DNA of 64,000 bases, from NCBI RefSeq assembly GCF_014304815.1, contig NZ_CP047958.1, positions 744,001-808,000 on the forward strand. The letters run 5' to 3'. The notes beneath the pieces are model-generated. The model was not told where the DNA came from, ran no database searches, and saw nothing but the letters and a program-made list of their open reading frames with translations. The position numbers and the translations under genes are program-made. Position 1 is the stretch's first letter; every line of letters starts with the position of its first letter. This stretch comes from Synechococcus sp. MIT S9220 (GTDB lineage: Bacteria > Cyanobacteriota > Cyanobacteriia > PCC-6307 > Cyanobiaceae). Below, one piece after another: positions 1 to 64,000 of the stretch.

Positions 1-1
1 G

Positions 2-163
2 GGGCAGGACGCCTGGAAGGTGCGCGAATTGCGAATGAGAGCACTCTGTAATCAGCAAAGGTTGCAGCGCAGTAGCGCTCAGGGTCAATGGCTTGATTAC
101 GTCGGGCGGCAAGACACTTCGGTAAAGGTTCATTGGATTTGCTCGTTGCAAGCACCTGACTGA
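2..163 (+). CDS. Open frame entering from the window edge
   Basis: An open frame runs in from the left edge and stops at TGA 161-163, giving 53 residues rich in Gln, Arg and Trp. I do not recognise it. It could be the 3' end of a gene upstream of lexA or a chance frame; nothing in the visible part decides this. Confidence 0.2.
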   Translation, partial: GQDAWKVRELRMRALCNQQRLQRSSAQGQWLDYVGRQDTSVKVHWICSLQAPD

Positions 164-188
164 GCTCTTGCCATCTTGAGTAATGACC

Positions 189-202
189 GGTACACATGTA
201 TT
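189..202. promoter_or_regulatory. Probable LexA box upstream of lexA
   Basis: GGTACACATGTATT fits the cyanobacterial SOS-box pattern RGTACNNNDGTWCB (as I recall it) except for T instead of C at the penultimate position. It contains the partial dyad TACAcATGTA and ends 14 bases before the lexA start. Autoregulation of lexA is inferred from the position. Confidence 0.5.
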
Positions 203-216
203 GACGAACATATGAA

Positions 217-840
217 TTGCCGGTGTCTGCTGGATCCCCCGAGCCGCTCACAACTGCTCAGCAAGAGCTCTACGACTGGCTTGCCGACTACATCAGTTGC
301 AACCATCACAGCCCCTCGATTCGTCAGATGATGCAGGCCATGGGCCTGCGTTCACCAGCCCCTGTTCAGAGTCGTTTGCGCCATCTTCAGCAGAAAGGTT
401 GGATCACCTGGCAGGAGGGTCAGGCGCGCACCCTTCAGTTGCTGGGAGGAATTGCTTCGGGTATCCCGGTACTTGGGGCTGTTGCGGCAGGTGGTCTGGT
501 TGAGACCTTTGATGACGTTCAAGATCGATTGGATCTTGCTCCTGTTCTTGAAACCCGTGGTTTGTTCGCGCTCACGGTGAATGGTGACTCCATGGTGGAT
601 GCCCATATCGCTGACGGTGATGTGGTCCTGATGGAACCAGTCGTCGATGCTGCTCGTCTGCGCCAAGGAACGATCGTTAGTGCTTTGGTTCCGGGCAGTG
701 GAACTACGCTGAAACATTTTCATTGCGACGGGCTCACGGTTCGGCTGGAAGCCGCGAACCCTGCCTACGAGCCGATCGAGTTGCCTGCTGATCAGGTGCA
801 GGTTCAAGGGAAACTCGCAGCCGTATGGCGACAGATGTAG
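217..840 (+). CDS. lexA: LexA repressor
   Basis: Repressor of the SOS regulon, a cytoplasmic dimer that self-cleaves when RecA is activated. The 207-residue product has the N-terminal winged HTH (about 10-75) and the C-terminal S24 peptidase-like domain. Ala91-Gly92 matches the autocleavage bond, Ser125 in NGDSM is the nucleophile and Lys166 in TLKHF the general base, so it should be cleavable, unlike some cyanobacterial LexA proteins. Translation must begin at TTG 217 or GTG 225-region codon 3 (223); no ATG is available in frame. A LexA-box-like site lies just upstream, and tRNA-Ala follows 90 bases downstream. Confidence 0.95.
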   Translation: MPVSAGSPEPLTTAQQELYDWLADYISCNHHSPSIRQMMQAMGLRSPAPVQSRLRHLQQKGWITWQEGQARTLQLLGGIASGIPVLGAVAAGGLVETFDDVQDRLDLAPVLETRGLFALTVNGDSMVDAHIADGDVVLMEPVVDAARLRQGTIVSALVPGSGTTLKHFHCDGLTVRLEAANPAYEPIELPADQVQVQGKLAAVWRQM

Positions 841-929
841 GCACGGGTTTCCTGGAGGGTTCGCAGCGGCCGTTGCCGTTGTAAGCTTCGACACGACAAA
901 GGCAGGTTCTACACCTCGTCTGCGTTTTT

Positions 930-1002
930 GGGGCCATAGCTCAGCTGGTAGAGCACCTGCATGGCATGCAGGGGGTCAGGAGTTCGAGTCTCCTTGGCTC
1001 CA
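930..1002 (+). tRNA. tRNA-Ala (anticodon GGC)
   Basis: A 73-base cloverleaf: acceptor stem GGGGCCA pairs with TGGCTCC with one G-U, the D arm contains AGCTCAGCTGGTAGAGC, the anticodon stem CCTGC/GCAGG encloses the loop ATGGCAT with anticodon GGC, and the T loop is TTCGAGT. The discriminator base is A and CCA is not encoded. The gene is intact, and an accessory region starts directly behind its 3' end, the usual arrangement when an element has integrated at a tRNA. Confidence 0.97.
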
Positions 1003-1284
1003 TTGATTGAATCCCAGTCACTGAAAGAGTTGTGGCGGAATCTGCCCTCAACTATTGGGGCGAGATTCATGTACTTGGTGTGAACTCTGGTGTGATTCTG
1101 GATCTGCTCGTGCTGCTCCCAGCAGCTAAGTGCTTGCGCCAGCTGTCAGTAGCTCGTATGTTCTAGTCAACGTTGCGAGTGGCTAGCCGTTACTGGCACC
1201 ACTCCTGTCCTTCCGACAGCACGATTCCATCCTTGTGGTGGTCTAACGGCGATTCAACGGTTTCCGCCTTTGTAAGTAATTGGC

Positions 1285-1653
1285 GTGCGCAAGAACCGTC
1301 TCGCATCACCACCGAAGACCATTATCAATGGTCAGTACGTTTTCGTTTCCGCGAAACGTGGTCCTGAAGAACTTCCTGTTGAAGTGATTGAAGACTTGTT
1401 GACCACTGACAACGCGTCCGTGGATGACAAGTGGCAAGGGGAGTTACGCCCCTGTGATCGCATTTGGCAGAAGTATCAGGAGCGTGGTGGCAGGGAAGGA
1501 CGCTGGATGTTTAGGAACGTCAGTACGACGTTGCCTAATGGCATCACCGTTCACACTCGCGGTGAACGGTACTGGGGTGTTGAACCGAATCCGTTTGACG
1601 CCCTAACGGAACCTCATTTGCGCGCGGCATTGAAAGCAAAGGGATACCTCTAA
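1285..1653 (+). CDS. Hypothetical protein of the tRNA-linked module
   Basis: The 122-residue product begins at GTG and is not recognised. It is charged with several Trp/Arg-rich stretches in the second half and has no membrane segment or signal peptide. It is the first of three closely packed plus-strand genes (next start 12 bases after its stop) that end with a VapE-type helicase, so a role in element replication or control is plausible but only inferred from position. A 280-base spacer after the tRNA, in which I see no gene, precedes it. Confidence 0.6.
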   Translation: MRKNRLASPPKTIINGQYVFVSAKRGPEELPVEVIEDLLTTDNASVDDKWQGELRPCDRIWQKYQERGGREGRWMFRNVSTTLPNGITVHTRGERYWGVEPNPFDALTEPHLRAALKAKGYL

Positions 1654-1665
1654 GGAATCCTTTCG

Positions 1666-1881
1666 ATGAACTTGCCAACACGAGCAGCGGCCGCGGCTTT
1701 GGGTCGTTCGCCTGATTATTTGAAGCGTCTACGAGAAAGCCACGGTGGCTTTCTGGAACAGGGTGTTCATTACTGGCTTGGACACAGCTCCAATGCACCG
1801 ATCACTTGGGACATTGATGCAGTGCAAGAGGCGATCGCCAAACGCGGCATGCAAGTTCGCGCTCGCAGAGGGGCCGGTTGA
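1666..1881 (+). CDS. Small HTH (excisionase/AlpA-like) protein
   Basis: The 71-residue product starts LPTRAAAAALGRSPDYLKRL, a helix-turn-helix pattern like the MerR/AlpA-type excisionase and regulator proteins carried by integrative elements. A likely wing with HYWLGHSSN and WDIDA follows. It is 3 bases upstream of the helicase gene and probably co-transcribed with it. Function as excisionase versus transcriptional activator cannot be told from the sequence; no integrase gene is visible nearby. Confidence 0.6.
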   Translation: MNLPTRAAAAALGRSPDYLKRLRESHGGFLEQGVHYWLGHSSNAPITWDIDAVQEAIAKRGMQVRARRGAG

Positions 1882-1884
1882 GCA

Positions 1885-3120
1885 GTGAGACATCTCATTA
1901 AAGATCTAAAGCTGTGCGTTGAAGCGAAAAAGCGGCTGCTGAAGCCAGCCGAGTTATGTGAGCTTTGGCGAAATGCCTCTTGTCGGCTCGCCTTCAATGA
2001 GCTGACTCAGGAGGTTGAGCTAGATGGCAGACATCTGCCGATTGCGGACATTGACGAGGCGTACATCGGTCTGTCTGAGGTTGGTTATGAGGCCAATCCC
2101 AAAACAGCTGCTGACACGGTTCTGAAGGTTGCACGGGAAGATTGTTATCACCCCGTGCAGAGGTATTTCGAGGACCTCGAACAGGACGAGTCAATTCGAC
2201 CTGTAGACCTATCGACTTTCTCGGCGGATTACTTCGGGACTTCAGACCCGCTGTATGACGCGATGTGGGCTGCGGCTTTGCGAGGAGCTGTCTGGAGGGT
2301 GTTTGAACCAGGGTGTCAGTTCGACTTTGTTCTGACCTTGAAAGGGGCTCAGGGCATCCGTAAAAGCTCAAGTTTTCAAGCGCTCCTGCCCGACCCCGAT
2401 TGGTTTACCTCATCCACGCATGACCAGCCGAAAGACATGACAGTGGCACTGCATCGTGTCTTGATTACGGAGCTTGCAGAGTTGGAAAACATCACCGGTA
2501 AAAGATCCACAGGGGCTCTCAAAAACCACATCACCACGAGGACAGATCTTTGTCGTGTGCCTTACGGGAGGTCTTATGAGCGCCTGAAGAGGCGTTCAAT
2601 CATGGTCGCCTCAGTTAATGGCGATGAGTTTCTTCGGGATCACACAGGCGACCGTCGCTTTTGGGTCATTGATCTTGGTCGCCATGTCGTTGATACACAA
2701 AGGTTGAGCCTTGATCGGGACCGTATCTGGAAGGCCGCCCTTGCCCAATACAGAGCGGGGGATCGGCCTTGCCTGCAGTTTGCTCAGCAGGCTCTTAGTG
2801 ATCGACGAAATGAAGCCTTCCGCGGCGAGAACGTCTACCTCTCAGCGGTGGAGGAGAGATGCCTCGGGAAGCTCAAGGCTCGTTCTTGTGGTTTTGACAC
2901 TCGCTACGCCATCACTGAGTCAGGTGTCTGCGAAGGTCGTCCAATCGGCCAAAGCGACATGCGGCAGATGGCTAAATGCCTAAGAGAGTTGGGCTTTGCC
3001 CAGGATCGCAATCCCACCAAGGATTCAGTTACAGGTCGGACTCGAAAATGGCGCTGGCCTGGCACAGACAACACAGATGCCGTTAAGGCAACCTGTGTCG
3101 TTTCAACTGAGTCAACGTAA
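1885..3120 (+). CDS. VapE/VirE-type P-loop helicase of a mobile element
   Basis: The 411-residue product matches the virulence-associated E (VirE/VapE) family, ATPases of plasmids, phages and phage satellites that act in element replication. The P-loop is GAQGIRKSS (154-162), with Arg where the classic motif has Gly. LITELAEL (about 194) looks like Walker B, and TGDRRFWVID (about 253) carries the expected arginine finger region. There is no primase domain, so the protein is short compared with fused primase-helicases. The start is GTG. It follows the HTH gene by 3 bases and ends at a clear terminator. This is the best evidence that the region beside tRNA-Ala is an integrated element. Confidence 0.85.
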   Translation: MRHLIKDLKLCVEAKKRLLKPAELCELWRNASCRLAFNELTQEVELDGRHLPIADIDEAYIGLSEVGYEANPKTAADTVLKVAREDCYHPVQRYFEDLEQDESIRPVDLSTFSADYFGTSDPLYDAMWAAALRGAVWRVFEPGCQFDFVLTLKGAQGIRKSSSFQALLPDPDWFTSSTHDQPKDMTVALHRVLITELAELENITGKRSTGALKNHITTRTDLCRVPYGRSYERLKRRSIMVASVNGDEFLRDHTGDRRFWVIDLGRHVVDTQRLSLDRDRIWKAALAQYRAGDRPCLQFAQQALSDRRNEAFRGENVYLSAVEERCLGKLKARSCGFDTRYAITESGVCEGRPIGQSDMRQMAKCLRELGFAQDRNPTKDSVTGRTRKWRWPGTDNTDAVKATCVVSTEST

Positions 3121-3138
3121 GGATTTGAGCTGATCAGC

Positions 3139-3178
3139 ACTCAGCACAGTTATTTAGACAATTGTGCTGAGCTTTTTC
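3139..3178 (+). terminator. Rho-independent terminator after the VapE-type gene
   Basis: CTCAGCACA (3140-3148) and TGTGCTGAG (3163-3171) form a 9-bp stem followed by CTTTTTC. It lies 20 bases after the helicase stop codon and closes the three-gene module. Confidence 0.8.
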
Positions 3179-3276
3179 TTGATGAGTAGTGGTCACCTTG
3201 ATTTTTTGATGTGTTTGTGTGCTGAATTTGGCTTGGCGTTATGCGATGACTACGGCGTGATGAAAACAAAAGCCTG

Positions 3277-3615
3277 ATGTTGATTGCTGCCCTTGCCTCT
3301 GTCTTCATTGCCTGCTGCTACGACGGCGACACCTGCACAACCAGCGCTGGTGAGCAGGTCCGGCTGGCCTGTATCGACACACCAGAACTGCTGGGTAAAC
3401 GGGCCGACCCTGTTCCTGCCAAAGCAGCACGGGACTACCTGCGGGCGCTTGTCGTTGGAAAGGACGTGGGCATAAGGCGCCTTACCAAAGATCGTTATGG
3501 CCGCACGGTTGCTGAGCTGTTTGTAGATGGCTCAAACGTGCAACAGCAACTGGTCGCTGCTGGCCATGCAGACATCTATTGGAAGTACGCGCACCAATGC
3601 GGGTGGACAAGGTGA
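3277..3615 (+). CDS. Thermonuclease (SNase-like) family nuclease
   Basis: The 112-residue product carries the staphylococcal nuclease signature: YDGDT (Asp16), VRL with Arg29, DTPE (Asp34 and Glu37), and KDRYGR with Arg73, corresponding to the calcium- and phosphate-binding residues. A hydrophobic N-terminus (MLIAALASVFIACC) suggests export or membrane anchoring. It should cleave DNA or RNA outside the cytoplasm. It is slightly shorter than typical SNase proteins at the C-terminus. It stands alone behind the helicase module, with a minus-strand terminator between it and the next gene. Confidence 0.85.
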   Translation: MLIAALASVFIACCYDGDTCTTSAGEQVRLACIDTPELLGKRADPVPAKAARDYLRALVVGKDVGIRRLTKDRYGRTVAELFVDGSNVQQQLVAAGHADIYWKYAHQCGWTR

Positions 3616-3678
3616 TTTAGTCCTTTTGGGGGATTTGCTCCCAAATCACCTGCCGTGATGCTGACCACTGCAGGCAAA

Positions 3679-3705
3679 CAAAAACCCCACTCGTGAGAGC
3701 GGGGC
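3679..3705 (-). terminator. Terminator of the repeat-protein gene
   Basis: Read on the minus strand, CCCCGCTC-TCAC-GAGTGGGG is an 8-bp stem (one G-T pair) followed by TTTTTG. It lies just beyond the stop of the minus-strand gene at 3727. An identical copy sits at 11886-11907. Confidence 0.8.
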
Positions 3706-3726
3706 ATTGCGTTGAAACATCGTGGC

Positions 3727-4764
3727 TCAGAAGGGGCAGCCGTCACCTCCGCTAAGAGGGCTGAGCATTTGACCAGGGTTAGCGCCGATCTTTTCTGTCA
3801 TGAAGGTTGTACAACCAGGACTAACCTGACCGCCGACTTCGAGAACAGGGTTCAGTGATTCTCCGAAGCTGTTCATCCCAGCGGCTGGTTCGAAGGTTCC
3901 AGTCATGAAGCTCGTGCCACCAGGATCAGCAGTGCCGCTGAAGTTCTCCCTCATGCCGAGCTGTGCGTCATTTGGATCAAATTCCAGAGCCAGTCGATCT
4001 TCAAACGATGTGCCACTGCCGCTTGTCCAGATTTTCGTTGGACGACCTTCACCGGTGATGGCGTCGCCGCCCTTGATGTCGCCGAGCTTCATAAAGCCAT
4101 CCACATCCTCATCGACATAAGCATTGGCCTTGCTGGCGATCTTTGCTGTCAGCCAACTCGAACCATTACCGCCATCAGCAGCAGTCCAGTCGATGTTCTC
4201 CCTCATATCGAACACCGCATCGTTGGTGTCGTAGTCACCAACAGATCTGTCTTCAAAGGATGTGGCACTGCCATTTGTCCAGACATTCTTTGGACGACCT
4301 TCACCGGTCAGGGAATCGCCGCCTCGATCTGGCATGAAGTGGTCATCGCCAATGATCACGCTGCCTTTGGTATCGATGTCTTGAGGCTTGAAGACACCGT
4401 TGCCACTGAGGGGACCCAGGATTTGTGGATCGCCGTCGCCAAAGGTCTCTGACAGAGAGTCAACAGGCCGCATGGAATCGGGGTTGATCAGATCAGTCCG
4501 GAACTGCGGATGAATGACAACCTTGCTGGCTTCTTGGAACTGCGGATGAATAATGCTGGTGCTTTCGTCTTTTTGAGGCCTGAAGTTGGTCGTTTCGTTC
4601 AAGGCATTGAAGGTGCCGGTCAGGTCATCAATGGGCTGACCGGAGAAGCGGGTGCTGCCGTAGTTCGAATAGTGAGGCATTGATCTGAAGGCGGTGGAGG
4701 GTTGTTCCCTCTCGATGGACACACCATCTCCGGATTCAGCGTCTGACTGGATGACCCATCTCAA
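3727..4764 (-). CDS. Acidic repeat protein of unknown function
   Basis: Up to 345 residues, not recognised. It is acidic and rich in Gly, Ser, Thr and Asp, without signal peptide or membrane span. Two copies of a roughly 60-residue unit are visible (about 148-208 and 232-291), each with a GGD..TGEGRP...W core, SGS.TSFEDR and later MREN. A shorter repeat IHPQF occurs twice (72-76, 84-88). The only two cysteines are near the C-terminus. The longest frame starts at TTG 4764; ATG at 4680 (MPHYSN) is an attractive alternative giving 317 residues. It has its own terminator. A structural or surface role is speculation. Confidence 0.6.
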   Translation of the reverse strand: MRWVIQSDAESGDGVSIEREQPSTAFRSMPHYSNYGSTRFSGQPIDDLTGTFNALNETTNFRPQKDESTSIIHPQFQEASKVVIHPQFRTDLINPDSMRPVDSLSETFGDGDPQILGPLSGNGVFKPQDIDTKGSVIIGDDHFMPDRGGDSLTGEGRPKNVWTNGSATSFEDRSVGDYDTNDAVFDMRENIDWTAADGGNGSSWLTAKIASKANAYVDEDVDGFMKLGDIKGGDAITGEGRPTKIWTSGSGTSFEDRLALEFDPNDAQLGMRENFSGTADPGGTSFMTGTFEPAAGMNSFGESLNPVLEVGGQVSPGCTTFMTEKIGANPGQMLSPLSGGDGCPF

Positions 4765-4859
4765 CCAGGGCTGTGATGTTGGTCACAGGGTCTTTCGATC
4801 GGATCGGGGAGGTTGAATGCAACCCAGAAAAAGCCCATGGAACCAATCACCGCCACCAT
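4761..4859 (-). CDS. Possible small membrane peptide
   Basis: A 32-residue frame with one hydrophobic segment (MVAVIGSMGFFWVAFNL) ends in a TTGA overlap with the long start of the repeat-protein gene. The composition is typical of small cyanobacterial membrane peptides, but the frame is open much further upstream, so it may be the tail of a decayed gene. Confidence 0.3.
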   Translation of the reverse strand: MVAVIGSMGFFWVAFNLPDPIERPCDQHHSPG

Positions 4860-4896
4860 CGTGATCGTTGCTCTTGTGGCACTGGCTTGCTGAGTT

Positions 4897-4954
4897 TCAC
4901 CACCTGGGCTGACAGCGTTTCCAGCCACCTGACTTCTGCATGTTTTCCCAGGCT
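4897..4954 (-). pseudogene. DUF1651 relic, C-terminal end
   Basis: The minus strand encodes AWENMQKSGGWKRCQPRW and stop, the conserved C-terminus of the DUF1651 small-protein family seen intact at 20845-21117 and 29907-30179. The rest of the gene is missing; its upstream side abuts an antisense capsid-gene scrap. Confidence 0.6.
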
Positions 4955-5012
4955 TCGTTTGCTTCGATGCAGGACGCGATCGCATAACCCCATGACCGCC
5001 TGCTTGTGGTGC
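4955..5012 (+). pseudogene. Phage capsid gene scrap (3' end)
   Basis: TCG TTT GCT TCG ATG CAG through TAA (4955-4987) encodes SFASMQDAIA and stop, identical at protein level to the last ten residues of the capsid fragment at 12506-13021. The similarity continues into the next 25 bases, where both copies begin a frame with (A/G)TGACCGCCTGCTTG four or so bases after the stop, as expected if the next phage gene started there. Confidence 0.65.
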
Positions 5013-5184
5013 AGCACTGGCCCGGGGTTTGGACGCCTCGGGCTTTTTCGCAGCGATGAGCCGAGCAACCCGAACGGGGGGAGGCAAGCGTCCGGCAGAC
5101 CACTTAAGCGGGTGATGCGTGATCAGCTCAGCTGGTGCATTCTGAATACATCGGAGGGAGGACCTCCATAAATACATCAAGCAA

Positions 5185-5418
5185 ATGAAACTTGCTGCTT
5201 TCGTCACTGCAGCTGCTTTTATCGGCGGTTCTTCCTTAATCGCAGTTCCTGCTGAGGCCAGGAATGAATCAATAGTTGCTTACGATCCAGTTGTGACATG
5301 TGAAGCAAACTATCGCCAAGCCCCATACGACATGAAATGTTGGTCAGAAAAGCTTGGCAAAGAAATAACAATTGGCGAATTCGTGGCAGCGATTAAATCA
5401 GGCCGCGTAACTCGCTAG
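5185..5418 (+). CDS. Small exported protein, unknown
   Basis: The 77-residue product has a clear Sec signal peptide (residues 1-25, ending AVPAEA before RNES) and a mature part of about 50 residues with two cysteines (CEANY, MKCWSE) that could form a disulfide in the periplasm. It is followed 44 bases later by another exported-protein gene on the same strand. I do not recognise the family. Confidence 0.75.
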   Translation: MKLAAFVTAAAFIGGSSLIAVPAEARNESIVAYDPVVTCEANYRQAPYDMKCWSEKLGKEITIGEFVAAIKSGRVTR

Positions 5419-5462
5419 CTCTACCTGCTATTCACGACTAACACCTTCCATCAAGGGGTTCA

Positions 5463-5831
5463 ATGAAATTATTTTCGTCAATTACTGCAGTGTTAGCCAT
5501 TGGTAGTCTGACAATTTATACTCCAAATTCTTTCGCTCGTTTTCAAGACTCACAAATCGGGTGCAGGGCTTGGGACCCAAATGACACTTATGTAAACGTT
5601 CGACGATCCCCCAACGGCGCGCTAGTGAAATCAGTTGGCAACGGAACATCCTTTACGAAAGGCAATGGAAAGTCAGAACCGATTTCAGCGAGAGCAAATG
5701 ATTCCCAAGGCAGAGAGTGGATCCTTTTCAATAGTCACGGATGGGTTTTAGGATCTTTACTTAGTTGTGACTTGATTAATTATTCGAAACCACTAGCACA
5801 TCAAATAAAGTTGGCGATGTCCCTGCGGTAA
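5463..5831 (+). CDS. Exported SH3-like domain protein
   Basis: The 122-residue product has a signal peptide ending at about residue 25 (NSFARF), then TYVNVRRSPNGALVKSVGNG and later REWILF..HGWVLGSLL, the pattern of a bacterial SH3 (SH3b) domain. Such domains bind peptides or cell-wall glycans. Cys33 and Cys102 flank the domain. It is likely co-transcribed with the preceding exported-protein gene, as a terminator follows only this one. Confidence 0.8.
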   Translation: MKLFSSITAVLAIGSLTIYTPNSFARFQDSQIGCRAWDPNDTYVNVRRSPNGALVKSVGNGTSFTKGNGKSEPISARANDSQGREWILFNSHGWVLGSLLSCDLINYSKPLAHQIKLAMSLR

Positions 5832-5834
5832 CTT

Positions 5835-5872
5835 AACACCAATCACGCCCCGTCAAGTGTGGTGTTTTTTAT
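5835..5872 (+). terminator. Terminator after the SH3-like gene
   Basis: AACACCA (5835-5841) pairs with TGGTGTT (5860-5866) around an 18-base loop, followed by TTTTATT. It lies directly after the stop codon at 5831. Confidence 0.65.
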
Positions 5873-6273
5873 TGCCCTGGGAAACTAGCGATCATCAAGG
5901 CATTAAAAACCCGGCCTAAAAGCTGGAGAAAGATTAAGAAAAACACGATATTGGCCAACAATATTTGCTTATCATTTTTGCAATATGGAAATTTTACGAA
6001 CCAATGAGATCTTCTTGAATACCAGTAGTGATCTTCTTTCTGGCTAATCCTCAGATTTTCAAAACGAATGAAAATCTTTGTTTCCACTCTTTTAGTTCCA
6101 ACCCTTCCAAGGATCCCGTCTTTCCATCGATAATCATCAATCGGAGCCTGCCCACTCTTTGTGCCGGATCTCCATGTTTGAGCTATTGAATACATCTGTG
6201 AACTCCAACCAACCCATTGATTCTCAAATCTAGGGCTTGAGTTGCATTGGTCTTTGTTGATGGCAGTCAGCAA
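5869..6273 (-). CDS. Hypothetical protein with C-terminal membrane segment
   Basis: An open frame of 134 codons, AT-rich and rich in Trp, Tyr, Arg and Lys. It has a hydrophobic stretch near its end (ILLANIVFFLIFLQLLG). The longest start is TTG 6273, overlapping the end of the DUF3104 gene by 7 bases; an internal ATG (MYSIAQ) is possible. The composition looks protein-like, but no family is recognised and the frame may be a decayed gene. Confidence 0.35.
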   Translation of the reverse strand: MLTAINKDQCNSSPRFENQWVGWSSQMYSIAQTWRSGTKSGQAPIDDYRWKDGILGRVGTKRVETKIFIRFENLRISQKEDHYWYSRRSHWFVKFPYCKNDKQILLANIVFFLIFLQLLGRVFNALMIASFPGQ

Positions 6274-6536
6274 CTCGGAAGGATGTGCGTCACCAGATCA
6301 GCGTTGACCCAGCGGATCACGTCTGAATCCACATCAGTGATCTGGAACAGGTTGTGGACGCTTGGGTCACGGGCAGCTCCCCCGCAGTGGATCACCTGCC
6401 CCATCCACCATTCCTTGTCCTGCTTCTCACCGGTCAGGTAATCGTGTTTGACGATCACCGTCATGCCTGGAGCGACATCCAAAAAGATGGGCCGTTCTGA
6501 CTCTGGTGAGTTGTAGACCCCATGGTCAACAGACAC
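6267..6536 (-). CDS. DUF3104-like small protein
   Basis: The 89-residue product contains GMTVIVKHDYLTGE, WWMGQVIHCGGAARDP, NLFQITDVDSDVIRWVNADL and a short C-terminus. This matches my recollection of DUF3104, a family of unknown function in marine Synechococcus. Its composition suggests a compact beta-rich fold. Two broken copies of the same gene occur at 10783-10830 and 11086-11231, all in the same orientation, so this is the one intact member of a local repeat family. Confidence 0.75.
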   Translation of the reverse strand: MSVDHGVYNSPESERPIFLDVAPGMTVIVKHDYLTGEKQDKEWWMGQVIHCGGAARDPSVHNLFQITDVDSDVIRWVNADLVTHILPSC

Positions 6537-6646
6537 GATTAACTGGTACTGGTGTATTAAGCTAGCCCGTGATCATCGCAGTGGCCTTTTCAGTTCAGCG
6601 ATGGTGAAAAATTTAGAGGTATATTTTCATAGTTCACCCCAAAAAG

Positions 6647-7003
6647 ATGAGACTCTTTTCTCCCATAGCTCTCCTGTCGATTGCAGGAATATCACTTTTT
6701 ACAGCAAAAATGGTCAGTGCTAGGCCACATCTTTACTTAGACACTTTTACTCATGGTCAAAGTTATCAAGAGTGCATTGCTAATGCAAAAAAAGTATTAC
6801 GGGATTATGGTTTTGATGATTTAGAGGAAGATGAGATGCCAAATCGTCGAGTATCAGAGGTGACCGGTTATCACAAAGACGAACCATTGACGGCGGCTAT
6901 CGAATGTGATCAAAAGCTAGGAACAACCTCTATGGCGGTAAGTGGTCTAGATAGTCAAGTTACGTACAGCATGTATAAAGCTTTGTACAAAGCTCAATGG
7001 TAA
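6647..7003 (+). CDS. Small exported protein, family with 13116-13487
   Basis: The 118-residue product has a signal peptide (residues 1-25, MVSARP) and a mature part with the pattern YQECIANAKKVLRDYGFDD, VTGYH, TAAIECD and a C-terminal YKALYKAQW. The same order of motifs is found in the protein at 13116-13487, so the two are paralogues of an unnamed exported family with two conserved cysteines. It is AT-rich compared with core genes. An efficient terminator follows. Confidence 0.75.
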   Translation: MRLFSPIALLSIAGISLFTAKMVSARPHLYLDTFTHGQSYQECIANAKKVLRDYGFDDLEEDEMPNRRVSEVTGYHKDEPLTAAIECDQKLGTTSMAVSGLDSQVTYSMYKALYKAQW

Positions 7004-7129
7004 AAAGTCAAAGCATTGAGGTTGTTGTCGGTATTTGTATGTAATTCGCTAAAGCTCCGAAGCGGAAAAGTGGCGGTTGTTGATTAGTTGTTGTCGATCT
7101 CCCGACAAGACAACCTCACACGACCCATT

Positions 7130-7152
7130 CCCCGCCAAGTGCGGGGTTTTTT
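7130..7152 (+). terminator. Strong rho-independent terminator
   Basis: CCCCGC-CAAGT-GCGGGG followed by TTTTTT. It ends the transcript of the exported-protein gene at 6647-7003. Confidence 0.9.
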
Positions 7153-7172
7153 ATTGCATTGATGTGGACTAC

Positions 7173-7257
7173 CTAAACGGGGGTGGCCGTCGGGTGGAAG
7201 CGTTGCCCGCCTGACTTCTGCATGGTCTCCCAGGCTTCGATGGCGTTGTGGCGCAGG
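7173..7257 (-). pseudogene. DUF1651 relic, C-terminal part
   Basis: The minus strand reads LRHNAIEAWETMQKSGG, the DUF1651 C-terminal helix, but then diverges (QRFHPTATPV and stop) instead of the usual GW(K/R)RC ending. The N-terminal two thirds are missing. The gene at 7260-7514 begins immediately on its upstream side. Confidence 0.6.
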
Positions 7258-7259
7258 TA

Positions 7260-7514
7260 TCACTTATTCCCAGATTTACGCATCGACCGGATCTTTTGCT
7301 CAAGAGTCACCATCGCCAGGTTCAATCTGCCGGATAAGGCAAACCAGCAGGCAAGCCCAGTAATGGCAATTGCTGCGACACCCCAAAACAAGAGTCCAGC
7401 TCCTGCGATGAAGAAATCACGCTTGCATGCCTCAAAGTCAGGTCCTGGCTTACATGCAGGCTCTATTGGTCTAAATCCTTGATCACGCCTTGCGCCGCCG
7501 TAGGAACTTGGCAA
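7260..7514 (-). CDS. Hypothetical single-span membrane protein
   Basis: An 84-residue frame with a membrane segment at about 36-60 (AGAGLLFWGVAAIAITGLAC) preceded by a short cysteine-containing region (ACKPGPDFEACKRD) and followed by a basic tail. It is not recognised. It lies between two DUF1651 relics, which suggests it arrived or was preserved as a separate unit. Confidence 0.45.
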   Translation of the reverse strand: MPSSYGGARRDQGFRPIEPACKPGPDFEACKRDFFIAGAGLLFWGVAAIAITGLACWFALSGRLNLAMVTLEQKIRSMRKSGNK

Positions 7515-7562
7515 GCCTCAATCAACTGCTGCTATCAGGACTAGCCAAAGTCATCGACTAAG

Positions 7563-7718
7563 TCACTACCTGGGCTGACAAGGTTTCCAGCCACCTGTTT
7601 TCAGCATCATTTCCCATGCCTCGATGTCGTTGTTCCTGAGCATGCGCCTGACGACTGGTTGACCACCACCCCGTAGCGGTCTGGTCTCGACGATGACCCA
7701 CCGAGCATGAGCAATCGG
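7563..7718 (-). pseudogene. DUF1651 relic, C-terminal two thirds
   Basis: The minus strand has an uninterrupted frame PIAHARWVIVETRPL through RRMLRNNDIEAWEMM and GWKPCQPR ending in TAG. It is the downstream half of a DUF1651 gene. Its upstream homology stops exactly at the stop codon of the exported-protein gene 7719-7997, and the N-terminal piece reappears at 8030-8075. Confidence 0.65.
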
Positions 7719-7997
7719 TCACTTCGAGTAGCCCCTGATCAAACAGAGTTTGTAAGCCGAGAACTGAGCCCGGTTTGGTGGCCACTCTTCGCCGTACTGG
7801 ATGGAGGCGATGCCTCGGTTGATGTTGTCGTCTCCCCAGCCGCCTCCAGCTTTCTGTGCGATGGGGCAGAGAAGTTTCAGGGCCTGTTGACGGGCTTCCA
7901 AATCAGGAATCGACTCTGGGGAAGGACCGGGAGAAGGTTCCGCGTTGACGTGACAGTTGGCGCCGAGAGCCAGAAGGACTGCTGCGAAAACCTTCAT
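7719..7997 (-). CDS. Small exported protein inside a DUF1651 gene
   Basis: The 92-residue product has a signal peptide (1-19, ending VNAEP) and a mature region with two cysteines (LLCPIAQ, KLCLIRG) and a GGGWGDDN motif, likely periplasmic. The family is not recognised. It is flanked on both sides by pieces of one DUF1651 gene in the same orientation, as if it replaced about 75 bases of that gene. Confidence 0.7.
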   Translation of the reverse strand: MKVFAAVLLALGANCHVNAEPSPGPSPESIPDLEARQQALKLLCPIAQKAGGGWGDDNINRGIASIQYGEEWPPNRAQFSAYKLCLIRGYSK

Positions 7998-8029
7998 TGC
8001 CGTGGAGGTGTCTGATGGGTCAATTGTCA

Positions 8030-8075
8030 GTCAGCCGACACCGTTCTTTGGTGCGTGTAGATCGACGAGTATTGG
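8030..8075 (-). pseudogene. DUF1651 relic, N-terminal piece
   Basis: The minus strand encodes ILVDLHAPKNGVG, matching LLVDRHAPKNGVGWL in the copy at 14025-14264. It is the missing upstream part of the relic at 7563-7718. Confidence 0.45.
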
Positions 8076-8160
8076 GGCGGGCTTTAAGAACAGATGAAAT
8101 GCTCTTTCGAGAGAGGTTTAAACCATAGTTGAACCGCACAAACCAGCCAGGCTTGAATCC

Positions 8161-8460
8161 ATGAAACACGTTGCCTTGGGATTGATTTGCATTCTCACCA
8201 CTGCAATGCCCGCCATTGCTTGGGAACCTGGCGATGACTGGCGGGATGACCAATGCGAATCGGTTATCGATGGAGCCGACAGGGTTGCCAATGTCTGCAG
8301 AGGTGTTTACGGGAGGGGAGAAGTTTTTTTGGGGATTTATTGGAATGACGGCGCTGAAGTTGTAGGCCCCTGCAACGCAACTGAAAGCTGGCCTATGGAG
8401 TACCGCGGGTTATCACGTGCCGATGCTTATGACTGGCTCGTTGGGTATTGCGGTTGGTGA
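8161..8460 (+). CDS. Small exported protein, unknown
   Basis: The 99-residue product has a signal peptide (1-20, ending AIA before WEPG) and a mature part with four cysteines (DQCESV, NVCRGV, GPCNAT, GYCGW) consistent with two disulfides. Aromatic, Gly-rich segments (FLGIYWNDGAEVVG) suggest a small beta domain. It is not recognised. A short frame starts at its stop codon in a GTGA overlap. Confidence 0.75.
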   Translation: MKHVALGLICILTTAMPAIAWEPGDDWRDDQCESVIDGADRVANVCRGVYGRGEVFLGIYWNDGAEVVGPCNATESWPMEYRGLSRADAYDWLVGYCGW

Positions 8461-8570
8461 GCATTGAGTTGTGGCCAAGTAAGGATCATGCATCAGTTCA
8501 GCTTGATGCCAGGGAGTTGCAGTGGTGCGCTCAGTTGCTCTTTTCCCTTGGCAATAAGCGCACCCGGTGA
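8457..8570 (+). CDS. Possible short coupled ORF
   Basis: A 37-codon frame starts at GTG inside the stop codon of the exported-protein gene (GTGA overlap), as in translationally coupled genes. The product is hydrophilic with an amphipathic stretch (LDARELQWCAQLLFSLG). There is no other support. Confidence 0.3.
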   Translation: MSIELWPSKDHASVQLDARELQWCAQLLFSLGNKRTR

Positions 8571-8665
8571 AAGCACAGCCAAAAGCACGAAAGGTGTTCG
8601 CGTCCTGCATAGAAGCTAACGACTGAGCGTGGCGACAGCAATATGGGAATAACGCGGAGCTATTG

Positions 8666-9409
8666 ATGGTGAATGCCAGTCTGAACTGGGCCTCAATCTG
8701 GGGGCTGCTGCTCATGGCCCTCTGGGTTCCTGCCCTCGTGGTGTCGTTGCGACGCTTCGATGTGTCGATGGATCGGGGGCAACCGCGCGAGTCGCTTCAG
8801 GGGCTCGGGTTGGCCTGGCTTCTGGTCACCCTGGCCGGACGCTGCATCGCCCTACCGCTTGTGGGATCGATCATGTTTTTTCAGGGGTGGCGGTTGGATC
8901 CGATCCTGCAATTCGGATTGACCCTGCTCGTGTGGGGCACCATCGTTGAGTCGATCCCCTCCATTCGTGCGGACCACCGAGCGTTACAGCAACGCTCGGC
9001 AGAAGATGCTCAGCAATCAAGTCGACAGCGTGCTCTGGAGCTTCGCCTTCGCGATCGTGTGTGGCCCTGGGTGTTTGCACATGCAGTTCTGCCTTTTGCT
9101 GGCATCTATTACGCAATCACCCGGCGCACAATCACACCTTTGCTGTGGGATGCCGTCGCACGATTTGTCGTGCTGCTGATCACGATTGGCGTTGCCTTAA
9201 TGACTGCCCAGTTGTTTCCATATAAACCTGAGTCATTGGTCTTCGGTTTCGGTGGACTGTCAGATGCCGAGACGGTGAACGTCTGGATTCAAGTGGCTGT
9301 GAACTTGGTGTTGATGGTGGCCAATGTGCTCGCTTGTCTTCTGCCTGTGAGGGCTGCCATCCGCCGCACGCAGGCAGATGCGCGTCGCCGTTTGGAAGCC
9401 CGCGGTTGA
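8666..9409 (+). CDS. Ycf66-like membrane protein
   Basis: The 247-residue product begins VNASLNWASIWGLLL and contains FFQGWRLDPILQFGLTLL (about 74-91) followed by ESIPSIRAD, which matches the N-terminal membrane domain of Ycf66, a cyanobacterial/plastid protein of unknown function. The second half (about 130-235) has at least three more hydrophobic segments and is not typical Ycf66, so the protein is longer than, or fused relative to, the classical form. ATG 8666 is preferred over TTG 8663. It is an isolated, GC-richer gene amid tiny AT-rich ones. Confidence 0.75.
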   Translation: MVNASLNWASIWGLLLMALWVPALVVSLRRFDVSMDRGQPRESLQGLGLAWLLVTLAGRCIALPLVGSIMFFQGWRLDPILQFGLTLLVWGTIVESIPSIRADHRALQQRSAEDAQQSSRQRALELRLRDRVWPWVFAHAVLPFAGIYYAITRRTITPLLWDAVARFVVLLITIGVALMTAQLFPYKPESLVFGFGGLSDAETVNVWIQVAVNLVLMVANVLACLLPVRAAIRRTQADARRRLEARG

Positions 9410-9480
9410 CCACGTGTTCTACAGCTCGCTGGAGTTAGTCACACAAACCCCGGGCCTTCTCTCAAGCTTTTGGGTCCCAT

Positions 9481-9858
9481 TTGGCAAAAAAAATCGTGGG
9501 TCGTTCGTGCGCGCACTTTTCCTGTAGCGCCAGCGAATCATTGGTTGATCATCTAATTGAGATTATGGCCGTCTTAAATCTGAGTAATGCCAGTTCCCAC
9601 CTTGGGTTTCGCTCATGCGTGACATTGCGACGAATGCACCGTGATGGCCAATTAGATGACTACTTACGGGATGGAGTGGACAAAAGGGGCATTTATATAG
9701 AGACAGACCCTGATGGTCTGCCGTCATTGCAAAGGCACGTGCAGAACCACACTCGATTCAATGCAGCGTCACCGCTATGGCGAAGGCTGGAGCCGTTGAG
9801 TGATGAAGCGCTGGAGGAAGCGATGGCACCAATCAATCGATGGATTGAAAGCCGTTAA
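9481..9858 (+). CDS. Possible HTH DNA-binding protein
   Basis: A frame of 125 codons from TTG; ATG at 9565 (MAVLNLSNASSHLGF) is a good alternative giving 97 residues. The segment LNLSNASSHLGF..CVTLRRM has helix-turn-helix character, and GIYIETDPDGLPSL could be the wing that follows in excisionase/MerR-like proteins. It has no membrane segment. It may be another element-encoded regulator, but the assignment is weak. Confidence 0.5.
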   Translation: MAKKIVGRSCAHFSCSASESLVDHLIEIMAVLNLSNASSHLGFRSCVTLRRMHRDGQLDDYLRDGVDKRGIYIETDPDGLPSLQRHVQNHTRFNAASPLWRRLEPLSDEALEEAMAPINRWIESR

Positions 9859-9957
9859 TAACTCTGCCAAGCACGGGGCTTTTTATTGCCCTAGAGCCTC
9901 AGCGTCACTGCTTTCCGCAAGGCTGGCTCCCATTCAAATGAAGGATTCGGGCTGTTC

Positions 9958-10389
9958 TTATCTGTCTTGACAAATACGTTTTAAATGTGGGTCATCAGGA
10001 TACTTTGTACTGGCTGTTCTCCATGCGCTCCAATGCCATGGTCCCCAATTTCCTTGATCACTTTTTTGGCGCATATAGTGTCTCCATCCTCCGCTGCCAT
10101 CTCGACAATTCCATAGATATTGACGCTTTGTGATTTCCAAATATTCGTAACGAGGCAAGCCCTTTTCGGACACTCTATCTGTAATTACGATGTCACCTTT
10201 TCTTGATACAACATGGTCGTAAACGCATACATCCTCGAAACAAAATTCGTCTTTTATAAATTCTTTGGGAGTATCATTTCGCCAATAATGTGGGGCAGCG
10301 GATCCAGGCATCGTCCCTAGCCGTTCGTCTGCTGCGAGCACAGGGCTGCCGATGGCGAGGAGCGTCAGAGCTAGGAGGAGTCGTTTCAT
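9958..10389 (-). CDS. Exported protein, unknown
   Basis: The 143-residue product starts MKRLLLALTLLAIGSPVLAA, a clear signal peptide. The mature part has paired cysteines (FCFEDVCVY, NCRDG, RICQD) and many Trp/Tyr residues (GGWRHYM, WGPWHWSAW), pointing to a small folded periplasmic domain. A longer frame reaches 10476, but ATG 10389 places the signal sequence correctly and has GGTGGG directly before it. Confidence 0.7.
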   Translation of the reverse strand: MKRLLLALTLLAIGSPVLAADERLGTMPGSAAPHYWRNDTPKEFIKDEFCFEDVCVYDHVVSRKGDIVITDRVSEKGLPRYEYLEITKRQYLWNCRDGSGGWRHYMRQKSDQGNWGPWHWSAWRTASTKYPDDPHLKRICQDR

Positions 10390-10466
10390 CCCACCAGTGT
10401 GGCCTCGGTCAGTCCTAGGGGGCTGTATGGATTGAAAGCCGTTGATGCTGCTGCCATTCTTTGCGA

Positions 10467-10777
10467 ATGGAACCAAGCTCAGCTGAAAAGGAGATCAACC
10501 GCATTGAGAGGGAGCTTGATGCGGCTAACCCACCATCACCAACCCCCCTGTAAAGCGGGGGGTTGGTGATGAAGGAAAGCCAGGGCCCGGGCGCGGGAAT
10601 GGCAACAGATCACTTGATGCTGTTCTTGTTACTGCCATTTTGCTGCTTGTTGTCGCAGCAGCACTGGTGTTCGCAGGCCAGATGAGCCAAGACCAACGAA
10701 ATCAGCTGACGGCTGGTTCTATTGGTGGCGCTGTGGGCTTGTTAATGGGTTACGGCGTTGGAAAGTTCAGGCCCTAG
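10467..10777 (+). pseudogene. Broken small membrane-protein gene
   Basis: ATG 10467 opens a 28-codon frame (MEPSSAEKEINRIERELD...) ending at TAA 10551 in the loop of a strong hairpin. The adjacent frame then runs to TAG 10775 and encodes a membrane segment (LVTAILLLVVAAALVFAG) and GSIGGAVGLLMGYGVG, but has no good start. The simplest reading is one gene interrupted by a frameshift at the hairpin, perhaps by insertion of it. Confidence 0.3.
10534..10571. repeat. 15-bp perfect inverted repeat
   Basis: CATCACCAACCCCCC (10534-10548) pairs with GGGGGGTTGGTGATG (10557-10571) around the 8-base loop TGTAAAGC. No T-run follows on either strand, so it is not a standard terminator. Confidence 0.8.
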
Positions 10778-10782
10778 TCAGT

Positions 10783-10830
10783 CGCTGGAAGGATGTGAGT
10801 TACCAGATCTGCATTGACCCAGCGGATCAC
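10783..10830 (-). pseudogene. DUF3104 relic, C-terminal scrap
   Basis: The minus strand encodes VIRWVNADLVTHILPA, matching the C-terminus of the intact DUF3104-like gene at 6267-6536 with only a few base changes. The upstream part of the gene is absent; a terminator-like hairpin lies where it should be. Confidence 0.6.
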
Positions 10831-10832
10831 AA

Positions 10833-10864
10833 CAAAAAAAGGGGGGTGATCTCCATCACTCCCC
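10833..10864 (-). terminator. Terminator reading leftward
   Basis: On the minus strand GGGG(A)GTGAT-GGAG-ATCAC(C)CCCC forms an almost perfect stem followed by TTTTTTT. It may end the DUF2808 transcript, about 370 bases downstream of that stop codon, or a lost gene. The stretch 10865-11085 holds a second C/G-rich hairpin (about 10967-10988) and no supported gene. Confidence 0.7.
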
Positions 10865-11085
10865 AACCCTCATCATTGCCACCCGTTAAGCGGCCTGATC
10901 ACAGTAAAAATTGATGCCTGCTCACCGTGAGTGGCGATGCATTTTCCGAATTCTTTCCATTAAGAAGGGGGGATGGCGGTGTCCCCCCGAAGGCCTTGAG
11001 ACCGTTTCCGGAAGCCTCTGGCCTTGCGCCATTTTTAACTTCTGTGTATCTCTTGGAACATAAGTGGAACTACCTGTCTTCAGCA

Positions 11086-11231
11086 GTCCGGAATCACATG
11101 GGTGACCAGGTCTGCATTGACCTAGCGGATCACACCTGAATCCACATCAGCGATCTGGAACTGGTTGTGGATCTTCGGATCACGTGCAGCGCCGTTGCAG
11201 TGGATGACATGCCCTAGCCACGAATCCTTAG
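11086..11231 (-). pseudogene. DUF3104 pseudogene with nonsense codon
   Basis: The minus strand encodes DSWLGHVIHCNGAARDP, NQFQIADVDSGVIR, then TAG where the intact copy has TGG, then VNADLVTHVIPDC and stop. The start and first 35 or so residues are missing. The truncated end abuts the stop codon of the DUF2808 gene. Confidence 0.65.
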
Positions 11232-11232
11232 G

Positions 11233-11757
11233 TCACCACTGATTCTGGAAGATCTTCATGTCAACTACGCCCACCATTTGATGGACAGGATTTGGCCCTG
11301 CTGGAATCGCCGTCACTGAAAATGTATAGAAGCCTTGAGGTGGATTCACTCCTGCTTGAAAAGCGATGGTTACGGTGTCTCCAGGCTTCACCACAGATGA
11401 AAATTTGACCTCGACTGAGCGGGCGTCATCGCTGAATTTCGCCTCGACGTCAAGTGACCTGCCTTGATGACGCGGAGTTCCTATAAATGCTTGAACAGGG
11501 ACGGCTCCATATGAGAAAGCGTTCTGACCCTGGATCTGTTCAAGATTGATACCTCCCAGATCTGCACCTGCACCCTTTGGGAATTCCAGGGTTAAGTAAT
11601 AAACGGCAGCACCTTGAAAGGCATACCAGCTGTAGTTAGTCAGTTTCGCCTTTGTAGGCACAGCCACAAAACTAGTTTGAGTATTGATCTCGACAGCTTT
11701 CACGGATGATGCACTGATCAGCGCAGCTGCAATAAAGGTTGTACCCAGAAGACGCAT
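11233..11757 (-). CDS. DUF2808 exported protein
   Basis: The 174-residue product begins MRLLGTTFIAAALISASSVK, a signal peptide, and matches DUF2808, a cyanobacterial family of exported proteins of unknown function. The family pattern is visible: YYLTLEFPKGAGADLGGINL, FIGTPRHQGRSLDVEAKFSD, VVKPGDTVTIAF, GFYTFSVTAIPAGPNP and a short C-terminal strand. A longer frame reaches 11817, but the signal peptide fixes ATG 11757. Its stop codon touches a DUF3104 relic. Confidence 0.8.
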   Translation of the reverse strand: MRLLGTTFIAAALISASSVKAVEINTQTSFVAVPTKAKLTNYSWYAFQGAAVYYLTLEFPKGAGADLGGINLEQIQGQNAFSYGAVPVQAFIGTPRHQGRSLDVEAKFSDDARSVEVKFSSVVKPGDTVTIAFQAGVNPPQGFYTFSVTAIPAGPNPVHQMVGVVDMKIFQNQW

Positions 11758-11885
11758 CGGAAGTGGGTTGATTAGTGGATCTTTGTTGAGGTGTGCAGAA
11801 CCCTGGATCACTGCCAAGGGCTTGAGGGTGGTTCATGCAGATCTGCACGAGGTCGGCACCGACAACTCACAGAAGGTAATCAAAA

Positions 11886-11907
11886 ACCCCACTCGTGAGA
11901 GCGGGGC
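11886..11907 (-). terminator. Orphan copy of the 3685 terminator
   Basis: The hairpin and flanks (AAAAACCCCACTCGTGAGAG and CGGGGCATTG) are identical to those at 3680-3708. Here no minus-strand gene ends upstream of it, so it is a displaced copy. The surrounding 11780-11985 holds a short frame ending INGNSAETIRA that I do not recognise. Confidence 0.6.
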
Positions 11908-11986
11908 ATTGAGGTGTGAGGGGCAGATCATCAACGGCAACTCAGCTGAGACCATCCGCGCATAGTTCACAGCAGAAGGCTTTGCC

Positions 11987-12457
11987 ATGATGAGTTGGTT
12001 ATTCGGATTACTCATGAAGCGAGTTGCATTTACTCTTGTCATGCTCTTGGCAATACCTTTTGACGCAAGAGAGATTCATGCTCACGATGGACATGGTGCG
12101 GAGAAACTAGGTGTCAGCATTACAGAGCTAGTTAACTCATCAAAAGAATGGAATGGACAAGCACTCCCTAATTACCCAGCTGGTCAGGCTGAAATCAAAG
12201 TCTTGAGAATTAAGATTCCCTCGGGCGTGACCCTTCCATGGCACTACCACCCCGTGATCAACTCAGCAGTGATCCTTAAAGGCCGTTTAGAGCTTTATAC
12301 AAAAGACGGGATGACGAAGTCATTTGGAGCAGGAGAAGCTCTGATCGAAGTGGTAAACACAGCTCATGCGGGAAAAGCAGTTGGCCCGGATGATGTTGAC
12401 CTGGTGGTTTTCTATGCTGGGAGTAAAGGAATGCCAACAACGGTCTTATCTAAATAA
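11987..12457 (+). CDS. Exported cupin-domain protein
   Basis: The 156-residue product has a hydrophobic signal region (about 10-28) and then the cupin core: LPWHYHPVINSAVILKGRLE (motif 1 with the His pair and Gly turn) and FGAGEALIEVVNTAHAGKAV (motif 2). A His-rich HAHDGHG follows the signal peptide. Such small cupins bind a metal ion; the substrate is unknown. ATG 11987 has AGAAGG seven bases upstream; ATG 12014 would also give a good signal peptide. Confidence 0.8.
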   Translation: MMSWLFGLLMKRVAFTLVMLLAIPFDAREIHAHDGHGAEKLGVSITELVNSSKEWNGQALPNYPAGQAEIKVLRIKIPSGVTLPWHYHPVINSAVILKGRLELYTKDGMTKSFGAGEALIEVVNTAHAGKAVGPDDVDLVVFYAGSKGMPTTVLSK

Positions 12458-12505
12458 TCGCCAAACTTTGCATAGTCATAATTGAGATAGTCAGCATCGG
12501 GAGCG

Positions 12506-13021
12506 ATGCGTCGAGTGACCAGGGGATCCTCTCTGATCAGCCTCAATACATCAGGAATTGGTTCAGTAGCTGGCGGAACCACTGGTGCATCGCCAACGTT
12601 GGATCACTTACTAAACCTCAAAAAGGAGGTCGCCGTCGATAACGGTGATGTTGCAACGTGCGCCTTCCTCACGAACTCGAAGGTCGAGTCGGTTCTTGGA
12701 GAGCTCAAGGACTCGCAAAGCCAATACCTGCTCAGCCCTTATGGAGCTGAACTTGGTCGTTCCCAGATTGCGGGGAGGCGTTTCGAGCTCAGCAATAACG
12801 TCCCCTCAGACCTCTCCAAGGGCACTGGATCCAATCTGTCCGCTGTTATCTACGGGAACTTCAACGATTTACTGATCGGCCTATATGGCACGACTGAGAT
12901 CCTTGTAGACTCCTTCCCCGACTTCGCTAAAGGCACGACATCTGTTCGGGTGCTGCAGAGCATCGATATTGCTGTCCGCCATGCTGAGTCGTTTGCCTCC
13001 ATGCAGGACGCGATCGCATAA
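12506..13021 (+). pseudogene. HK97-type phage major capsid protein, C-terminal part
   Basis: The 171-codon frame matches the C-terminal half of HK97-family phage capsid proteins: LNTSGIGSVAGGTTGASPT, TCAFLTNSKVESVLGELKD, RFELSNNVPSDL, YGNFNDLLIGLYGTTEILVD and the terminal SIDIAVRHAESFASM. Full proteins are near 300-400 residues, so the N-terminal delta and part of the P domain are missing and the first few codons are not homologous. It is a prophage or satellite relic. A second copy of its 3' end is at 4955-5012. Confidence 0.75.
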
Positions 13022-13115
13022 CCGCGTGACCGCCTGCTTGCGGTTTGCTGCTGCCAGAGTGGATGCTGACTTATTGGGCTTTTGTGTGCACAATGACGAT
13101 AGACAAGCTTTCCCG

Positions 13116-13487
13116 ATGAAATTTTTATTTATTTTTTTCATCCTTTTGCCAGCTTGGTTTGGATCAGCTAACGCAAATGAAAGCAAGCGCCCATACTCAA
13201 GATGGCAAGATTATAATTATACTTTTAAGGGTAGAGATGTTAATAGATGTGTTAACAAAGCATTTAAGTATTTGGTTGTCAGTGGATTTGACGAGGATGC
13301 GGATAGTAGTGTTAACGAGAAGGGGACTTACGGTTATGCATATGGTTGGACTTCTGACTTAAGCGCTCAGGCCACAATTATCTGTGATATGGATGATAGC
13401 GAATCTGTGCTAAAGCTAGTGTACTCTGCCAAGGCTTATAAAGAGAAAGATTCTTTATGGAAAGTGCTCAAATCTGGAAAATGGTAG
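13116..13487 (+). CDS. Small exported protein, family with 6647-7003
   Basis: The 123-residue product starts MKFLFIFFILLPAWFGSANA, a signal peptide. The mature part has VNRCVNKAFKYLVVSGFDED, YGYAYGW, ATIICDMDD and ends YKEKDSLWKVLKSGKW, the same order of motifs and two cysteines as the protein at 6647-7003. It is strongly AT-rich. It starts 95 bases after the capsid relic, in the position of a lost phage gene. Confidence 0.75.
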   Translation: MKFLFIFFILLPAWFGSANANESKRPYSRWQDYNYTFKGRDVNRCVNKAFKYLVVSGFDEDADSSVNEKGTYGYAYGWTSDLSAQATIICDMDDSESVLKLVYSAKAYKEKDSLWKVLKSGKW

Positions 13488-13519
13488 ATTCGACAACTTG
13501 TGTCTATTGGTGCTGCTTA

Positions 13520-13568
13520 ATTGCATAACTGCGTTTCCACCCGCCTGTCTTCTGCATCGTTTCCCGGG
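13520..13568 (-). pseudogene. DUF1651 relic, C-terminal scrap
   Basis: The minus strand encodes ARETMQKTGGWKRS, the DUF1651 C-terminal signature, with both ends missing. It lies beside the VanZ-like gene. Confidence 0.5.
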
Positions 13569-13591
13569 CCAGGTATACCTTCAGCTGATAT

Positions 13592-13951
13592 TTAAGGATC
13601 GCCTGAGACGCCTAGGGATGCAATCAATGCAATAATTGAACCAATCAGCAACCCCGCTAAGTTAGCGATAAAATCAGTCCATTCACCATAGCGATTTACA
13701 TAAGGCTGAATAACTTCTATTGCGCCGCTGTATATTGCAAAGAATAGAATTATGTATCTCCAGCCATTCGGTCTGCGCAAGGCTGTCGGGAATGCAAGTA
13801 ATGCGTAGGCAATTAAATGGTGCGTTTTGTCAGACCCGGCCACTTCAGGTAATTCTTCATTTGGTGATAGGGATAAAAAGCTAACCGAAAGTAAGAGCAG
13901 TACGCTAAGAAAAAACCAATATTTGCCAACTAGACTTATAGCTTTTGACAA
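13592..13951 (-). CDS. VanZ-like family membrane protein
   Basis: The 119-residue product has four hydrophobic segments and the VanZ-like core: SDKTHHLIAYALLAF followed by GAIEVIQPYVNRYGEWTDF and NLAGLLIGSIIA. VanZ-like proteins are small polytopic membrane proteins; the family founder affects teicoplanin resistance, but most members have no assigned role. It sits between two DUF1651 relics. Confidence 0.85.
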   Translation of the reverse strand: MSKAISLVGKYWFFLSVLLLLSVSFLSLSPNEELPEVAGSDKTHHLIAYALLAFPTALRRPNGWRYIILFFAIYSGAIEVIQPYVNRYGEWTDFIANLAGLLIGSIIALIASLGVSGDP

Positions 13952-14024
13952 AGCAATTACTCCTTGCTTGCTTGTTTAATTATCACCTAACGTGCAAGTT
14001 CCATCATTGACTTGCTCGCTTTCC

Positions 14025-14264
14025 TCACCAGAAGACGTTTTGCATCGTTTCCCATGCCTCAATGGCGTTGTGTCTGAGCATCCGTCTGATGACTGGCTGA
14101 CCATTACGCCGTAGCGGTCTGGTCTCAACAAAAACCCACTGCGCGTGTGTCGTTGGATTCGCGTTGGTGAAGCTGCAGACCTTGCCTTCCTGATCGTTCC
14201 GCAACCAGCCGACACCGTTCTTCGGTGCATGGCGATCAACAAGTAGTCGGTCCTTGTTTACCTT
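14025..14264 (-). pseudogene. DUF1651 copy, altered at both ends
   Basis: The minus strand keeps most of the family: LLVDRHAPKNGVGWLRND, SFTNANPTTHAQWVFVETRP and RRMLRHNAIEAWETMQN, but ends NVFW instead of GW(K/R)RC..PRW, and the frame upstream (to 14354) does not look like a normal DUF1651 start. It may still be translated; I treat it as degenerate. Confidence 0.55.
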
Positions 14265-14317
14265 GACTGCAAAAGCTAATTTATGGGAACTACAATCCCT
14301 ATGTATTTTCAATTTCA

Positions 14318-14590
14318 TTGAATAAATTCTCTGCCTTCTTTTGCATAGGCGCATTATTTGTGCTGATAAATATGGATGCTAACAGGAGTGGATACGCTCA
14401 AAACGAGAGCTGGATAAAAAAAGATATTCTTTTAAGTTGCTTGCAGCAGGCTAAAAAAGAAGGAATATCCTGGAATTATCTAGCCTATGTACAGAATGGC
14501 AGGGCCCACTTGTTAACCGAGAGAGTTCGCGGTGGTGATGTTTTTATGTGCGAGGTCAATGGAAATCATGCATCTCCAGATTATAATTAA
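14318..14590 (+). CDS. Possible small exported protein
   Basis: A frame of 90 codons from TTG with a hydrophobic N-terminus (FSAFFCIGALFVLI) and a mature-like part containing LLSCLQQAKKEGISWNYLAY and DVFMCEVNG. Two cysteines could pair. The 5' end lies opposite the extended frame of the DUF1651 copy. The family is not recognised. Confidence 0.5.
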   Translation: MNKFSAFFCIGALFVLINMDANRSGYAQNESWIKKDILLSCLQQAKKEGISWNYLAYVQNGRAHLLTERVRGGDVFMCEVNGNHASPDYN

Positions 14591-14702
14591 GGAATCACTA
14601 CCTGAGTACTGTCATGAAGATCCAGGCGCCGCGAGGGCTTATGCGAGGCATCAAAGCCAGAAGCAAGAGCACAAAGCGCGACGGAATAAGTGCCTGAGAG
14701 AG

Positions 14703-15260
14703 ATGCCGAATAGCTTCAACAATACATTGCTTGTTCTGTCCTTGGCATGTATAGGTACGACCTCGTGCTCCCTCCTTGAAGATTACCCGCAGAATCCACT
14801 TATCCAGAAAACATCTTCCGAGCCGTACAAAGAATGCGACGAACTCGCTAGTAATATTCTTCAGATTTCATACGATAGTGCAGGAGAAAATGGGGGGAGA
14901 TTTACAAATTTCATCACACGGTCTATAGATAGAGCTGCGATTCTTTATCAATTAAATGACAAAAGAGAATTTGAAGTCATATCAGATGACGAATCAGTCG
15001 CTTTAGCTGTCTATGGCTCTGGTTTCATGGGCATGCTTGCCATTTCTGCCTCCCGGGAAGCCTCAAAAAATTCAGGAATAACTATTAGTAAGTTCATTGG
15101 AGACACAGTCTTACCAAAAAATTATGATCCCAGAAAGACCCTTGAAACGAATGAAAGCCTCGTCTGCAAAGTAAATTTCATGACCCTAGGCTCTGAAGAG
15201 CCTGGCTTCTACCGAATTAGCGAAGACAATGAAGAGTATTATTATAAAGAAACCGAATAA
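14703..15260 (+). CDS. Predicted lipoprotein or exported protein, unknown
   Basis: The 185-residue product begins MPNSFNNTLLVLSLACIGTT followed by SCSLL, a signal sequence with a cysteine that could be lipidated. The remainder is acidic, with two further cysteines (KECDEL, LVCKVN). A longer frame goes back to 14532, but its first 57 codons look unrelated (basic and Gln-rich). It is AT-rich and not recognised. Confidence 0.65.
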   Translation: MPNSFNNTLLVLSLACIGTTSCSLLEDYPQNPLIQKTSSEPYKECDELASNILQISYDSAGENGGRFTNFITRSIDRAAILYQLNDKREFEVISDDESVALAVYGSGFMGMLAISASREASKNSGITISKFIGDTVLPKNYDPRKTLETNESLVCKVNFMTLGSEEPGFYRISEDNEEYYYKETE

Positions 15261-15398
15261 ATCTCCTGCTAGTTAGATTCTGCAAATTCTAAATTTTACG
15301 GTAATATGCACTCTTGCAGCCAAAAGTGCCTCTATAAGCATTATTTTGATCTCCCTTTAAATACCTTCAGTATCTGAGAAATAAACGAGTCAAGAGGG

Positions 15399-15647
15399 TC
15401 AGTGACGAGCAGGTGAAAGTCCACAAAGCTTGTCGAGTTGAGCGACTGCACCGACGACAGCGCCTGGATTGTTTTGGGATAAGCCCAGACGAGCGCTCTC
15501 CATCAACAGATGAATGCCTTGAGCGACAAGGTCGCTCCGTTGAATATTCGCCTGATCGATGTCCTCCCTGATCAGTGCATATGCCTGCTGAACAGTCCTT
15601 TGTGCAGTCCTGCGGCTAACTCCCTTGGCCTTTGCCAGGTACGCCAC
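15399..15647 (-). CDS. HTH protein, terminase-small-subunit-like
   Basis: The 82-residue product starts at GTG and contains a helix-turn-helix (AKAKGVSRRTAQRTVQQAY), an acidic linker and a helical C-terminus ending QLDKLCGLSP. The combination resembles small phage terminase subunits and related DNA-binding proteins that act as packaging or regulatory factors. The frame continues upstream into a DUF1651 relic, so the natural N-terminus may have been lost. Confidence 0.6.
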   Translation of the reverse strand: MAYLAKAKGVSRRTAQRTVQQAYALIREDIDQANIQRSDLVAQGIHLLMESARLGLSQNNPGAVVGAVAQLDKLCGLSPARH

Positions 15648-15710
15648 CCCGTAACGGCCTGGTCTCGCAACAACCCAGTTGGCATGTGCCGTTGGTTTGG
15701 AGTTGATGCA
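15640..15710 (-). pseudogene. DUF1651 relic, middle part
   Basis: The minus strand encodes SKPTAHANWVVARPG, the DUF1651 centre. A one-base deletion relative to the copy at 7563-7718 (GTTGCGAGACC versus GTCGTCGAGACC-type spacing) shifts the frame, which then enters the HTH gene. Confidence 0.5.
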
Positions 15711-15865
15711 GCTTGTTGATGCTTATGTTGCAAACCGCTGACTTGAGCATTTTTGCTACCTAGTCAGGCGCCGCGGGTTGTTTATGTTTCGCGGGTTCTC
15801 AGATCTGAAGGTCCCCTTTCGACAGCATTAAGTCCTGCGCTTGAAGCAGTCGGAAACGCCAATCA

Positions 15866-16000
15866 ATGACTGACCTCACACTCAGCATTTCCGCTGCATT
15901 GCGCGATGCGCAGCTACAGCGTCTGGAAGCGGCTCTAGCTTCAAAAGCTGTGGCCAAGACCAACACCGTCAAAGACAAGGGAAAGCCTGCACGCGACTGA
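15866..16000 (+). CDS. Possible 44-residue protein
   Basis: ATG 15866 to TGA 16000 encodes a hydrophilic, mainly helical peptide (LRDAQLQRLEAALASKAVAK). It is not recognised, and support is limited to composition and an ATG start. Confidence 0.35.
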   Translation: MTDLTLSISAALRDAQLQRLEAALASKAVAKTNTVKDKGKPARD

Positions 16001-16063
16001 TCGTTGACTGTCGCTCTAAACCCCTGATCAGAAAGGCATATTGAGTTCATCCAGCTCTTGCTT

Positions 16064-16198
16064 GTGACCTCAATAGTTTTTTTTGTGGAGACACTGCTCT
16101 TAATCCTGCTTGGCTTGGCACTTTCCTGGGTTCTGGCCAGGATCATCGTCTTAATAAGTGACCGAAGCAGGCGTTCTTGGCGGTCGCATGAAGATTGA
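16064..16198 (+). CDS. Possible small membrane peptide
   Basis: GTG 16064 to TGA 16198 encodes 44 residues with one strong membrane segment (ETLLLILLGLALSWVLARII) and a basic C-terminus (SDRSRRSWRS), the usual positive-inside arrangement. TTG 16058 is an alternative start. Confidence 0.3.
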   Translation: MTSIVFFVETLLLILLGLALSWVLARIIVLISDRSRRSWRSHED

Positions 16199-16241
16199 CT
16201 CGTTCCTGTCTTGATGTGAGGTGCCGCTACCAGACTGCTTT

Positions 16242-16337
16242 TCAGCCCTCAGCAGGACGATTCATTTTGTAGATACTCAGGACCAGGCAGGCGGAAGAAA
16301 AGCTGACGAATAGAACAAGAAGGTTCTCGCTTGTCAT
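16242..16337 (-). CDS. Possible small membrane peptide
   Basis: ATG 16337 to TGA 16242 encodes 31 residues with a membrane span (LLVLFVSFSSACLVLSIY) and tail KMNRPAEG. A 57-codon frame in another phase overlaps it on the same strand, so the coding frame is uncertain. Confidence 0.3.
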   Translation of the reverse strand: MTSENLLVLFVSFSSACLVLSIYKMNRPAEG

Positions 16338-16434
16338 GAAGGAGCAGTGAGTACAAATACTCTCCCGGAAAAATAATCTGTCCGCAAGGTGTTGCATCAT
16401 CCACAACCTGGGATTGCATCTCTTTCACTCATCT

Positions 16435-16478
16435 GACTTCTGCATGGTTTCCCATGCCGCGATGGCGTTGTGGTTAAT
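16435..16478 (-). pseudogene. DUF1651 relic, C-terminal scrap
   Basis: The sequence TGACTTCTGCATGGTTTCCC and following CATGCC...GCGTTGTG is the minus-strand DUF1651 segment for HNAI-AWETMQKS. Both ends are lost. Confidence 0.45.
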
Positions 16479-16604
16479 TACTGAACTTCATCTGGCGATT
16501 TGCAATCGCCAATCAGGCTGTGGGTCGTATTCAGTAGTGAGTTGTTTCTTGCGGCCAGCTCTAGCGGATCTAGTGTCCAATAGCCATTAACTCCCCGTCG
16601 CTCT

Positions 16605-16802
16605 ATGCATGAGGTTTTGCTGATTGCTCAATTGCTTGCTTACGACGATGGAGGCTTCCAGAGCTGGGTTGATAGTCGTCCTCCAGAAGAGCTTTGCGAG
16701 CTGTACATGTCAGGAACGATCGACGACACCATGCTTCCTGGTGGGCGGGCGACAGACCCTTGTCAGACCGTAGATGATGCCTCGCGCTTTATACCCAAAT
16801 AA
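16605..16802 (+). CDS. Hypothetical small acidic protein
   Basis: The 65-residue product starts at ATG, is acidic, and contains SWVDSRPPEELCELYMSGT, a helical amphipathic segment. It has no signal peptide. It is not recognised, and it lies between two DUF1651 relics. Confidence 0.4.
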   Translation: MHEVLLIAQLLAYDDGGFQSWVDSRPPEELCELYMSGTIDDTMLPGGRATDPCQTVDDASRFIPK

Positions 16803-16819
16803 AGCCACATCACCCTTGG

Positions 16820-16965
16820 GTTGATATCGCCCCCAGCCGCCTGACTTCTGCATGGCCTGCCATGTCTCAATCTCGTTGTGCCTATTCATGCTCCTGTAGG
16901 CCTGAGGCACAGATGGGTTGGACCGATCCCGCGATGGACAAAGGCGACACCATGTACGGACTTGC
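16820..16965 (-). pseudogene. DUF1651 relic, C-terminal half
   Basis: The minus strand keeps an open frame with RTWCRLCPSRDRSNPSVPQA, then NRHNEIETWQAMQKSGGWGR, which aligns with YRWVRPNPPVPQSQRRMLRH and the C-terminus of the intact copy at 20845. The upstream part is replaced by the lipoprotein gene 16975-17166; the N-terminal piece is at 17178-17225. Confidence 0.55.
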
Positions 16966-16974
16966 TTTCTTTTG

Positions 16975-17166
16975 ATGTTGCGTTCGCTATCCGCAATGGC
17001 ATTGGTCATTTGTTTAGGTGTTGTCTTGCTTTTGACTGCTTGCTCGAATGACGGCATTGCGTTGTCGAATCGCGCTGTTGATCGAGAAGCGGGCTTGATA
17101 GAGCTGGGCACCATGGATCAAGCTCCTGACATAGATCAAGAATCAATCAATTTTGATCGCTTGTAG
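16975..17166 (+). CDS. Small lipoprotein inside a DUF1651 gene
   Basis: The 63-residue product starts MLRSLSAMALVICLGVVLLL and has the lipobox LTAC, so the mature protein (about 43 residues, acidic) should be membrane-anchored through a lipidated cysteine. A longer frame begins at 16918 but adds only basic residues. It lies antisense within a split DUF1651 gene. Confidence 0.6.
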   Translation: MLRSLSAMALVICLGVVLLLTACSNDGIALSNRAVDREAGLIELGTMDQAPDIDQESINFDRL

Positions 17167-17177
17167 TCAACCAATAA

Positions 17178-17225
17178 GTCGGAGTCAGCCGTCACCATTC
17201 TTCGGTGCATTTTGATCAAGTAGCG
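17178..17225 (-). pseudogene. DUF1651 relic, N-terminal piece
   Basis: The minus strand reads LLDQNAPKNGDG followed by TGA where the intact gene has the TGG of GWL. It corresponds to LLVDRHAPKNGVGWL at 14264-14200. Confidence 0.45.
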
Positions 17226-17445
17226 GATGGACCTTGTTTGGTATGCCCACGCGATGTCAATCACCGGACTGAAACCGTTTGGGATGAACTCGTTTTGACG
17301 ACCGTAAGGAGCACTTTTAATTATCTTTATTAAATTTACGTCCATAAACTCTACAACTTTATTGGTTTTTGCTTAAAGATCCAGGATTGTTTTTAAAGTC
17401 CGTATATAGATTCCAATAAACTATACAAGTGATTTTATCATCTCT

Positions 17446-17661
17446 TCATGCCGCAACTGTCAACGGAATAAACTGGCTTCCAGCAAAATTGTCTTTGATA
17501 GTAGGAGCCTCGAAGGAGGGAAGGCCGACCAATAGAGCAGTATTTGCAGGAGTATCTAAACCTTGTGATTTTCTAATTGATTGATGATCAATCACGCCTT
17601 CTGCAAGAATTCTCAAAGAAACATTAAAGAAAGGTTGCTGGAACTGGAGCCTCGTCTGGCG
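17446..17661 (-). pseudogene. Gene fragment without a start
   Basis: A 71-codon open frame, closed upstream by TGA, ends at 17446. It contains QQPFFNVSLRILAEGVIDHQ and GLDTPANTALLVGLPSFEAP and looks like a real protein C-terminus. No ATG is present early in the frame. The G(L/I)D.PA..ALLVGLP stretch resembles one in the fragment at 18069-18197. The flanking 17226-17445 and 17662-17832 hold AT-rich sequence with no further gene that I can support. Confidence 0.35.
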
Positions 17662-17832
17662 TCATAGTTCTGACGATCGGGGATGCCACGCCTTGTCTTC
17701 AAGGGTTTTGTTGATCTCATAAGGTTTTTCAAAATCAGGACAGGAAGCCCTCAGAGTTCTGAGTCGATCTGAAGTTGCCGATCCAGCTTTCCGCTGAGCA
17801 TCACATGTTCAATTGAATGGTCCTTGTTGGGG

Positions 17833-17991
17833 TCAAAGCAACTCAGGCATCAACTCTGAGACATTGGGCATCGGATCTGGCTTGCCATCAGCAATGGCTC
17901 GGGCACGCAAGTAAAACCAGCTGCTGGTGTCTCCATTCGTTTCCATCTTCTCAGCGATGGCTTTCCAGTTGTTGATTTCGGCTTGATCCAT
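17833..17991 (-). CDS. Small conserved-looking soluble protein
   Basis: ATG 17991 to TGA 17833 encodes 52 residues: an N-terminal amphipathic helix (MDQAEINNWKAIAEKMETNG), then SSWFYLRARAIADGKPDPMP. Codon use and composition are typical of a real gene, and I recall similar marine cyanobacterial small proteins with the F-Y-R-A pattern followed by GKPDPM. No function is known. Confidence 0.7.
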   Translation of the reverse strand: MDQAEINNWKAIAEKMETNGDTSSWFYLRARAIADGKPDPMPNVSELMPELL

Positions 17992-18068
17992 AAGGTTGAT
18001 CGCTCAAGCCAATGTTGGGTAACCGGTCGACGTCTCTGTGACATTTTCAGGTCGTAATGACCGGCATC

Positions 18069-18359
18069 TCAATGAGTGCTGGGGTTCACGACACTAGTAG
18101 CGATCAGATTGGTCGGTAGACCAAGCGCAATAGCTGGATCGTCAATGCCATATGGCAACAGCTGAGGCTGCACTTTCGTGCTTTCTGCTACAAACGCCTA
18201 TGAGGGTTCAATCGTTTGCAAGTGTTGATTCTGTCGATCAAGGATCAGATCGAGCTCACGCTCTTTGCGAGAACTGTTGACTTTCGCTTCAACCTCTTGA
18301 GCAAGATGCACAAGGTGGCTATTTAACTTGCGAAGACTGGCTGCTGATCGTCTTGTCAT
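18069..18359 (-). pseudogene. Coiled-coil protein gene with in-frame TAG
   Basis: ATG 18359 opens a frame of 53 codons (charged, helical; VHLAQEVEAKVNSSRKEREL) ending at TAG 18198. The same frame continues after the TAG for 42 more codons with protein-like composition (QPQLLPYGIDDPAIALGLPT) to TGA 18069. This fits one gene broken by a nonsense mutation, or a short intact gene followed by noise. Confidence 0.45.
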
Positions 18360-18642
18360 GAAAAGGCGTGCTTCTTCTTCTTGAAAAATAAATGGGACGA
18401 AACCTTGGTAAAGACACACTTAATTCAATTTAAAAAGCAAGTACGTTATGTATGTCCCCGTACCTTATTGAGTCAGATTTTAGTCGTAGTTGATACTAAA
18501 GCCAATGATTGAGGCAAGGGGTAAGTGTCGTTTGCTGGTTGGACAATGTCATCATTGGTGTATTTGATCCCAAAATAAATCCAGATTTTTGTTGGTGGAT
18601 GGGTCGAGTTGGCAGATGCTTCAAGCAGCCCATCAGTATCAA

Positions 18643-18936
18643 ATGGCTACATTCACCGTCACGATGATCACGGATGCGGGTGAGCATGCCTTCGCCTGTG
18701 ATGACGATCAATACATCCTCGATGCTGCAGAGGAGGCAGGCGTTGATCTTCCTTACTCATGTAAGGCAGGCGCATGTTCAACCTGTGCAGGCAAGGTTTC
18801 AGAGGGCACTCTCGATCAAAGTGATCAGAGCTTTCTCGATGACGAACAGATGGAGGAGGGCTTCAGCCTTCTTTGTGTCGCTTACCCGAGGAGCGATTGC
18901 AAAATTCAGGCTGAAGCAGAAGAACTCCTCGCTTAA
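18643..18936 (+). CDS. petF: [2Fe-2S] plant-type ferredoxin
   Basis: The 97-residue product is a soluble electron carrier that takes electrons from photosystem I to FNR and other enzymes. The cluster ligands are Cys40, Cys45, Cys48 ([12 protein letters not shown]) and Cys78 (LLCVAY), in the canonical spacing. ATG 18643 gives the normal ferredoxin length; a longer frame from 18589 adds unrelated residues. It is a lone gene in the island, so it may be a secondary copy (petF paralogue) and not the main ferredoxin. Confidence 0.95.
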
Positions 18937-19040
18937 GACAGCACAATTGTCTTGAGTTGGGGTTGCCATATCGCTCAGTGATTCGGTCGATGGAGTACGG
19001 CGTTGTCATCCGTAGTCATCAAGAGCTCTAACTTGATGGA

Positions 19041-19301
19041 ATGACTCGTCTCCATCTTTTTTCACTCTGCTGCTCCCTAGCCGTCTTATCGCTGCGAGGG
19101 CTTCATACGTTTGCTCAAACGAACGAACGACTCTTACAAGAGCGACTGATCAGTCCGGCCGTGTACGAGCTTCTCAATCGTCGTGGTGCTACAACCCGGG
19201 TACAGCGCATTGAGGTGATGCAAGAAGCTTGTGCAGCGCGTCAATTGCCTCCCAGTGATTGCGAACCGCTCAGGGGAAGGAGCAGGTTGTATGACGACTG
19301 A
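19041..19301 (+). CDS. Small exported protein, unknown
   Basis: The 86-residue product has a signal peptide (1-25, LHTFAQ) and a mature, Arg-rich helical part with two cysteines (EACAARQLPPSDCEPL). It is not recognised. It stands about 100 bases behind petF on the same strand. Confidence 0.65.
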   Translation: MTRLHLFSLCCSLAVLSLRGLHTFAQTNERLLQERLISPAVYELLNRRGATTRVQRIEVMQEACAARQLPPSDCEPLRGRSRLYDD

Positions 19302-19369
19302 GTGAGTTTGAGCTTGGCTGCTCGGCTAAGGCATAGTCCCGTTCTCTCAGCTCCTGTCGCGTTCGATGT

Positions 19370-20029
19370 TCAGTTGGATGTTGCAGGCTCGCTCAACAGC
19401 GTCTGGTCGATCTGCAGAACTGATCGTCCGTCTGCAGCCACAAGAATTCTTGTCATCACGGCAGGAGAACCAGAGGACTGTTCCCAACCAGGAGCGCCGC
19501 CAGGAATCTTGAATTCAAATCCTTCAGGCCCAGCGTGAACCAGGCAGGGATTATTCGATGCACTTTCATACATGCAGATACCAGAGCGATAAATTCTTAG
19601 GCCGCCATTTCTTCTGGTCGCAGCACCTCGTGCAAGATTGATTGCTCGTCGTGCGGCAAATGGATCGTTGCGAATATATCGATTCACGACTTCTGGATCG
19701 GTAGACGTTTCAGCGTATGGGCTTGGCCCGCTGCTGATGCCCGGATCGGGCGACGTGCTCCTGGGTTCCGTCGGGGTGATGCGTTCACAACTCACCTCAG
19801 ATGTACTGAGGTCAATCAAACTTGCCGCGACAGGGCGACGCGTCTCCCTGTCGAAGCATTGATAGTTCATGGCATCGCTCCGCGCGCTCTGAAATGTCGT
19901 GATCAGCAAAGTGGCCGATCCCAAGCAAAGGCTCAGTCGCTGTATTGAAACCCTGGAAGTTGTTCTGTTCAAAACGTCGTGAGTTTGAGATGTTCTGGTC
20001 TCGTGTCGTGGCCATGTTGTCAGTTCCAT
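19370..20029 (-). CDS. Exported protein, unknown
   Basis: A frame of 219 codons. A signal sequence appears at about residues 32-51 (LSLCLGSATLLITTFQSARS), so translation more likely starts at TTG 19972 than at ATG 20029. The mature part begins NYQCFDRETRRPVAASLIDL, has a Pro/Ser-rich middle and a C-terminal region with GLRIYRSGICMYES, NPCLVHAG and GFEFKIPGG. It has an even number of cysteines. The family is not recognised. Confidence 0.6.
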   Translation of the reverse strand: MELTTWPRHETRTSQTHDVLNRTTSRVSIQRLSLCLGSATLLITTFQSARSDAMNYQCFDRETRRPVAASLIDLSTSEVSCERITPTEPRSTSPDPGISSGPSPYAETSTDPEVVNRYIRNDPFAARRAINLARGAATRRNGGLRIYRSGICMYESASNNPCLVHAGPEGFEFKIPGGAPGWEQSSGSPAVMTRILVAADGRSVLQIDQTLLSEPATSN

Positions 20030-20092
20030 TGCTGTTGGCCAGCGCGATGGTCGTTTGGCAATGCAATCGTGGATCCCCGCAGCTTGTTGATC

Positions 20093-20260
20093 TCAGAAAC
20101 ACTCAGGATCAATGTCAGCTTCTGGATTCAGTTTGAGAACCATCCATAGCAGCATCGCGATACAGGCTTTGTCATCGGCCCCGTAGTCGTATTTCCAGTC
20201 GTTCACCATTGCGGTCAGCTCATGCTGTGCATGAGTGATGAATTCATCAGTCCATTCCAT
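20093..20260 (-). CDS. Small acidic protein
   Basis: ATG 20260 to TGA 20093 encodes 55 residues (MEWTDEFITHAQHELTAMVN, DWKYDYGADDKACIAMLLWM...). It is acidic, aromatic and probably helical. Its start overlaps head-to-head with the frame at 20231 on the other strand. Composition strongly suggests a real gene; the function is unknown. Confidence 0.65.
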   Translation of the reverse strand: MEWTDEFITHAQHELTAMVNDWKYDYGADDKACIAMLLWMVLKLNPEADIDPECF

Positions 20261-20518
20261 GGTCCCCTCTCTGGTGATCTGGCCTCAGCCTTAAGGATTG
20301 GAGGAGTCTTCGACGTCGACTCTGTTCGTGGCTGGTCTGGGTGGTGCATTGAGTTGATTCACCTCATGCCGCAGGGTCATGAGGTGATCCATGAGGAGCG
20401 GACCTCTAAACCACAGGCAATGCTTCAGGCCTTCGCTCAGCTCCTCCTTCGGATCGGCGGCCATCAGCCCTCCTCCAGCGACACCAGTTACCTGTGTGTC
20501 ATTTTATACAGTGGTTAG
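20231..20518 (+). CDS. Hypothetical protein
   Basis: A 95-residue frame from ATG 20231 (MSDEFISPFHGPLSGDLASA) with WCIELIHLMPQGHEVIHEER in the middle and a helical AMLQAFAQLLLRIG near the end. It is soluble and not recognised. Overlap with the minus-strand gene at 20093-20260 is 30 bases, at the 5' ends. Confidence 0.5.
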   Translation: MSDEFISPFHGPLSGDLASALRIGGVFDVDSVRGWSGWCIELIHLMPQGHEVIHEERTSKPQAMLQAFAQLLLRIGGHQPSSSDTSYLCVILYSG

Positions 20519-20599
20519 CGATGGGGTCTTTCGCCGATCTGCCCCACTGTTGATCAGTGCCAGCGTCGAGCTCTGGACGTCCAGGCAAGTGCTGGAGGT

Positions 20600-20794
20600 T
20601 CACATCTCCATCGAGGTGTCTTTCACACAAGGCATGGGGGCTCGCTCCGCACCTCCGGCCACTCCTTCCCAGTAGGAAGCTGGTTTGACCACCACCAGTG
20701 CCAACACACCGGCCACACTCAGCATCAGCAGCAGACCAATGGCTCGTAAGAGCTGATGGGTGATGTCGTCTGGGTGATGTTCAGTCCGGGCCAT
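20600..20794 (-). CDS. Single-span membrane protein
   Basis: From ATG 20794 the product has 64 residues: a polar N-terminus (MARTEHHPDDITHQLLRA), one membrane helix (IGLLLMLSVAGVLALVVV) and a polar tail. It lies 50 bases downstream of the intact DUF1651 gene on the same strand and may share its transcript. Confidence 0.5.
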   Translation of the reverse strand: MARTEHHPDDITHQLLRAIGLLLMLSVAGVLALVVVKPASYWEGVAGGAERAPMPCVKDTSMEM

Positions 20795-20844
20795 GGGAAT
20801 GCATCGGTTGAGCCAATTCTGGCCATCACTCTGGGTAAAGCCAG

Positions 20845-21117
20845 TCAACGCACCGGTGGGTGGCACCTACGCCAACCCACCATTTGCATGTTTTTCCAGG
20901 CCTCCACTGCGTTGTGCCGGAGCATGCGTCTCTGGCTCTGCGGAACCGGAGGATTCGGCCTCACCCAGCGATACGTGCTCAAGATGACCCACTGGCCATG
21001 AGCCGTGGGGTTGTCATTGCTGAACCTCACCAGCAGCTGCGCATCACCATTCACCAGCCAGCCTTCCCCTCCGGGCTTCGGTGGGGATTCATGAGTGGCG
21101 CGATAGCGATTCGGCAT
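20845..21117 (-). CDS. DUF1651 family protein, intact
   Basis: The 90-residue product shows the whole family: GGEGWLVNGDAQLLVRF, NPTAHGQWVILSTYRWVRP, QSQRRMLRHNAVEAWKNM and GWRRCHPPVR. DUF1651 (as I recall it) is a small soluble family of unknown function restricted to marine Synechococcus and Prochlorococcus. This copy and the one at 29907-30179 are intact; at least eight broken copies lie to the left, all in the same orientation. Confidence 0.8.
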   Translation of the reverse strand: MPNRYRATHESPPKPGGEGWLVNGDAQLLVRFSNDNPTAHGQWVILSTYRWVRPNPPVPQSQRRMLRHNAVEAWKNMQMVGWRRCHPPVR

Positions 21118-21327
21118 CGGTGGAGTCTGGCGCTCATCCGGTTTGATCCGTGTACGAGGAAGGCCTCATGTGAGCTCAACTCGGCGGTTGATCAGCTGTT
21201 GATCGTCAATCTTGCGTCTTGGAACGTCTTGGCTGCCATGTGCTCCTCTGCGTTGGAGCTGATTGCTCGATCGCTGCACTTCGATTTCAGAACCTTTTCT
21301 CAAGTTCAATGAGTCAGGTCAACAAGA

Positions 21328-21633
21328 TCATTGGCGTTTTGGATCTAAGGATGGCCTTTCCTCATGTTGCTGAGGGTTGCCTTCAAACTCTCGCAAGGCT
21401 TTGAAAAGAGCATTGAAGTAGGGAAAGATCCAGACGACGATTCCGAAAATCGTCCCCCAGGCAATCCAGGTTCCCAAGAGGGCTGTCAAGCCCAACCCAG
21501 GGTTTCCCTCATAGAAATGATTGAGAGCCAGAGGCCAACCAAAAGCCAGCAACGCGATTTTGACCAGTGCGCTTTTTTCTGACTTTTCCATCAAGTGCGG
21601 GAAGAGATCCTTCGTTCTAGCAACTGTCGACAT
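21328..21633 (-). CDS. TM2-like small membrane protein
   Basis: From ATG 21633 the product has 101 residues with two hydrophobic segments: ALVKIALLAFGWPLALNHFY (about 20-39) and IAWGTIFGIVVWIFPYF (about 55-71), separated by EGNPGLGLTALLG. The arrangement resembles TM2-domain proteins (two helices with a G.HRFYLG-type loop), here with NHFYEGN. A longer frame to 21873 looks non-coding at its 5' end. Confidence 0.6.
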   Translation of the reverse strand: MSTVARTKDLFPHLMEKSEKSALVKIALLAFGWPLALNHFYEGNPGLGLTALLGTWIAWGTIFGIVVWIFPYFNALFKALREFEGNPQQHEERPSLDPKRQ

Positions 21634-21751
21634 CCGAGCCGTCGGCCTTTGGACTTCGAGGTTGCAAGTATGAGGGTTGGGATTATCTGTTGTGACAATG
21701 TTCAGATCATCGAGGATTGACCTGCTTGTTAGGAGTTGATGCGTCGCCGCT

Positions 21752-21961
21752 TTAAAGATTAAACATTTTCCTGCAGTCGCGTAAAGTGATGACGCATTGA
21801 ACATCTTTTGACTGTGTATTGAACACCCGATATGTTTTGCCTGTGGCCATGCACTTTGTGCGGGCGCTGACAAAAGCTTTGAACTCTGTTTTGTATTGAA
21901 TTTCTGGGACCCAAACTTCCCTCTCAGAAGATGTGTCGTTCAATCGTTCGATGGTATACAC
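21752..21961 (-). CDS. Hypothetical small protein
   Basis: The 69-residue product from ATG 21961 is basic and soluble (REVWVPEIQYKTEFKAFVSA) with three cysteines. It lies upstream of the TM2-like gene on the same strand, which may share its promoter. It is not recognised. Confidence 0.45.
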   Translation of the reverse strand: MYTIERLNDTSSEREVWVPEIQYKTEFKAFVSARTKCMATGKTYRVFNTQSKDVQCVITLRDCRKMFNL

Positions 21962-22385
21962 GAATCGTCGGCAGATGATTCATCTTTGCTGCCAACGAAG
22001 CAAATAGGTGAAATTCACAGCTTCTTGTTGGGATCATCGATCCAAGTTCTATCAAGTGAGTTCAAGCTCTGTGCGAGAGGCCATCAAAAGATGGTCACTC
22101 TGTGGCTGCCAACTGGATACTTCTCCAAATTCTTTGAGAACACTCTCCTTGCTATCACTGGCCTGGTACGACGCCAGCTCGGTTAAAGCGATCAATTGAT
22201 CATGCTTCTGCCCGCTGTTCTAACGCTGATGCTGAAGTGCTATCCAATCCGTGACAGAGCTCAAGGCAAGGGCTGATGAATGGATCAGACCGTCTTCAGC
22301 GCTCTTTGGGCTTCCGCTCAAGATCCTCGTGGCAAGTCAACTTGCAAAGGCAGCCTTCTGTGACGACTGCCTCTCATTGGCGCTA

Positions 22386-22562
22386 CTAAAGCCCCTGTGA
22401 TTGCCGAATTACCCATGTACTTGCTGCTTGCTGTTGCTGCCAAGCCATCAAAAGATCTTTGGCAATCGAACGAAGCTGCTGTACATCTTTGGAGTTGTCG
22501 ATCTCTCTGGAGAATTTTTCGATTTCAAACTTTTGGCCCAGAGTCAAAGCAATTGGTTCCAT
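22386..22562 (-). CDS. Small helical protein, possibly NblA-like
   Basis: ATG 22562 to TAG 22386 encodes 58 residues: LTLGQKFEIEKFSREID, then VQQLRSIAKDLLMAWQQQQA and a C-terminal TWVIRQS. I recall very similar small proteins from marine cyanobacteria, and the first half faintly resembles NblA (phycobilisome degradation), but I would not assign that role. Composition and start make it a convincing gene. Confidence 0.65.
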   Translation of the reverse strand: MEPIALTLGQKFEIEKFSREIDNSKDVQQLRSIAKDLLMAWQQQQAASTWVIRQSQGL

Positions 22563-22639
22563 AAGAGCTTTTGGCTTGGCATGCAGAAGTTACCCCAGAT
22601 GTTTCTGAACAGCAAATCTCAAACGTAGTCATTGCAACC

Positions 22640-23096
22640 ATTTCGAGGGATTGATGCTCGAGTGAATACATTGTGTTGATTACAAAGCGTTGCCTGAATC
22701 AGCTGATGACTGCCATCCGATCTGCTGAATCACTTAAAAAGGGTTATCCCCACTGATTTCAATGCATCTCTCCTGGCAAAAACATCTAGAATTGTCCAGG
22801 ATCGTATCGAATGCTGCAGACAAAGATAGTGGAACTGGTCTTGCTCTGATGGGAATAGCACTCACGATTCTTGCCAAGGATCTATTGATGCATGAGACTC
22901 GGTCTTCAGTGACCACGACCTGGCGAGAAATCGGTCTTAGCTAACCAATCATGCAGACTCATCGTCTGATCAATATGCGTACGATTCAAATTTGAAAAGA
23001 CGTCGTCAAGGCAAAGCCTCACCTATTGGCAAGCTCCATGCTAGCTAGCCTGGGCATAGCTGTAAAAGATTCGATCTTGGCGATATTGCGACTTCA
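22640..23096. other. Gene-poor stretch
   Basis: About 460 bases with only weak, mutually antisense frames (for example 22762-22944 on the plus strand). I see no convincing gene, RNA or repeat. The adjoining 22187-22385 is also empty. Confidence 0.4.
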
Positions 23097-23162
23097 TTAA
23101 TAATCTTTGGTCGACAAATAAAATGCAACGAAGAGGAATGCAAGCAAGACAAGAGGTTCCAT
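23097..23162 (-). CDS. Possible 21-residue membrane peptide
   Basis: ATG 23162 to TAA 23097 encodes MEPLVLLAFLFVAFYLSTKD plus Tyr, a single membrane span with a short polar tail. It is too short to support without expression data. Confidence 0.2.
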   Translation of the reverse strand: MEPLVLLAFLFVAFYLSTKDY

Positions 23163-23256
23163 GGAGCTTTGCCTGAACCCGGTGACGATGTCAGTTGATT
23201 CACAATGAATCCGTCACCGATGAAACTTTTTCAAGGGGGCCTGAATGTCCACAATC

Positions 23257-23281
23257 AAAAAGGCCGGATTTCTCCGGCCTT
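23257..23281 (-). terminator. Strong terminator reading leftward
   Basis: On the minus strand AAGGCCGGA-GAAA-TCCGGCCTT is a perfect 9-bp stem whose 3' side runs into TTTTTG. It ends the transcript carrying the DUF3303 gene and the short frame at 23302-23385. Confidence 0.85.
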
Positions 23282-23301
23282 AACCCCTCTGTTGGCAAGG
23301 A

Positions 23302-23385
23302 TTACTCCCGTGAACTTCTGCTTTTCATCGGGCAGACGGGCTGAGGCTGAGGCATCGGACAGGTTGGTTCTTGTTGTTGACTCAT
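23302..23385 (-). CDS. Possible Cys/Pro/Gln micropeptide
   Basis: ATG 23385 to TAA 23302 encodes 27 residues with the repeat-like CPMPQPQPVCPM core and a basic end. It is followed after 21 bases by a strong terminator on the same strand and is preceded by the DUF3303 gene 100 bases upstream. It could be a leader or metal-binding peptide, or chance. Confidence 0.3.
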   Translation of the reverse strand: MSQQQEPTCPMPQPQPVCPMKSRSSRE

Positions 23386-23485
23386 CAGAGGCATCGATAG
23401 AAGTTGACCCGACCCCTTTGAAACGCAACTAGCAGAACTTTCAATAGGTAGAAACTCTGCATAGCCTTTTGATCACATCCTTCGC

Positions 23486-23803
23486 TTATTCAGCGTTCGC
23501 AGATGCTTGGATTCCTGGCCACATCGCCGCAAACTCTGAGTCGGAGACAACTGGTGTGACCTCAAATTTGATCCCGAAGCCTTTGATCCAAGGCGCCAGA
23601 TGGGCCCAGACTTTGCTGATGTCACTCGCCACCGCAATGGCCATTCCTCTGCCAGCGATGGGATCACATACGCGATACCTCAGTTCAAAACCTTCAAATT
23701 TGTCGCCTGGACCTCCTGCATTGATGTACTCAGCAAACGAGGGGCAAGCCTCCCATGAGCCCGCAACTGTTGGGAAGTTCCAGACAATCAGATAGTGCTG
23801 CAC
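23486..23803 (-). CDS. DUF3303 family protein
   Basis: The 105-residue product begins MQHYLIVWNFPTVAGSWEAC and contains EGFELRYRVCDPIAGRGMAI, ASDISKVWAHLAPWIKGFGI and FEVTPVVSD. This matches DUF3303, a small ferredoxin-like-fold family common in picocyanobacteria and without known function. It is cytoplasmic. Its transcript probably ends at the terminator at 23257-23281. Confidence 0.85.
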   Translation of the reverse strand: MQHYLIVWNFPTVAGSWEACPSFAEYINAGGPGDKFEGFELRYRVCDPIAGRGMAIAVASDISKVWAHLAPWIKGFGIKFEVTPVVSDSEFAAMWPGIQASANAE

Positions 23804-23945
23804 GAGTTGGACGCAAAGGCAATCCTTCGTAGCAGAAACCAGAGTTTTTTAGCGTCGCGCTTGATTCATTGCTCAGTCAAACCCAGAAGATCCTTGAAAT
23901 CAACTTCTGCTACCCAACGATAGTTGATACTAGTTTTTCAGAGTT

Positions 23946-25187
23946 TCAATCAGAAATCAATAGAGATGCTTGCTTTGAGGACATTGAATATTGGATTGAT
24001 TCAAGAACAAACTGAACAGCTACGGCTGCAATGCCGAGGATCAGAATAAGCTCGAGATTTTGCCTTGAGAGCTGTGCTGTTGCAGACGAGAAGATGATGA
24101 ACCCTAGGGCGCCGATTGATGTAGCAGCGGACCATGCGCGACGTTGTGCATCTTCGTCGCAAAGTTGCCCGAGCCTGTCGAGTGTAAGCGTCCCCGTCAT
24201 CATATCCCAGACTCCAATCAGGAAAATAGAACTCGATAGCATGAAGAGATCTTCCGACAGCCCAAAAAGAATGATGCCCAAGAGTCCAACGCTGGAGATG
24301 ACAGGTAGAAATAACCTGGTTGTCAGTTTTGAGGACGCTAATGTTGGAATTAATCCGCCGATCATCAATCCGATCCCGAATAGGCTGTCCACGCTGCTTG
24401 ACATCATCGGGGTTAGGCCGATTTTTTTGATTGCAACCAAGGGCTCGTAAAGAATCGCAGGCACCTGTCCAACTTGCATTAGTGCAAAACCCAAGATAAT
24501 GATTGGTATGAGTCCATTGAGCTTTTGGCGATTTGTGCATCCATGGTCATCTTGTTGCTGACCTGAGTCAGCCGCCGAATCGGTTGCTTGCACTCGTTGA
24601 TTTCTGGTCGCCAACTTAAACGTCGGCAGGCTGAGCACCACGGTCAACACTGCGAGAATGTTCCAGGCTGAGGGTGCAGATGTTGGCGAGAACAAACCGA
24701 TGGCAATTGCTCCGAATAACGACCCAATACCGCCTCCACACATGATCAGTCCAGTTGCTTTTCTCCTCCACTGGGATGGGACTCGTTCAAGTGCAAGCGT
24801 CGGCAGGCCAGAGACAAGATGCGCAGCCCCCCATCCACAAAGCAGCCTGAGGATGGATTGACTGGTGAAATGAATGAATCGTCCTTCCAAAATAATGGAA
24901 GCGATGATCACGATGATTGCGATGCGTATAGATCTGATCGATGCCTCACGACTTTTCGTATAGGCCTGTTGAATACAGCCGGCCAGATAGCCGAACATAT
25001 TGATAGCAGCGAGCTTGCCAATGTCTTCAAGATCAATCCATTCTGCATCTGCCATCAAGTTGCCGATGATGCCAAAATCAAATCGGACCAGGCCAAGTGC
25101 GATGGCAATTCCACAGCATCCTCCAAGGAGATCAAGCCACCAATGATCCCAATTGAGTGTGATGAGTTTTTGATTCATACTGCTCAA
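23946..25187 (-). CDS. YbfB/YjiJ-type MFS transporter
   Basis: The 413-residue inner-membrane protein has about twelve hydrophobic segments and the N-terminal signature of the YbfB/YjiJ (MFS_4) group: GGCCGIAIALGLVRFDFGII, NMFGYLAGC, and LERVPSQWRRKATG with GGGIGSLFGAI. The substrate is unknown. A polar linker (about 200-225) separates the two six-helix halves. ATG at 25187 or 25178 is possible. It is a single-gene unit. Confidence 0.9.
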   Translation of the reverse strand: MSSMNQKLITLNWDHWWLDLLGGCCGIAIALGLVRFDFGIIGNLMADAEWIDLEDIGKLAAINMFGYLAGCIQQAYTKSREASIRSIRIAIIVIIASIILEGRFIHFTSQSILRLLCGWGAAHLVSGLPTLALERVPSQWRRKATGLIMCGGGIGSLFGAIAIGLFSPTSAPSAWNILAVLTVVLSLPTFKLATRNQRVQATDSAADSGQQQDDHGCTNRQKLNGLIPIIILGFALMQVGQVPAILYEPLVAIKKIGLTPMMSSSVDSLFGIGLMIGGLIPTLASSKLTTRLFLPVISSVGLLGIILFGLSEDLFMLSSSIFLIGVWDMMTGTLTLDRLGQLCDEDAQRRAWSAATSIGALGFIIFSSATAQLSRQNLELILILGIAAVAVQFVLESIQYSMSSKQASLLISD

Positions 25188-25343
25188 ATAGGGATCTCGA
25201 GGTCAAACTTGCCATGGCCAACAGTCATTGTCTCTTGCTATTTCATTGATCAGTCTTCTGTTGAGTTTGTCCAGTACAAATCTTCGTGGCTGACTAGCTT
25301 CGTTTGACCTTTTTTCATCGCAACTTGGCGATGCCCTGAGTGA

Positions 25344-26606
25344 TTAGCTGGATGTTGGCTCTGATCCAGATGTCGAAGTCTGATCGATGGATGCCTTCTC
25401 AATGGCATTCGGCAGGCGTAGGCCCGTGCTGTCCTGAAGTTGGCGCAGCAAGGTGGCGATTGAGAGGTTCATCTGTCCATCGCGTTCTCCAATCAGGGAA
25501 ACTTCCTCCACTTCGATGGGTTGCACCGTGTCGCTCAGCATGGTGAGCAGTGGCTCTAGCTTCTGCAGCAAGAACAGACGTTTCGCATCGGAGCCAGACC
25601 GTTTGAGTGAGGTCACGAGTTCTTGTAGGCCTTCGGCTTGCGATCGTCCTTGTTCAACGATGGAAGCTGCTGCACCTTTGGCATCCGCCATCATCGTTTC
25701 GCATTCGGATTCTGCGGGTGCGATTACATCGGCTTCGAGCTGCTGCATCACCTGTTTGATCCGTTCTTCCTGCACCGGTAATTCAGCTTCGGCCCGAGCC
25801 AGTTCCGCTCCAACCTGTGCATCCACTTCGGCGACCAGAGCATCACGGCGAGTTAAAGCATCTTTAATGCGTTTCTGAGCATTGGCTGTGGCGATGGCGA
25901 GTTCTTTGTCGAGACGACGCAGTGAGGTGATGCGTGCATTTTCAGCTTGCTTGACGGCCGATTGAGATGTGGCCTCTGCTTCTGCAATTCGGGAGTCTCG
26001 CTTCAGTTCCACCAATTGTTTGCGGCCTATTGAATCCAGGTAGCGCACATCATCTGAGATGTTTTGGATCTGGAGAGTGTCGAGGACGAGGCCCAGCTTC
26101 TGGAGATCATCCTCGGCCTCTTCCAGCAAAGTCCTGGCAAAGGTGATCTTGTCTTCGTTGAGCTGTTCTGGAGTGAGGCTCGCCATTACACCACGCAGAT
26201 TTCCCTCCAGGGTTTCTTTGGCAATGTGGCGAATGTCATCCTGACTTTTGCCGATCAGACGTTCGATCGCGTTATGGATTCCAGGCTCATCACCGGAAAT
26301 TTTGATGTTGGCAACTCCGGCGACATTCAGTGGGATCCCTCCTTTGGAGTAGGCGTTCTCCACGCGCAACTCGATGATCATGTTGCTGAGGTCGAGACGC
26401 ATCACCTCTTCCAGAACAGGAATGCGTAGAGCACTGCCACCTCGTACGGTGCGATAGCCCACTTTGCGCCCATCTCCGGTTGTTTTGCCTAAGCCCGCAA
26501 AGATCAGTACCTCGCTGGGCTGACAGATGTAATAGAGCTGCCGCAGAAGCACGACAAAGGCCCATAGGCCTGCGGCTCCAGTAAGACCAACTGCAAAAAA
26601 CATCAC
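25344..26606 (-). CDS. Flotillin-like SPFH protein (second copy)
   Basis: The 420-residue product has one N-terminal membrane segment (about 4-25), an SPFH/band-7 domain (about 30-190, with RVENAYSKGGIPLNVAGVAN and IAKETLEGNLRGVMASLTPE) and a long Ala/Glu-rich coiled coil (about 210-350). Flotillins organise membrane microdomains and oligomerise through the coiled coil. Its start overlaps the stop of the upstream flotillin gene by 4 bases, and the two are clear paralogues, so they probably form a hetero-oligomer. Confidence 0.9.
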   Translation of the reverse strand: MMFFAVGLTGAAGLWAFVVLLRQLYYICQPSEVLIFAGLGKTTGDGRKVGYRTVRGGSALRIPVLEEVMRLDLSNMIIELRVENAYSKGGIPLNVAGVANIKISGDEPGIHNAIERLIGKSQDDIRHIAKETLEGNLRGVMASLTPEQLNEDKITFARTLLEEAEDDLQKLGLVLDTLQIQNISDDVRYLDSIGRKQLVELKRDSRIAEAEATSQSAVKQAENARITSLRRLDKELAIATANAQKRIKDALTRRDALVAEVDAQVGAELARAEAELPVQEERIKQVMQQLEADVIAPAESECETMMADAKGAAASIVEQGRSQAEGLQELVTSLKRSGSDAKRLFLLQKLEPLLTMLSDTVQPIEVEEVSLIGERDGQMNLSIATLLRQLQDSTGLRLPNAIEKASIDQTSTSGSEPTSS

Positions 26607-27925
26607 TTCACTCCAGTTGAGGACAAGGTGCCGAGCAGATCAACGCCAAGGATGTCCTTGACTTGCTCGAAGAATTGACGAACCACTTTGTGGTTTAAGG
26701 CCACCAGGCTGGCCAGGCTCGATGCGTCATTGCCATCGAGAGCAGTGATGCGTTTGAGCTGCAGCTGCGCAGGCAGCCGGGTTGCTTGCTCAAGCACCAT
26801 CTCGATCTGTTGCAGTAGGAAGACAAGCTCAGCTGTGCTGCCGGCGTCTTCCCAGACCTGAGTCAGCATGTCGTTGACAAGGGCGCTGGCTTTGACATCC
26901 TCTGCAGTCGCTGCGGCCTGACCACGAGCCCGTAGCTCCTGGGCTTTTTGTTGAGCCTTGGATGGAAGAATCGCCTCAGCTTTCAGGCGTAAACGCTCGA
27001 GCTCAGCACGCACCTTTTGCAATTGTTGTTCGGCCCGAGCTCTGGCTTCCAGTTCGGCGGCTTCAGTTCGCTCTTCTTCCGAGCGGGCCTGTTTTTCCAT
27101 TTGAGCCACCTGGGTTCGAACGTCGTTGTCCTTCTCAAGGACAACGGTGTCGGCTTCAGTGCGTACCACCTCAGCCACTTCCTCCATCTCGGCTTCAATG
27201 CGTTCGGCTTGGCCGATGGCCTCTGCTTCAGCGATTTCAGCGTCTCGCACGATCTGGGCCACGCGTCTTCGGCTGATCGAATTGAGATAGTCGACGTCGT
27301 CGTAGACACTCTGAATTTTCAGGGTGTCGAGCTGCAGTCCCAGCCTGCGCAGGTCTTCGCCGACATCATCAGCGATTTGTTCCGCGAAACGCAGACGGTC
27401 TTCATTGACCTGCTCCGGGGTGAGCTGCGCCAACACACTGCGGAGGTTGCCCTCCAGATTCTCTTTGGCGACCTGCACGATCTCCTTGTTATCACGACCG
27501 AGAAATCGTTCGATCGCGTTGTTACGGACCTCTGGATCCGTGCTGACTTTCACATTGGCGATCGCCTGAATATTGAGAGGAGTTCCGCCCTTGGAGTAGG
27601 CGTTGTTCACCTCGACCAGCACGGGCAGCAAGGTCACGTCCATCCGCCTGGCTGTTTCAAGAATCGGTTTCACAAAGGTGCAACCGCCATTGGCAACAAC
27701 GCGGTAGCCCTTGATGCCCTGATTGCCCTGATTGGATTTGGAGCCGGTCACCACCAGCATCTCATTGGGTCTGCAGATGCGAATCATCCAGCGGCTGATC
27801 AGGGTGAGCGCAACGATCACTACAAAGACGCTGGAACCGATCGTCACCACTGCCGCGGCAGGGTTACTGCTGGGTTGTCGTTGGGCAAGAACCGGCGCCG
27901 GTTCTGTTGCCAGGCTGTGGTGCAT
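26603..27925 (-). CDS. Flotillin-like SPFH protein (first copy)
   Basis: The 440-residue product has a membrane segment (about 25-47), an SPFH domain (NNAYSKGGTPLNIQAIANVK, VAKENLEGNLRSVLAQLTPE) and a coiled coil rich in Glu and Ala (about 225-350). It lies between an NfeD-like gene 40 bases upstream and a second flotillin gene overlapping downstream. NfeD-flotillin pairs are widely conserved; two flotillins in tandem behind one NfeD gene is less common. Confidence 0.9.
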   Translation of the reverse strand: MHHSLATEPAPVLAQRQPSSNPAAAVVTIGSSVFVVIVALTLISRWMIRICRPNEMLVVTGSKSNQGNQGIKGYRVVANGGCTFVKPILETARRMDVTLLPVLVEVNNAYSKGGTPLNIQAIANVKVSTDPEVRNNAIERFLGRDNKEIVQVAKENLEGNLRSVLAQLTPEQVNEDRLRFAEQIADDVGEDLRRLGLQLDTLKIQSVYDDVDYLNSISRRRVAQIVRDAEIAEAEAIGQAERIEAEMEEVAEVVRTEADTVVLEKDNDVRTQVAQMEKQARSEEERTEAAELEARARAEQQLQKVRAELERLRLKAEAILPSKAQQKAQELRARGQAAATAEDVKASALVNDMLTQVWEDAGSTAELVFLLQQIEMVLEQATRLPAQLQLKRITALDGNDASSLASLVALNHKVVRQFFEQVKDILGVDLLGTLSSTGVK

Positions 27926-27964
27926 GCATGGGATGGCGGCTGTCCTTCCCTAGCCACGCCTGAT

Positions 27965-28498
27965 TTAGCTGACCATGTCCAGAGCATCCACAATCAACGT
28001 GGTGCCCTCGCAACGCAAAATCACCACGTGCTGGCCCCGGTCCAACTGACCGCAGACACTGCGTGCTGCTCGTCGCACCAAGCTGCCGCGCACCGATGTC
28101 TCCACAAAGCCCCGTTGACTCTCACTCAGCGGCAAGGTCACTTTGGCTTCCAGTCCGATCAGATCTCCTGCGAGCACGACCGTGTTGGCGTCACGTCTGG
28201 CTAGAAAACGCAATGCAAGCGAAGCACACCATCCCAGGCTGACTCCCAACATCAACGCGATGGGCAGATTGAAGCTGGAGGACGCTGTTCCTTCAAACAG
28301 TTGCAGCAGCAGACCGCAGAGACCAAACCCGGCCAGCGAAAACGACCAGAACGATGTGCTGAACAGAACAGCCGGGTTGCCACCTTCAGCAATCCCCGTA
28401 GCAACTTCACCATCAAGGACGCTGTCTGATTCACCAGCAATCGAGAGTGTGATCAAGATTCCGCCTGCGATCAGGCAGACGAGATAGGTCCAGGTCAT
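27965..28498 (-). CDS. NfeD/YuaF-like membrane protein
   Basis: The 177-residue product has three or four hydrophobic segments in its first 110 residues and a soluble C-terminal part (about 112-175; LAGDLIGLEAKVTLPL, RGSLVRRAAR, HVVILRCEGTTLIVDAL) that fits the OB-fold of NfeD/YuaF proteins. These partner with flotillins. It is the first gene of the three-gene minus-strand operon. The assignment comes from topology and neighbourhood as much as sequence. Confidence 0.75.
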   Translation of the reverse strand: MTWTYLVCLIAGGILITLSIAGESDSVLDGEVATGIAEGGNPAVLFSTSFWSFSLAGFGLCGLLLQLFEGTASSSFNLPIALMLGVSLGWCASLALRFLARRDANTVVLAGDLIGLEAKVTLPLSESQRGFVETSVRGSLVRRAARSVCGQLDRGQHVVILRCEGTTLIVDALDMVS

Positions 28499-28610
28499 CG
28501 CTATCGACTGGAAGAAGTCTCATCATGAGTGTGTGCCCTGTTTGACAACAGCAAGTTGTTGCTCATTTCAGGATGTTTTTTGTTGTCGTCCCCCCTGGCC
28601 AGCGCACAGC

Positions 28611-28635
28611 AAAGCCCCGCGTTGAGCGAGGCTTT
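28611..28635 (-). terminator. Terminator-like hairpin after ferritin
   Basis: AAAGCCtCGC-TCAAC-GCGgGGCTTT on the minus strand makes a 10-bp stem 18 bases after the ferritin stop codon. No T-run follows, so its efficiency is uncertain. Confidence 0.5.
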
Positions 28636-28653
28636 GGGTTGTAGTGAGTTGGA

Positions 28654-29238
28654 TCAGCCTTCGAGCTTGGCGGGCTTGGCGTCACCTTCTCTGAGCTCAG
28701 CGTCGATGATCATCACGGCAGCAGGGTTGCCTGCGGCGAACTTGACGCGACCCAGCAGATAAGCGGCTTCGTGCTCAGAAAGGCGCTGATCATCAACGAT
28801 GGGATCAAGGAACACCGAGGTGCGGCGGTCGAGATCCTGTTCAGCGGTGCCGTAGAGCTGCAGAACGGAAGCGGTGACATCAGCTTCCATGCGGAAGACA
28901 TTGGCGATCACCTGCTCGACATCAGGCCATTGCTGACGAGGCGGTTCAACGGTGTCGAGAACAGGCCGTTGACCTCTGGAGATCAGGTAATCGGCGAACT
29001 TGGCAGCGTGTTGCTCTTCCTGTTTGGCCTCATCTCGGAGATGCTCGGCAAAGCCGACCAGCTCGCGTTCAGCAAACCAGATGGCAGCAGCGAAATAGGC
29101 AGCAGCGGACTGACGCTCAAGGTTGAGGTGAGCCTGCATGAGATCGAGCATCTCGGAGGACATGGGCTCGGCCATGGCCCGTCCTGCAGGACCGACGGGA
29201 ATGGTGATGGTGGCTTGAGCGGTAGCTGAATTTGTCAT
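28654..29238 (-). CDS. Ferritin
   Basis: The 194-residue product is an iron-storage ferritin of the prokaryotic type. The ferroxidase-centre residues are visible in NLERQSAAAYFAAAIWF (Glu), RDEAKQEEQHAAKF (the ExxH motif) and later FRMEADVTASV and the C-terminal helix. It forms a 24-subunit shell and oxidises and stores iron. It begins with a roughly 20-residue extension (TNSATAQATITIPVGPAG) before helix A. ATG 29238 is preferred to a longer frame reaching 29310. Three TGAGAATCA repeats lie upstream and may be its control region. Confidence 0.95.
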   Translation of the reverse strand: MTNSATAQATITIPVGPAGRAMAEPMSSEMLDLMQAHLNLERQSAAAYFAAAIWFAERELVGFAEHLRDEAKQEEQHAAKFADYLISRGQRPVLDTVEPPRQQWPDVEQVIANVFRMEADVTASVLQLYGTAEQDLDRRTSVFLDPIVDDQRLSEHEAAYLLGRVKFAAGNPAAVMIIDAELREGDAKPAKLEG

Positions 29239-29330
29239 GTCGAACCTCTTGGAGGGATGAATCAGTTCTACATCACAAAAGAGCGAAAGATAAGGGTAAA
29301 AACCGAACATTAAGGGATCAAAATATGCTT

Positions 29331-29407
29331 TTGAGAATCACATTCAGTAGTTGTAAATATGCACTTGAGAATCACAGTCAGGAGTGCAAATCTGCTGATG
29401 AGAATCA
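29331..29407. promoter_or_regulatory. Three phased TGAGAATCA repeats upstream of ferritin
   Basis: TGAGAATCA occurs at 29332-29340, 29366-29374 and 29399-29407, that is at 34- and 33-base intervals (about three helical turns), and the bases between the first two are also similar. The 9-mer resembles one half of a Fur box (TGATAATCA). The array lies 94-170 bases upstream of the ferritin start. Confidence 0.45.
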
Positions 29408-29624
29408 GTTTCGTTTGTTTGGGGCGATGGAGATGCGTTGGCGGGTCTAGAAGCGCATGGGTCTCAGAGAGCCTTCGTTTCAGCAATGCATCAAGACACG
29501 CATGCTTGCCTGCCCTCTGAATCATTTCCGCTTCATGGAGGTTCAGGCGCTACTTGTTCATCGCAATAACAACAGTCTGTGTATCTTTTGTTCGCAAAGA
29601 ATCGCTCGAATGTGTAGCGAACCC

Positions 29625-29786
29625 ATGAAAAGTTTGCTGATATTTACATGGGTTGGCTTAAGTGATAAGGAACACATGATTCAAATGATTCAAGCTGGTA
29701 TTGCAAGTCGCGGTAAGTCCTTTCTTGCTGCGATAGTTTTGGCTTTGTTTGTTTTTGGTGTGATTCAGATGCTCACCCGCACTTGA
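29625..29786 (+). CDS. Possible small membrane protein
   Basis: A 53-residue frame from ATG 29625 with a C-terminal membrane segment (FLAAIVLALFVFGVIQML). An inner ATG gives 36 residues (MIQMIQAGIASRGKS...). It is not recognised. Confidence 0.35.
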   Translation: MKSLLIFTWVGLSDKEHMIQMIQAGIASRGKSFLAAIVLALFVFGVIQMLTRT

Positions 29787-29906
29787 GCGTCAACGTTCTT
29801 CTTTGATTGTTCAGCCTGTGTGGGTTTGAAGGATTGGGCGATCGACCTGCTCTTGGAGTTGTTGTCAATCCAGGAGGGTGTCAGCAGTTGCATTCTGATG
29901 AGTCCG

Positions 29907-30179
29907 TCAGCGCACTGGCGGGGCACATCGACGCCAACCAACTTTGACCATGTGCTTCCAGGTTTCACTGGCGTTTTGGTTGGTGAGCTTCCGTCTGGAC
30001 TGAGGAACCGGCGGATGTGGGCGAACCCAAATGTATGTTCTCAACTCTATCCACTGCCCATGGTTTGTTAATGAATCGGGCTTGAATTGCACAACCAGTT
30101 GTTGGTCGCCATTCACAAGCCAAGCTTCTCCCCCAGGCTTGTCAAATGCATCAAACGGGCTTGGACTACGGTTCAACAT
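29907..30179 (-). CDS. DUF1651 family protein, intact
   Basis: The 90-residue product (PGGEAWLVNGDQQLVVQF, NHGQWIELRTYIWVRPHPPV, QNASETWKHMVKVGWRRCAP) is a full-length paralogue of the protein at 20845-21117. It has drifted at several otherwise constant positions (RRKLTNQN for RRMLRHN) but keeps an open frame. It marks the right-hand limit of the DUF1651 copies in this window. Confidence 0.8.
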   Translation of the reverse strand: MLNRSPSPFDAFDKPGGEAWLVNGDQQLVVQFKPDSLTNHGQWIELRTYIWVRPHPPVPQSRRKLTNQNASETWKHMVKVGWRRCAPPVR

Positions 30180-30343
30180 GGACAGGAGTCTGACTTTGTT
30201 TGCTTCTCAGCTGTCGTTGAATGTCATCAACTCAGCACGTTTGGGATCAAGTGTCGTCAAAGTCGATCCTGACTTGTGCGCATGGTTGATCGATCGAATC
30301 CGCTGCGGTTTCGAGCTATGAAGGGTGGTACGCCAAATCAGAG

Positions 30344-30562
30344 ATGGAAGCCCTCCTGTTGAGTGCCCTTTTGATGGTTGCTGTCGATGGGCCTGACACT
30401 CCCTCTGAACTCAGCCAAGACATTCAAAACGGAATCTTGGTTGAGGACTCCAGTCCAAGCTCATCCGCGTGGAGCGGTGGTCCAGAGGTCAACATGTGGA
30501 CTGGTGGTGGGAATCAGGCTGCCGATGACCTGTTGGATCAGCGCCAGCCTGTGGGCAAGTGA
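30344..30562 (+). CDS. Hypothetical small acidic protein
   Basis: A 72-residue frame from ATG 30344 with a short hydrophobic start (MEALLLSALLMVAVDG) followed by an acidic, Ser/Gly-rich part (DTPSELSQDIQNGILVEDSS). The N-terminus could be a weak signal peptide, but it lacks basic residues. Confidence 0.4.
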   Translation: MEALLLSALLMVAVDGPDTPSELSQDIQNGILVEDSSPSSSAWSGGPEVNMWTGGGNQAADDLLDQRQPVGK

Positions 30563-30890
30563 CCAATGCATTGAGGGTCAATTGGTGGAGTGCGATTGGA
30601 TTGCTTATTTCATCACGTTTCATGTAATATGATTGAATCATAAAATCTATCGTGCTGGATAATTTTCGAATCGATTGTTGCTGTAATGCCTCAAAGACAT
30701 TGAGGCTGGTGATGTATTAAGTGCTTCAACAATAGTCTGTTGCATCTGTCTTTATTGGCGTTTAAGGAGCGCCCTGATTGATCAAAGTAGACTGTTGGGA
30801 TTGGCTTTCAAAGGTTTTATGGAGTATGAGAATTGGCGCTGACTCTGTAGAAGCGATCGGCTAAAGAGAGCTTAGAGATCTTGGTGGCCA
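30563..30890. other. AT-rich spacer
   Basis: About 330 bases with no supported coding frame. It contains short inverted stretches such as GCCTCAAAGACATTGAGGC, a small hairpin, and no recognisable RNA gene. Confidence 0.4.
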
Positions 30891-30980
30891 GTGACAAATG
30901 AAGTGCTTGACTTTGGTGATTTAATCGGAGCGGTTATTGTTCTTCTAGGAGTTCTGGTCATCATGCTGTGGCCCCGTTGA
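30891..30980 (+). CDS. Possible 29-residue membrane peptide
   Basis: GTG 30891 to TGA 30980 encodes MTNEVLDFGDLIGAVIVLLG followed by VLVIMLWPR: an acidic N-terminus, one span and a basic end, the layout of small photosystem or cytochrome subunits. I do not match it to a named subunit. The following 30981-31108 is empty. Confidence 0.4.
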   Translation: MTNEVLDFGDLIGAVIVLLGVLVIMLWPR

Positions 30981-31108
30981 ATTCCGTCAAGACAGTCTTT
31001 TTCGCTGGTTTTCGCTGTTGATGAATTGATTCAATATTTTTGACTTGGCTTTTTATATTTCATTGCCTCAGGGTTGTATCGCTAGAGCTTGTGATCAAGG
31101 TCAATCGC

Positions 31109-31294
31109 TTAAGGATCGACTTGGTGGCGTCTTGATCCCATTTGTGCACGCCATAAATCAACCATTTCTCTTGCACGTGCATGTGCGGAGAGATCAGTGC
31201 TGCTCAAGCCATCGCGGTATTTTTGGTCGAGAAGCTGATCTAGCCAGTCAAGAGCAGCTTCATCGAGATGCCATTCCGTGGGGTATTGACTCAT
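31109..31294 (-). CDS. Hypothetical small protein
   Basis: The 61-residue product from ATG 31294 (MSQYPTEWHLDEAALDWLDQ) is acidic and helical with a basic C-terminal part (HARAREMVDLWRAQMGSRR). Composition is convincing; no family is recognised. Confidence 0.6.
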   Translation of the reverse strand: MSQYPTEWHLDEAALDWLDQLLDQKYRDGLSSTDLSAHARAREMVDLWRAQMGSRRHQVDP

Positions 31295-31426
31295 CTGTGT
31301 TGATGCTTTCAGAGCTTTGATGCTTGTTGCCGATATCCATTGTGACGCTTTCGCTCTGCCCGCAAAGCCTTCGCGAAATATGGATGTTTTGTGGTGTTGT
31401 CAGCTCGTTGATCGCTAGCTTTGGGT

Positions 31427-31627
31427 CTATCTGTCGAGATATTCCTGGATCAAGTCTTTGACAGCATCTTCTGACTGCCTTTTTTTGAAGTCCTCAAGCG
31501 ATTCGATATTCATGATTTGCAAATCAAAGAGAAGCTCGATCACGGCTCCACCATTGCATTCTTCACTGGAGTACTCTTGAGATGAATGAAGTATTTTTGC
31601 TAGATGTTTGCTTAAATCACTTTCCAT
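31427..31627 (-). CDS. Hypothetical small acidic protein
   Basis: The 66-residue product from ATG 31627 is acidic and predicted helical (LSKHLAKILHSSQEYSSEEC, LEDFKKRQSEDAVKDLIQEY). It has no signal or membrane segment. It is not recognised. Confidence 0.55.
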   Translation of the reverse strand: MESDLSKHLAKILHSSQEYSSEECNGGAVIELLFDLQIMNIESLEDFKKRQSEDAVKDLIQEYLDR

Positions 31628-31800
31628 TGTTGTGGCTTTTTCAAGATTCTATCTTCCCGCCGCACTGCGTCGTTTGAACTGTTGTTGTTTTGGTTGAGCA
31701 AAATTGGTATTGATGTCAGTCATGATCGACTTGATGGATGCGAGTTGTTAACTGGAGCACTCGCTCGTGCAACGCTCTTCTGCCCACATCTTGTTTTAGC

Positions 31801-31823
31801 GGACAAGCCATGAAGGCTTGTCC
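31801..31823. terminator. Hairpin after the hli gene
   Basis: GGACAAGCC (31801-31809) pairs perfectly with GGCTTGTCC (31815-31823) around a 5-base loop, 11 bases beyond the hli stop codon. The minus-strand side lacks a T-run; the plus-strand side has TTCTT. Confidence 0.55.
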
Positions 31824-31833
31824 TTCTTGACCT

Positions 31834-32001
31834 TCACCAGATTTTCGGGAGTAGAGACTGTCCGGCTGCTACTTCGATCGCGATTGCGACGACAAAGCCG
31901 ATCATCGCCAGTCGACCATTCCAGGTTTCGCCGTCGACCCAGGTTTGCATTCCAAAGGTCTCTTCCATTGCGGTTTTGGTATCAGCTTGCTGATCTGCCA
32001 T
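31834..32001 (-). CDS. hli: High-light-inducible (Hli/Scp) protein
   Basis: ATG 32001 to TGA 31834 encodes 55 residues with the single-helix light-harvesting-like signature WNGRLAMIGFVVAIAIEVAA. The Glu-Asn-Gly-Arg-type chlorophyll-binding motif is in the order E-T-W-N-G-R-L-A-M. Hli proteins bind chlorophyll and carotenoid in the thylakoid membrane and protect photosystem II and chlorophyll synthesis under high light. The N-terminus is polar (MADQQADTKTAMEET). The island setting fits the common finding that extra hli copies lie in genomic islands. Confidence 0.9.
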   Translation of the reverse strand: MADQQADTKTAMEETFGMQTWVDGETWNGRLAMIGFVVAIAIEVAAGQSLLPKIW

Positions 32002-32156
32002 CTTGTTTACGTAACTTCATCTATTTTTGCAACGACGTCCGTCGCTCGGCGCTGCAAATAGCACATTCTCGTGATGCGCATGGCAGTGAGGGCATGTCTC
32101 AGGATTTCAGCCTGTTCTGTTCGTTGTCGTGTCGCTGGCCACCCTTCTGGCCGCAA

Positions 32157-32384
32157 TCACTTGTTATGCAGCTGACCTAACAGCCTCGCCGCCAACCCCC
32201 TTGAGATCCGCCGCTGCACGAGCAGATCGCAGATCCAGTCGAAGAGTGGTATGGAGTCCGTATTGGCCAGTCGTTGCTCCAGTGCTCTGAGCTCAGACAC
32301 GTTCCTGCAGCCTCTTAAGGCATCGATCAAGGTGTCTTCTTTGGGTTGTTGGATCAGCACCTGTGTTGAGTTCAATCCATGCAA
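32157..32384 (-). CDS. Hypothetical small protein
   Basis: The 75-residue product from ATG 32384 is soluble, with DTLIDALRGCRNVSELRALE and LLVQRRISRGLAARLLGQLH. The helical repeats suggest a small regulatory or binding domain. It is not recognised. Confidence 0.5.
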   Translation of the reverse strand: MHGLNSTQVLIQQPKEDTLIDALRGCRNVSELRALEQRLANTDSIPLFDWICDLLVQRRISRGLAARLLGQLHNK

Positions 32385-32438
32385 CGGCAGCTGTCTTTGT
32401 CATGGCATCACTTGGGTGCTGTTGTCACGTCTTGTTCG

Positions 32439-32699
32439 TCAGCGCTCACCCATTGATCCATCACTTGAATCGTTCAGCAGGCCTAGTGCCTGCATGACTT
32501 GCAGGCGTATCCCGCCGAGCCGACTCCAGGCACGCAGTGCTTCGTCTTTGGATTTGTAGGGACGCCAGTCATCTTCCTTGATCCGCCTTTGAAGATGTTG
32601 TGCCACTCTCTCCGCGACTCTGGCATCGCTCGCTGCTTTCAGATTCAAGGTCTGACCGTTGAGGGGCCGTTCAGAGGTCATGGTCTGAGCCAACTCCAA
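32439..32699 (-). CDS. Hypothetical small protein
   Basis: The 86-residue product from ATG 32699 is basic and helical (ARVAERVAQHLQRRIKEDDW, DEALRAWSRLGGIRLQVM). The layout could suit nucleic-acid binding, but no family is recognised. ATG at 32681 (MTSERP) is a second start option. Confidence 0.6.
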   Translation of the reverse strand: MELAQTMTSERPLNGQTLNLKAASDARVAERVAQHLQRRIKEDDWRPYKSKDEALRAWSRLGGIRLQVMQALGLLNDSSDGSMGER

Positions 32700-32786
32700 C
32701 CATTCTGTTGAACCCGGTTTGGATTGGAGGCAGGCATTGCAGTGTTGGCCTCATTTAATCTTGTTTGAGGAGTCCATTGTCGTCTC

Positions 32787-32954
32787 ATGGAACCCTTGGA
32801 TTGCCTGTCGTTGAGCTTGTTCGCTCTTGGAGTTGCTGCTACGGCAACCGTGTTTGTCGTGTCATTTCGCCAGGTCGACCGATCCGAGAAGGAACGTTCA
32901 CAGGTCAATCGGATGCGTGGGCGCCTCAATAGGCTTCTGCAGCAACGTTCCTGA
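32787..32954 (+). CDS. Small membrane protein with basic coiled tail
   Basis: ATG 32787 to TGA 32954 encodes 55 residues: one membrane segment (LSLFALGVAATATVFVVSF) and a highly charged helical tail (RQVDRSEKERSQVNRMRGRL). The frame continues after the TGA into the next small membrane frame. Confidence 0.6.
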   Translation: MEPLDCLSLSLFALGVAATATVFVVSFRQVDRSEKERSQVNRMRGRLNRLLQQRS

Positions 32955-32963
32955 TCGTTTGGC

Positions 32964-33059
32964 GTGCTGCTTCTGCTTGTGACCGGTGGTTTCTTAGCGC
33001 TTCTCCTGCTGACGCAATATTTCGTGCGCCGCTCGATGGATGACGAGCAGGACAGCTGA
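32964..33059 (+). CDS. Possible small membrane peptide
   Basis: GTG 32964 to TGA 33059 encodes 31 residues with a membrane span (LLLLVTGGFLALLLLTQYFV) and a polar C-terminus (RRSMDDEQDS). It is in the same frame as the preceding gene, nine bases after its stop. The two could be one two-span protein broken by a stop codon. Confidence 0.35.
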   Translation: MLLLLVTGGFLALLLLTQYFVRRSMDDEQDS

Positions 33060-33062
33060 TCG

Positions 33063-33350
33063 TCAACGTCTGGCAATGCCTCTGCCGTTGCCAATTAGGC
33101 CTGCATCAATCAATAGGCCGATCACAACAATCAGCAGTCCACTGAACGATTGCACTCCTCCGAACGACATCGTTGCCCAGCACACGCCAAGTGTCGTGGT
33201 TGGCAACAACACAAGACCCAAAACCGGAAGGATCGGATTTGGGATTGCCAGGGCTGAGAAGGGACCAAGGACAACATCAGGACTGAACAGCCACAACAGA
33301 ACCAAAATGAGGCGGGGTGTGATCAGTCCAAGTGCTGCAAGAAGACACAT
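33063..33350 (-). CDS. Hypothetical three-span membrane protein
   Basis: The 95-residue product from ATG 33350 consists almost entirely of hydrophobic segments (LITPRLILVLLWLFSPDVVL, ILPVLGLVLLPTTTLGVCW, SGLLIVVIGLLIDAGLIG). It resembles small conserved membrane proteins of picocyanobacteria in size and topology, but I cannot name the family. It marks the transition into core genes. Confidence 0.6.
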   Translation of the reverse strand: MCLLAALGLITPRLILVLLWLFSPDVVLGPFSALAIPNPILPVLGLVLLPTTTLGVCWATMSFGGVQSFSGLLIVVIGLLIDAGLIGNGRGIARR

Positions 33351-33437
33351 CAGCCCGCACCCACCAAAGCAGGCCAGATTTCCCCTTCTGGATTCATGGC
33401 AGCAGATTGGCTTCTGCTTTCTTGTAGCAAGCTGTTT

Positions 33438-34712
33438 TCAAGCTGTCTCAGTCGACAGCGGACGAAATGCTGTTTCGCGCGTGAAGGCGCATGCCGTGAT
33501 CAGGGTGCACAGTCCGCTCATGGCGACCCATGCCCCTGGCAACACTGGGTTACCGGTCTGTGCAATCAACCAGGTTGCAATCAAGGGAGTTGTTCCGCCG
33601 AAATAACCTTCTGCAATGTTGAATGCCACGGCCAGGCCGGTGCAGCGAACCGCGGCAGGCATCAGTTCCACGTTTGCGGGGTTCTTTCCACCTGCAAGCA
33701 GAGCGACAGCCAATGTGAGACCCAGTTCTCCCCAAATCACTTGCTGAGGGTCTCCGCTGTGCATCAGGTTGAACAGCGGCAATGCACCGAAGCAGAGTAG
33801 TGATGATCCGCTGATCAACATCGGTTTGCGACCGATACGGTCGGAGAGCCACGCTGAAATCGGATACAGCATCAGCAGTACAGCCAGGACGCCGGTATTC
33901 AGGCTCAGTGATGTTGCCGTACTGAGGTGATCGACGTCTTCCATGTAGCTCACCGCGTAGACAAACACGGCGTAATAACCGACGCTGCTCGCGATGTTCA
34001 GCGCCATGACACGCAGGACCTGTAGGCGATAGCGGCCAAAGGTTTCTCGAATCGGCGACTTCGCTTGCGGTTCGATGATTTCGGCACCAATGCCTCTGCG
34101 GATCACAACGCCGCTGGCCGCCACCAGTGCTCCCAGCAGAAATGGCAGTCGCCATCCCCAGCTCCCCAGTTGATCTGGGTTAAGCGTGTGGGCCAGCAGA
34201 TCACCAAAGCCAGAGCCGATCAACATGCCCAGCACGGATCCCCAGAGCCCCCAGATCGCGTAGAAACCACGCTGGCGTTCCGGGGCGTTTTCGCTCAGAA
34301 AAATGACTGAGCTGGTGTATTCGCCCCCTACTGACAAGCCTTGAACAATGCGAAGCAGGACAACTGCAATCGGAGCGGCGATGCCGATCTGCTGATGCGT
34401 CGGGAGTAAGCCCAGCAGGACGGTGGGCACGGCCATCACCATCACGGACAGTTGCAGAGCTCGTTGACGACCGGCCAGATCACCAATTCGACCGAACACC
34501 ATCCCCCCGAGGGGTCGCACCAGAAATCCGGCGGCAAAGGCTCCGAAGGCTCCGATCAGTGAGGAGGCTGGGTCACTGGAGGGGAAGAACTCCCTGCCGA
34601 TGGTGGTCGCGAAGTAGCCGTAGAGGGCGAAGTCGTACCACTCCATGACGTTGCCGATCAGGCCAGCCAAGAGCACTCGGCTGGTGCTGTTAGCGCTGGG
34701 TTGCGTGCTCAT
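33438..34712 (-). CDS. MHS-family MFS transporter
   Basis: The 424-residue inner-membrane protein has twelve hydrophobic segments and the metabolite:H+ symporter (ProP/KgtP-like) signatures: GNVMEWYDFALYGYFATTIG, RPLGGMVFGRIGDLAGRQRA and LLRIVQGLSVGGEYTSS. It should import an organic acid or osmolyte by proton symport; the substrate is not predictable. The start codon lies 25 bases from the stop of the yjbQ gene downstream on the same strand side, so the genes form a loose minus-strand cluster. Confidence 0.9.
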   Translation of the reverse strand: MSTQPSANSTSRVLLAGLIGNVMEWYDFALYGYFATTIGREFFPSSDPASSLIGAFGAFAAGFLVRPLGGMVFGRIGDLAGRQRALQLSVMVMAVPTVLLGLLPTHQQIGIAAPIAVVLLRIVQGLSVGGEYTSSVIFLSENAPERQRGFYAIWGLWGSVLGMLIGSGFGDLLAHTLNPDQLGSWGWRLPFLLGALVAASGVVIRRGIGAEIIEPQAKSPIRETFGRYRLQVLRVMALNIASSVGYYAVFVYAVSYMEDVDHLSTATSLSLNTGVLAVLLMLYPISAWLSDRIGRKPMLISGSSLLCFGALPLFNLMHSGDPQQVIWGELGLTLAVALLAGGKNPANVELMPAAVRCTGLAVAFNIAEGYFGGTTPLIATWLIAQTGNPVLPGAWVAMSGLCTLITACAFTRETAFRPLSTETA

Positions 34713-34736
34713 CGTGTCGCGATCATTGCGGCGGTC

Positions 34737-35399
34737 TCATTGCTGTTGATCGGAGATCTCATGCAACCGATCAATCAGCAGATCAACGTCGGTTTCAATC
34801 CCACCGTCTTCAGCCCATGCCCCCGGGACGTGGCGCGCTTGAACGACATCATTCAGTCGTTGGCCGTTGCGGCGTGCCAGCAGGCTCGCCGTGGTGTTTC
34901 TGGCTGATGCCGAGAGCTGATCGCGATCACTGGCTGGGTCTGCCATGTGTCCGATCAGATGACAGGCGAGTCGTCGGTGATGCGGGGATGAGCGATGCTC
35001 CCAGAGATAGACCGCCTGCCAGGTGCCCAGGAGCATTCGGCCGTTGTCAACACTCAAGCTCATGGTCTGGGTGGTGAGGGCTGTGCGGATATGGGCTGGC
35101 ATGTCGTCATTACCTTCGTCGTCGTGCAGGTAACGGCGACGTCTACCGTCTGGTCCGCTAGGCCCAGCTCCGTCCTGAGGCACCATGGCATTCATCCAGG
35201 CCGCCAGGTCTTTGAGGACCCGTGGATCGGCATTCTCATTGATGGTCAGGCTGCAACTGGTGTGCAGGCAGGTGAGATGCATCACCCCGGTGATCAGTCC
35301 GGCTTGGTGCACGCACTGATTCAGTTGTTGGTTCAGGGGGGTGAAACCCGCTCCGTGCGTGTTGATCTCCAGTTGCGTCAGCAGCTGATCCAACGCCAT
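34737..35399 (-). CDS. yjbQ: YjbQ (UPF0047) family protein with C-terminal extension
   Basis: Residues 1-140 match the YjbQ/UPF0047 family, annotated as secondary thiamine-phosphate synthase: MHLTCLHTSCSLTINENADP, HIRTALTTQTMSLSVDNGRM and LLGTWQAVYLWEHRSSPHHR. The family is about 140 residues, but this protein has 220; the extra 70 or so (QLSASARNTTASLLARRNGQ, RHVPGAWAEDGGIETDVDLL) are an unrecognised domain. It lies 24 bases downstream of the MBL-fold gene and probably belongs to the same transcript. Confidence 0.85.
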   Translation of the reverse strand: MALDQLLTQLEINTHGAGFTPLNQQLNQCVHQAGLITGVMHLTCLHTSCSLTINENADPRVLKDLAAWMNAMVPQDGAGPSGPDGRRRRYLHDDEGNDDMPAHIRTALTTQTMSLSVDNGRMLLGTWQAVYLWEHRSSPHHRRLACHLIGHMADPASDRDQLSASARNTTASLLARRNGQRLNDVVQARHVPGAWAEDGGIETDVDLLIDRLHEISDQQQ

Positions 35400-35423
35400 G
35401 GCATGGGCCCCGTTGATCTTTCT

Positions 35424-36167
35424 CTAGCGCGACCCTGATGGCAATGGGATCTCTCGCCCCACCGTGGGTGTGATCAGCGTGCAGTCTTCGGGAAGATCGC
35501 CGCAATCTGTCGAGGCGTCAGCGGCGTTCAGCAGGTTGCTGATCATCCCGCTGAATTTCACATCGCCCCCGGTGGTGCTGGCCAGCACGGTCTTGGGCTG
35601 GAATCGGCTGATCAGATCCGGCATCACGCGAGCGCCTGTAATGAATGCTCCCAGCATTGGCAAGCCAAGATCCACCACCGGAGTGATCAGGGTGTCAACG
35701 CTGCGGTGATCGATCGCAGGATCCAAGACACCATGCGGTTCGAGATAGAGGGAACCCTCGGGCCAGTCCAGCAGGTAGCCGTTCTCCACTGCCGGGACTG
35801 CTGCTCCTGCAGTGGCCTGGATCTTCAGTCCAGCGATCGTGGTGGTGTCGCCGGGTCGAAGCTCGGTGATGGTCTCAAATCCCAGACGCTGCACCACACG
35901 CGCGGCGGCTGCCGATGCCACCACGGGGATCTGTTTTGACAGGGCCTGGAGCGTTTCTGGATGGGCATGATCTGGAAGCCCCTGCGTGAGCAGAAGCAAA
36001 TCAAGCTGATCCGGAATGGGCATCAGTTCTGGCATCTCACCTTTCAGCAACCAGGCACCTGGTGGAAACACCAGTGGACCACTGAGCCATGGGTCCAGCA
36101 GCACCCTCAGTCCAGCCATGGTCAGCAGCCAGCCATTGGCTCCGAGATAGGTGGCTGTGTCTGTCAT
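35424..36167 (-). CDS. MBL-fold (Lactamase_B_3-like) protein
   Basis: The 247-residue product has the metallo-beta-lactamase fold layout: YLGANGWLLTMAGLRVLLDP at the start, LLLLTQGLPDHAHPETL in place of the usual T-H-x-H-x-D-H, then VASAAAARVVQRLG and the LYLEPHGV strand. The loss of two histidines is shared with plant and cyanobacterial relatives as I recall them, so metal binding may differ. The substrate is unknown. It is cytoplasmic and precedes yjbQ by 24 bases. Confidence 0.8.
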   Translation of the reverse strand: MTDTATYLGANGWLLTMAGLRVLLDPWLSGPLVFPPGAWLLKGEMPELMPIPDQLDLLLLTQGLPDHAHPETLQALSKQIPVVASAAAARVVQRLGFETITELRPGDTTTIAGLKIQATAGAAVPAVENGYLLDWPEGSLYLEPHGVLDPAIDHRSVDTLITPVVDLGLPMLGAFITGARVMPDLISRFQPKTVLASTTGGDVKFSGMISNLLNAADASTDCGDLPEDCTLITPTVGREIPLPSGSR

Positions 36168-36230
36168 CTCCGGTCAGTTGCATCGCAGCGACGCTAGTCA
36201 ATGCGCTGGTTCAGCCGAGCGCTTTCCAGC

Positions 36231-37103
36231 TCAACTCAGCACTGCCAGGCCAACGCCTGTGACGGACAGTGTTGAGGCCAACAGCACGGACGGTTTCAGC
36301 TGATCTCCTTCGGCACGCGCCACCAGCAGGGCCATCACCGGTGCCGTGCTCAGCACGGTGATGCCGATGCCCAGAGGCAACCTCTGCAGCACAACCTGTT
36401 GCAGCAGGATCCCCAGAATGGTTCCCAGCACTGTTGCAACCAGCACCCGCGGCCAACGCACACTGCGCGGGCGTGGTTGCGGAAATCTGGCTGCCAAGCG
36501 CAGCCAGGGAATCAACAGCAGCAGGCCGCCTAGCAGACGGCAGGCAGCACTTTGCAGAGGTGTCAGCTCACTGTTGACCAGAACAGTGCGCGAGACGGCG
36601 GCGCCTGCCACACCGCAGACCACAGCCAGCAAGCCCATCACCAAGCCCTGTGCCTGCTCATGGCGGCTTCGGTCGACCAGTCGTGTGGCGTCAGGAGGTT
36701 GCTGCACGGCAACTAACACCACGGAAATCGTGACCAGCAGTGCCCCAGCCCAGCCCTGAACAGAGAGCTTCTCTCCCATGGCGAACCAGCCTCCAGCAGC
36801 GGCTGCGACGGGCGCGAGCGACTCCAGGGTGAGAATTCTGCGTGTCCCGAGACGTCTCAGTGAGGCGAGATAAAAGCTGTCTCCCAGTGAAATTCCCAGA
36901 CCACCACTGATCAGTAGCAGCATCAGGCTCTTCCCTTCTTCGTTCCAGGGGAGTGTGACCAGCACCGGCAGCAATGCTGCGCAGGCGATCAGATTCTTCA
37001 GCCCATTGAGTTGAACCGCGCTGAGAGAGGTGGAGAGACCTCGCCACAGACTGCTCGCCAGGGTCCATGCCAGTGCTGCAACCAATCCGGCCAGGATTCC
37101 CAC
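36231..37103 (-). CDS. EamA/DMT-family transporter
   Basis: The 290-residue product has ten hydrophobic segments in two EamA repeats (about 1-135 and 150-290), typical of drug/metabolite transporters: LVAALAWTLASSLWRGLSTS, ISGGLGISLGDSFYLASLRR and ESLAPVAAAAGGWFAMGEKL in the first repeat, LGTILGILLQQVVLQRLPLG in the second. The substrate is unknown. Its start is directly next to the stop of the ClC gene, so the two are co-transcribed. Confidence 0.9.
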   Translation of the reverse strand: MGILAGLVAALAWTLASSLWRGLSTSLSAVQLNGLKNLIACAALLPVLVTLPWNEEGKSLMLLLISGGLGISLGDSFYLASLRRLGTRRILTLESLAPVAAAAGGWFAMGEKLSVQGWAGALLVTISVVLVAVQQPPDATRLVDRSRHEQAQGLVMGLLAVVCGVAGAAVSRTVLVNSELTPLQSAACRLLGGLLLLIPWLRLAARFPQPRPRSVRWPRVLVATVLGTILGILLQQVVLQRLPLGIGITVLSTAPVMALLVARAEGDQLKPSVLLASTLSVTGVGLAVLS

Positions 37104-38306
37104 TTAGTGCCTCCGCTGCAGGATCAGACCCACCAGCAGGCCGATCACCAGCGCTCCGGCTCCATGGCCCTGCAACAGCGTGAGGCCGAGCACCAGTCCA
37201 AGTAGCGGCGAGTTGAGCAGCACCGCAAGGCACCCCCCGACAACACCCCCACTCCAGATGTCGATGCTGCCAATCCAGGGAATCCATTCGTGCAGTCCCA
37301 TCCCCAGTGCGCTGCTGGCGAGGATCACTGGAAAAAACTGGCCGCCTCTCCATCCGGTCTCCAGACACAGTCCGACCATCAACAATTTGACCAGGGCTGA
37401 CAGCACCAAGACGCTTGTCTCCAGCCTCCATTCCTGCAGGACGAGGGGTTTCAACTGGTTCTCCCCGGAGAAGCCAACCAGTGGCAATCCCCAGAGACAG
37501 AGCCCAATCAGCAAACCTGTGCCGATCGGGATCCACCAGAAGCGTTCCAGTAGCCGCAACTGTTGGAGCCAATGCCGCCAGCGCTTGATGACCTGTCCGG
37601 CGAGCCAACCCGCCAGGCCAGCGAGCATGGCCGCCAGCAACGCACTGATGCGTTGCGAGGGATCAGAGGGCCAGGCATAGGGCACGCCTCGCATGCCTCC
37701 GCCCAGGTCGCTTAAGCCATGGAAGGCCACAAAACCGGCCAATCCTCCAAGGGTTCCTGGCAGCCAGCGCCAAATCAGCTGCCATTGACGTCCGGCTAAT
37801 GCTGCGCCGCCCACCAGGGGTGAGCGGAACAATCCCAGAGATCCCGCCATTGCAGCAGCCAGCAAGTCACGATCCGCGCCTTTCCAGACGGCGTGGCTGG
37901 CGACGGCGACGAGGCGGGTCATCAACGCCTCCGGGCCGAGAGTTCCCCCGCCAGCGAGTGCCAGCATGCCTCCGATCACTTGCCTGAGGCCCTGATGCGT
38001 GTCCAATCCTTCCGGTTGCCGTAGTTCAGCGAGCGTCTCCGACATTTCCGGGAGCTCACTGCCTGAGCGTCGCCGTTGCAGCAGGCTGAGAGCGATGCCG
38101 ATCGTTCCCGACCAGGCCAGACACCACAGCAAGGAGCGATCGCTGGGTAAACCGCGCGCGACCGATACACCCCAGATCCAGGTCTGGAGCATGAGCGTGC
38201 TACTCACCACCAGCGCTGCCAGCGCTCCTCCCGCGGCTCCAGCCAGTAGGGCACGTGCAGTTCCGACCAGCAGACTGCGAGCTGGGGTTGGTGGCGGATG
38301 GTTCAC
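37104..38306 (-). CDS. ClC-family chloride channel/transporter
   Basis: The 400-residue membrane protein matches the ClC family: GGGTLGPEALMTRLVAVASH stands for the GxEGP helix, and ETGWRGGQFFPVILASSALG for the GxFxP selectivity region; the final hydrophobic helices are present. It moves chloride, possibly in exchange with protons. It is near the short end for ClC proteins and has no CBS domains. Four bases of overlap link it to the upstream [2Fe-2S] gene. Confidence 0.85.
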   Translation of the reverse strand: MNHPPPTPARSLLVGTARALLAGAAGGALAALVVSSTLMLQTWIWGVSVARGLPSDRSLLWCLAWSGTIGIALSLLQRRRSGSELPEMSETLAELRQPEGLDTHQGLRQVIGGMLALAGGGTLGPEALMTRLVAVASHAVWKGADRDLLAAAMAGSLGLFRSPLVGGAALAGRQWQLIWRWLPGTLGGLAGFVAFHGLSDLGGGMRGVPYAWPSDPSQRISALLAAMLAGLAGWLAGQVIKRWRHWLQQLRLLERFWWIPIGTGLLIGLCLWGLPLVGFSGENQLKPLVLQEWRLETSVLVLSALVKLLMVGLCLETGWRGGQFFPVILASSALGMGLHEWIPWIGSIDIWSGGVVGGCLAVLLNSPLLGLVLGLTLLQGHGAGALVIGLLVGLILQRRH

Positions 38307-38554
38307 CAGTAGGGGTCGGTGGCCAACTCCACCTTGAGTTGACCCGATGCTGACGCAGGCACGCTGCTGATGCAGGCCCTCACGGTGGTGCCATCAACAT
38401 CGATCTCGCAGGCGCCGCAACTGCCTCCCATGCAGCCAGTGGGTACATGCACGCCGGCCTGCCGCGCTGCCGCCAACCAGTCTTCGCCCTTGTAGCTGAC
38501 GCTGCGCTGACCGTCCGGCCACATGATTTCCACCCTTTTGTGCCCAGAGGTCAC
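38303..38554 (-). CDS. Small [2Fe-2S] ferredoxin-like protein
   Basis: The 83-residue product has a ferredoxin fold with ligands Cys41, Cys46, Cys49 ([12 protein letters not shown]) and Cys61 (VRACISSV). The last ligand is only 12 residues after the third, a shorter spacing than in PetF, so it belongs to the class of small [2Fe-2S] electron carriers. Its gene overlaps cobQ upstream by 4 bases and the ClC gene downstream by 4 bases, so all three are translationally coupled. Confidence 0.9.
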
Positions 38555-40062
38555 GTGGATGTGTCCAGCAGTGGTTCCAGATTCACATGTTGTTCAAAGG
38601 CATCGGCCAAGCGGTCGAGCAGCGCGTCTCTCTGACGACTGTGGTGCGGTTGCTGCTCACTGAGATCCGCCAGCCCGCGTCTGCGTCGAAGCCGGTTCAG
38701 CCAGCGTCGTCGCCAGGGCCCGTTCTCAAAGATTCCATGCAGATAGGTTCCTGCGGTGGTCGCACGGATCCAGCCCAGGCCTTGTTCTGCACTGAATGTT
38801 TCGCAGTCTTCGATGGCTTCGCTGCTTCCCCGATGCAGTTCGAATCCCTCCACCTTCAGCTGCGGTTGCTGATCAGGCCAAAGCACAAGAGCTTGGCGTT
38901 GATGCAGTGCCTTGTCGCCGCCGAACACGGTTCGCAGGGGGAGCAGGCCAAGGCCGGCGACGTCGCTGCCGGATTGTCCTGGTAGCCCTTCGCCCTCCAG
39001 TCCATCGGGATCGTGCAATTCCGCACCGAGCAACTGCATGCCGCCACAGATGCCGAATAGCTCACCGCCGTTGTTGGCAAAACGGATCAGTTCAGCGTCT
39101 AGTCCGCTACTGCGCAGGGAAGCAAGATCGCGAAGGGTCTGTTTACTTCCCGGGATCACGACGGCATCGGGAGACCCAAGCGCTTCGCCCGGTGCGATCC
39201 AGCGCAGCTCAACGGTTGGCTCCGCCTCCAGAGGGTCGAGATCAGAAAAGTTGCTGAGTGAGGGTAGTTTCACCACGGCAATTTCAAGCTCAGCGCTGCG
39301 CTTGCGGCCTCTCCTCTCCAGCAGGTCGAGGGAGTCTTCAGGCGGAAAGAGCTCGTCAAGCCATGGCATCACTCCAAGAACCGGAATGCCTGTATTGGTA
39401 TCGAGCCAGCGTCGACCTTCATCGAAAAGTTCTCGTCTGCCTCGGAACCGATTAACCAGCAGCCCGCGGATCAGTCGCCGTTCATCAGGTGTCATCAACT
39501 GGAGAGTGCCGATGATCTGGGCGAACACGCCTCCGCGTTCAATATCGGCAACCAGCAGGCAATTGGCTTGCAGGTACTTGGCAAGACGCAGGTTGGTGAG
39601 ATCGCGTGCCTGCAGGTTGACTTCGACCGGGCTGCCAGCTCCTTCAAGCACAAGTCTTCCGCCTGGATGATTGGCCTGCAGATCCTCGAGACCCTGGCGG
39701 ATGGCAGCCCAGCCGGAGTCGAACCAGTCTCGGTAGTAATGCTCTGCCCTGCAGGTGCCGGCGGAGCTCCCAAGGTGAATCACCTCGCTGGTCGAATCGC
39801 CCTGCGGTTTGAGCAGCACTGGGTTCATAGCATGCACCGGCTCCAGCCCGGCGGCCCAGGCCTGCAGGGCCTGGGAGTAGGCCATTTCGCCGCCGTTCTG
39901 ATCCACCCAGGCGTTGTTACTCATGTTCTGCCCCTTGAAGGGCAGCGGTGTTTCGCCACGCCGTTTCAGCACTCTGCAGAGCGCTGCTGTCATCAGCGAT
40001 TTTCCTGCACCACTACTGGTGCCGAGCACCATCAGTGGGGTGGGTCGGGAGGTTCTGCTCAC
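38551..40062 (-). CDS. cobQ: Cobyric acid synthase
   Basis: The 503-residue enzyme amidates four carboxylates of adenosylcobyrinate a,c-diamide using glutamine and ATP, in cobalamin synthesis. The N-terminal P-loop-like domain begins [20 protein letters not shown] and [12 protein letters not shown]. The C-terminal glutamine amidotransferase domain has [10 protein letters not shown] (catalytic Cys) and YLHGIFEN (His). Length is normal for CobQ. It is the first gene of a run of overlapping minus-strand genes. Confidence 0.95.
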
Positions 40063-40156
40063 TGCGCTTTGCCGAGAATCGCAAGCTGCGGCATTGCAGT
40101 GATTTGTGCTCGACTTCGCATCAATTCTGCTGGCTTGTTAGTCATCCTGTGCTCAC

Positions 40157-40537
40157 TCACCAGCGGGGGCGGTGTCGACGACACCAGTGCACCAGACGGC
40201 TTCCAATGCCTGCTGAGGGGATCGTTTCAGGCCAGGGGATCAGCACCTCCCTGCCAAGAGGGGTCAGACGCACCCGTTCTGTAAGACCCTGGCCGTCAAC
40301 TTCCCGGCGTAGAACCCCCAGTTGAATCAGCCAGATGAGCAGATCCTCTGTCTCGCTGGCATTTAATCGTCGCCTGGTCTGTGCAGGCCAATCTGGTCTT
40401 GCCACCAGTTCTTTGCTGCTCAGGGCTGCCTGTTCCACGTTGCGGTAAAAGCTGCGTTGGAAAGGAAGGCAGCAAACCGCTTGGCGTGCTCGCCTCATGG
40501 CATGCCTTGTGAGTTCGCTGGGGTCCTGAAGAGTCAC
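40157..40537 (-). CDS. Npun_F0494-like cyanobacterial protein
   Basis: The 126-residue product from GTG 40537 contains [40 protein letters not shown] and [17 protein letters not shown], which fits a cyanobacterial family I recall as Npun_F0494. The C-terminal half looks like a winged-helix. The frame is open to 40693, but that part runs antisense into maf. ATG 40498 is an alternative start. Confidence 0.7.
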
Positions 40538-40592
40538 ACGTGACGTGCTGTCGATGCCATTCTCGTTCTCAGCGCCGCTCACTGAGAGACCA

Positions 40593-41165
40593 ATGTTGCT
40601 GCTGGCTTCAGCGTCCCCGGCAAGACGTCGTCTCCTCGAGCAGGCGGCCATTCCCCATCGTGTCGAGATCAGCGGTGTTGATGAAGAGGCCATTCAGGAT
40701 CCCGATCCGATCGCACTGGTCAGGCGTCTGGCTCAGGCCAAGGCGCTGGCCGTTCGCAGCCAGCTCAAAGACGATGCCATCACAGCCGTGCTCGGATGTG
40801 ATTCGTTGTTTGTTTTTGCTGGAGAGGTGTACGGAAAGCCAGCTGACTCGGCTCAGGCTGTGCAACGTTGGCAACGCATGCGTGGTGCCTGGGGTGATCT
40901 GCACACTGGTCACTGCCTGATGTCAGGCCTTGGTTTGACATCGCAAGAGCCGCTGATTGAGTGTGTGACCACCAAGGTGATGTTTGCTGATCTCAGCGAT
41001 CAGGAGATTGCTGCGTATGTCGCCAGTGGCGAACCGCTTCGTTGTGCAGGAGGCTTTGCATTGGAGGGCCTTGGAGGCTCCTTTGTGGAGCGTCTCGATG
41101 GCTGTTATTCGAATGTGATCGGCCTCAGCTTGCCGTTGTTGCGGCGTTGGCTACCGCAGGTTTGA
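40593..41165 (+). CDS. maf: Maf-like nucleoside-triphosphate pyrophosphatase
   Basis: The 190-residue product begins [20 protein letters not shown], the Maf signature, followed by [26 protein letters not shown] and [20 protein letters not shown]. Maf proteins hydrolyse non-canonical nucleoside triphosphates to monophosphates as housecleaning enzymes. ATG 40593 gives the usual start; GTG 40545 and ATG 40554 are possible upstream. It is divergent from the Npun_F0494-like gene. Confidence 0.9.
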
Positions 41166-41210
41166 AACATGGCAAGGGGAGACGTTGCCATTTTCCTTTC
41201 CCCGTAGCTA

Positions 41211-41504
41211 ATGCGAAGTCAGGCCCTCTTCACACCCTTGGCCATGCTTCGTTTTCTCCTCTCTGGACTCGGTACAACTCTGTTTTCAGCAACGCTTGCT
41301 CTTAGCGCGTCGGCAATGGAGCCTTTGTCGGTGAGTGCCACCGATCAAGGCAATGCTTCATTGAGCCTCCATGCTGAGCAGGCTTATTTCAAGGAATCCA
41401 TGGATGAATGGAGTCGCTCGGTCCAGGGGGTTCAGCTTCCGAAGGCCGGACAGGAGCGGCATCAGCCTCCCAAAGGCCATACGTTGCTCGATCTGGACTT
41501 CTGA
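41211..41504 (+). CDS. Small exported protein near psbC
   Basis: The 97-residue product has a signal peptide (LRFLLSGLGTTLFSATLALS, then ASAME) with start ATG 41211 or ATG 41244. The mature part is about 60 residues, polar and cysteine-free, ending HTLLDLDF. It converges with psbC. It is not recognised. Confidence 0.65.
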   Translation: MRSQALFTPLAMLRFLLSGLGTTLFSATLALSASAMEPLSVSATDQGNASLSLHAEQAYFKESMDEWSRSVQGVQLPKAGQERHQPPKGHTLLDLDF

Positions 41505-41558
41505 CTCCGCTTTTCTGTCTCAGCCGCGCGTTGTGATCGATCATTGATGTCGTCCATG

Positions 41559-41584
41559 AAAAAAGCCCCACCGTGAAGTGGGGC
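41559..41584 (-). terminator. Terminator of the psbD-psbC operon
   Basis: On the minus strand GCCCCAC-TTCACG-GTGGGGC is followed by TTTTTT. It lies about 50 bases after the psbC stop codon. Confidence 0.85.
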
Positions 41585-41632
41585 TGGATGACGATCGAAT
41601 TGTGTGATCTCGATTGGGTCTGATCGTGATGA

Positions 41633-43021
41633 TCAGTCGAGGTCTGGCATGGCCAGTGAAGGCTCTGCTGAACGGTCGATACCCTTTTCGAAACCTGCAG
41701 CAGCAGCACGTGCGCGTCCTGCATGCCAGAGGTGACCCACCAGGAAGAAGAAGGCGAGCACGAACTGAGTCGCTGCCAACCACTGGCGGATGTTCACGAA
41801 GTTCACCGAGTTGGGCTCGGTGATGATGCCGCCAACGGAATTCAGGGATGCGTTGGGGGCGTGAGTCATGTACTCAGCAGCACGACGAACCTGCCAAGGC
41901 TGGATGTCGTTCTGAAGCTTGTCGAGACTCAGGCCGTTGGGTCCACGCAGGGGCTCAAGCCAGGGACCACGGAAATCCCAGAAACGCATCGTTTCACCAC
42001 CGAAGATGATTTCACCGGTCGGTGAACGCATCAGATACTTACCAAGGCCGGTTGGGCCCATGGCGGAACCAATGTTGGCGCCGAGACGCTGGTCTCTCAC
42101 CAGGAAGGTGAAACTCTGGGCCTGTGAAGATTCGGCGTTGGTGGGGCCGTAAAACTCAGAGGGATAGGCGGTGTTGTTGAACCAGATGAATGCCGAGGCA
42201 ATGAAGCTCATGAAGCTCAGAGCACCAAGGCTGTAGCTCAGGTAAGCCTCACCATTCCAGATGAAGGCGCGACGCACCCAACCGAAAGGCTTGGTGGTGA
42301 CATGCCAAATACCGCCGAAAATCAACGTAAGACCAAGCCAGATGTGGCCACCGATGATGTCCTCCATGGAGTTCACACCGATGATCCAGCCCTCTCCACC
42401 GAAGGGAGCGCGGAACAGATAGCCGAAGACCACACCCGGATCGAGAGTCGGATTGGTGATCAGACGAACATCGCCGCCGCCCGGTGCCCAGGTGTCGTAC
42501 ACGCCACCGAAGAACATGGCCTTGAAGACCAGGAGCAAACAGCCAACGCCCAAGAGAATCAGGTGATAACCAATGATGTTGGTCATCTGATTCTTGTCGC
42601 GCCAATCCTGGGAGAAGAACGTGGAGTAGTTCTCCAGGATTTCTGGTCCGCGAATGGCGTGATACAGACCGCCGAGACCAAGCACAGCGGAACTGATCAG
42701 GTGCAGAACACCGACGACAAAGAAGGGATAGAGATCGGTGACTTCGCCACCGGGACCTACGCCATAACCGAGTGTGGCGACATGGGGGAACAGGATCAGA
42801 CCCTGCTCATACATGGGCTTGTCGAAGGTGAAGTGACTCACCTCGAACAGCATCATGGCGCCGGCCCAGAACACCATCAGACCTGCGTGGGCCACGTGGG
42901 CACCGAGCAGACGGCCTGAAAGGTTGATCAGACGGGCATTGCCAGCCCACCAGGCATAGCCGGTGGAGTCGAGGTCTTTACCGCCAGTGGCGATAAGACC
43001 GGAATTAAAGGGCGTTTCCAC
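41633..43021 (-). CDS. psbC: Phot. II CP43 chlorophyll protein
   Basis: The 462-residue core antenna protein of photosystem II. It starts at GTG 43021 ([20 protein letters not shown]), giving the normal CP43 N-terminus, and has six membrane helices with chlorophyll-binding histidines ([50 protein letters not shown]). The lumenal loop contains [20 protein letters not shown] and the [20 protein letters not shown] motif near the manganese cluster. The start lies inside psbD with a 17-base overlap, as in other cyanobacteria. A longer frame upstream (to 43099) is just psbD read in another phase. Confidence 0.97.
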
Positions 43022-44060
43022 GGGGCAGAACCTCTTCAGGGAAGACGAAGTTTTCGTGCGGCTGGTCAGCCGGTGCCATCCAGGCACGCAGACCTTCATT
43101 CAGAAGGATGTTCTTGGTGTAGAAGGTCTCAAATTCGGGATCTTCTGCAGCGCGGATTTCCTGTGACACGAAGTCATAGGCGCGCAGGTTGAGGGCCAAA
43201 CCGATGATGCCGATGGAGCTGGTCCACAGACCCATCACAGGCACGAACAGCATGAAGAAGTGCAGCCAGCGCTTGTTGGAGAAGGCGATACCAAAGATCT
43301 GACTCCAGAAGCGGTTGGCGGTGACCATCGAATAGGTCTCTTCTTCCTGGGTGGGCTCGAACGCCTTGAAGGTGTTGGCCTGCTCACCATCCTCAAACAA
43401 GGTGTTTTCCACCGTTGCACCGTGAATGGCGCAAAGCAGTGCACCGCCGAGGATGCCGGCGACGCCCATCATGTGGAAGGGGTTGAGGGTCCAGTTGTGG
43501 AAGCCCTGCAGGAAGAGGAGGAAGCGGAAGATCGCTGCCACACCGAAGGAGGGCGCGAAGAACCAGCTGCTCTGGCCGAGGGGGTACATCAGGAAGACAC
43601 TGACGAACACCGCAATCGGGCCGGAGAAGGCGATGGCGTTGTAAGGGCGGATGCCGACCAGACGGGCAATCTCGAACTGACGCAGCATGAAGCCGATCAG
43701 TGCGAAAGCACCGTGCAGTGCAACGAAGGCCCAGAGGCCGCCGAGCTGACACCAGCGAACGAAATCACCCTGGGCTTCAGGGCCCCAGAGCAACAGAAGG
43801 CTGTGACCCATCGCATCAGCGGGGGTGGACACAGCAGCAGTCAGGAAGTTGCAACCTTCCAGGTACGACGAGGCAATGCCGTGGGTGTACCAGGAGGTGA
43901 CAAAGGTGGTGCCTGTGAGCCAGCCACCGATGGCCAAGTAGGCCGTTGGGAAGAGAAGAATGCCGGACCAGCCGACAAAAACGAAGCGGTCGCGCTTGAG
44001 CCAGTCATCGAGGACGTCAAACCATCCCCGCTGTGGCGCGCGTCCTACAGCGATCGTCAT
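43005..44060 (-). CDS. psbD: Photosystem II reaction-centre protein D2
   Basis: The 351-residue D2 protein binds P680, pheophytin and the quinone QA. It starts [20 protein letters not shown] and has the five-helix core, with [20 protein letters not shown] (helix D, histidine ligands), [20 protein letters not shown] (helix E, iron ligand) and C-terminus [15 protein letters not shown] 44060 gives exactly the expected length; a frame reaching 44174 is a chance extension. psbC overlaps its end by 17 bases, and both share a terminator. Confidence 0.97.
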
Positions 44061-44281
44061 GAGTGAGAACGGGTGCGGATAGCCGCAGGCTGTGGGATAC
44101 CCGGCGACCTTAACAATTTCAGCGAGGGTTGCGGGGGCGAATCCCTTCACCTGAAACCCCTTGTATCGGAACATTTCTTCGGGGTTTCTTCCGCTTTGGT
44201 TTCAGCCTTTGTGGCAGAGCCGCCGAACGTCGCCATCGATGCCGCTTCAGCGGTCACAATGGGCGCTGCTTCCGGGCTGTG

Positions 44282-44818
44282 ATGGCCGCTGATCTGCTTG
44301 AACAACCTGTCGTCGGTTCTCGGCGGCTGTCCAATGTCCTGGTCGCCGCCATGGTCACCATTGGTGGCGTCGGCTTTCTGTTCGCCTCGCTCTCCAGTTA
44401 TTTGGGGCGTGATCTTCTTCCTCTAGGCCACCCTGCAGGACTTGTATTTGTCCCCCAGGGTCTGGTGATGGGGCTGTACAGCATCGCTGCAGCCCTTCTT
44501 GCTACCTATCTCTGGACGGTGATCGCCATTGATGTGGGCGCCGGCATGAATCGTTTCGATAAATCCTCAGGGTTGGTGACTATTTCTCGCCGAGGTTTTC
44601 GCAAGCCCATCAGTGTTGAGATACCGATCAAAGACATCAAGGCTGTCAAGGTTGAAGTCCGTGATGGCTTCAACACTCGCCGACGTGTGTCTTTGCGCGT
44701 TCAGGGTCGACGCGACATGCCCCTCACTCGAGTGGGTGAGCCTCTACCTCTCGCCCAGCTCGAGCAGGACGGAGCTGAACTTGCACGCTTTTTGAATGTG
44801 AACCTGGAAGGGCTCTGA
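44282..44818 (+). CDS. ycf4: Photosystem I assembly protein Ycf4
   Basis: The 178-residue thylakoid protein helps assemble photosystem I. Two membrane segments lie in the first 80 residues ([39 protein letters not shown]), followed by the Ycf4 soluble domain with [40 protein letters not shown] and [21 protein letters not shown] 44282 fits the family. It is divergent from psbD, 220 bases apart, and is directly followed by the cyclophilin gene. Confidence 0.9.
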
Positions 44819-45514
44819 ATGACCATGATTCGTCAATCCATCAAGACACTGATGGCACTTGCCTTGTGTCTGCCTCTTTTGGTGAGCTGTGCGTCCAGCA
44901 CAACGGCTTCGATACCGGTTGGCTGCGAGCAGGCCAGCAGTCCTTGCCTTCAGGGCAAGGCCAGCGTTGAGCTCACCACCAGCAAGGGCTCGATCACCCT
45001 GGAACTCAACGGCGATGCCGCGCCTGTGACGGCTGGGAATTTCCTTGATCTGGTTCAAAGGGGTGCCTACAACGGCACTGTTTTTCATCGAGTGGTGAGG
45101 GACCCGGTTCCATTTGTGGTGCAGGGCGGTGATCCCTCCTCTAGTGATCCCGCGACTCCAAAGTCGCAGTACGGAACGGGGAGCTTCGTTGATCCGACCT
45201 CCGGACAGGCACGTTTTGTGCCTCTTGAGCTGTCCTTTAACGGCGAAGACCAGCCCCGTTATGGCCGCGTTGTAAGTAATCCCACTGAGCTTGTGCAGCT
45301 CAAACTCAGCCATGAACGCGGCGCCCTGGCTATGGCTCGCTCCCAGGCTCCAGATTCCGCCAGCGCCCAGTTCTACATCGCACTCAAGCCGCTGCCAGAA
45401 CTCGATGGTCGCTACGCCGTCTTCGGTCGCGTGACTCAAGGTCTTGATGTTGTGGATGCCATCCGTCAGGACGACACCATCGAGAAGGCCGTGGTGTTGA
45501 CACCCGGTCTCTGA
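44819..45514 (+). CDS. Cyclophilin-type peptidyl-prolyl isomerase, lipoprotein
   Basis: The 231-residue product has a lipoprotein signal (LMALALCLPLLVSCASST), then a cyclophilin domain: GSITLELNGDAAPVTAGNFL, GAYNGTVFHRVVRDPVPFVV with QGGDP, and later GALAMARSQAPDSASAQFYI. It should speed proline isomerisation in the periplasm or lumen, anchored by lipid. The Arg of the active site (FHRV) and the Phe/Gln pair are present. Its ATG follows the ycf4 stop codon with no gap, so the genes are co-transcribed. Confidence 0.9.
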   Translation: MTMIRQSIKTLMALALCLPLLVSCASSTTASIPVGCEQASSPCLQGKASVELTTSKGSITLELNGDAAPVTAGNFLDLVQRGAYNGTVFHRVVRDPVPFVVQGGDPSSSDPATPKSQYGTGSFVDPTSGQARFVPLELSFNGEDQPRYGRVVSNPTELVQLKLSHERGALAMARSQAPDSASAQFYIALKPLPELDGRYAVFGRVTQGLDVVDAIRQDDTIEKAVVLTPGL

Positions 45515-45526
45515 TCAACGAGATGC

Positions 45527-46057
45527 TCAGGCGGGCACGCGCCCGCCAGAACTTGAAGCCTTGAGCATTTCAGTGTTCACTCCAGAAGCTCTTTCCAGTG
45601 CGACCTTGCCGGTTCGAGCGATTTCCTCGATGCCATAGGGCGCCATCAGCCGTTCCAGCGCCACCAGCTTCCCTGGATCGCCGACAACCTCCAGGGTCAG
45701 AGCATCGTCTGCGACGTCGACCACCTTGGCTCTGAACACCTGAACTAATTCAAGGATTGCGCTGCGTTGAGCCGCCGGTGCGGAGACTTTCATCAGCATC
45801 AACTCCCGTTCGACTGCAGGACGCTGGGAGAGGTCGAGAACCTGCAGCACGTTGACAAGCTTGTCGAGCTGTTTGCTCATCTGTTGAAGGGTGTGCTCGT
45901 CGCCTTCGACCACCATGGTCAGCCTTGAGCGACCAACAGCCTCAGCAGGACCAACCGCAAGGCTGTCGATGTTGAAGCCACGGCGTGCGAACAGGCCGGC
46001 TATTCGGCTGAGGGCGCCTGATTCGTCCTCCACCAGAACCGACAGAGTGTGCTTCAT
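45527..46057 (-). CDS. ilvH: Acetolactate synthase small subunit
   Basis: The 176-residue regulatory subunit of acetolactate synthase, first step of valine, leucine and isoleucine synthesis. The N-terminal ACT domain reads [40 protein letters not shown]. The second domain has [20 protein letters not shown] and [19 protein letters not shown]. It confers valine feedback inhibition on the large subunit, which is not in this window. Its start overlaps the stop of the hydrolase gene by ATGA. Confidence 0.95.
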
Positions 46058-47034
46058 GCGGGGTGACCGATCCCTGGTGCGCTTGTGCTTCCCAAATTAC
46101 GGTCCAGCCAGTGCAGCAACTCCAGGTGAAAGCGATCGGGTGTTTCGTCGTGGGGGCAATGGCCGGCGTTTTCGATCACCTTGAGCTCCACCCATGGGTG
46201 CTGAGATCGGACCCATTCGCCGATCATCAACGGCACGAATCGGTCCTGGCGCCCCCAAATCAACAGAATCGGAGGAGCGTTTCGCATGGTCTTCAGTCGT
46301 TGCAGCAGCACTGGGGCGGTGACGTTTCTGGGACGGAGAGCCATGCCCACGCTCATCGCGCGAAGGCTTCTGGCAGCTGTCCCCCTGAGGGCAGGCTGAG
46401 CGATCAGGGCCTGCAGCTCCCGGTCGGTTCGGATTGATCGTTGATAAGCACCCTGAAGCCCAGCCCGCAGCAGAGGAGTTCGCGCGATCAGCGGCACGAT
46501 CAGTTCCAGAGGCAGCAGGCGGCAGATCGCTGTCACCGTGATGCGTCGTAACCGCTCCAGCCAGCGGGACTGCTGTTGTGGCATGGGGCGCAGCAGGGTG
46601 GGGTCCGGCAGAGGTGCTGCAACGGCGGCTTTCACCAGTTCGGGTCGCAACGCAGCGGTGGTCAGAACGGTGAGGCCCCCCAGTGAGTTGCCCACAAGCA
46701 CCGCCGGTTGCTGCACCACCTCTTCGAGAAAGGCGGCCAGTTGCCTGGACCACAATCTGTTGTCGAGTGAGAAGTGCCGATTCAGTCCGGGCTGGTCGGA
46801 GCGCCCGAAGCCGATCAGGTCGAGGCTGAACACCCGATAGCCCGCTGCGGCAAGGACTCCGGCGTTATGCCTCCAGTGACTGCTGCTGGCGCCAAAGCCG
46901 TGAATTAGCACGATGGGCTGAGCCGAGGGTTGCCCGAGAACCCGCCAGTGACACTTGAGATCCAGCCAGTGCCATGTGCTGGCTTCTCCCCAGTCGGCAC
47001 CGGTGGAGGCAGGCTGGAGAGCGGTTGCGTGCAC
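46054..47034 (-). CDS. Alpha/beta hydrolase
   Basis: The 326-residue product has the alpha/beta hydrolase fold: [35 protein letters not shown], nucleophile elbow [13 protein letters not shown] (Ser), [13 protein letters not shown] (Asp region) and [13 protein letters not shown] (His). The catalytic triad is complete. Cyanobacterial relatives are often annotated as chlorophyll-related or haloalkane-type hydrolases; the substrate here is unknown. It is co-transcribed with ilvH (4-base overlap) and divergent from the Trm1-like gene, with 5' ends overlapping by about 30 bases. Confidence 0.85.
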
Positions 47035-48211
47035 GCACCTGGAAGCACCGGTGTCTCACTATCGCGAAGGAGCTGTCTGTCTGCAGACGGGATCAGGTTT
47101 TTTCCGCAAGGATTCGCGACCCTCCAGGGATCTTTCGGTTCTGCTGGCGGCCCACCAAGCCTCAGAGGCTCAACGGCCACTGCGCTGGCTTGACCTGATG
47201 GCCGGTTGTGGCATCCGCGGTCTGCGCTGGGGGCTCGAAGCCTGTCCCGAATCCAGACCCGATCTGGAGCTTTGGTTGAACGATGCCGATCCAGATCGCA
47301 GCTCGTTGTTGGAATCGAACCTTCAGCGTCTGCAGGGTGTGCGTGGTGTGTCGTTGACAACCACCAATTGGGCGGCGGAGCGTCTGCTGCGCCAGGCCTA
47401 CCTCGATCAGATCTTCTTCGATCTGATTGATCTGGATGCCTTCGGTTGTCCCAATGCCCTACTTCAGTCGGCCTTGGCGGTGCTGCGCTTCGACGGCCTC
47501 CTTGTTCTTGCCAGCACAGATGGACGTTCGCCAACCGGCCATGACCGCCGTGCGGCGGTGCGTCATTTTGGGGCAGCAGCGCGAGCCCATCCCGCCAGTT
47601 GGGAGCTGGCTCTGCGACTTCAGCTGGCAGTGCTAGCAAGAGAAGCCTGGCAATTAGGCCGGGGGCTTGAACCCGTTGCCAGTTTCAGTGAAGGACGCAC
47701 ATTCCGGCTTGTTGTGCGATTGCGCCAGCGCTTGGCCGCTGATGAGGAATCGCAGCTAGGCCTGCTGGCACGTTGCGAGCGCTGTGGTGATCAAGCGGTT
47801 CAACCCCTGTTGAAGCTCTCGGGCTGGAGATCCTGTCGCTGCACGGATGGCCAGGGCCGATGGGCGGTGACAGGTCCGCTCTGGCTCGGGCCTTTGCAGA
47901 TGCCTGCAGTTCTGGCTCAGTTGCTCAAGCTTGCCGATCCACAGCTAGACACTCTTTCAGTTGCTGGTCGGCTTCTGCTGCAACGCCTGCAGAGGGACTG
48001 CGGATTGCCGGTCTGCTGCTGGTCCACTGCTGAGCTTGCCAGCCGGCTCTCTCTTGCTGGACCACCTCCGCTGGAGGAGCTGGTTCAGGCGCTGCTGAGT
48101 GCAGGCCACCAGGCATGCCCCAGCGCAGTCATGACCGGCCAGCTGCGCACCGATGCGCCGATGGCTGAGTTATTACAACAATGCGTTCAACACGTTGCTG
48201 GAGATCGTTAA
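47003..48211 (+). CDS. Trm1-like tRNA (guanine-26) dimethyltransferase
   Basis: About 402 residues from GTG 47003. The Trm1 family pattern is visible: YREGAVCLQTGSGFFRKDSR with PSRDLSVLLA, LDLMAGCGIRGLRWGLEA (SAM site), NDADPDRSSLLESNLQR, FDLIDLDAFGCPNALLQSAL and a cysteine cluster (CERCG, SCRC) that may bind zinc. Trm1 makes N2,N2-dimethylguanosine in tRNA. It is common in archaea and eukaryotes but rare in bacteria, with cyanobacteria among the exceptions as I recall. A longer frame begins at 46955 opposite the hydrolase start. Confidence 0.85.
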   Translation: MEAGWRAVACTHLEAPVSHYREGAVCLQTGSGFFRKDSRPSRDLSVLLAAHQASEAQRPLRWLDLMAGCGIRGLRWGLEACPESRPDLELWLNDADPDRSSLLESNLQRLQGVRGVSLTTTNWAAERLLRQAYLDQIFFDLIDLDAFGCPNALLQSALAVLRFDGLLVLASTDGRSPTGHDRRAAVRHFGAAARAHPASWELALRLQLAVLAREAWQLGRGLEPVASFSEGRTFRLVVRLRQRLAADEESQLGLLARCERCGDQAVQPLLKLSGWRSCRCTDGQGRWAVTGPLWLGPLQMPAVLAQLLKLADPQLDTLSVAGRLLLQRLQRDCGLPVCCWSTAELASRLSLAGPPPLEELVQALLSAGHQACPSAVMTGQLRTDAPMAELLQQCVQHVAGDR

Positions 48212-48238
48212 ATAGAAGCTGATTCAGAGCACTGTTCG

Positions 48239-48337
48239 ATGGCTTCGGAGATTTTCGGGATTGCAGCTGTGTTTTGGGTGCTGATTCCCGTGGGCCTGGC
48301 AGGTGGAGCCTTGCTGCTCAAGCTGCAGAAGGACTGA
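48239..48337 (+). CDS. petM: Cytochrome b6f subunit PetM
   Basis: The 32-residue single-helix subunit VII of the cytochrome b6f complex: [20 protein letters not shown] followed by [12 protein letters not shown]. Length, N-terminal E-I-F and C-terminal Lys-rich end fit PetM. It stabilises the dimeric complex in the thylakoid membrane. It starts 27 bases after the Trm1-like gene and is followed by ycf39. Confidence 0.95.
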
Positions 48338-48392
48338 TCTCCGCAGTGCGAGGGAACGCCAACTAAGCTCCTCGCTGGACTTTGAAAGCCCT

Positions 48393-49355
48393 ATGCAGGT
48401 TCTTGTGGTCGGTGGAACAGGAACCTTGGGCAGGCAGATCGCCCGCAGGGCTCTTGATCAAGGTCATGACGTTCGCTGCATGGTGCGAATCCCAAGGAAA
48501 GCGTCCTTCCTTCAGGAGTGGGGTTGCGAACTCACTCGAGGTGATCTGCTGAATCCAGCCAGCCTCGATTACGCCCTCGACGGAGTCGATGCCGTGATCG
48601 ATGCGGCCACCAGCCGCCCTGACGATCCCAAGAGCATCTATCAAACAGACTGGGACGGCAAGCTCAACCTTCTCCGAGCCTGTGAACGCGCCGGTGTGAA
48701 CCGTTTCGTGTTCCTCTCGCTTCTGAATGCTGAACAGCACCGAGATGTGCCGTTGATGGACATCAAATATTGCACTGAAAAACTTCTGAAGGAATCAGAG
48801 CTCGACTACACCATCCTTCAGGGTGTGGCGTTCATGCAGGGCGTGATCAGCCAGTTCGCCATTCCTGTTCTGGAGAGCCAGACCGTTTGGGTGAGCGGCA
48901 GCCCCACATCGATTGCCTACATGAACACGCAGGACATGGCTCGCTTCGCCGTGGCTGCGCTCGACCATGCGGAGACGGTGCGCAAGACATTTCCCGTTGT
49001 TGGGCCCAAGGCCTGGAACAGCGGTGAGGTTGTTCAGCTCTGCGAACGTGCTGCTGACAAGTCAGCGAGGGTGTTTCGAGTGCCCTCCTTCATCATGCGA
49101 TTCACCGAATCGATGTGTTCCTTCTTTGAACCTGCCGTGAATGTGGCTGAACGTCTGGCATTCGCCGAGGTGTCAGGAGGTGGTGTCTCGATGGATGCAC
49201 CGATGGAGGAGACCTACCAGAGCTTCGGCATTGATCCCGGCGAGATCACTCACCTTGAGGACTACGTCAAGGAGTACTACGACTCAATCCTTAAGAGACT
49301 CCGGGCGATGGAGGCTGATCTGGATAAGGACGCCAAGAAGAAACTGCCGTTCTGA
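48393..49355 (+). CDS. ycf39: Ycf39, photosystem II assembly/chlorophyll factor
   Basis: The 320-residue atypical short-chain dehydrogenase-like protein begins MQVLVVGGTGTLGRQIARRA, the NAD(P)-binding motif, and continues RCMVRIPRKASFLQEWGCEL, GDLLNPASLDYALDGVDAVI and DMARFAVAAL. Ycf39 binds HliD and chlorophyll synthase and supplies chlorophyll to newly made D1 in photosystem II assembly. ATG 48393 is chosen; a longer frame starts inside petM. Its link with psbDC, hli and petM genes nearby is consistent. Confidence 0.9.
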   Translation: MQVLVVGGTGTLGRQIARRALDQGHDVRCMVRIPRKASFLQEWGCELTRGDLLNPASLDYALDGVDAVIDAATSRPDDPKSIYQTDWDGKLNLLRACERAGVNRFVFLSLLNAEQHRDVPLMDIKYCTEKLLKESELDYTILQGVAFMQGVISQFAIPVLESQTVWVSGSPTSIAYMNTQDMARFAVAALDHAETVRKTFPVVGPKAWNSGEVVQLCERAADKSARVFRVPSFIMRFTESMCSFFEPAVNVAERLAFAEVSGGGVSMDAPMEETYQSFGIDPGEITHLEDYVKEYYDSILKRLRAMEADLDKDAKKKLPF

Positions 49356-49375
49356 TCGAAGCCGAACTTCAGTCG

Positions 49376-49407
49376 ACTAGTTGATGCGTACTAGTCTTTT
49401 CTATACA
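49376..49407 (+). promoter_or_regulatory. Possible promoter with ACTAGT pair
   Basis: Two ACTAGT hexamers (49376-49381, 49390-49395) flank GATGCGT-type sequence, and TTGATG (49381-49386) with TATACA (about 49402-49407) could be -35 and -10 elements for the gene at 49433. This is pattern recognition only. Confidence 0.3.
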
Positions 49408-49432
49408 TTGAATTCATCCGCCTTTCCTCAAG

Positions 49433-49648
49433 ATGTCTGCCGCTCAAGTCAAGAATCTGCAGCGACGTCTCGACAATCTTGCCCGTGAAGCCGAGACGGA
49501 GCTTGACCGCGCCTGTGGTCATGATCTTTGGCGCAATGTGGGCTTCGATGCCTTCGACAGCCTTGAGGACAGCGACCGCCGAGCGAGCGCGAATTACTAC
49601 TACGGTCAGTGGTCGACTGTGCGTGAATTGCTGGAGGCCCTCGGCTGA
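49433..49648 (+). CDS. Small conserved-looking protein upstream of the methyltransferase
   Basis: The 71-residue product is helical and charged (AAQVKNLQRRLDNLAREAET) with SANYYYGQWSTVRELLEALG at the end. Its stop codon overlaps the start of the methyltransferase gene (TGATG), so the two are translationally coupled. No family is recognised. Confidence 0.75.
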   Translation: MSAAQVKNLQRRLDNLAREAETELDRACGHDLWRNVGFDAFDSLEDSDRRASANYYYGQWSTVRELLEALG

Positions 49649-50427
49649 TGAGCGAAGGATGTTGTGGACCGGCTCTCGATCAGACCCAGGCCGTTGAACA
49701 GCGCTATGGAGCTGCAGCGCTTGAGCAGGAAGCCTGTCTCTGTACTCCGGTCGCCTTTGACGCCTCCTTGCTCAAGGTCATCCCCGAGGAGGTGGTGGAG
49801 CGTGATTACGGCTGCGGCGACCCGACGCGCTGGGTTCGTTCGGGTGACACCGTGCTGGATCTGGGCAGTGGCAGCGGCAAAAATGCCTTCATCTGTGCCC
49901 AGGTCGTAGGTGGCGATGGCGCGGTGATTGGCGTGGACCGCAATGCCGACATGTTGGAGCTTGCCCGCGTTGCAGCTCCAGTGGTGGCCGAGAGAATCGG
50001 TTACAGCAACGTTCGCTTTCTGGAGGGGGCAATCGAAGCTCTTGATGCGCCAACCCCAACGGGTGAGCTGCTGATTCCCTCAGCCAGTGTGGATGTGGTG
50101 CTGAGCAATTGTGTGCTCAATCTGGTGAATCCTTCAGCGCGTTCGGCTCTACTCGCCAACATCCGCAGAGTGTTGCGACCCTCAGGCCGCGTCGCCATCA
50201 GCGACATTGTGTGTGATCGCCCTGTTCCTCAGCATCTTCAACAAGATCCAGATCTCTGGAGCGGTTGCATCAGTGGTGCTTGGGAGGAGGACGCCTTCCT
50301 CGCCGATTTCCGTGCACTCGGCTTTGAGGATGTGAGCTATGCCGACCGCTCCGAGCAGCCATGGCGTGTTGTGGAAGGCATCGAATTCCGTGCTGTGACG
50401 CTCACTGGCGTTTTGGCTGCTTGTTGA
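49648..50427 (+). CDS. ArsM-like SAM-dependent methyltransferase
   Basis: The 259-residue product is a class I methyltransferase with GDTVLDLGSGSGKNAFICAQ (SAM site), GVDRNADMLELARVAAP and cysteines placed as in arsenite methyltransferases: DYGCGDP (about residue 57), VLSNCVLNLV (about 154) and LWSGCISGAW (about 208). An N-terminal Cys-Cys (EGCCGPAL) adds two more. Arsenite methylation is therefore the best guess, by family knowledge. It overlaps rluE tail-to-tail by 26 bases. Confidence 0.85.
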   Translation: MSEGCCGPALDQTQAVEQRYGAAALEQEACLCTPVAFDASLLKVIPEEVVERDYGCGDPTRWVRSGDTVLDLGSGSGKNAFICAQVVGGDGAVIGVDRNADMLELARVAAPVVAERIGYSNVRFLEGAIEALDAPTPTGELLIPSASVDVVLSNCVLNLVNPSARSALLANIRRVLRPSGRVAISDIVCDRPVPQHLQQDPDLWSGCISGAWEEDAFLADFRALGFEDVSYADRSEQPWRVVEGIEFRAVTLTGVLAAC

Positions 50428-51019
50428 GCAGGGCATTAAGGCGTTGATGCTCGTCCGACGTGATCTCACGCCATTGACCTGAGGCGAGGCCGCTGAGGTT
50501 GAGAGGTGGCCCTCCATCCATCAGATCAATGCTGTGGCGGATCAGTCGCAGCGTTGGAAGCCCCACGGCCGCTGTCATGCGACGCACCTGGCGGTTGCGC
50601 CCTTCCCTCAGGCTGAGTTGCAGCCAGGTGGTGGGAATGCTGAGCCTGGTGCGGATTGGCGGGTTGCGTGCCGTGAGTGTCTGTTCGTGTTCAGCAGCCA
50701 GACGTTGGGCCCTTGCAGGCCTGGTGAGCTGCTGTTTGACCATCACCCCATCGCAAAGAGCATCCAGCTGGCGTTGATCAGCACTGCCCTCAACCTGCAC
50801 CCAGTAGGTGCGCCAATGGCCAAAGCGGGGGTCTGTTAATCGTTGTTGCAGGCGGCCATTGGCGGTGAGGAGGAGCAGCCCTTCGCTGTCGGCGTCCAGA
50901 CGACCTGCCGCATAAACATCAGGAATAGTCACCCAGTCGGCAAGGCAGCCCCATCGGCTGCCCGGTTCCGGTGTGAACTGGCTGAGGACTCCGTATGGCT
51001 TGTGAAGCAGAAGTGTCAG
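50402..51019 (-). CDS. rluE: RluE-type 23S rRNA pseudouridine synthase
   Basis: The 205-residue product isomerises a uridine in 23S rRNA. The family N-terminus LLLHKPYGVLSQFTPEPGSR is encoded upstream of 50932, followed by the catalytic AAGRLDADSEGLLLLTANGR (Asp), LTDPRFGHWRTYWVQVEG and EGRNRQVRRMTAAVGLPTLR. No ATG, GTG or TTG exists in frame before HKPYG, while GTG 50932 would delete it. CTG 51019 gives the usual short lead (MTLLLHKPYG) and overlaps the upstream stop as CTGA, so I place the start there. Confidence 0.85.
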   Translation of the reverse strand: MTLLLHKPYGVLSQFTPEPGSRWGCLADWVTIPDVYAAGRLDADSEGLLLLTANGRLQQRLTDPRFGHWRTYWVQVEGSADQRQLDALCDGVMVKQQLTRPARAQRLAAEHEQTLTARNPPIRTRLSIPTTWLQLSLREGRNRQVRRMTAAVGLPTLRLIRHSIDLMDGGPPLNLSGLASGQWREITSDEHQRLNALLNKQPKRQ

Positions 51020-51177
51020 GAGTGTTCGCCGAAGCAGATCAAGAGTGCTTCGCCCCGGGTGGAGGCGTCGTTGATGTGATCATCGTGCAGGTGTTTCATG
51101 TTTTCGGCCTGCATTTTCCTCATGGTGGCCTGGGTGAAGACGTGACACTTTCCCTTGGCCAGGTTCACCACATGCAT
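51016..51177 (-). CDS. Small protein coupled to rluE
   Basis: ATG 51177 to TGA 51016 encodes 53 residues: MHVVNLAKGKCHVFTQATMR, then HLHDDHINDASTRGEALLIC and FGEHS. It is His-rich with two cysteines and may bind metal. Its stop overlaps the proposed CTG start of rluE by four bases, which supports both calls. The family is not recognised. Confidence 0.6.
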   Translation of the reverse strand: MHVVNLAKGKCHVFTQATMRKMQAENMKHLHDDHINDASTRGEALLICFGEHS

Positions 51178-51286
51178 GGGAGTCGTTGCCTAATGCACCT
51201 GATCGAGAACCTGGAATCAGACCGAGTCAGGTTGACGAAAGAGGCGAGAGCGGACTCGGACAGGGCGTTTTGGCGATTTCAGAAGG

Positions 51287-51379
51287 TTAGGTGGATTTCT
51301 GGCGGGCACGCCACAGGTTCACAGCACCGATGGAAATCATCAGCAGCCCCAGATCCATGGAGAGGGGAGGGAGAATCAT
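51287..51379 (-). CDS. Possible small membrane peptide
   Basis: ATG 51379 to TAA 51287 encodes 30 residues with a moderately hydrophobic centre (LSMDLGLLMISIGAVNLW) and a basic end (RARQKST). Support is weak. Confidence 0.3.
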   Translation of the reverse strand: MILPPLSMDLGLLMISIGAVNLWRARQKST

Positions 51380-51491
51380 CGGCTCGTTTCAGGATCAGCC
51401 GACCTTAGGGAGAGCTCATCTGTCTTGGGGCTGCTCAGACAGCAGGCGGCCTCCTAAAATGCAGGAACGTTTTGCGGGTCAATGCCGGCGC

Positions 51492-51761
51492 ATGATTGAA
51501 ACCTCGGGTGTGATCGAGAAGGAACAGGGCAACGGGTTTTACCTGGTGACCCTGGAGCAGCCCGCAGGTCATCAATGCCTTTGCCGTGCCGCGGGGAAAC
51601 TCACCAAGTTCAGAATCAAGCTGTTGGCCGGCGACAAGGTGCTGGTGGAGATCAGTCCCTATGACCTGACCCGTGGCCGGATCACCTACAGAGAACGCAA
51701 CGCTGGTGCCCCCGGTGGCCGACCTGGTGGTAACCGTCCGGGTGGCCCTCGTCGCCGTTGA
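51492..51761 (+). CDS. infA: Translation initiation factor IF-1, divergent copy
   Basis: The 89-residue product is an OB-fold protein of the IF-1 family: ETSGVIEKEQGNGFYLVTLE, LCRAAGKLTKFRIKLLAGDK and the hallmark VLVEISPYDLTRGRITYRER. It adds a Gly/Pro/Arg-rich tail (GGRPGGNRPGGPRRR). Cyanobacteria normally also carry an infA in the ribosomal-protein cluster, so this is likely a second, specialised copy; that other gene is not in the window. The start ATG 51492 matches the family. It converges with the NTRC gene. Confidence 0.93.
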   Translation: MIETSGVIEKEQGNGFYLVTLEQPAGHQCLCRAAGKLTKFRIKLLAGDKVLVEISPYDLTRGRITYRERNAGAPGGRPGGNRPGGPRRR

Positions 51762-51764
51762 GGC

Positions 51765-53126
51765 TCAGGCTTTGCTGAGCACCGAGCGGATTGAGTCCAT
51801 GAACTCACTGCGCTGCTTCACCCCACGCCATTGCTGCTTCAGTTGCTTGTCGAAAAACAGCTGAACAGTTGGGGTGCCATTAACTCCGGCCTGCTGAGCG
51901 ATCTCTTGGTCGGCTTCGATATCGATTTCAATTCCCTGGGCTTCCCCGTGCAGCTCATCAAGCACTCGCTTCAGCTGGGGTTTGAGCACGTGGCAGGGAC
52001 CGCAGCTTGGCGATGTATAGACCACAAGAAGGGGCCGAGTGCTGTCGTGATACAGCTTCCGCAGGGCATAGCTGCCTTTTTGCCACAGGGCGTTTGAGTC
52101 GTAGGTGGCTTCAGTGGTCTCGGCTGTGGTCTGTGGTGGTTCTGCTTTGGCTGGCTCGGCCTGATCCCTGCTGACCAGTGTTGCCAGATTGTGATGAGAG
52201 AGCCAGCGTTCGGCGGCGAGAGCGGCCTGACAGCCGCTGCCAGCGGCCGTGACGCCCTGACGCCACTCTCCATCGGCGACATCACCTGCTGCGAACACAC
52301 CTTCCATGGAGGTCTCCGGTCGACCCGGTTGGGTGACCAGGTAACCGATGGGATCGCAGTCGAGCTGGTCGCGAACGAGCTCTGTATTGGGGGTGTGTCC
52401 GATGGCATAAAACATGCCCCGAACAGCCAGCTCCTCGTCGAGACCGCTGTCACGTCGATGCAGGTTGAGGCTGCTAAGCCAGTCATCGCCTTGAACATCG
52501 CTCACCTGAGTGTTCCAGTGCACGCTGATCTGTGGATTGGCCTGAACGCGGTCACTCATTGCCGCACAGGCGCGCAGACGGTCTGAGCGCACCAGCAGAT
52601 GAACATGGCTGCCGTATTTGGTGAGGTAGACCGCCTCTTCGCAAGCTGAATCGCCACCGCCGACCACGGCTAATTCTTCGTTGCGAAACTGAGGTGTGGC
52701 GCCATCGCAGATGGCACAGGCGCTGATGCCCTTGCTCCAGAAGCGCTCCTCATTCGGCAGTCCGAGCCGATTAGCGCTGGCCCCTGTGGCGATGATCACC
52801 GCTTGGGATTCAACGATTTGCCCGTCGACTTCAATTCGGTAAGGACGCTGGCTGAGATCAATGCGGTCGGCATCAGCTTCAAGCAGCCTTGTTCCCCAGC
52901 GCGTGGCCTGGGCTTTCATCAAGTCCATCAGGTCTGGACCGAGAACACCGTCAGGAAATCCGGGGAAGTTTTCAACATGGGTGGTGGTCATCAGCTGGCC
53001 ACCGGGGATGCCTCCCCTCTGAAACCCTGTGATCAGAAGGGGATTGAGATTGGCGCGGGCGGCATAGATGGCAGCGGTGTAGCCGGCTGGGCCGGACCCC
53101 ACAATCACCAAATTCTCAACCGCCAT
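51765..53126 (-). CDS. NADPH-thioredoxin reductase with fused thioredoxin (NTRC)
   Basis: The 453-residue product has a thioredoxin reductase part (1-310: VIVGSGPAGYTAAIYAARA for FAD, active site CAICDG, AVVGGGDSACEEAVYLTKYG for NADPH, GVFAAGDVADG), a linker, and a C-terminal thioredoxin domain (about 345-453) with CGPC and NGTPTVQLFF. NTRC passes NADPH electrons to peroxiredoxins and chloroplast-type targets, linking redox state to metabolism. Both dithiol sites are intact. It is convergent with infA. Confidence 0.95.
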   Translation of the reverse strand: MAVENLVIVGSGPAGYTAAIYAARANLNPLLITGFQRGGIPGGQLMTTTHVENFPGFPDGVLGPDLMDLMKAQATRWGTRLLEADADRIDLSQRPYRIEVDGQIVESQAVIIATGASANRLGLPNEERFWSKGISACAICDGATPQFRNEELAVVGGGDSACEEAVYLTKYGSHVHLLVRSDRLRACAAMSDRVQANPQISVHWNTQVSDVQGDDWLSSLNLHRRDSGLDEELAVRGMFYAIGHTPNTELVRDQLDCDPIGYLVTQPGRPETSMEGVFAAGDVADGEWRQGVTAAGSGCQAALAAERWLSHHNLATLVSRDQAEPAKAEPPQTTAETTEATYDSNALWQKGSYALRKLYHDSTRPLLVVYTSPSCGPCHVLKPQLKRVLDELHGEAQGIEIDIEADQEIAQQAGVNGTPTVQLFFDKQLKQQWRGVKQRSEFMDSIRSVLSKA

Positions 53127-53154
53127 GCTTATCCGGAATGACTATGAGATGACT

Positions 53155-53274
53155 TTAATCTCCGCGACGTCGCGTCAGCGGCAACGCCAGAAGGATTCGA
53201 ATGATCAGTGCGGGTGAAATTTGCTTCACCCAGATGTACAAATTGGACCGAAATGCCTCAAGGTTTCGATACAA
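53155..53274 (-). CDS. Possible 39-residue amphipathic peptide
   Basis: TTG 53274 to TAA 53155 encodes MYRNLEAFRSNLYIWVKQIS then PALIIRILLALPLTRRRGD. It is basic and amphipathic and could lie along a membrane. It fills the gap between NTRC and the gene at 53289. Composition suggests a real peptide, but there is no other support. Confidence 0.4.
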   Translation of the reverse strand: MYRNLEAFRSNLYIWVKQISPALIIRILLALPLTRRRGD

Positions 53275-53288
53275 ATTTCAGCCTTTCT

Positions 53289-53537
53289 TTAGATTTCAAC
53301 CGCTCCGTCTGTTGCTCCGTCAAGTTCCAGGTGATGGCGTTTCCCTTTTGTTCGCTGAACACTCAACACAGAGTCCTCAAGAAGTTCAGGATGCTCCCCT
53401 AGGCAGGTAATCCATTCTCTGAATTCCTGCGTGAGTGCATAGCTGTCTTCGTAGCGCTCAGCACTGTCCAGAACGGCAATCCGGGTTCTTGCCCAGCAGG
53501 TGGCAACGTTGACTCGACGTTCAATTGCTGCGTCCAT
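53289..53537 (-). CDS. Hypothetical small protein
   Basis: From ATG 53537 the product has 82 residues: MDAAIERRVNVATCWARTRI, then YALTQEFREWITCLGEHPEL. It is soluble and helical and ends acidic. A longer frame to 53582 is less likely. It is not recognised. Confidence 0.55.
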   Translation of the reverse strand: MDAAIERRVNVATCWARTRIAVLDSAERYEDSYALTQEFREWITCLGEHPELLEDSVLSVQRTKGKRHHLELDGATDGAVEI

Positions 53538-53633
53538 GTCTGTCTCCCAGATGGCGACCAGGCTGATGGTTGATGGGACCAAATCAGGCCGGATTTCGCA
53601 GAATGTCGCATTTTTTCTTGGGAAAGAATGTTT

Positions 53634-54974
53634 TCAACGCTGCAAAAATCTGGGTAATTGCGGAGTGCGCATCCTGATCACAGCGCCTGCACCGTCCTCA
53701 ATCGCTTCCATCGGCAGCGACGGACCTCGCCAGTCACCTCCCAGATTGCTGTCATTGTCTTCGGCGCTTTGCGGGGCTGCGATGCGATAAGGCTCAGACA
53801 GAGACCAGCTGCGGGCGTATTGCATCAGCAATGGATCCGCAGGAGCGAACACGTAGGAGGGTTCGCGCGGAACCGCTTCCAGCGAGGCTCTTTCACTGCA
53901 CATGCGCACGGCTCTGGTGATTCCCTGAACGAAACGACTGCGCGTCACCACCGTGGTTAGGTAAGCGACCACCCTCAGCCGTGAGGCATCGAATCCTTCC
54001 GCGCACATATCAATGCTCACCAGCCAGTCGGCATCACCGCTCTGAAAGGCATTGAGGCGTTCAGGAGCTCCTGGGTCCTGGGAATGCACAAGATCGACCC
54101 GATCACCTTCCTCCTCCAGCAGCAAGGTGATGCTGCGGGCATGCTCAATGTCGCGGGCGATCACCAGTCCGCCTGCGCGCGGGTGACGTTTGCGAACGCT
54201 TTCGAGCTTGGTGCGAGCTCTCAGCAGCAGCAGCTGGGCAATGCTGCTGCTGTCGGAAAGACGAATGGCGCGGCGCAGATTCCTGGCTCTCCAGCTTTCT
54301 CTTTGTTCAGCTGACAGTGGCGAAACCTCTCGGTCCGGCAGCCCTTCCTGGGCGTGTTCCACCCAGCCGTCTTGAAAACGAAATTCGAGGGGACGAACAT
54401 CACCAGCATCGATTAATTCTCGGGGTTCGACAGAAAGATCGGGATGGATCTGTTCCACCAGCTGGCCGGCTTCCTCCACCCGCACCCGCCGGGCGGCGCA
54501 GAACGCCAGGTTGTCGGCGCGAAACGGTGTTCCCGTTAAACCGAGGCGCAACCGGGCATGGCTGCTGAGCTCCAGAAACGTTCGTCCCCAAACCGGGCCG
54601 TCAGGTTCATCGGGGTCCACTCCAAGATGATGCGCTTCGTCGGCGATGGTCAGCAGAAGGTCCTGGTTCCAGCGGCTGAGCTCGGCTTTCAGGGTTTCCT
54701 GCTGGCGTCCTGCACCCTGGTAGCTAAGCAGCCATCCGTCCGCGGCGTCTGAGGCGCTGTTAGGCCCGTTCCAGAGATCAAGCTGCAGACCCAGCTGGGC
54801 TGCAGCACCCTGCCACTGGCTGAGGATCGAGGTGCGATGGCAGAAGATCACAGCGCGTTCAAGCCTGCCCTCGGTCTGCATCACCTGAAAGGACAGCAAG
54901 GCGCCAAGAGTTTTGCCAGCGCCTGGACCGGCATGAATCAGGACATCACGTGCGGCAGTCGTGCCTGGGTCCAA
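53634..54974 (-). CDS. DEAD/DEAH-box helicase (type-III/SF2-like)
   Basis: The 446-residue or longer SF2 helicase: Walker A DVLIHAGPGAGKTLGALLSF, motif Ia RAVIFCHRTSILSQW, Walker B LLTIADEAHHLGVD, motif III GLTGTPFRADN, and a C-terminal helicase domain with VSIDMCAEGFDASRLRVVAY and FVQGITRAVRM. It should couple ATP hydrolysis to DNA or RNA remodelling. The only standard start is TTG 54974, yet the frame continues upstream to 55097 with plausible coding sequence (IRPRQWQQQLIQLLRRRL), so the protein probably starts earlier at a non-standard codon. Confidence 0.85.
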   Translation of the reverse strand: MDPGTTAARDVLIHAGPGAGKTLGALLSFQVMQTEGRLERAVIFCHRTSILSQWQGAAAQLGLQLDLWNGPNSASDAADGWLLSYQGAGRQQETLKAELSRWNQDLLLTIADEAHHLGVDPDEPDGPVWGRTFLELSSHARLRLGLTGTPFRADNLAFCAARRVRVEEAGQLVEQIHPDLSVEPRELIDAGDVRPLEFRFQDGWVEHAQEGLPDREVSPLSAEQRESWRARNLRRAIRLSDSSSIAQLLLLRARTKLESVRKRHPRAGGLVIARDIEHARSITLLLEEEGDRVDLVHSQDPGAPERLNAFQSGDADWLVSIDMCAEGFDASRLRVVAYLTTVVTRSRFVQGITRAVRMCSERASLEAVPREPSYVFAPADPLLMQYARSWSLSEPYRIAAPQSAEDNDSNLGGDWRGPSLPMEAIEDGAGAVIRMRTPQLPRFLQR

Positions 54975-55169
54975 CCGCCTGCGCAGCAGTTGAATGAGCT
55001 GCTGCTGCCATTGCCTGGGCCGAATCGCCCGCGACGGAAGCTCGGCACCAAGAGCGAAGGACGGTGTGTTGATGGCGACGTTGAAAGATAGGTCTTTCTA
55101 ACCATTCCAATCGGTTGCGCCACCCTTAACTTCCGACCATCAGCTCCTGGGGTTCTGCCCCCTGCCGCT

Positions 55170-55346
55170 ATGGCCAGAAGCCTTCTCCGTTACTCGTCCA
55201 GTCCAGAGTCTCGCCGTTGTCTTGAGCGTTGCTGGCCATTGGAATGCGACCTTGACCCGCTGATTCTTCGCGCGCGGCTTCTCCATGGCCAGGGCCGTCG
55301 CCCGCAGGCTTTAGCGGTGGAGGAGGAGCTTCAGCCGATGTTCTGA
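55170..55346 (+). CDS. Small basic protein
   Basis: ATG 55170 to TGA 55346 encodes 58 residues: MARSLLRYSSSPESRRCLER, CWPLECDLDP and LILRARLLHGQGRRPQALAV. It is Arg-rich with three cysteines. It lies in the gap between the helicase and the next minus-strand gene. It may belong to one of the small cyanobacterial DUF families, but I cannot name it. Confidence 0.6.
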   Translation: MARSLLRYSSSPESRRCLERCWPLECDLDPLILRARLLHGQGRRPQALAVEEELQPMF

Positions 55347-55375
55347 AGCTCCTTGCTCACAGATTGCTCCAGATT

Positions 55376-55954
55376 TCAGAGCGATTCGGTGTGATTGCAG
55401 AGCAATCGTTCCACTTCCATCAATCCCTCTGAAGCGGCCTTCTGAGCGCGATCAACCTGGCCGCCTGCTGGTTCCAGAATTCTTGAGGTCAGTCGCTCCA
55501 TCAGTTCAGCTCTGTTCTCTTCCAGAAGCGTCAGGATTTCCTTTTCGATCAAGTGCCGCACGGCTTCAGCGCGCAGGTGGTCGTCAGAGGCTTCATCGAA
55601 TGTTCCTTGGACAAGCTCCTGGATGAAGAGGCGATGCACCTCACTGCTGCGCAGAAAGCTCTCAGTGGCGTTGATGATTCCATCCACCAGGGTGCGATCC
55701 GGCTCGGAATCCAGTTCCCTGAGCTTGAACTCCCAGTCGAGATGACGTCGCTGCCAGCCCGCTGCATGCAGGCTTGGCATCACGGTTTGGGAGAACGTGT
55801 CCACCGACATTTCATAAATCCGTTCTGCCAGGCGCTCGCACCATTCACGGCCATGTTCAGCCAGAAGGTGTTCCATGGTGATGCGGTCCACGGCATGACC
55901 GCCGTGGTGGCTGTGGCAGACGCCATCAGGGCATTCGATTGCGGTGAGTCCCAT
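55376..55954 (-). CDS. Conserved-looking soluble protein
   Basis: The 192-residue product is acidic and helical and starts with a Cys/His-rich segment (IECPDGVCHSHHGGHAVDRI) that might bind metal, followed by LLAEHGREWCERLAERIYEM and several amphipathic helices (HLRAEAVRHLIEKEILTLLE). It has no membrane segment. I think it is conserved in picocyanobacteria, but no function is known. It is divergent from the pnt operon. Confidence 0.75.
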   Translation of the reverse strand: MGLTAIECPDGVCHSHHGGHAVDRITMEHLLAEHGREWCERLAERIYEMSVDTFSQTVMPSLHAAGWQRRHLDWEFKLRELDSEPDRTLVDGIINATESFLRSSEVHRLFIQELVQGTFDEASDDHLRAEAVRHLIEKEILTLLEENRAELMERLTSRILEPAGGQVDRAQKAASEGLMEVERLLCNHTESL

Positions 55955-56079
55955 GCTGTTGCAGACAGGATCCTCTCCCTAGCTACAGGCTTCAGGGTCA
56001 AACCCCCTTCTTCAGAAAAGATGCAGGCCTCCTCAACCCGTGACCTCGTAATCTCAGCTGGGTCGGCGGCATCACGATC

Positions 56080-57219
56080 TTGCCCATACTGTTGAACCCG
56101 GTGGAGACCGCAGCGGGCGAAACCCGCGTTGCGGCCTCTCCGGAAACCGTCAAGAAATTCACTGCACACGGCTGCAGGGTCGTCCTCGAGCGGGGTGCTG
56201 GTCAGCCTTCCGGCTATCTGGATCAGGCGTATGCCGAGGCCGGAGCGGAACTTGTGACCCGCGGGGACAGCTCGGCCTGGACTCAGGCTGATGTGTTGCT
56301 CTGTGTTCAGTCACCCTCGACGCAGGCCCTCAGTCAGCTCCGTCGCGGGGCTTTGGTGGTGGGTCTTCTCGCTCCCTATGCGAACGCAGAGCTGGCTGCG
56401 GGTCTGCAACAGGCAGGTCTCTCGGCCATGGCCCTTGAGCTGCTTCCACGCATCAGCCGTGCTCAGTCCGCAGATGCGCTGTCGTCGCAGGCCAATATCG
56501 CCGGCTACAAGTCGGTGCTCCTGGCCTCTGCGGCACTGGACCGATATTTCCCGATGTTGATGACGGCGGCCGGCACTGTTCAACCGGCCCGCGTTGTGAT
56601 TCTGGGTGCTGGAGTGGCTGGCCTGCAGGCGGTCGCCACGGCACGCCGGCTCGGCGCCGTTGTCTACGTCAGCGACATTCGCCCTGCGGTGAAGGAACAG
56701 GTGGAATCGCTGGGTGCCCGTTTCATCGATCCTCCTGAGATGGAGGACAAGCCCGCTGAGTCTGGTGGCTATGCCAAGCAGGCTTCTGATGCTTTCCTCG
56801 CAGCGCAACGCCAGCAGCTTTCAGACCAGTTGGCCGAGGCTGATGTGGCCATTTGTACAGCTCAGGTTCCAGGTCGTCGTGCTCCACGGCTGATCAGTGA
56901 GGACATGCTGGATCGCATGCGCCCAGGAGCTGTGGTTGTGGATCTGGCGGTTGCCCAGGGAGGCAACTGCGCCGACACCGTCGCCTCGAAGACCGTAGAC
57001 CGCAATGGCGTGAAGCTGATCGGTGCCAACGATCTGCCCTGCACGGTTCCCAACCATGCCAGTGCGATGTATGCCCGCAATCTGCTGGCCTTACTTCAAC
57101 CGACCCTGAAGGATGGTCAGCTCACTCTCGACAGCGAAGACGAGCTGATTGCCGGATGCCTGATCAGTCAGGACGGCACCATCCGCCGCGGAGATGTTCT
57201 CACCCCAGGAGCCAATTAA
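56080..57219 (+). CDS. pntA: NAD(P) transhydrogenase alpha subunit, part 1
   Basis: The 379-residue NAD(H)-binding domain I of the proton-translocating transhydrogenase. It shows ETRVAASPETVKKFTAHGCR, LSSQANIAGYKSVLLASAAL, the Rossmann motif VVILGAGVAGLQAVATARRL and VVVDLAVAQGGNCADTV. It passes hydride between NAD(H) and NADP(H). The alpha chain is split into two genes, as usual in cyanobacteria. The stop overlaps the start of the second part (TAATG). Confidence 0.95.
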   Translation: MPILLNPVETAAGETRVAASPETVKKFTAHGCRVVLERGAGQPSGYLDQAYAEAGAELVTRGDSSAWTQADVLLCVQSPSTQALSQLRRGALVVGLLAPYANAELAAGLQQAGLSAMALELLPRISRAQSADALSSQANIAGYKSVLLASAALDRYFPMLMTAAGTVQPARVVILGAGVAGLQAVATARRLGAVVYVSDIRPAVKEQVESLGARFIDPPEMEDKPAESGGYAKQASDAFLAAQRQQLSDQLAEADVAICTAQVPGRRAPRLISEDMLDRMRPGAVVVDLAVAQGGNCADTVASKTVDRNGVKLIGANDLPCTVPNHASAMYARNLLALLQPTLKDGQLTLDSEDELIAGCLISQDGTIRRGDVLTPGAN

Positions 57220-57563
57220 TGGATTCCCTTTTTCTCATGGGTGCGGCCACGGCCTCCCAAACACCACCTCTGGTGAATGCCCTCTGGGTGCTGTTGCTCG
57301 GAAGCCTGCTCGGCTTCGAGCTGATCGGCAAGGTTCCCCCCACGCTGCACACGCCATTGATGAGTGGCGCCAATGCCATCTCCGGCATCACGATGCTGGC
57401 CGCTCTCACCGCGATCATCAAAGCCGATGGCAGCACTCCTCTGCTGGTTCTTGGCTCGGTCTCCCTTGGCTTCGCTCTCTTCAACGTGATCGGCGGCTTT
57501 CTGGTCACTGACCGCATGCTCGCCATGTTCAGCCGCAAGCCCGCTCGCAAGGAGAACAGCTGA
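57219..57563 (+). CDS. pntA2: NAD(P) transhydrogenase alpha subunit, part 2
   Basis: The 114-residue membrane part of the alpha subunit, with three or four helices (LVNALWVLLLGSLLGFELIG, SGITMLAALTAIIKADG, LGFALFNVIGGFLVTDRML). The G-K-V-P-P-T-L-H-T-P-L-M-S-G loop is characteristic of PntA. ATG 57219 overlaps the preceding stop, and its own stop overlaps pntB (TGATG), so all three are coupled. Confidence 0.95.
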   Translation: MDSLFLMGAATASQTPPLVNALWVLLLGSLLGFELIGKVPPTLHTPLMSGANAISGITMLAALTAIIKADGSTPLLVLGSVSLGFALFNVIGGFLVTDRMLAMFSRKPARKENS

Positions 57564-58984
57564 TGGAGTTCCTGAATTACGCCATCGATCTCGTCGCCGT
57601 TCTGCTGCTGGCACTCGGCATCAAAGGTCTCTCCAAAGTGCGCTCTGCGCGCAGTGCCAATCAGCTGGCCGCTGTGGCCATGGCCCTCGCTGTGATTGGT
57701 CTGCTGATCAGTTATCTAGGCACACCAAGCTTCGATGGGCAGGCCTGGGCATGGATCATCGTCGGCACACTTGTCGGCGGAGTGCTGGGTGCGATCACGG
57801 CCCAGCGGGTTCCCATGACCTCCATGCCCGAAACCGTGGCGCTGTTCAACGGCTGTGGAGGCATGTCATCGCTGTTGGTGGCCCTGGCAGCGGCACTGTT
57901 CCCCGGAACCCTCGATGACGGCACGCTCGTGGCGGTTGTATCGATTGTGATCTCCGTCTTCGTTGGCTCGATCACCTTCACAGGCTCGATCGTGGCGATG
58001 GCCAAGCTTCAGGGCTGGCTCTCAACGCCTCCCTGGATGCAGAGCAAGATCCGCCATCTGGTCAATATTGCTCTGGCTGTTGTTTGTCTGGTGGCAGCGA
58101 TCAACTTGATCGCTTCCGAGGGCAGCAGTCAGGCTGGGTTGTGGTTGCTCGTGATCTCTTCCGGCCTGCTGGGCATCGGCGTCACCCTGCCGATCGGCGG
58201 CGCAGACATGCCTGTGGTGATTTCGCTGCTCAACAGCTATTCCGGTGTGGCCGCTGCTGCAGCTGGTTTTGTGGTCGGCAGCCAGCTTCTGATCGTGGCG
58301 GGTGCCATGGTCGGCGCTGCGGGCCTGATCCTGACTCAGGTGATGTGCAACGGCATGAACCGCTCACTGGTTTCGGTGCTGTTTGGTGGAGCCCTGGGAG
58401 CTGGCTCCTCCGGCGGCGGGGGCGGCGGTGAATACACCAACATCACCAGCTGCAGCGTTGAGGAGTGTGCCCTCACCCTTGAAGCGGCTGAGCGGGTGGT
58501 GATTGTGCCTGGTTACGGTCTTGCAGTAGCCCAGGCTCAGCACACCCTCCGGGAGGTCACCCGTTCCCTGGAAGCTGCTGGTATTCAGGTTGATTACGCC
58601 ATTCATCCTGTGGCTGGGCGCATGCCGGGTCACATGAATGTGCTGCTCGCGGAAGCCGATGTGCCCTACGAGCAGCTCAAGGAAATGGACATCATTAACC
58701 CTGATTTCCCTGCCACGGATGTGGTTCTGGTGCTGGGCGCGAATGATGTCGTCAATCCCCAGGCCAAAAACGACCCGGAATCCCCCCTCTACGGCATGCC
58801 CGTGCTTGATGTTCAGCAGGCACGAACGGTCTTTGTCGTGAAACGCGGTATGAGCGCTGGTTATTCAGGAATCAAGAACGACCTCTTTGAGCTTGCTAAC
58901 ACCTCCATGGTGTTCGGCGATGCCAAGAAAGTTCTGGGTGATCTGCTCGGTGAGCTGAAGGAGCTTGGTGTTGGTAAGAAGTGA
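57563..58984 (+). CDS. pntB: NAD(P) transhydrogenase beta subunit
   Basis: The 473-residue beta subunit has about nine membrane helices (1-275), with the proton-channel region (GTPSFDGQAWAWIIVGTLVG, SMPETVALFNGCGGMSSLL), and a C-terminal NADP(H)-binding domain (about 295-473: VVIVPGYGLAVAQAQHTLRE, HPVAGRMPGHMNVLLAEADV, VVLVLGANDVVNPQAKNDPE). The enzyme makes NADPH from NADH with the proton gradient, or the reverse. It is the last gene of the pnt operon. Confidence 0.95.
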   Translation: MEFLNYAIDLVAVLLLALGIKGLSKVRSARSANQLAAVAMALAVIGLLISYLGTPSFDGQAWAWIIVGTLVGGVLGAITAQRVPMTSMPETVALFNGCGGMSSLLVALAAALFPGTLDDGTLVAVVSIVISVFVGSITFTGSIVAMAKLQGWLSTPPWMQSKIRHLVNIALAVVCLVAAINLIASEGSSQAGLWLLVISSGLLGIGVTLPIGGADMPVVISLLNSYSGVAAAAAGFVVGSQLLIVAGAMVGAAGLILTQVMCNGMNRSLVSVLFGGALGAGSSGGGGGGEYTNITSCSVEECALTLEAAERVVIVPGYGLAVAQAQHTLREVTRSLEAAGIQVDYAIHPVAGRMPGHMNVLLAEADVPYEQLKEMDIINPDFPATDVVLVLGANDVVNPQAKNDPESPLYGMPVLDVQQARTVFVVKRGMSAGYSGIKNDLFELANTSMVFGDAKKVLGDLLGELKELGVGKK

Positions 58985-59008
58985 TCAGATCGGTCTGATC
59001 GGCCTTTG

Positions 59009-60166
59009 ATGGGTTCCTATTCCCGCCTTCAGCACAACCCCCAGTTGCTCAGGCAACTGGGGGTTGTCACGTATCAACAACGCTGGCCTTGGATCGGCGG
59101 CGACTTGCAAACTCTGCGCGACACGATTCGGCCGGTTCCTTTGCCCGAGGATCAGGGAGAGCCGATTCGGATTGCTGTGCCTGCTCTGGCCAGTGGTGCA
59201 GCAGCAGCTGGCGAGTTGCTGGCTTTTCTGGATCGTCCCCTGCCCACGCCTGCAGGTGACCCCGTACCCTCAAAAGCGCTTGTTCTGGCCCTGCATGGGC
59301 TCGGTGGTTCCAGCCGTCGAGAGGGCCTCCGCCGCCTAGTCCTCACTCTGCAGAGGCGGGGATTTGCGGTGTTGAGGCTCAATCTGCGGGGAGCGGACCC
59401 CGGCAGAGATCTGGCCGGCGGCACCTACGCCGCCGCCTGCAACAGCGATCTGCTGCCAGTGATCGTGCGTGCCCGTGAGCTTTGTCGGCAGCTGGCCCCA
59501 TCCAGATCCGCTTTGCCCCTCTTCGGTGCTGGGGTTTCTCTTGGTGGCACCATGCTTTTGAACGGTTGTCTGTCCAGCACGCAGGACAGGTCTACGGCCG
59601 GACTTCCCCCCGATCAGTTGGTGCTCGATGGGTTGTTTTGCGCCAGCAGCCCCCTGGATCTGGCAGCCTGCAGCGCCTCGATCGAACGACCGCGCAACCG
59701 GGTGTATCAGCGATGGTTGCTGCAACGTCTGGTCCGACAAACACTGGCCGACCCCTTCGGTGTGAGCCCGCAGGAGAATGAATCGCTGACCCAAACCCCT
59801 CCGCGCTCGATCCGTGCTTTTGATGCAGCGGTCACCGCTCCTCGCTGGGGGTTCGATTCTGTCGATGCCTATTACTCCAGGGCATCTCCTTTGCCATTTC
59901 TGCTCGATGATCGGCGCTCGTTGCCGCCCACCCTGCTGCTTCAGGCTCTCGATGATCCCTGGGTGCCAGCGGCTGGAGCCAAGCGTTTGCTCTCAGCCCT
60001 CACGTCGCAGCCGGCTGCTCAGCCTGACCCTGTGTCGGTTCTTCTCACGGAGAGAGGCGGTCACAATGGCTTCCATGCTCCCGGCGACAGCCTGGAGAGC
60101 GGATGCTGGTCTGATCGTGTGGCCTCTGCTTGGTTGAGCCAACTCAGCTCTGAAGGGTCACGCTGA
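59009..60166 (+). CDS. YheT-like alpha/beta hydrolase
   Basis: The 385-residue product matches the YheT/ABHD1-3 group: WPWIGGDLQTLRD, KALVLALHGLGGSSRREGLR, NLRGADPGRDL, nucleophile GAGVSLGGTMLLNG (Ser), LLLQALDDPWVPA (Asp) and TERGGHNGF (His). The triad is complete. Substrates are unknown; family members are esterases or lipid hydrolases. ATG 59006 or 59009 is possible. A 15-bp inverted repeat covers codons 9-20. The 3' end overlaps the next minus-strand gene by 23 bases. Confidence 0.85.
   Translation: MGSYSRLQHNPQLLRQLGVVTYQQRWPWIGGDLQTLRDTIRPVPLPEDQGEPIRIAVPALASGAAAAGELLAFLDRPLPTPAGDPVPSKALVLALHGLGGSSRREGLRRLVLTLQRRGFAVLRLNLRGADPGRDLAGGTYAAACNSDLLPVIVRARELCRQLAPSRSALPLFGAGVSLGGTMLLNGCLSSTQDRSTAGLPPDQLVLDGLFCASSPLDLAACSASIERPRNRVYQRWLLQRLVRQTLADPFGVSPQENESLTQTPPRSIRAFDAAVTAPRWGFDSVDAYYSRASPLPFLLDDRRSLPPTLLLQALDDPWVPAAGAKRLLSALTSQPAAQPDPVSVLLTERGGHNGFHAPGDSLESGCWSDRVASAWLSQLSSEGSR
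59034..59067. repeat. 15-bp perfect inverted repeat inside the hydrolase 5' end
   Basis: ACAACCCCCAGTTGC (59034-59048) pairs with GCAACTGGGGGTTGT (59053-59067) around the loop TCAG. No T-run follows. It lies 50 bases after pntB. Confidence 0.85.
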
Positions 60167-60485
60167 AAGGGCTGCGGCGGATCACCCAGTCTTCGCAGGG
60201 ACGTCCACCGATCACATGCTCTTCGAGGATGCGTCGAATCCGTTCCGGCGTGACTCCTCCGTACCAGATGCCATCAGGCCAGATCAGCAACACCGGGCCC
60301 TGATCACAAACCCGCAGGCAGTCAGCTTTGCTGCGCAGGACCACCCCGCCTGGCCGGTCCGGACGCTCCAGTGCCAGCTCCCTCACTCCAAGCTTCAGAG
60401 CCTCCCAGCTGGCTGCGCCAAGGGCAGGATCACAGCATTTCGCTTTGGTGGCTGTTGCACAGAGCAGCAGGTGATGACTGATCAC
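60144..60485 (-). CDS. Thioredoxin-like [2Fe-2S] ferredoxin
   Basis: The 113-residue product has the (2Fe-2S) thioredoxin-like ferredoxin layout: [16 protein letters not shown] at the start, [20 protein letters not shown] and [15 protein letters not shown]. The Cys set (C9, C17/18, then CLRVC) is typical of this fold, also used by NuoE/HoxE. It is a small electron carrier. The gene overlaps dxr by 4 bases and is co-transcribed with it, suggesting a redox role linked to the MEP pathway, an inference from position. Confidence 0.88.
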
Positions 60486-61759
60486 GCCGCCATGGCAGTG
60501 AGCGGAAGGCGTCGTGTGCCCCGGTCAACCTGTTCGCGCACGGCGGTGCGGGCCCACTGATCGACGGCCAGCACGTCATCCAATTGCGGCTGGTCAACCC
60601 GGTCGGATTTGTGGCGCTCGCAGGCTGTTTCGATTAGGTCGGGAATGTCGAGGAAATGAATCCGCTCCTCGAGGAACTGGGCCACCGCCTCTTCATTGGC
60701 GGCATTGAGCACAGCCGGCATGGTGCCACCGGCCCTGCCAGCGGCGTAGGCCAGTTGCATGCAGGGGTATTTGGCGGGATCGGGTTTGTTGAAGGTGAGT
60801 TGCCCGACCTCGGTGAGATTCAGGCGACGCCAGGGTGTCTCCAGGCGCGAGGGCCAACTCATGCAGTAAAGGATTGGCAGCTTCATGTCTGGCCACCCCA
60901 GCTGCGCCAGGACCGAGGAGTCAGCCAGCTCGATCATCGAGTGAATGATGCTCTGCGGATGAATGACGATTTCGATGTGGTCGTAGTCGAGACCAAACAG
61001 ATAGTGGGCTTCGATCACCTCCAGCCCTTTGTTCATCAGCGACGCTGAGTCCACGGTGATCTTTCGGCCCATGCTCCAGTTGGGATGGGAGGTGGCATCG
61101 GCCACGGTGGCTTTCTCCAGATCGGCGGTTGCCCAATCACGGAAAGCACCACCTGAAGCCGTGAGCTGGATCCGGCGCAGGCCCGGAGTGGGAACACCCG
61201 TGGAGAGTCGGGCATTGTCGGCCCAGGGTGTGCCCTGCAGGCACTGGAAGATGGCGGAGTGCTCGGAATCAGCCGGTAGAAGGCGGCTGCCGCTTTTCTT
61301 GAGTTCCGGCAGCACAACCGGACCCGCTGCAATCAAGGTTTCCTTGTTGGCCAGCGCCAGATCCTTGCCGGCCTGGATGGCCGCCAGGGTTGGCAGCAGG
61401 CCTGCACAGCCAACAATGCCGGTCACCACGAGGTCTGCCGTGTCCCAGGAGGCCGCAACGTTCAGTCCGCCGGGACCTCCCACCAGTTCCGGTTGCCGTT
61501 GAGGCTTTTGATCCGCTGGCAGCGAGGCAAGCCGTTCCTCTAGTTCCTTAAGAAGAGATTCATCAGCGAGGGCTACCACCTCGGGGCTGTGTCGTTGGAT
61601 CTGCTCCACGAGCAGGGGCAGGTTGCGACCAGCTGTTAGAGCCACCACCCGGAACTGTTCAGGGAACTCCTGAACGATTTCGAGAGTCTGAGTGCCGATT
61701 GAGCCGGTGGAGCCCAGCACGCTGATGGCTTTCACGCGGATCCTGGCGGTTGCAGCCAT
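60482..61759 (-). CDS. dxr: 1-deoxy-D-xylulose 5-phosphate reductoisomerase
   Basis: The 425-residue enzyme of the MEP isoprenoid pathway converts DXP to MEP with NADPH. It shows [20 protein letters not shown] (NADPH site), [44 protein letters not shown] and [20 protein letters not shown] (metal and substrate residues). The C-terminal helical domain is complete. Isoprenoids here feed carotenoids, phytyl chains and quinones. Confidence 0.95.
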
Positions 61760-61816
61760 CCTCCCACTTCAATTCCAGTCCCTGGCAAACTTCGGCCAAC
61801 GCACAGTCTTCACGTC

Positions 61817-63163
61817 ATGGCGGCAGCGCAGAAGGAGCACTGGGGATCGGGGTTGGGATTTGTCCTGGCGGCAGCTGGCAGTGCAGTGGGTCTGGGCAAT
61901 CTCTGGGGATTCGCCTACAGGGCCTCCCAGGGCGGAGGAGGCAGTTTCGTTCTCCTTTACGTGCTGATCGTTGCGGTCATCTGTCTGCCGGTGCTGGTGG
62001 CTGAGATGGTGCTTGGTCGCAACACCGGTCGCAGCCCCCTGCTGGCTCCGGCCCAGGCGGCTGGCCGCGACTGGAAACCGATGGGTTGGTTGTTTGTGGT
62101 CGCCGCCTGCGGAATCCTGGCCTTCTATGCCGTGCTGATGGGCTGGACCGCTCAGACCCTGATCCATGCCCTCAATGTGGGTCTTCCTCAAACCATGGAG
62201 GATGCCCAGCTGTTTTTCGACGGCATCAGTGGAGGTAACAGCGCGTTAGCAGGGCAGGCCATCAGCCTGCTGCTGACCGCTCTGGTGGTGTCGGCAGGAG
62301 TGCAGGCCGGAATTGAACGGCTGTCGCGCTGGGCGCTACCGCTTCTTTTTCTGCTGTTGGTGGCCCTGGCGATCTGGGCCAGCACGCTGCCTGGAGCGAT
62401 CGATGGTTACAAGACCTTCCTCCTGCGCTGGGACGGCAGGGAACTGATGAATATCACCACCATCCGAAATGCGTTCAGCCAGGCCTTCTTCTCGATCGGC
62501 ACCGGCATCGGTTCGATCATGGCGTATTCGGCTTATCTCAACCGCAAGGCTCCCGTTCCTCAAGAAGCGGTCGCGGTGGTGGGCCTGGATACCGCGGTGG
62601 GTCTGCTGGCGGGCATGCTCACCTTCCCCGTAGTGATCAGCTTCGGGCTGGGGGATGCCGTGAGTGAGTCCACGATCGGCACGATCTTTCTGGCGCTGCC
62701 AACAGGACTTGCCTCCATCGGCCCGACCGGACGAATTGTGGCTGTGGCCTTTTTCTTCCTGGCCTATCTCGCTGCAATTACGTCGTCGGTGTCGCTGCTG
62801 GAGGTCCCGGTGGCTTCGCTGATGGATCGCTGGAACTGGAGCCGCACCAAGGCGACCTGGATCAGCGCGGCGGTGATTTTTGTGATTGGCCTCCCCGCGG
62901 CCATGAATCTGCAGGTGCTTGGGGCGATGGATGCCTTGTTCGGTGGTGTGCTGCTGATTGCTGGCGGACTGTTGATTGCCGTGCTGATGGGATGGGTTGT
63001 GCCCCGGACCTTCCTGGCTGACCTCAAGGACAGCACCGTTACTCAACCATCTACCAGTGGTCTGATCCTGTTCTTCCTGCGCTGGGTCTCACCGGTGGTA
63101 ATTGCTGCAGGCTTGTTGATCAGCGTGGTGGATCTGATCCGTAACTGGACCGGGCAAGGCTGA
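61817..63163 (+). CDS. Sodium-dependent (NSS/SNF) transporter
   Basis: The 448-residue membrane protein matches the neurotransmitter:sodium symporter family, LeuT-like: EHWGSGLGFVLAAAGSAVGL with GNLWGFAYRASQGGGGSFVL (first helix and sodium site), AFFSIGTGIGSIMAYSAYLN (helix 6) and twelve or so helices. It should import an amino acid or similar solute with sodium, a sensible energy source in sea water. It is divergent from dxr. Confidence 0.93.
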   Translation: MAAAQKEHWGSGLGFVLAAAGSAVGLGNLWGFAYRASQGGGGSFVLLYVLIVAVICLPVLVAEMVLGRNTGRSPLLAPAQAAGRDWKPMGWLFVVAACGILAFYAVLMGWTAQTLIHALNVGLPQTMEDAQLFFDGISGGNSALAGQAISLLLTALVVSAGVQAGIERLSRWALPLLFLLLVALAIWASTLPGAIDGYKTFLLRWDGRELMNITTIRNAFSQAFFSIGTGIGSIMAYSAYLNRKAPVPQEAVAVVGLDTAVGLLAGMLTFPVVISFGLGDAVSESTIGTIFLALPTGLASIGPTGRIVAVAFFFLAYLAAITSSVSLLEVPVASLMDRWNWSRTKATWISAAVIFVIGLPAAMNLQVLGAMDALFGGVLLIAGGLLIAVLMGWVVPRTFLADLKDSTVTQPSTSGLILFFLRWVSPVVIAAGLLISVVDLIRNWTGQG

Positions 63164-63177
63164 ACTAAAGCCAATGT

Positions 63178-63600
63178 TCAAAACAGCCGATTGATGTGGG
63201 CTGAGGCCATCCGCACCTCTCGCAGAAAACAGATCGAAGCCAGCATCACCAGCAGCATCGCTGTGATGAACAGAGGAACCACCACAAGCGTGAGGTTGAT
63301 GCGGCTGATCACGCTGAAGAACATGACAGCGACCACGGTCGAGATCAGCAGGGTTGCGGCGGTGAGTAGCTCGATGGCGCGGATCGTGAGCTGCATGCGC
63401 CTGCGGTAGACCACCTGCTCCCGTTCATCGACTGTTTCGCCCGCATCAAGAGCCGCCTTGGTCTTGCGTGCGTTGTCGACGATCCTGGCGAGGCGACCGG
63501 AGATCACGTTCATCAATGCTCCGATGCCTGCCAGCAGAAACACAGGAGCGACTGAAAGCTGAATGGCTTTGGACAGGCTCTCGGGTTCCATGGGCATCAC
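63178..63600 (-). CDS. DUF2721 membrane protein
   Basis: The 140-residue product has three hydrophobic segments (VAPVFLLAGIGALMNVIS, AIELLTAATLLISTVVAVMF, LTLVVVPLFITAMLLVMLAS) and the DUF2721 pattern with GRLARIVDNARKTKAAL and VVYRRRMQLTIRAIELL. The function is unknown. ATG 63600, 63597 or 63591 can start it. Confidence 0.87.
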   Translation of the reverse strand: MMPMEPESLSKAIQLSVAPVFLLAGIGALMNVISGRLARIVDNARKTKAALDAGETVDEREQVVYRRRMQLTIRAIELLTAATLLISTVVAVMFFSVISRINLTLVVVPLFITAMLLVMLASICFLREVRMASAHINRLF

Positions 63601-63659
63601 GCCGGTCCTGGGCGAACCCTAGGCCTCATGCAACGGAAATCCGGTAGACAGGTGCCTTG

Positions 63660-63914
63660 ATGCACGCCAACACGATGCTCTGGCTCAAGCGCTGGAATTT
63701 CATTGAGAGGGCCAGGATTGAACGGGAGCTCTGGGATGCCTTCGAGGCCAAGCAGGACCCTGAGGCCAAGTTGGAGCAACTCCGGAGCTGGATCGATGCC
63801 GCCGATCCCTCAGAACCCAAACTCGCCGAGCAGCGCTTCAGGCTTGAGGTCTGGACCACCACCTTGGCGCGGATCCGCAAGATCGAGGCGATGATGACTT
63901 CGAAAAAGCCTTGA
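63660..63914 (+). CDS. Hypothetical small protein
   Basis: The 84-residue product from ATG 63660 is charged and helical (FIERARIERELWDAFEAKQD, KLEQLRSWIDAADPSEPKLA) and ends MMTSKKP. Its stop codon meets the cysS stop tail-to-tail. It is probably conserved in this group, with no known function. Confidence 0.7.
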   Translation: MHANTMLWLKRWNFIERARIERELWDAFEAKQDPEAKLEQLRSWIDAADPSEPKLAEQRFRLEVWTTTLARIRKIEAMMTSKKP

Positions 63915-64000
63915 TCAACAGCGGCGCCATTCGGTAACGCCGCCGGGTTTGTCAATCAGTTCGATCCCCTGATCGGAGAGTTCGGCTCTGATCCGGTCGG
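63915..64000 (-). CDS. cysS: Cysteinyl-tRNA synthetase, C-terminal end (partial)
   Basis: The minus strand from the window edge encodes DRIRAELSDQGIELIDKPGG followed by VTEWRRC and stop, the conserved C-terminus of cysteine-tRNA ligase. The rest of the gene is outside the window. Confidence 0.85.
   Translation of the reverse strand, partial: DRIRAELSDQGIELIDKPGGVTEWRRC

Follow-up and report, generated by a model that had tools for sequence, protein, structure and literature searches.

A putative exported-protein gene lies between two DUF1651 pieces

The analyzed stretch of Synechococcus sp. MIT S9220 DNA, 64,000 nucleotides long and referred to here as the window, contains on its minus strand, read 5′ to 3′, a DUF1651 5′ piece (about 8070-8031), a small protein gene (7997-7719), and a DUF1651 3′ piece (from 7712-7718 to 7563). 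DUF1651 sequences were located with a DNA profile of 281 positions, which was built from 11 near-full copies, and both pieces were mapped on a near-full copy at about 14 kb of the window. The features of the locus are:

7563..7718, minus strand: DUF1651 3′ stub, profile positions about 126-281, certain to 7712
7711..7721, minus strand: left joint zone, in which the flank of the exported-protein gene of genome G013 and DUF1651 sequence overlap, beside the TGA (7719-7721)
7719..7997, minus strand: small protein gene, an intact open frame for 92 aa with an N-terminal hydrophobic stretch
7998..8030, minus strand: upstream segment of this gene, partly common to G013
8031..8070 (about), minus strand: DUF1651 5′ stub, profile positions about 41-76, no start codon
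14018..14274, minus strand: near-full DUF1651 copy used for mapping, in which ORF 14025-14354 matches PF07864

The data showed that profile positions 112-281 matched 7563-7729 (nhmmer, E 1.5e-41), and that this 3′ piece was 81% identical over 113 columns (BLAST) to the window copy at 14037-14147. Profile positions 32-89 matched the 5′ piece at 8019-8080 (E 6.6e-8), which was 85% identical over 40 bases to 14206-14245 of the same copy. The ORF of the mapping copy scored 24.3 bits against PF07864, above the Pfam cut-off of 22, and the 3′ piece alone scored 13.5 bits, below this cut-off; at the DNA level both pieces match the family. The initial annotation had described a DUF1651 gene split around an exported-protein gene, and the intact gene at 7719-7997 between a 3′ and a 5′ piece agrees with that description, except that the 5′ piece is not as long as given there and lacks a start codon. 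The alignment to the copy at 14025-14264, which it had proposed for mapping both junctions to the base, matched both pieces but left the left joint blurred over 7711-7718.

This blurring has two sources. Most intact DUF1651 copies align to 7712, and three of them (L015, L016, L029) to 7718, while the homology of the exported-protein locus to G013 covers 7711-7997 at 90% identity, thus running 8 bases past the stop codon. Because the G013 homology reaches 7711 and the DUF1651 homology reaches 7712-7718, the left joint was placed in 7711-7718, and not exactly at the stop codon as previously proposed. Within these eight bases the window agrees with G013 at 7 and with the DUF1651 consensus at 5 (counted by eye), and the sequence TGACCGA(T/C)TGC is common to the window and G013 at this joint.

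On the other side, 8071-8460 is 87% identical over 390 bases to genome G024, which covers a 99-aa gene (8161-8460) and its upstream region, and 8081-8470 is 90% identical to genome G016, again with the 99-aa gene and its upstream region. The right limit of the 5′ piece was set at 8070 because these homologies begin at 8071 and 8081, so that the N-terminal piece, earlier given as 8030-8075, is limited to about 8031-8070. Judged by this homology, the 5′ piece is cut at 8070 by an unrelated segment, and the start codon and the rest of the first 40 or so profile positions are absent from it. Mapped on the 14-kb copy, the missing DUF1651 stretch amounts to 49 bases if homology extends to 7718 and to 55 bases if it extends to 7712, instead of the about 75 bases first estimated; these bases count as lost resident sequence only if both pieces derive from one copy. 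A comparison of the 5′ and 3′ pieces with 25 copies (Spearman 0.41, p 0.04) hints weakly at a common lineage of the two pieces.

DUF1651 is broken at this locus. At 7566-7568 the 3′ stub reads TAG instead of the TGG of the family, one codon ahead of the ancestral TGA, and it lies in the same frame as the exported-protein gene, directly behind its TGA. Read-through of this TGA into 7566 would give a fusion of about 143 residues (window 7566-7721). The differences between the 3′ piece and three intact copies at codon positions 1, 2, and 3 numbered 3/8/15 (with 3 gap positions), 2/8/20, and 5/7/18. Since they fall mostly at third codon positions, the 3′ piece was probably part of a working gene until fairly recently.

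The 92-aa protein and its homologues

The 92-aa protein encoded at 7719-7997 is predicted to be exported. It had no Pfam match at E 1 and no NCBIfam match at E 0.01, and its AlphaFold2 model consisted of three helices with a mean pLDDT of 68, which is too low for a fold search or a further statement on the protein. A search of the genus with this protein gave matches at E 0.01 in 10 of 31 genomes, six of which had weak matches only (E 1.8e-4 to 0.007), mostly within much longer open frames. A scan of the genome collection with the exported-protein alignment found 43 stretches fitting the pattern, one locus among them being a relative, on a contig of the MAG TMED88. The search for the same insert elsewhere, which had been suggested at the outset, found the gene in G013 (86% amino acid identity), the TMED88 contig (73%), G016 (52%), and G025 (47%). 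The comparison of the window with G013 gave dN 0.080 and dS 0.228, and because of this difference the gene looks to be under selection.

In two regions the gene occurred without a DUF1651 match in the examined stretch, namely in the TMED88 locus (L096), where this stretch included only about 900 bases downstream of the gene, and in L058. The L096 contig, binned as bacterium TMED88, also encodes by eye leader peptides of the double-glycine type. These leaders, together with the 73% identical gene, suggest that it may be a picocyanobacterial contig placed in a wrong bin.

DUF1651 stubs flank small genes in other genomes

The window contains further DUF1651 pieces, including a second split copy, and another repeated small gene, DUF3104:

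4897..4962, minus strand: DUF1651 3′ stub, DNA profile match
7206..7256, minus strand: DUF1651 3′ stub, DNA profile match
13527..13570, minus strand: DUF1651 3′ stub, separated from the near-full copy by a VanZ-like gene (13592-13951)
15642..15713, minus strand: DUF1651 middle fragment, DNA profile match
16402..16475, minus strand: DUF1651 3′ stub, DNA profile match
16815..17259, minus strand: second split DUF1651, with 5′ stub 17183-17259 and 3′ stub 16815-16898
16918-17166, plus strand: lipoprotein-like ORF between the stubs of the second split DUF1651
6267-6536, 10787-10831, and 11089-11261: DUF3104 (PF11302), repeated small gene

A whole-genome search with the DUF1651 consensus gave matches in 19 of the 31 genomes of the genus, among the matches listed. 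The arrangement of DUF1651 pieces was compared in 46 regions from 9 genomes, consisting of the window and 45 stretches (496,226 bases), which were mostly picked around listed DUF1651 matches, with 10 of the 19 genomes with matches lying outside this sample. The regions contained 137 DUF1651 matches, of which 25 were full copies, 40 were 5′ stubs, 60 were 3′ stubs, and 12 were middle fragments. Neighbors less than 1.6 kb apart, a limit chosen after the catalogue had been seen, were on the same strand in 52 pairs and on opposite strands in 4. Among the same-strand pairs a 5′ stub was followed by a 3′ stub in 19 cases, with small genes between them, and a 3′ stub by a 5′ stub in one; the other orders were 5′-full (3), full-3′ (4), full-5′ (0), 3′-full (0), 3′-3′ (9), and 5′-5′ (4). 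The missing part of DUF1651 pointed toward the cargo in 26 instances and away from it in 1 (28 versus 11 without the distance limit). When homologous cargo was counted once (by eye; lipoprotein 7, metalloprotease 2, cupin 2), the 19 pairs were reduced to 11, still against 1. The exported-protein gene of the window stands outside the 19 pairs, its 5′ piece being classed as a middle fragment.

These counts bear on the idea that ordinary decay removed random parts from separate DUF1651 copies within a small-gene array, so that their arrangement would be due to chance. Such decay could account for the twelve middle fragments and the common 3′-then-3′ neighbors (9 under 1.6 kb), and it agrees with the breakpoints of the 19 pairs, which were no more complementary than under random pairing (P 0.22). 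On the other hand, it predicts equal numbers of 3′-then-5′ and 5′-then-3′ neighbors, while 1 versus 19 were observed within 1.6 kb and 5 versus 20 at any distance, and we regard it as very unlikely. On account of the same P value, the attempt to prove a single split gene by complementary stub breakpoints was given up.

With looser end limits 30 intervals with about 21 different cargos were found, the cargo lying in either orientation relative to the stubs. Judged by hydropathy alone and without a control, about 25 of the 30 contained at least one ORF with a signal, lipoprotein, or membrane stretch; among the remaining five are presumably an NmrA-like gene and a cupin accompanied by a decarboxylase-like gene. 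A secreted-looking metalloprotease, of the HExxH type by eye, forms the cargo of a split DUF1651 in G024 and G016 (L039:9950-10660 and L037:7521-8192), and the L039 protein matched Reprolysin_4 and Peptidase_M66 above the Pfam cut-off.

Six other small genes of the window, used as controls, showed no 5′-then-3′ split in the regions, but five of these families had at most 3 matches there, which leaves DUF3104, with 23 matches, as the only real control. The DUF3104 matches comprised 8 near-full copies, 14 3′ stubs, 1 middle fragment, and no 5′ stub. Because DUF3104 leaves 3′ stubs too, DUF1651 may not be special, and the process may be wider than this family.

Cargo changes its flanks by apparent crossovers within DUF1651

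The ends of the DUF1651 repeat are sharp: 57 5′ ends were conserved from profile position 1 and 65 3′ ends to the TGA, with little or no information outside. When the flanks were clustered, the 64 upstream flanks gave 9 clusters of at least two members, and the 83 downstream flanks gave 13. The upstream family U1 was found at 8 copies in 6 genomes, both full and truncated, and it leads into DUF1651 pieces ending at positions 42, 79, 160, 163, 192, 261, 281, and 281. Full copies paired upstream and downstream families as U1-D3, U1-D9, and U3-D9, which shows that flanks are exchanged at the DUF1651 gene. In the flank clustering no split locus shared both flank families with a full copy.

To locate such exchanges, identity along the 5′ stub was compared for the cargo homologous to the lipoprotein-like ORF 16918-17166, which occurs with differing outer flanks in G001, G002, G010, G015, and G016; this mapping covers the lipoprotein cargo alone. 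Among G001, G002, G015, and G016, loci with different upstream flanks were 57-69% identical in the outer stub and 86-95% further in, identity stepping up at about position 40 for G002 and at about 76 for G016, and the cargo itself was 84-96% identical. For other DUF1651 copies the mean identity was 69-74%, based on 24 copies and 276 pairs (253 pairs in one segment), and 72-74% in the outer stub; their 95th percentile in the inner segments was 86-87%. The G001 and G015 loci, which have the same upstream flank, were 87-97% identical throughout. Since identity rises inside the 5′ stub where the upstream flanks differ, the comparison places crossovers between DUF1651 copies within this stub, for one cargo in four genomes; a crossover within a common arm is what cassette exchange would produce.

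The last profile position of the 5′ stubs varied over 40-234, and the first one of the 3′ stubs over 50-249; this scatter of the joints between stub and cargo fits illegitimate first joints. Short overlaps of the two stubs were also seen, for example of 9, 15, and 19 positions. Scattered joints are difficult to reconcile with transposition, in which a transposase acting in trans would move either a unit bounded by the DUF1651 ends or the cargo itself. Although the sharp repeat ends, the changing flanks, and the many internal replacements could be expected from it, between loci that carry one and the same cargo identity drops within the 5′ stub and not at its end, and constant ends with fixed joint positions were not found. 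The reading of the repeat ends as transposon ends was dropped on account of the joints and the identity step, and transposition is in our view highly improbable. A virus as the vehicle was rejected as well, as none of 50,697 phage records matched the DUF1651 consensus. In viral contigs a peptide-pattern scan, which finds close relatives only, gave 17 stretches with the exported-protein pattern and 2 with the DUF1651 pattern, with no relative among them.

We consider it reasonably probable that the window is one instance of recurrent exchange of cargo anchored in DUF1651 genes. DUF1651, present in multiple copies in variable regions, would serve as a homology anchor for small genes, mostly for exported or membrane proteins. 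In a first step illegitimate joints, variable in position, would link cargo to DUF1651 in place of the stretch between them (about 50 bases here). In a second step the cargo, with its 5′ and 3′ stubs in one orientation, would be exchanged among DUF1651 copies by homologous recombination in the stubs, so that the same cargo would come to lie under different outer flanks. The order of stub, cargo, and stub, the sharp repeat ends, the changing flanks, and, for one cargo, the crossover positions in the 5′ stub can be read directly from the compared genomes. The exported-protein gene of the window would have entered by the same route as the lipoprotein cargo. The donor would be incoming DNA, arriving by natural transformation or another route, and the first joint could have been made by homology-facilitated illegitimate recombination. 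A ComEC-family domain was found in 30 of the 31 genomes of the genus, which says little because 10 of 14 control genomes have it too.

The exported-protein gene in G013 and G016

In G013 (L036) a DUF1651 5′ stub (9150-9201; profile positions 2-62, E 0.001 and 0.0037 in two profile searches) is followed by the exported-protein gene (9269-9547) and, after a spacer, by a DUF1651 copy of complete length with indels (9605-9884). In G016 a gap of about 63 nt (counted by eye) separates the exported-protein homologue from the DUF1651 copy behind it, whose 5′ part is degenerate. The upstream flank of the G013 stub was 73-74% identical, over about 175-181 columns including the stub, to the flank of an uninterrupted DUF1651 gene in G002 and G011. 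By this similarity G002 and G011 are empty sites for the G013 arrangement, and they answer the proposal in the initial annotation to look for the uninterrupted gene in other genomes; no empty site with the window's own outer flanks was seen in the 46 regions examined. That annotation had also taken the event for a replacement and not a simple insertion. The kind of event appears right, as the order of stub, cargo, and stub recurs and the G013 stub has empty sites, but with a startless 5′ stub cut at 8070 the reading of the two pieces as parts of one gene finds no support here; they may come from one DUF1651 copy or, as in the refuting case that the annotation had named, from different ones.

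The flanks of the gene were compared between the window and G013 using simple base shuffles as the null. For the upstream flank P was 0.004 when the test was restricted to 7998-8030 (0.4% of 500 shuffles) and 0.076 for the whole flank, unrestricted, and the G013 downstream flank compared with DUF1651 gave P 0.10, unrestricted. Of 255 registers, that of the window gave the best fit of the G013 sequence past the 11 shared bases to DUF1651 (shuffle P 0.0065), while the G016 flank showed no DUF1651 fit at that register (score 1 versus 14 for the window). The upstream and downstream tests lend modest support to joints that are older than the split of the window and G013 lineages.

The further DUF1651 copy behind the gene in G013 and G016 means that the arrangement in the window could also have arisen by deletion between two DUF1651 copies. 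A loss of an estimated ~200 bases would have fused the stop of the exported-protein gene to the 3′ part of the downstream copy, starting from a state in which the gene lay between a decayed 5′ stub and a complete copy, as in G013 and G016. The G013 order is just such a state, and in G016 the gene likewise precedes a DUF1651 copy. As G016 holds the more distant homologue (52% against 86% amino acid identity), the two-copy state would be ancestral, and the 11 bases shared at the joint also fit a deletion. Against it, the 3′ piece of the window shares 68% identity with the copy downstream of the gene in G013 and up to 81% with others in the set of 25, and 22 of the remaining 24 copies are nearer to it than that of G013, although the exported-protein genes are 90% identical; moreover, G013 already has DUF1651-like sequence in the window's register immediately behind the 11 shared bases. 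Trees of the 3′ pieces neither rejected nor supported a pair of the window and G013 (AU p 0.32; 0.098 with the G016 copy); as none of the four tested clades was rejected, the tree was set aside as a pointer to the source copy of the window piece. The 68% identity, the empty sites in G002 and G011, and the register fit lower the case for the window as a plain deletion from a G013-like state, and we regard such a deletion as rather unlikely.

For the exchange of cargo anchored in DUF1651 we counted in favor, besides the stub order, the sharp ends, the flank families, and the crossovers, the empty sites and the fit of the G013 sequence at the window's register. Counted against it were the mapping of crossovers for one cargo, the 3′ stubs of DUF3104, the choice of regions by their DUF1651 matches, the lack of a split locus with both flank families of a full copy, the missing breakpoint complementarity, the unrestricted G013 flank tests, the misfit of the G016 flank, the further DUF1651 copy behind the gene in G013 and G016, and the gene without a DUF1651 match in L096 and L058.

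Comparison with known systems

Repeated pilin and surface-antigen loci exchange cassettes by homologous recombination. The DUF1651 loci are similar in that cargo changes its flanks via apparent crossovers in shared arms, but their arms are pieces of an unrelated small gene, and the cargos are unrelated to each other and not variants of one gene. Integron cassettes mostly contain one small gene per unit with a repeated sequence between units, which is also seen at DUF1651 loci; there, however, the joints are scattered with no constant recombination point, and the cargo lies in either orientation.

In homology-facilitated illegitimate recombination (HFIR), as described for naturally transformable bacteria in the sections considered here of an experimental study, an insertion is coupled with deletion of resident sequence, one side being homologous and the other mostly having 3-10 bases of microhomology (PMC3240628). 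The combination of a homologous and an illegitimate joint corresponds to the two kinds of joint seen at DUF1651 loci. The difference is that the losses in those experiments, as given in these sections, were about 1 kb, while here the process is deduced from genomes, the loss is small, and the anchor is a dispersed gene family. The parts used of another study, the only one among 5.39 million papers searched in which DUF1651 was named, describe DUF1651 (PF07864) as limited to marine cyanobacteria and one coliphage, as induced on cyanophage infection, and as possibly helping cyanophage yield (PMC5490813), that is as a host-response gene, in contrast to the recombination site proposed here. Genomic islands of marine picocyanobacteria are variable regions rich in gained genes, likewise variable as the regions studied here, and the portion consulted of that paper describes neither DUF1651 nor exchange bounded by gene pieces (PMC7522525). 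In the accessible portions of the literature, mostly open-access, on Synechococcus, islands, tycheposons, illegitimate recombination, and competence, no small gene, DUF1651 included, was found described as an exchange arm.

The way in which small surface and secreted genes are gained and shuffled in the islands of picocyanobacteria, which are abundant in the ocean, is understood only in part. Should short stretches of a single small gene family act as exchange arms, island turnover would need no dedicated mobile element, cargo could be listed by looking between DUF1651 stubs, exchange rates could be measured in populations, and the abundance of broken DUF1651 copies in variable regions would be explained. 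It is possible, although doubtful, that DUF1651 genes provide docking arms for gene shuffling in general among marine Synechococcus-like cyanobacteria. Copies of this dispersed and often intact family would then be opened again and again to receive secreted-protein genes, and the stubs would allow the cassettes to circulate between loci and species through homologous recombination, with no recombinase of their own.

Other sequences in the window

Three further observations were made. The small SRRTAQR-type protein encoded at 15399-15647, which has a helix-turn-helix-like look and no Pfam match, resembles by eye the product just upstream of the G013 DUF1651 stub (L036, about 9030-9130). A short sequence followed by T's at 7130-7158, found near-unchanged in G016 (27 of 27 bases) and three times in L096, is probably a terminator. 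A dispersed repeat of about 50 bases is present at 4955-5010, 12989-13044, and 8598-8644, the copies being 87-91% identical and one of them inverted.
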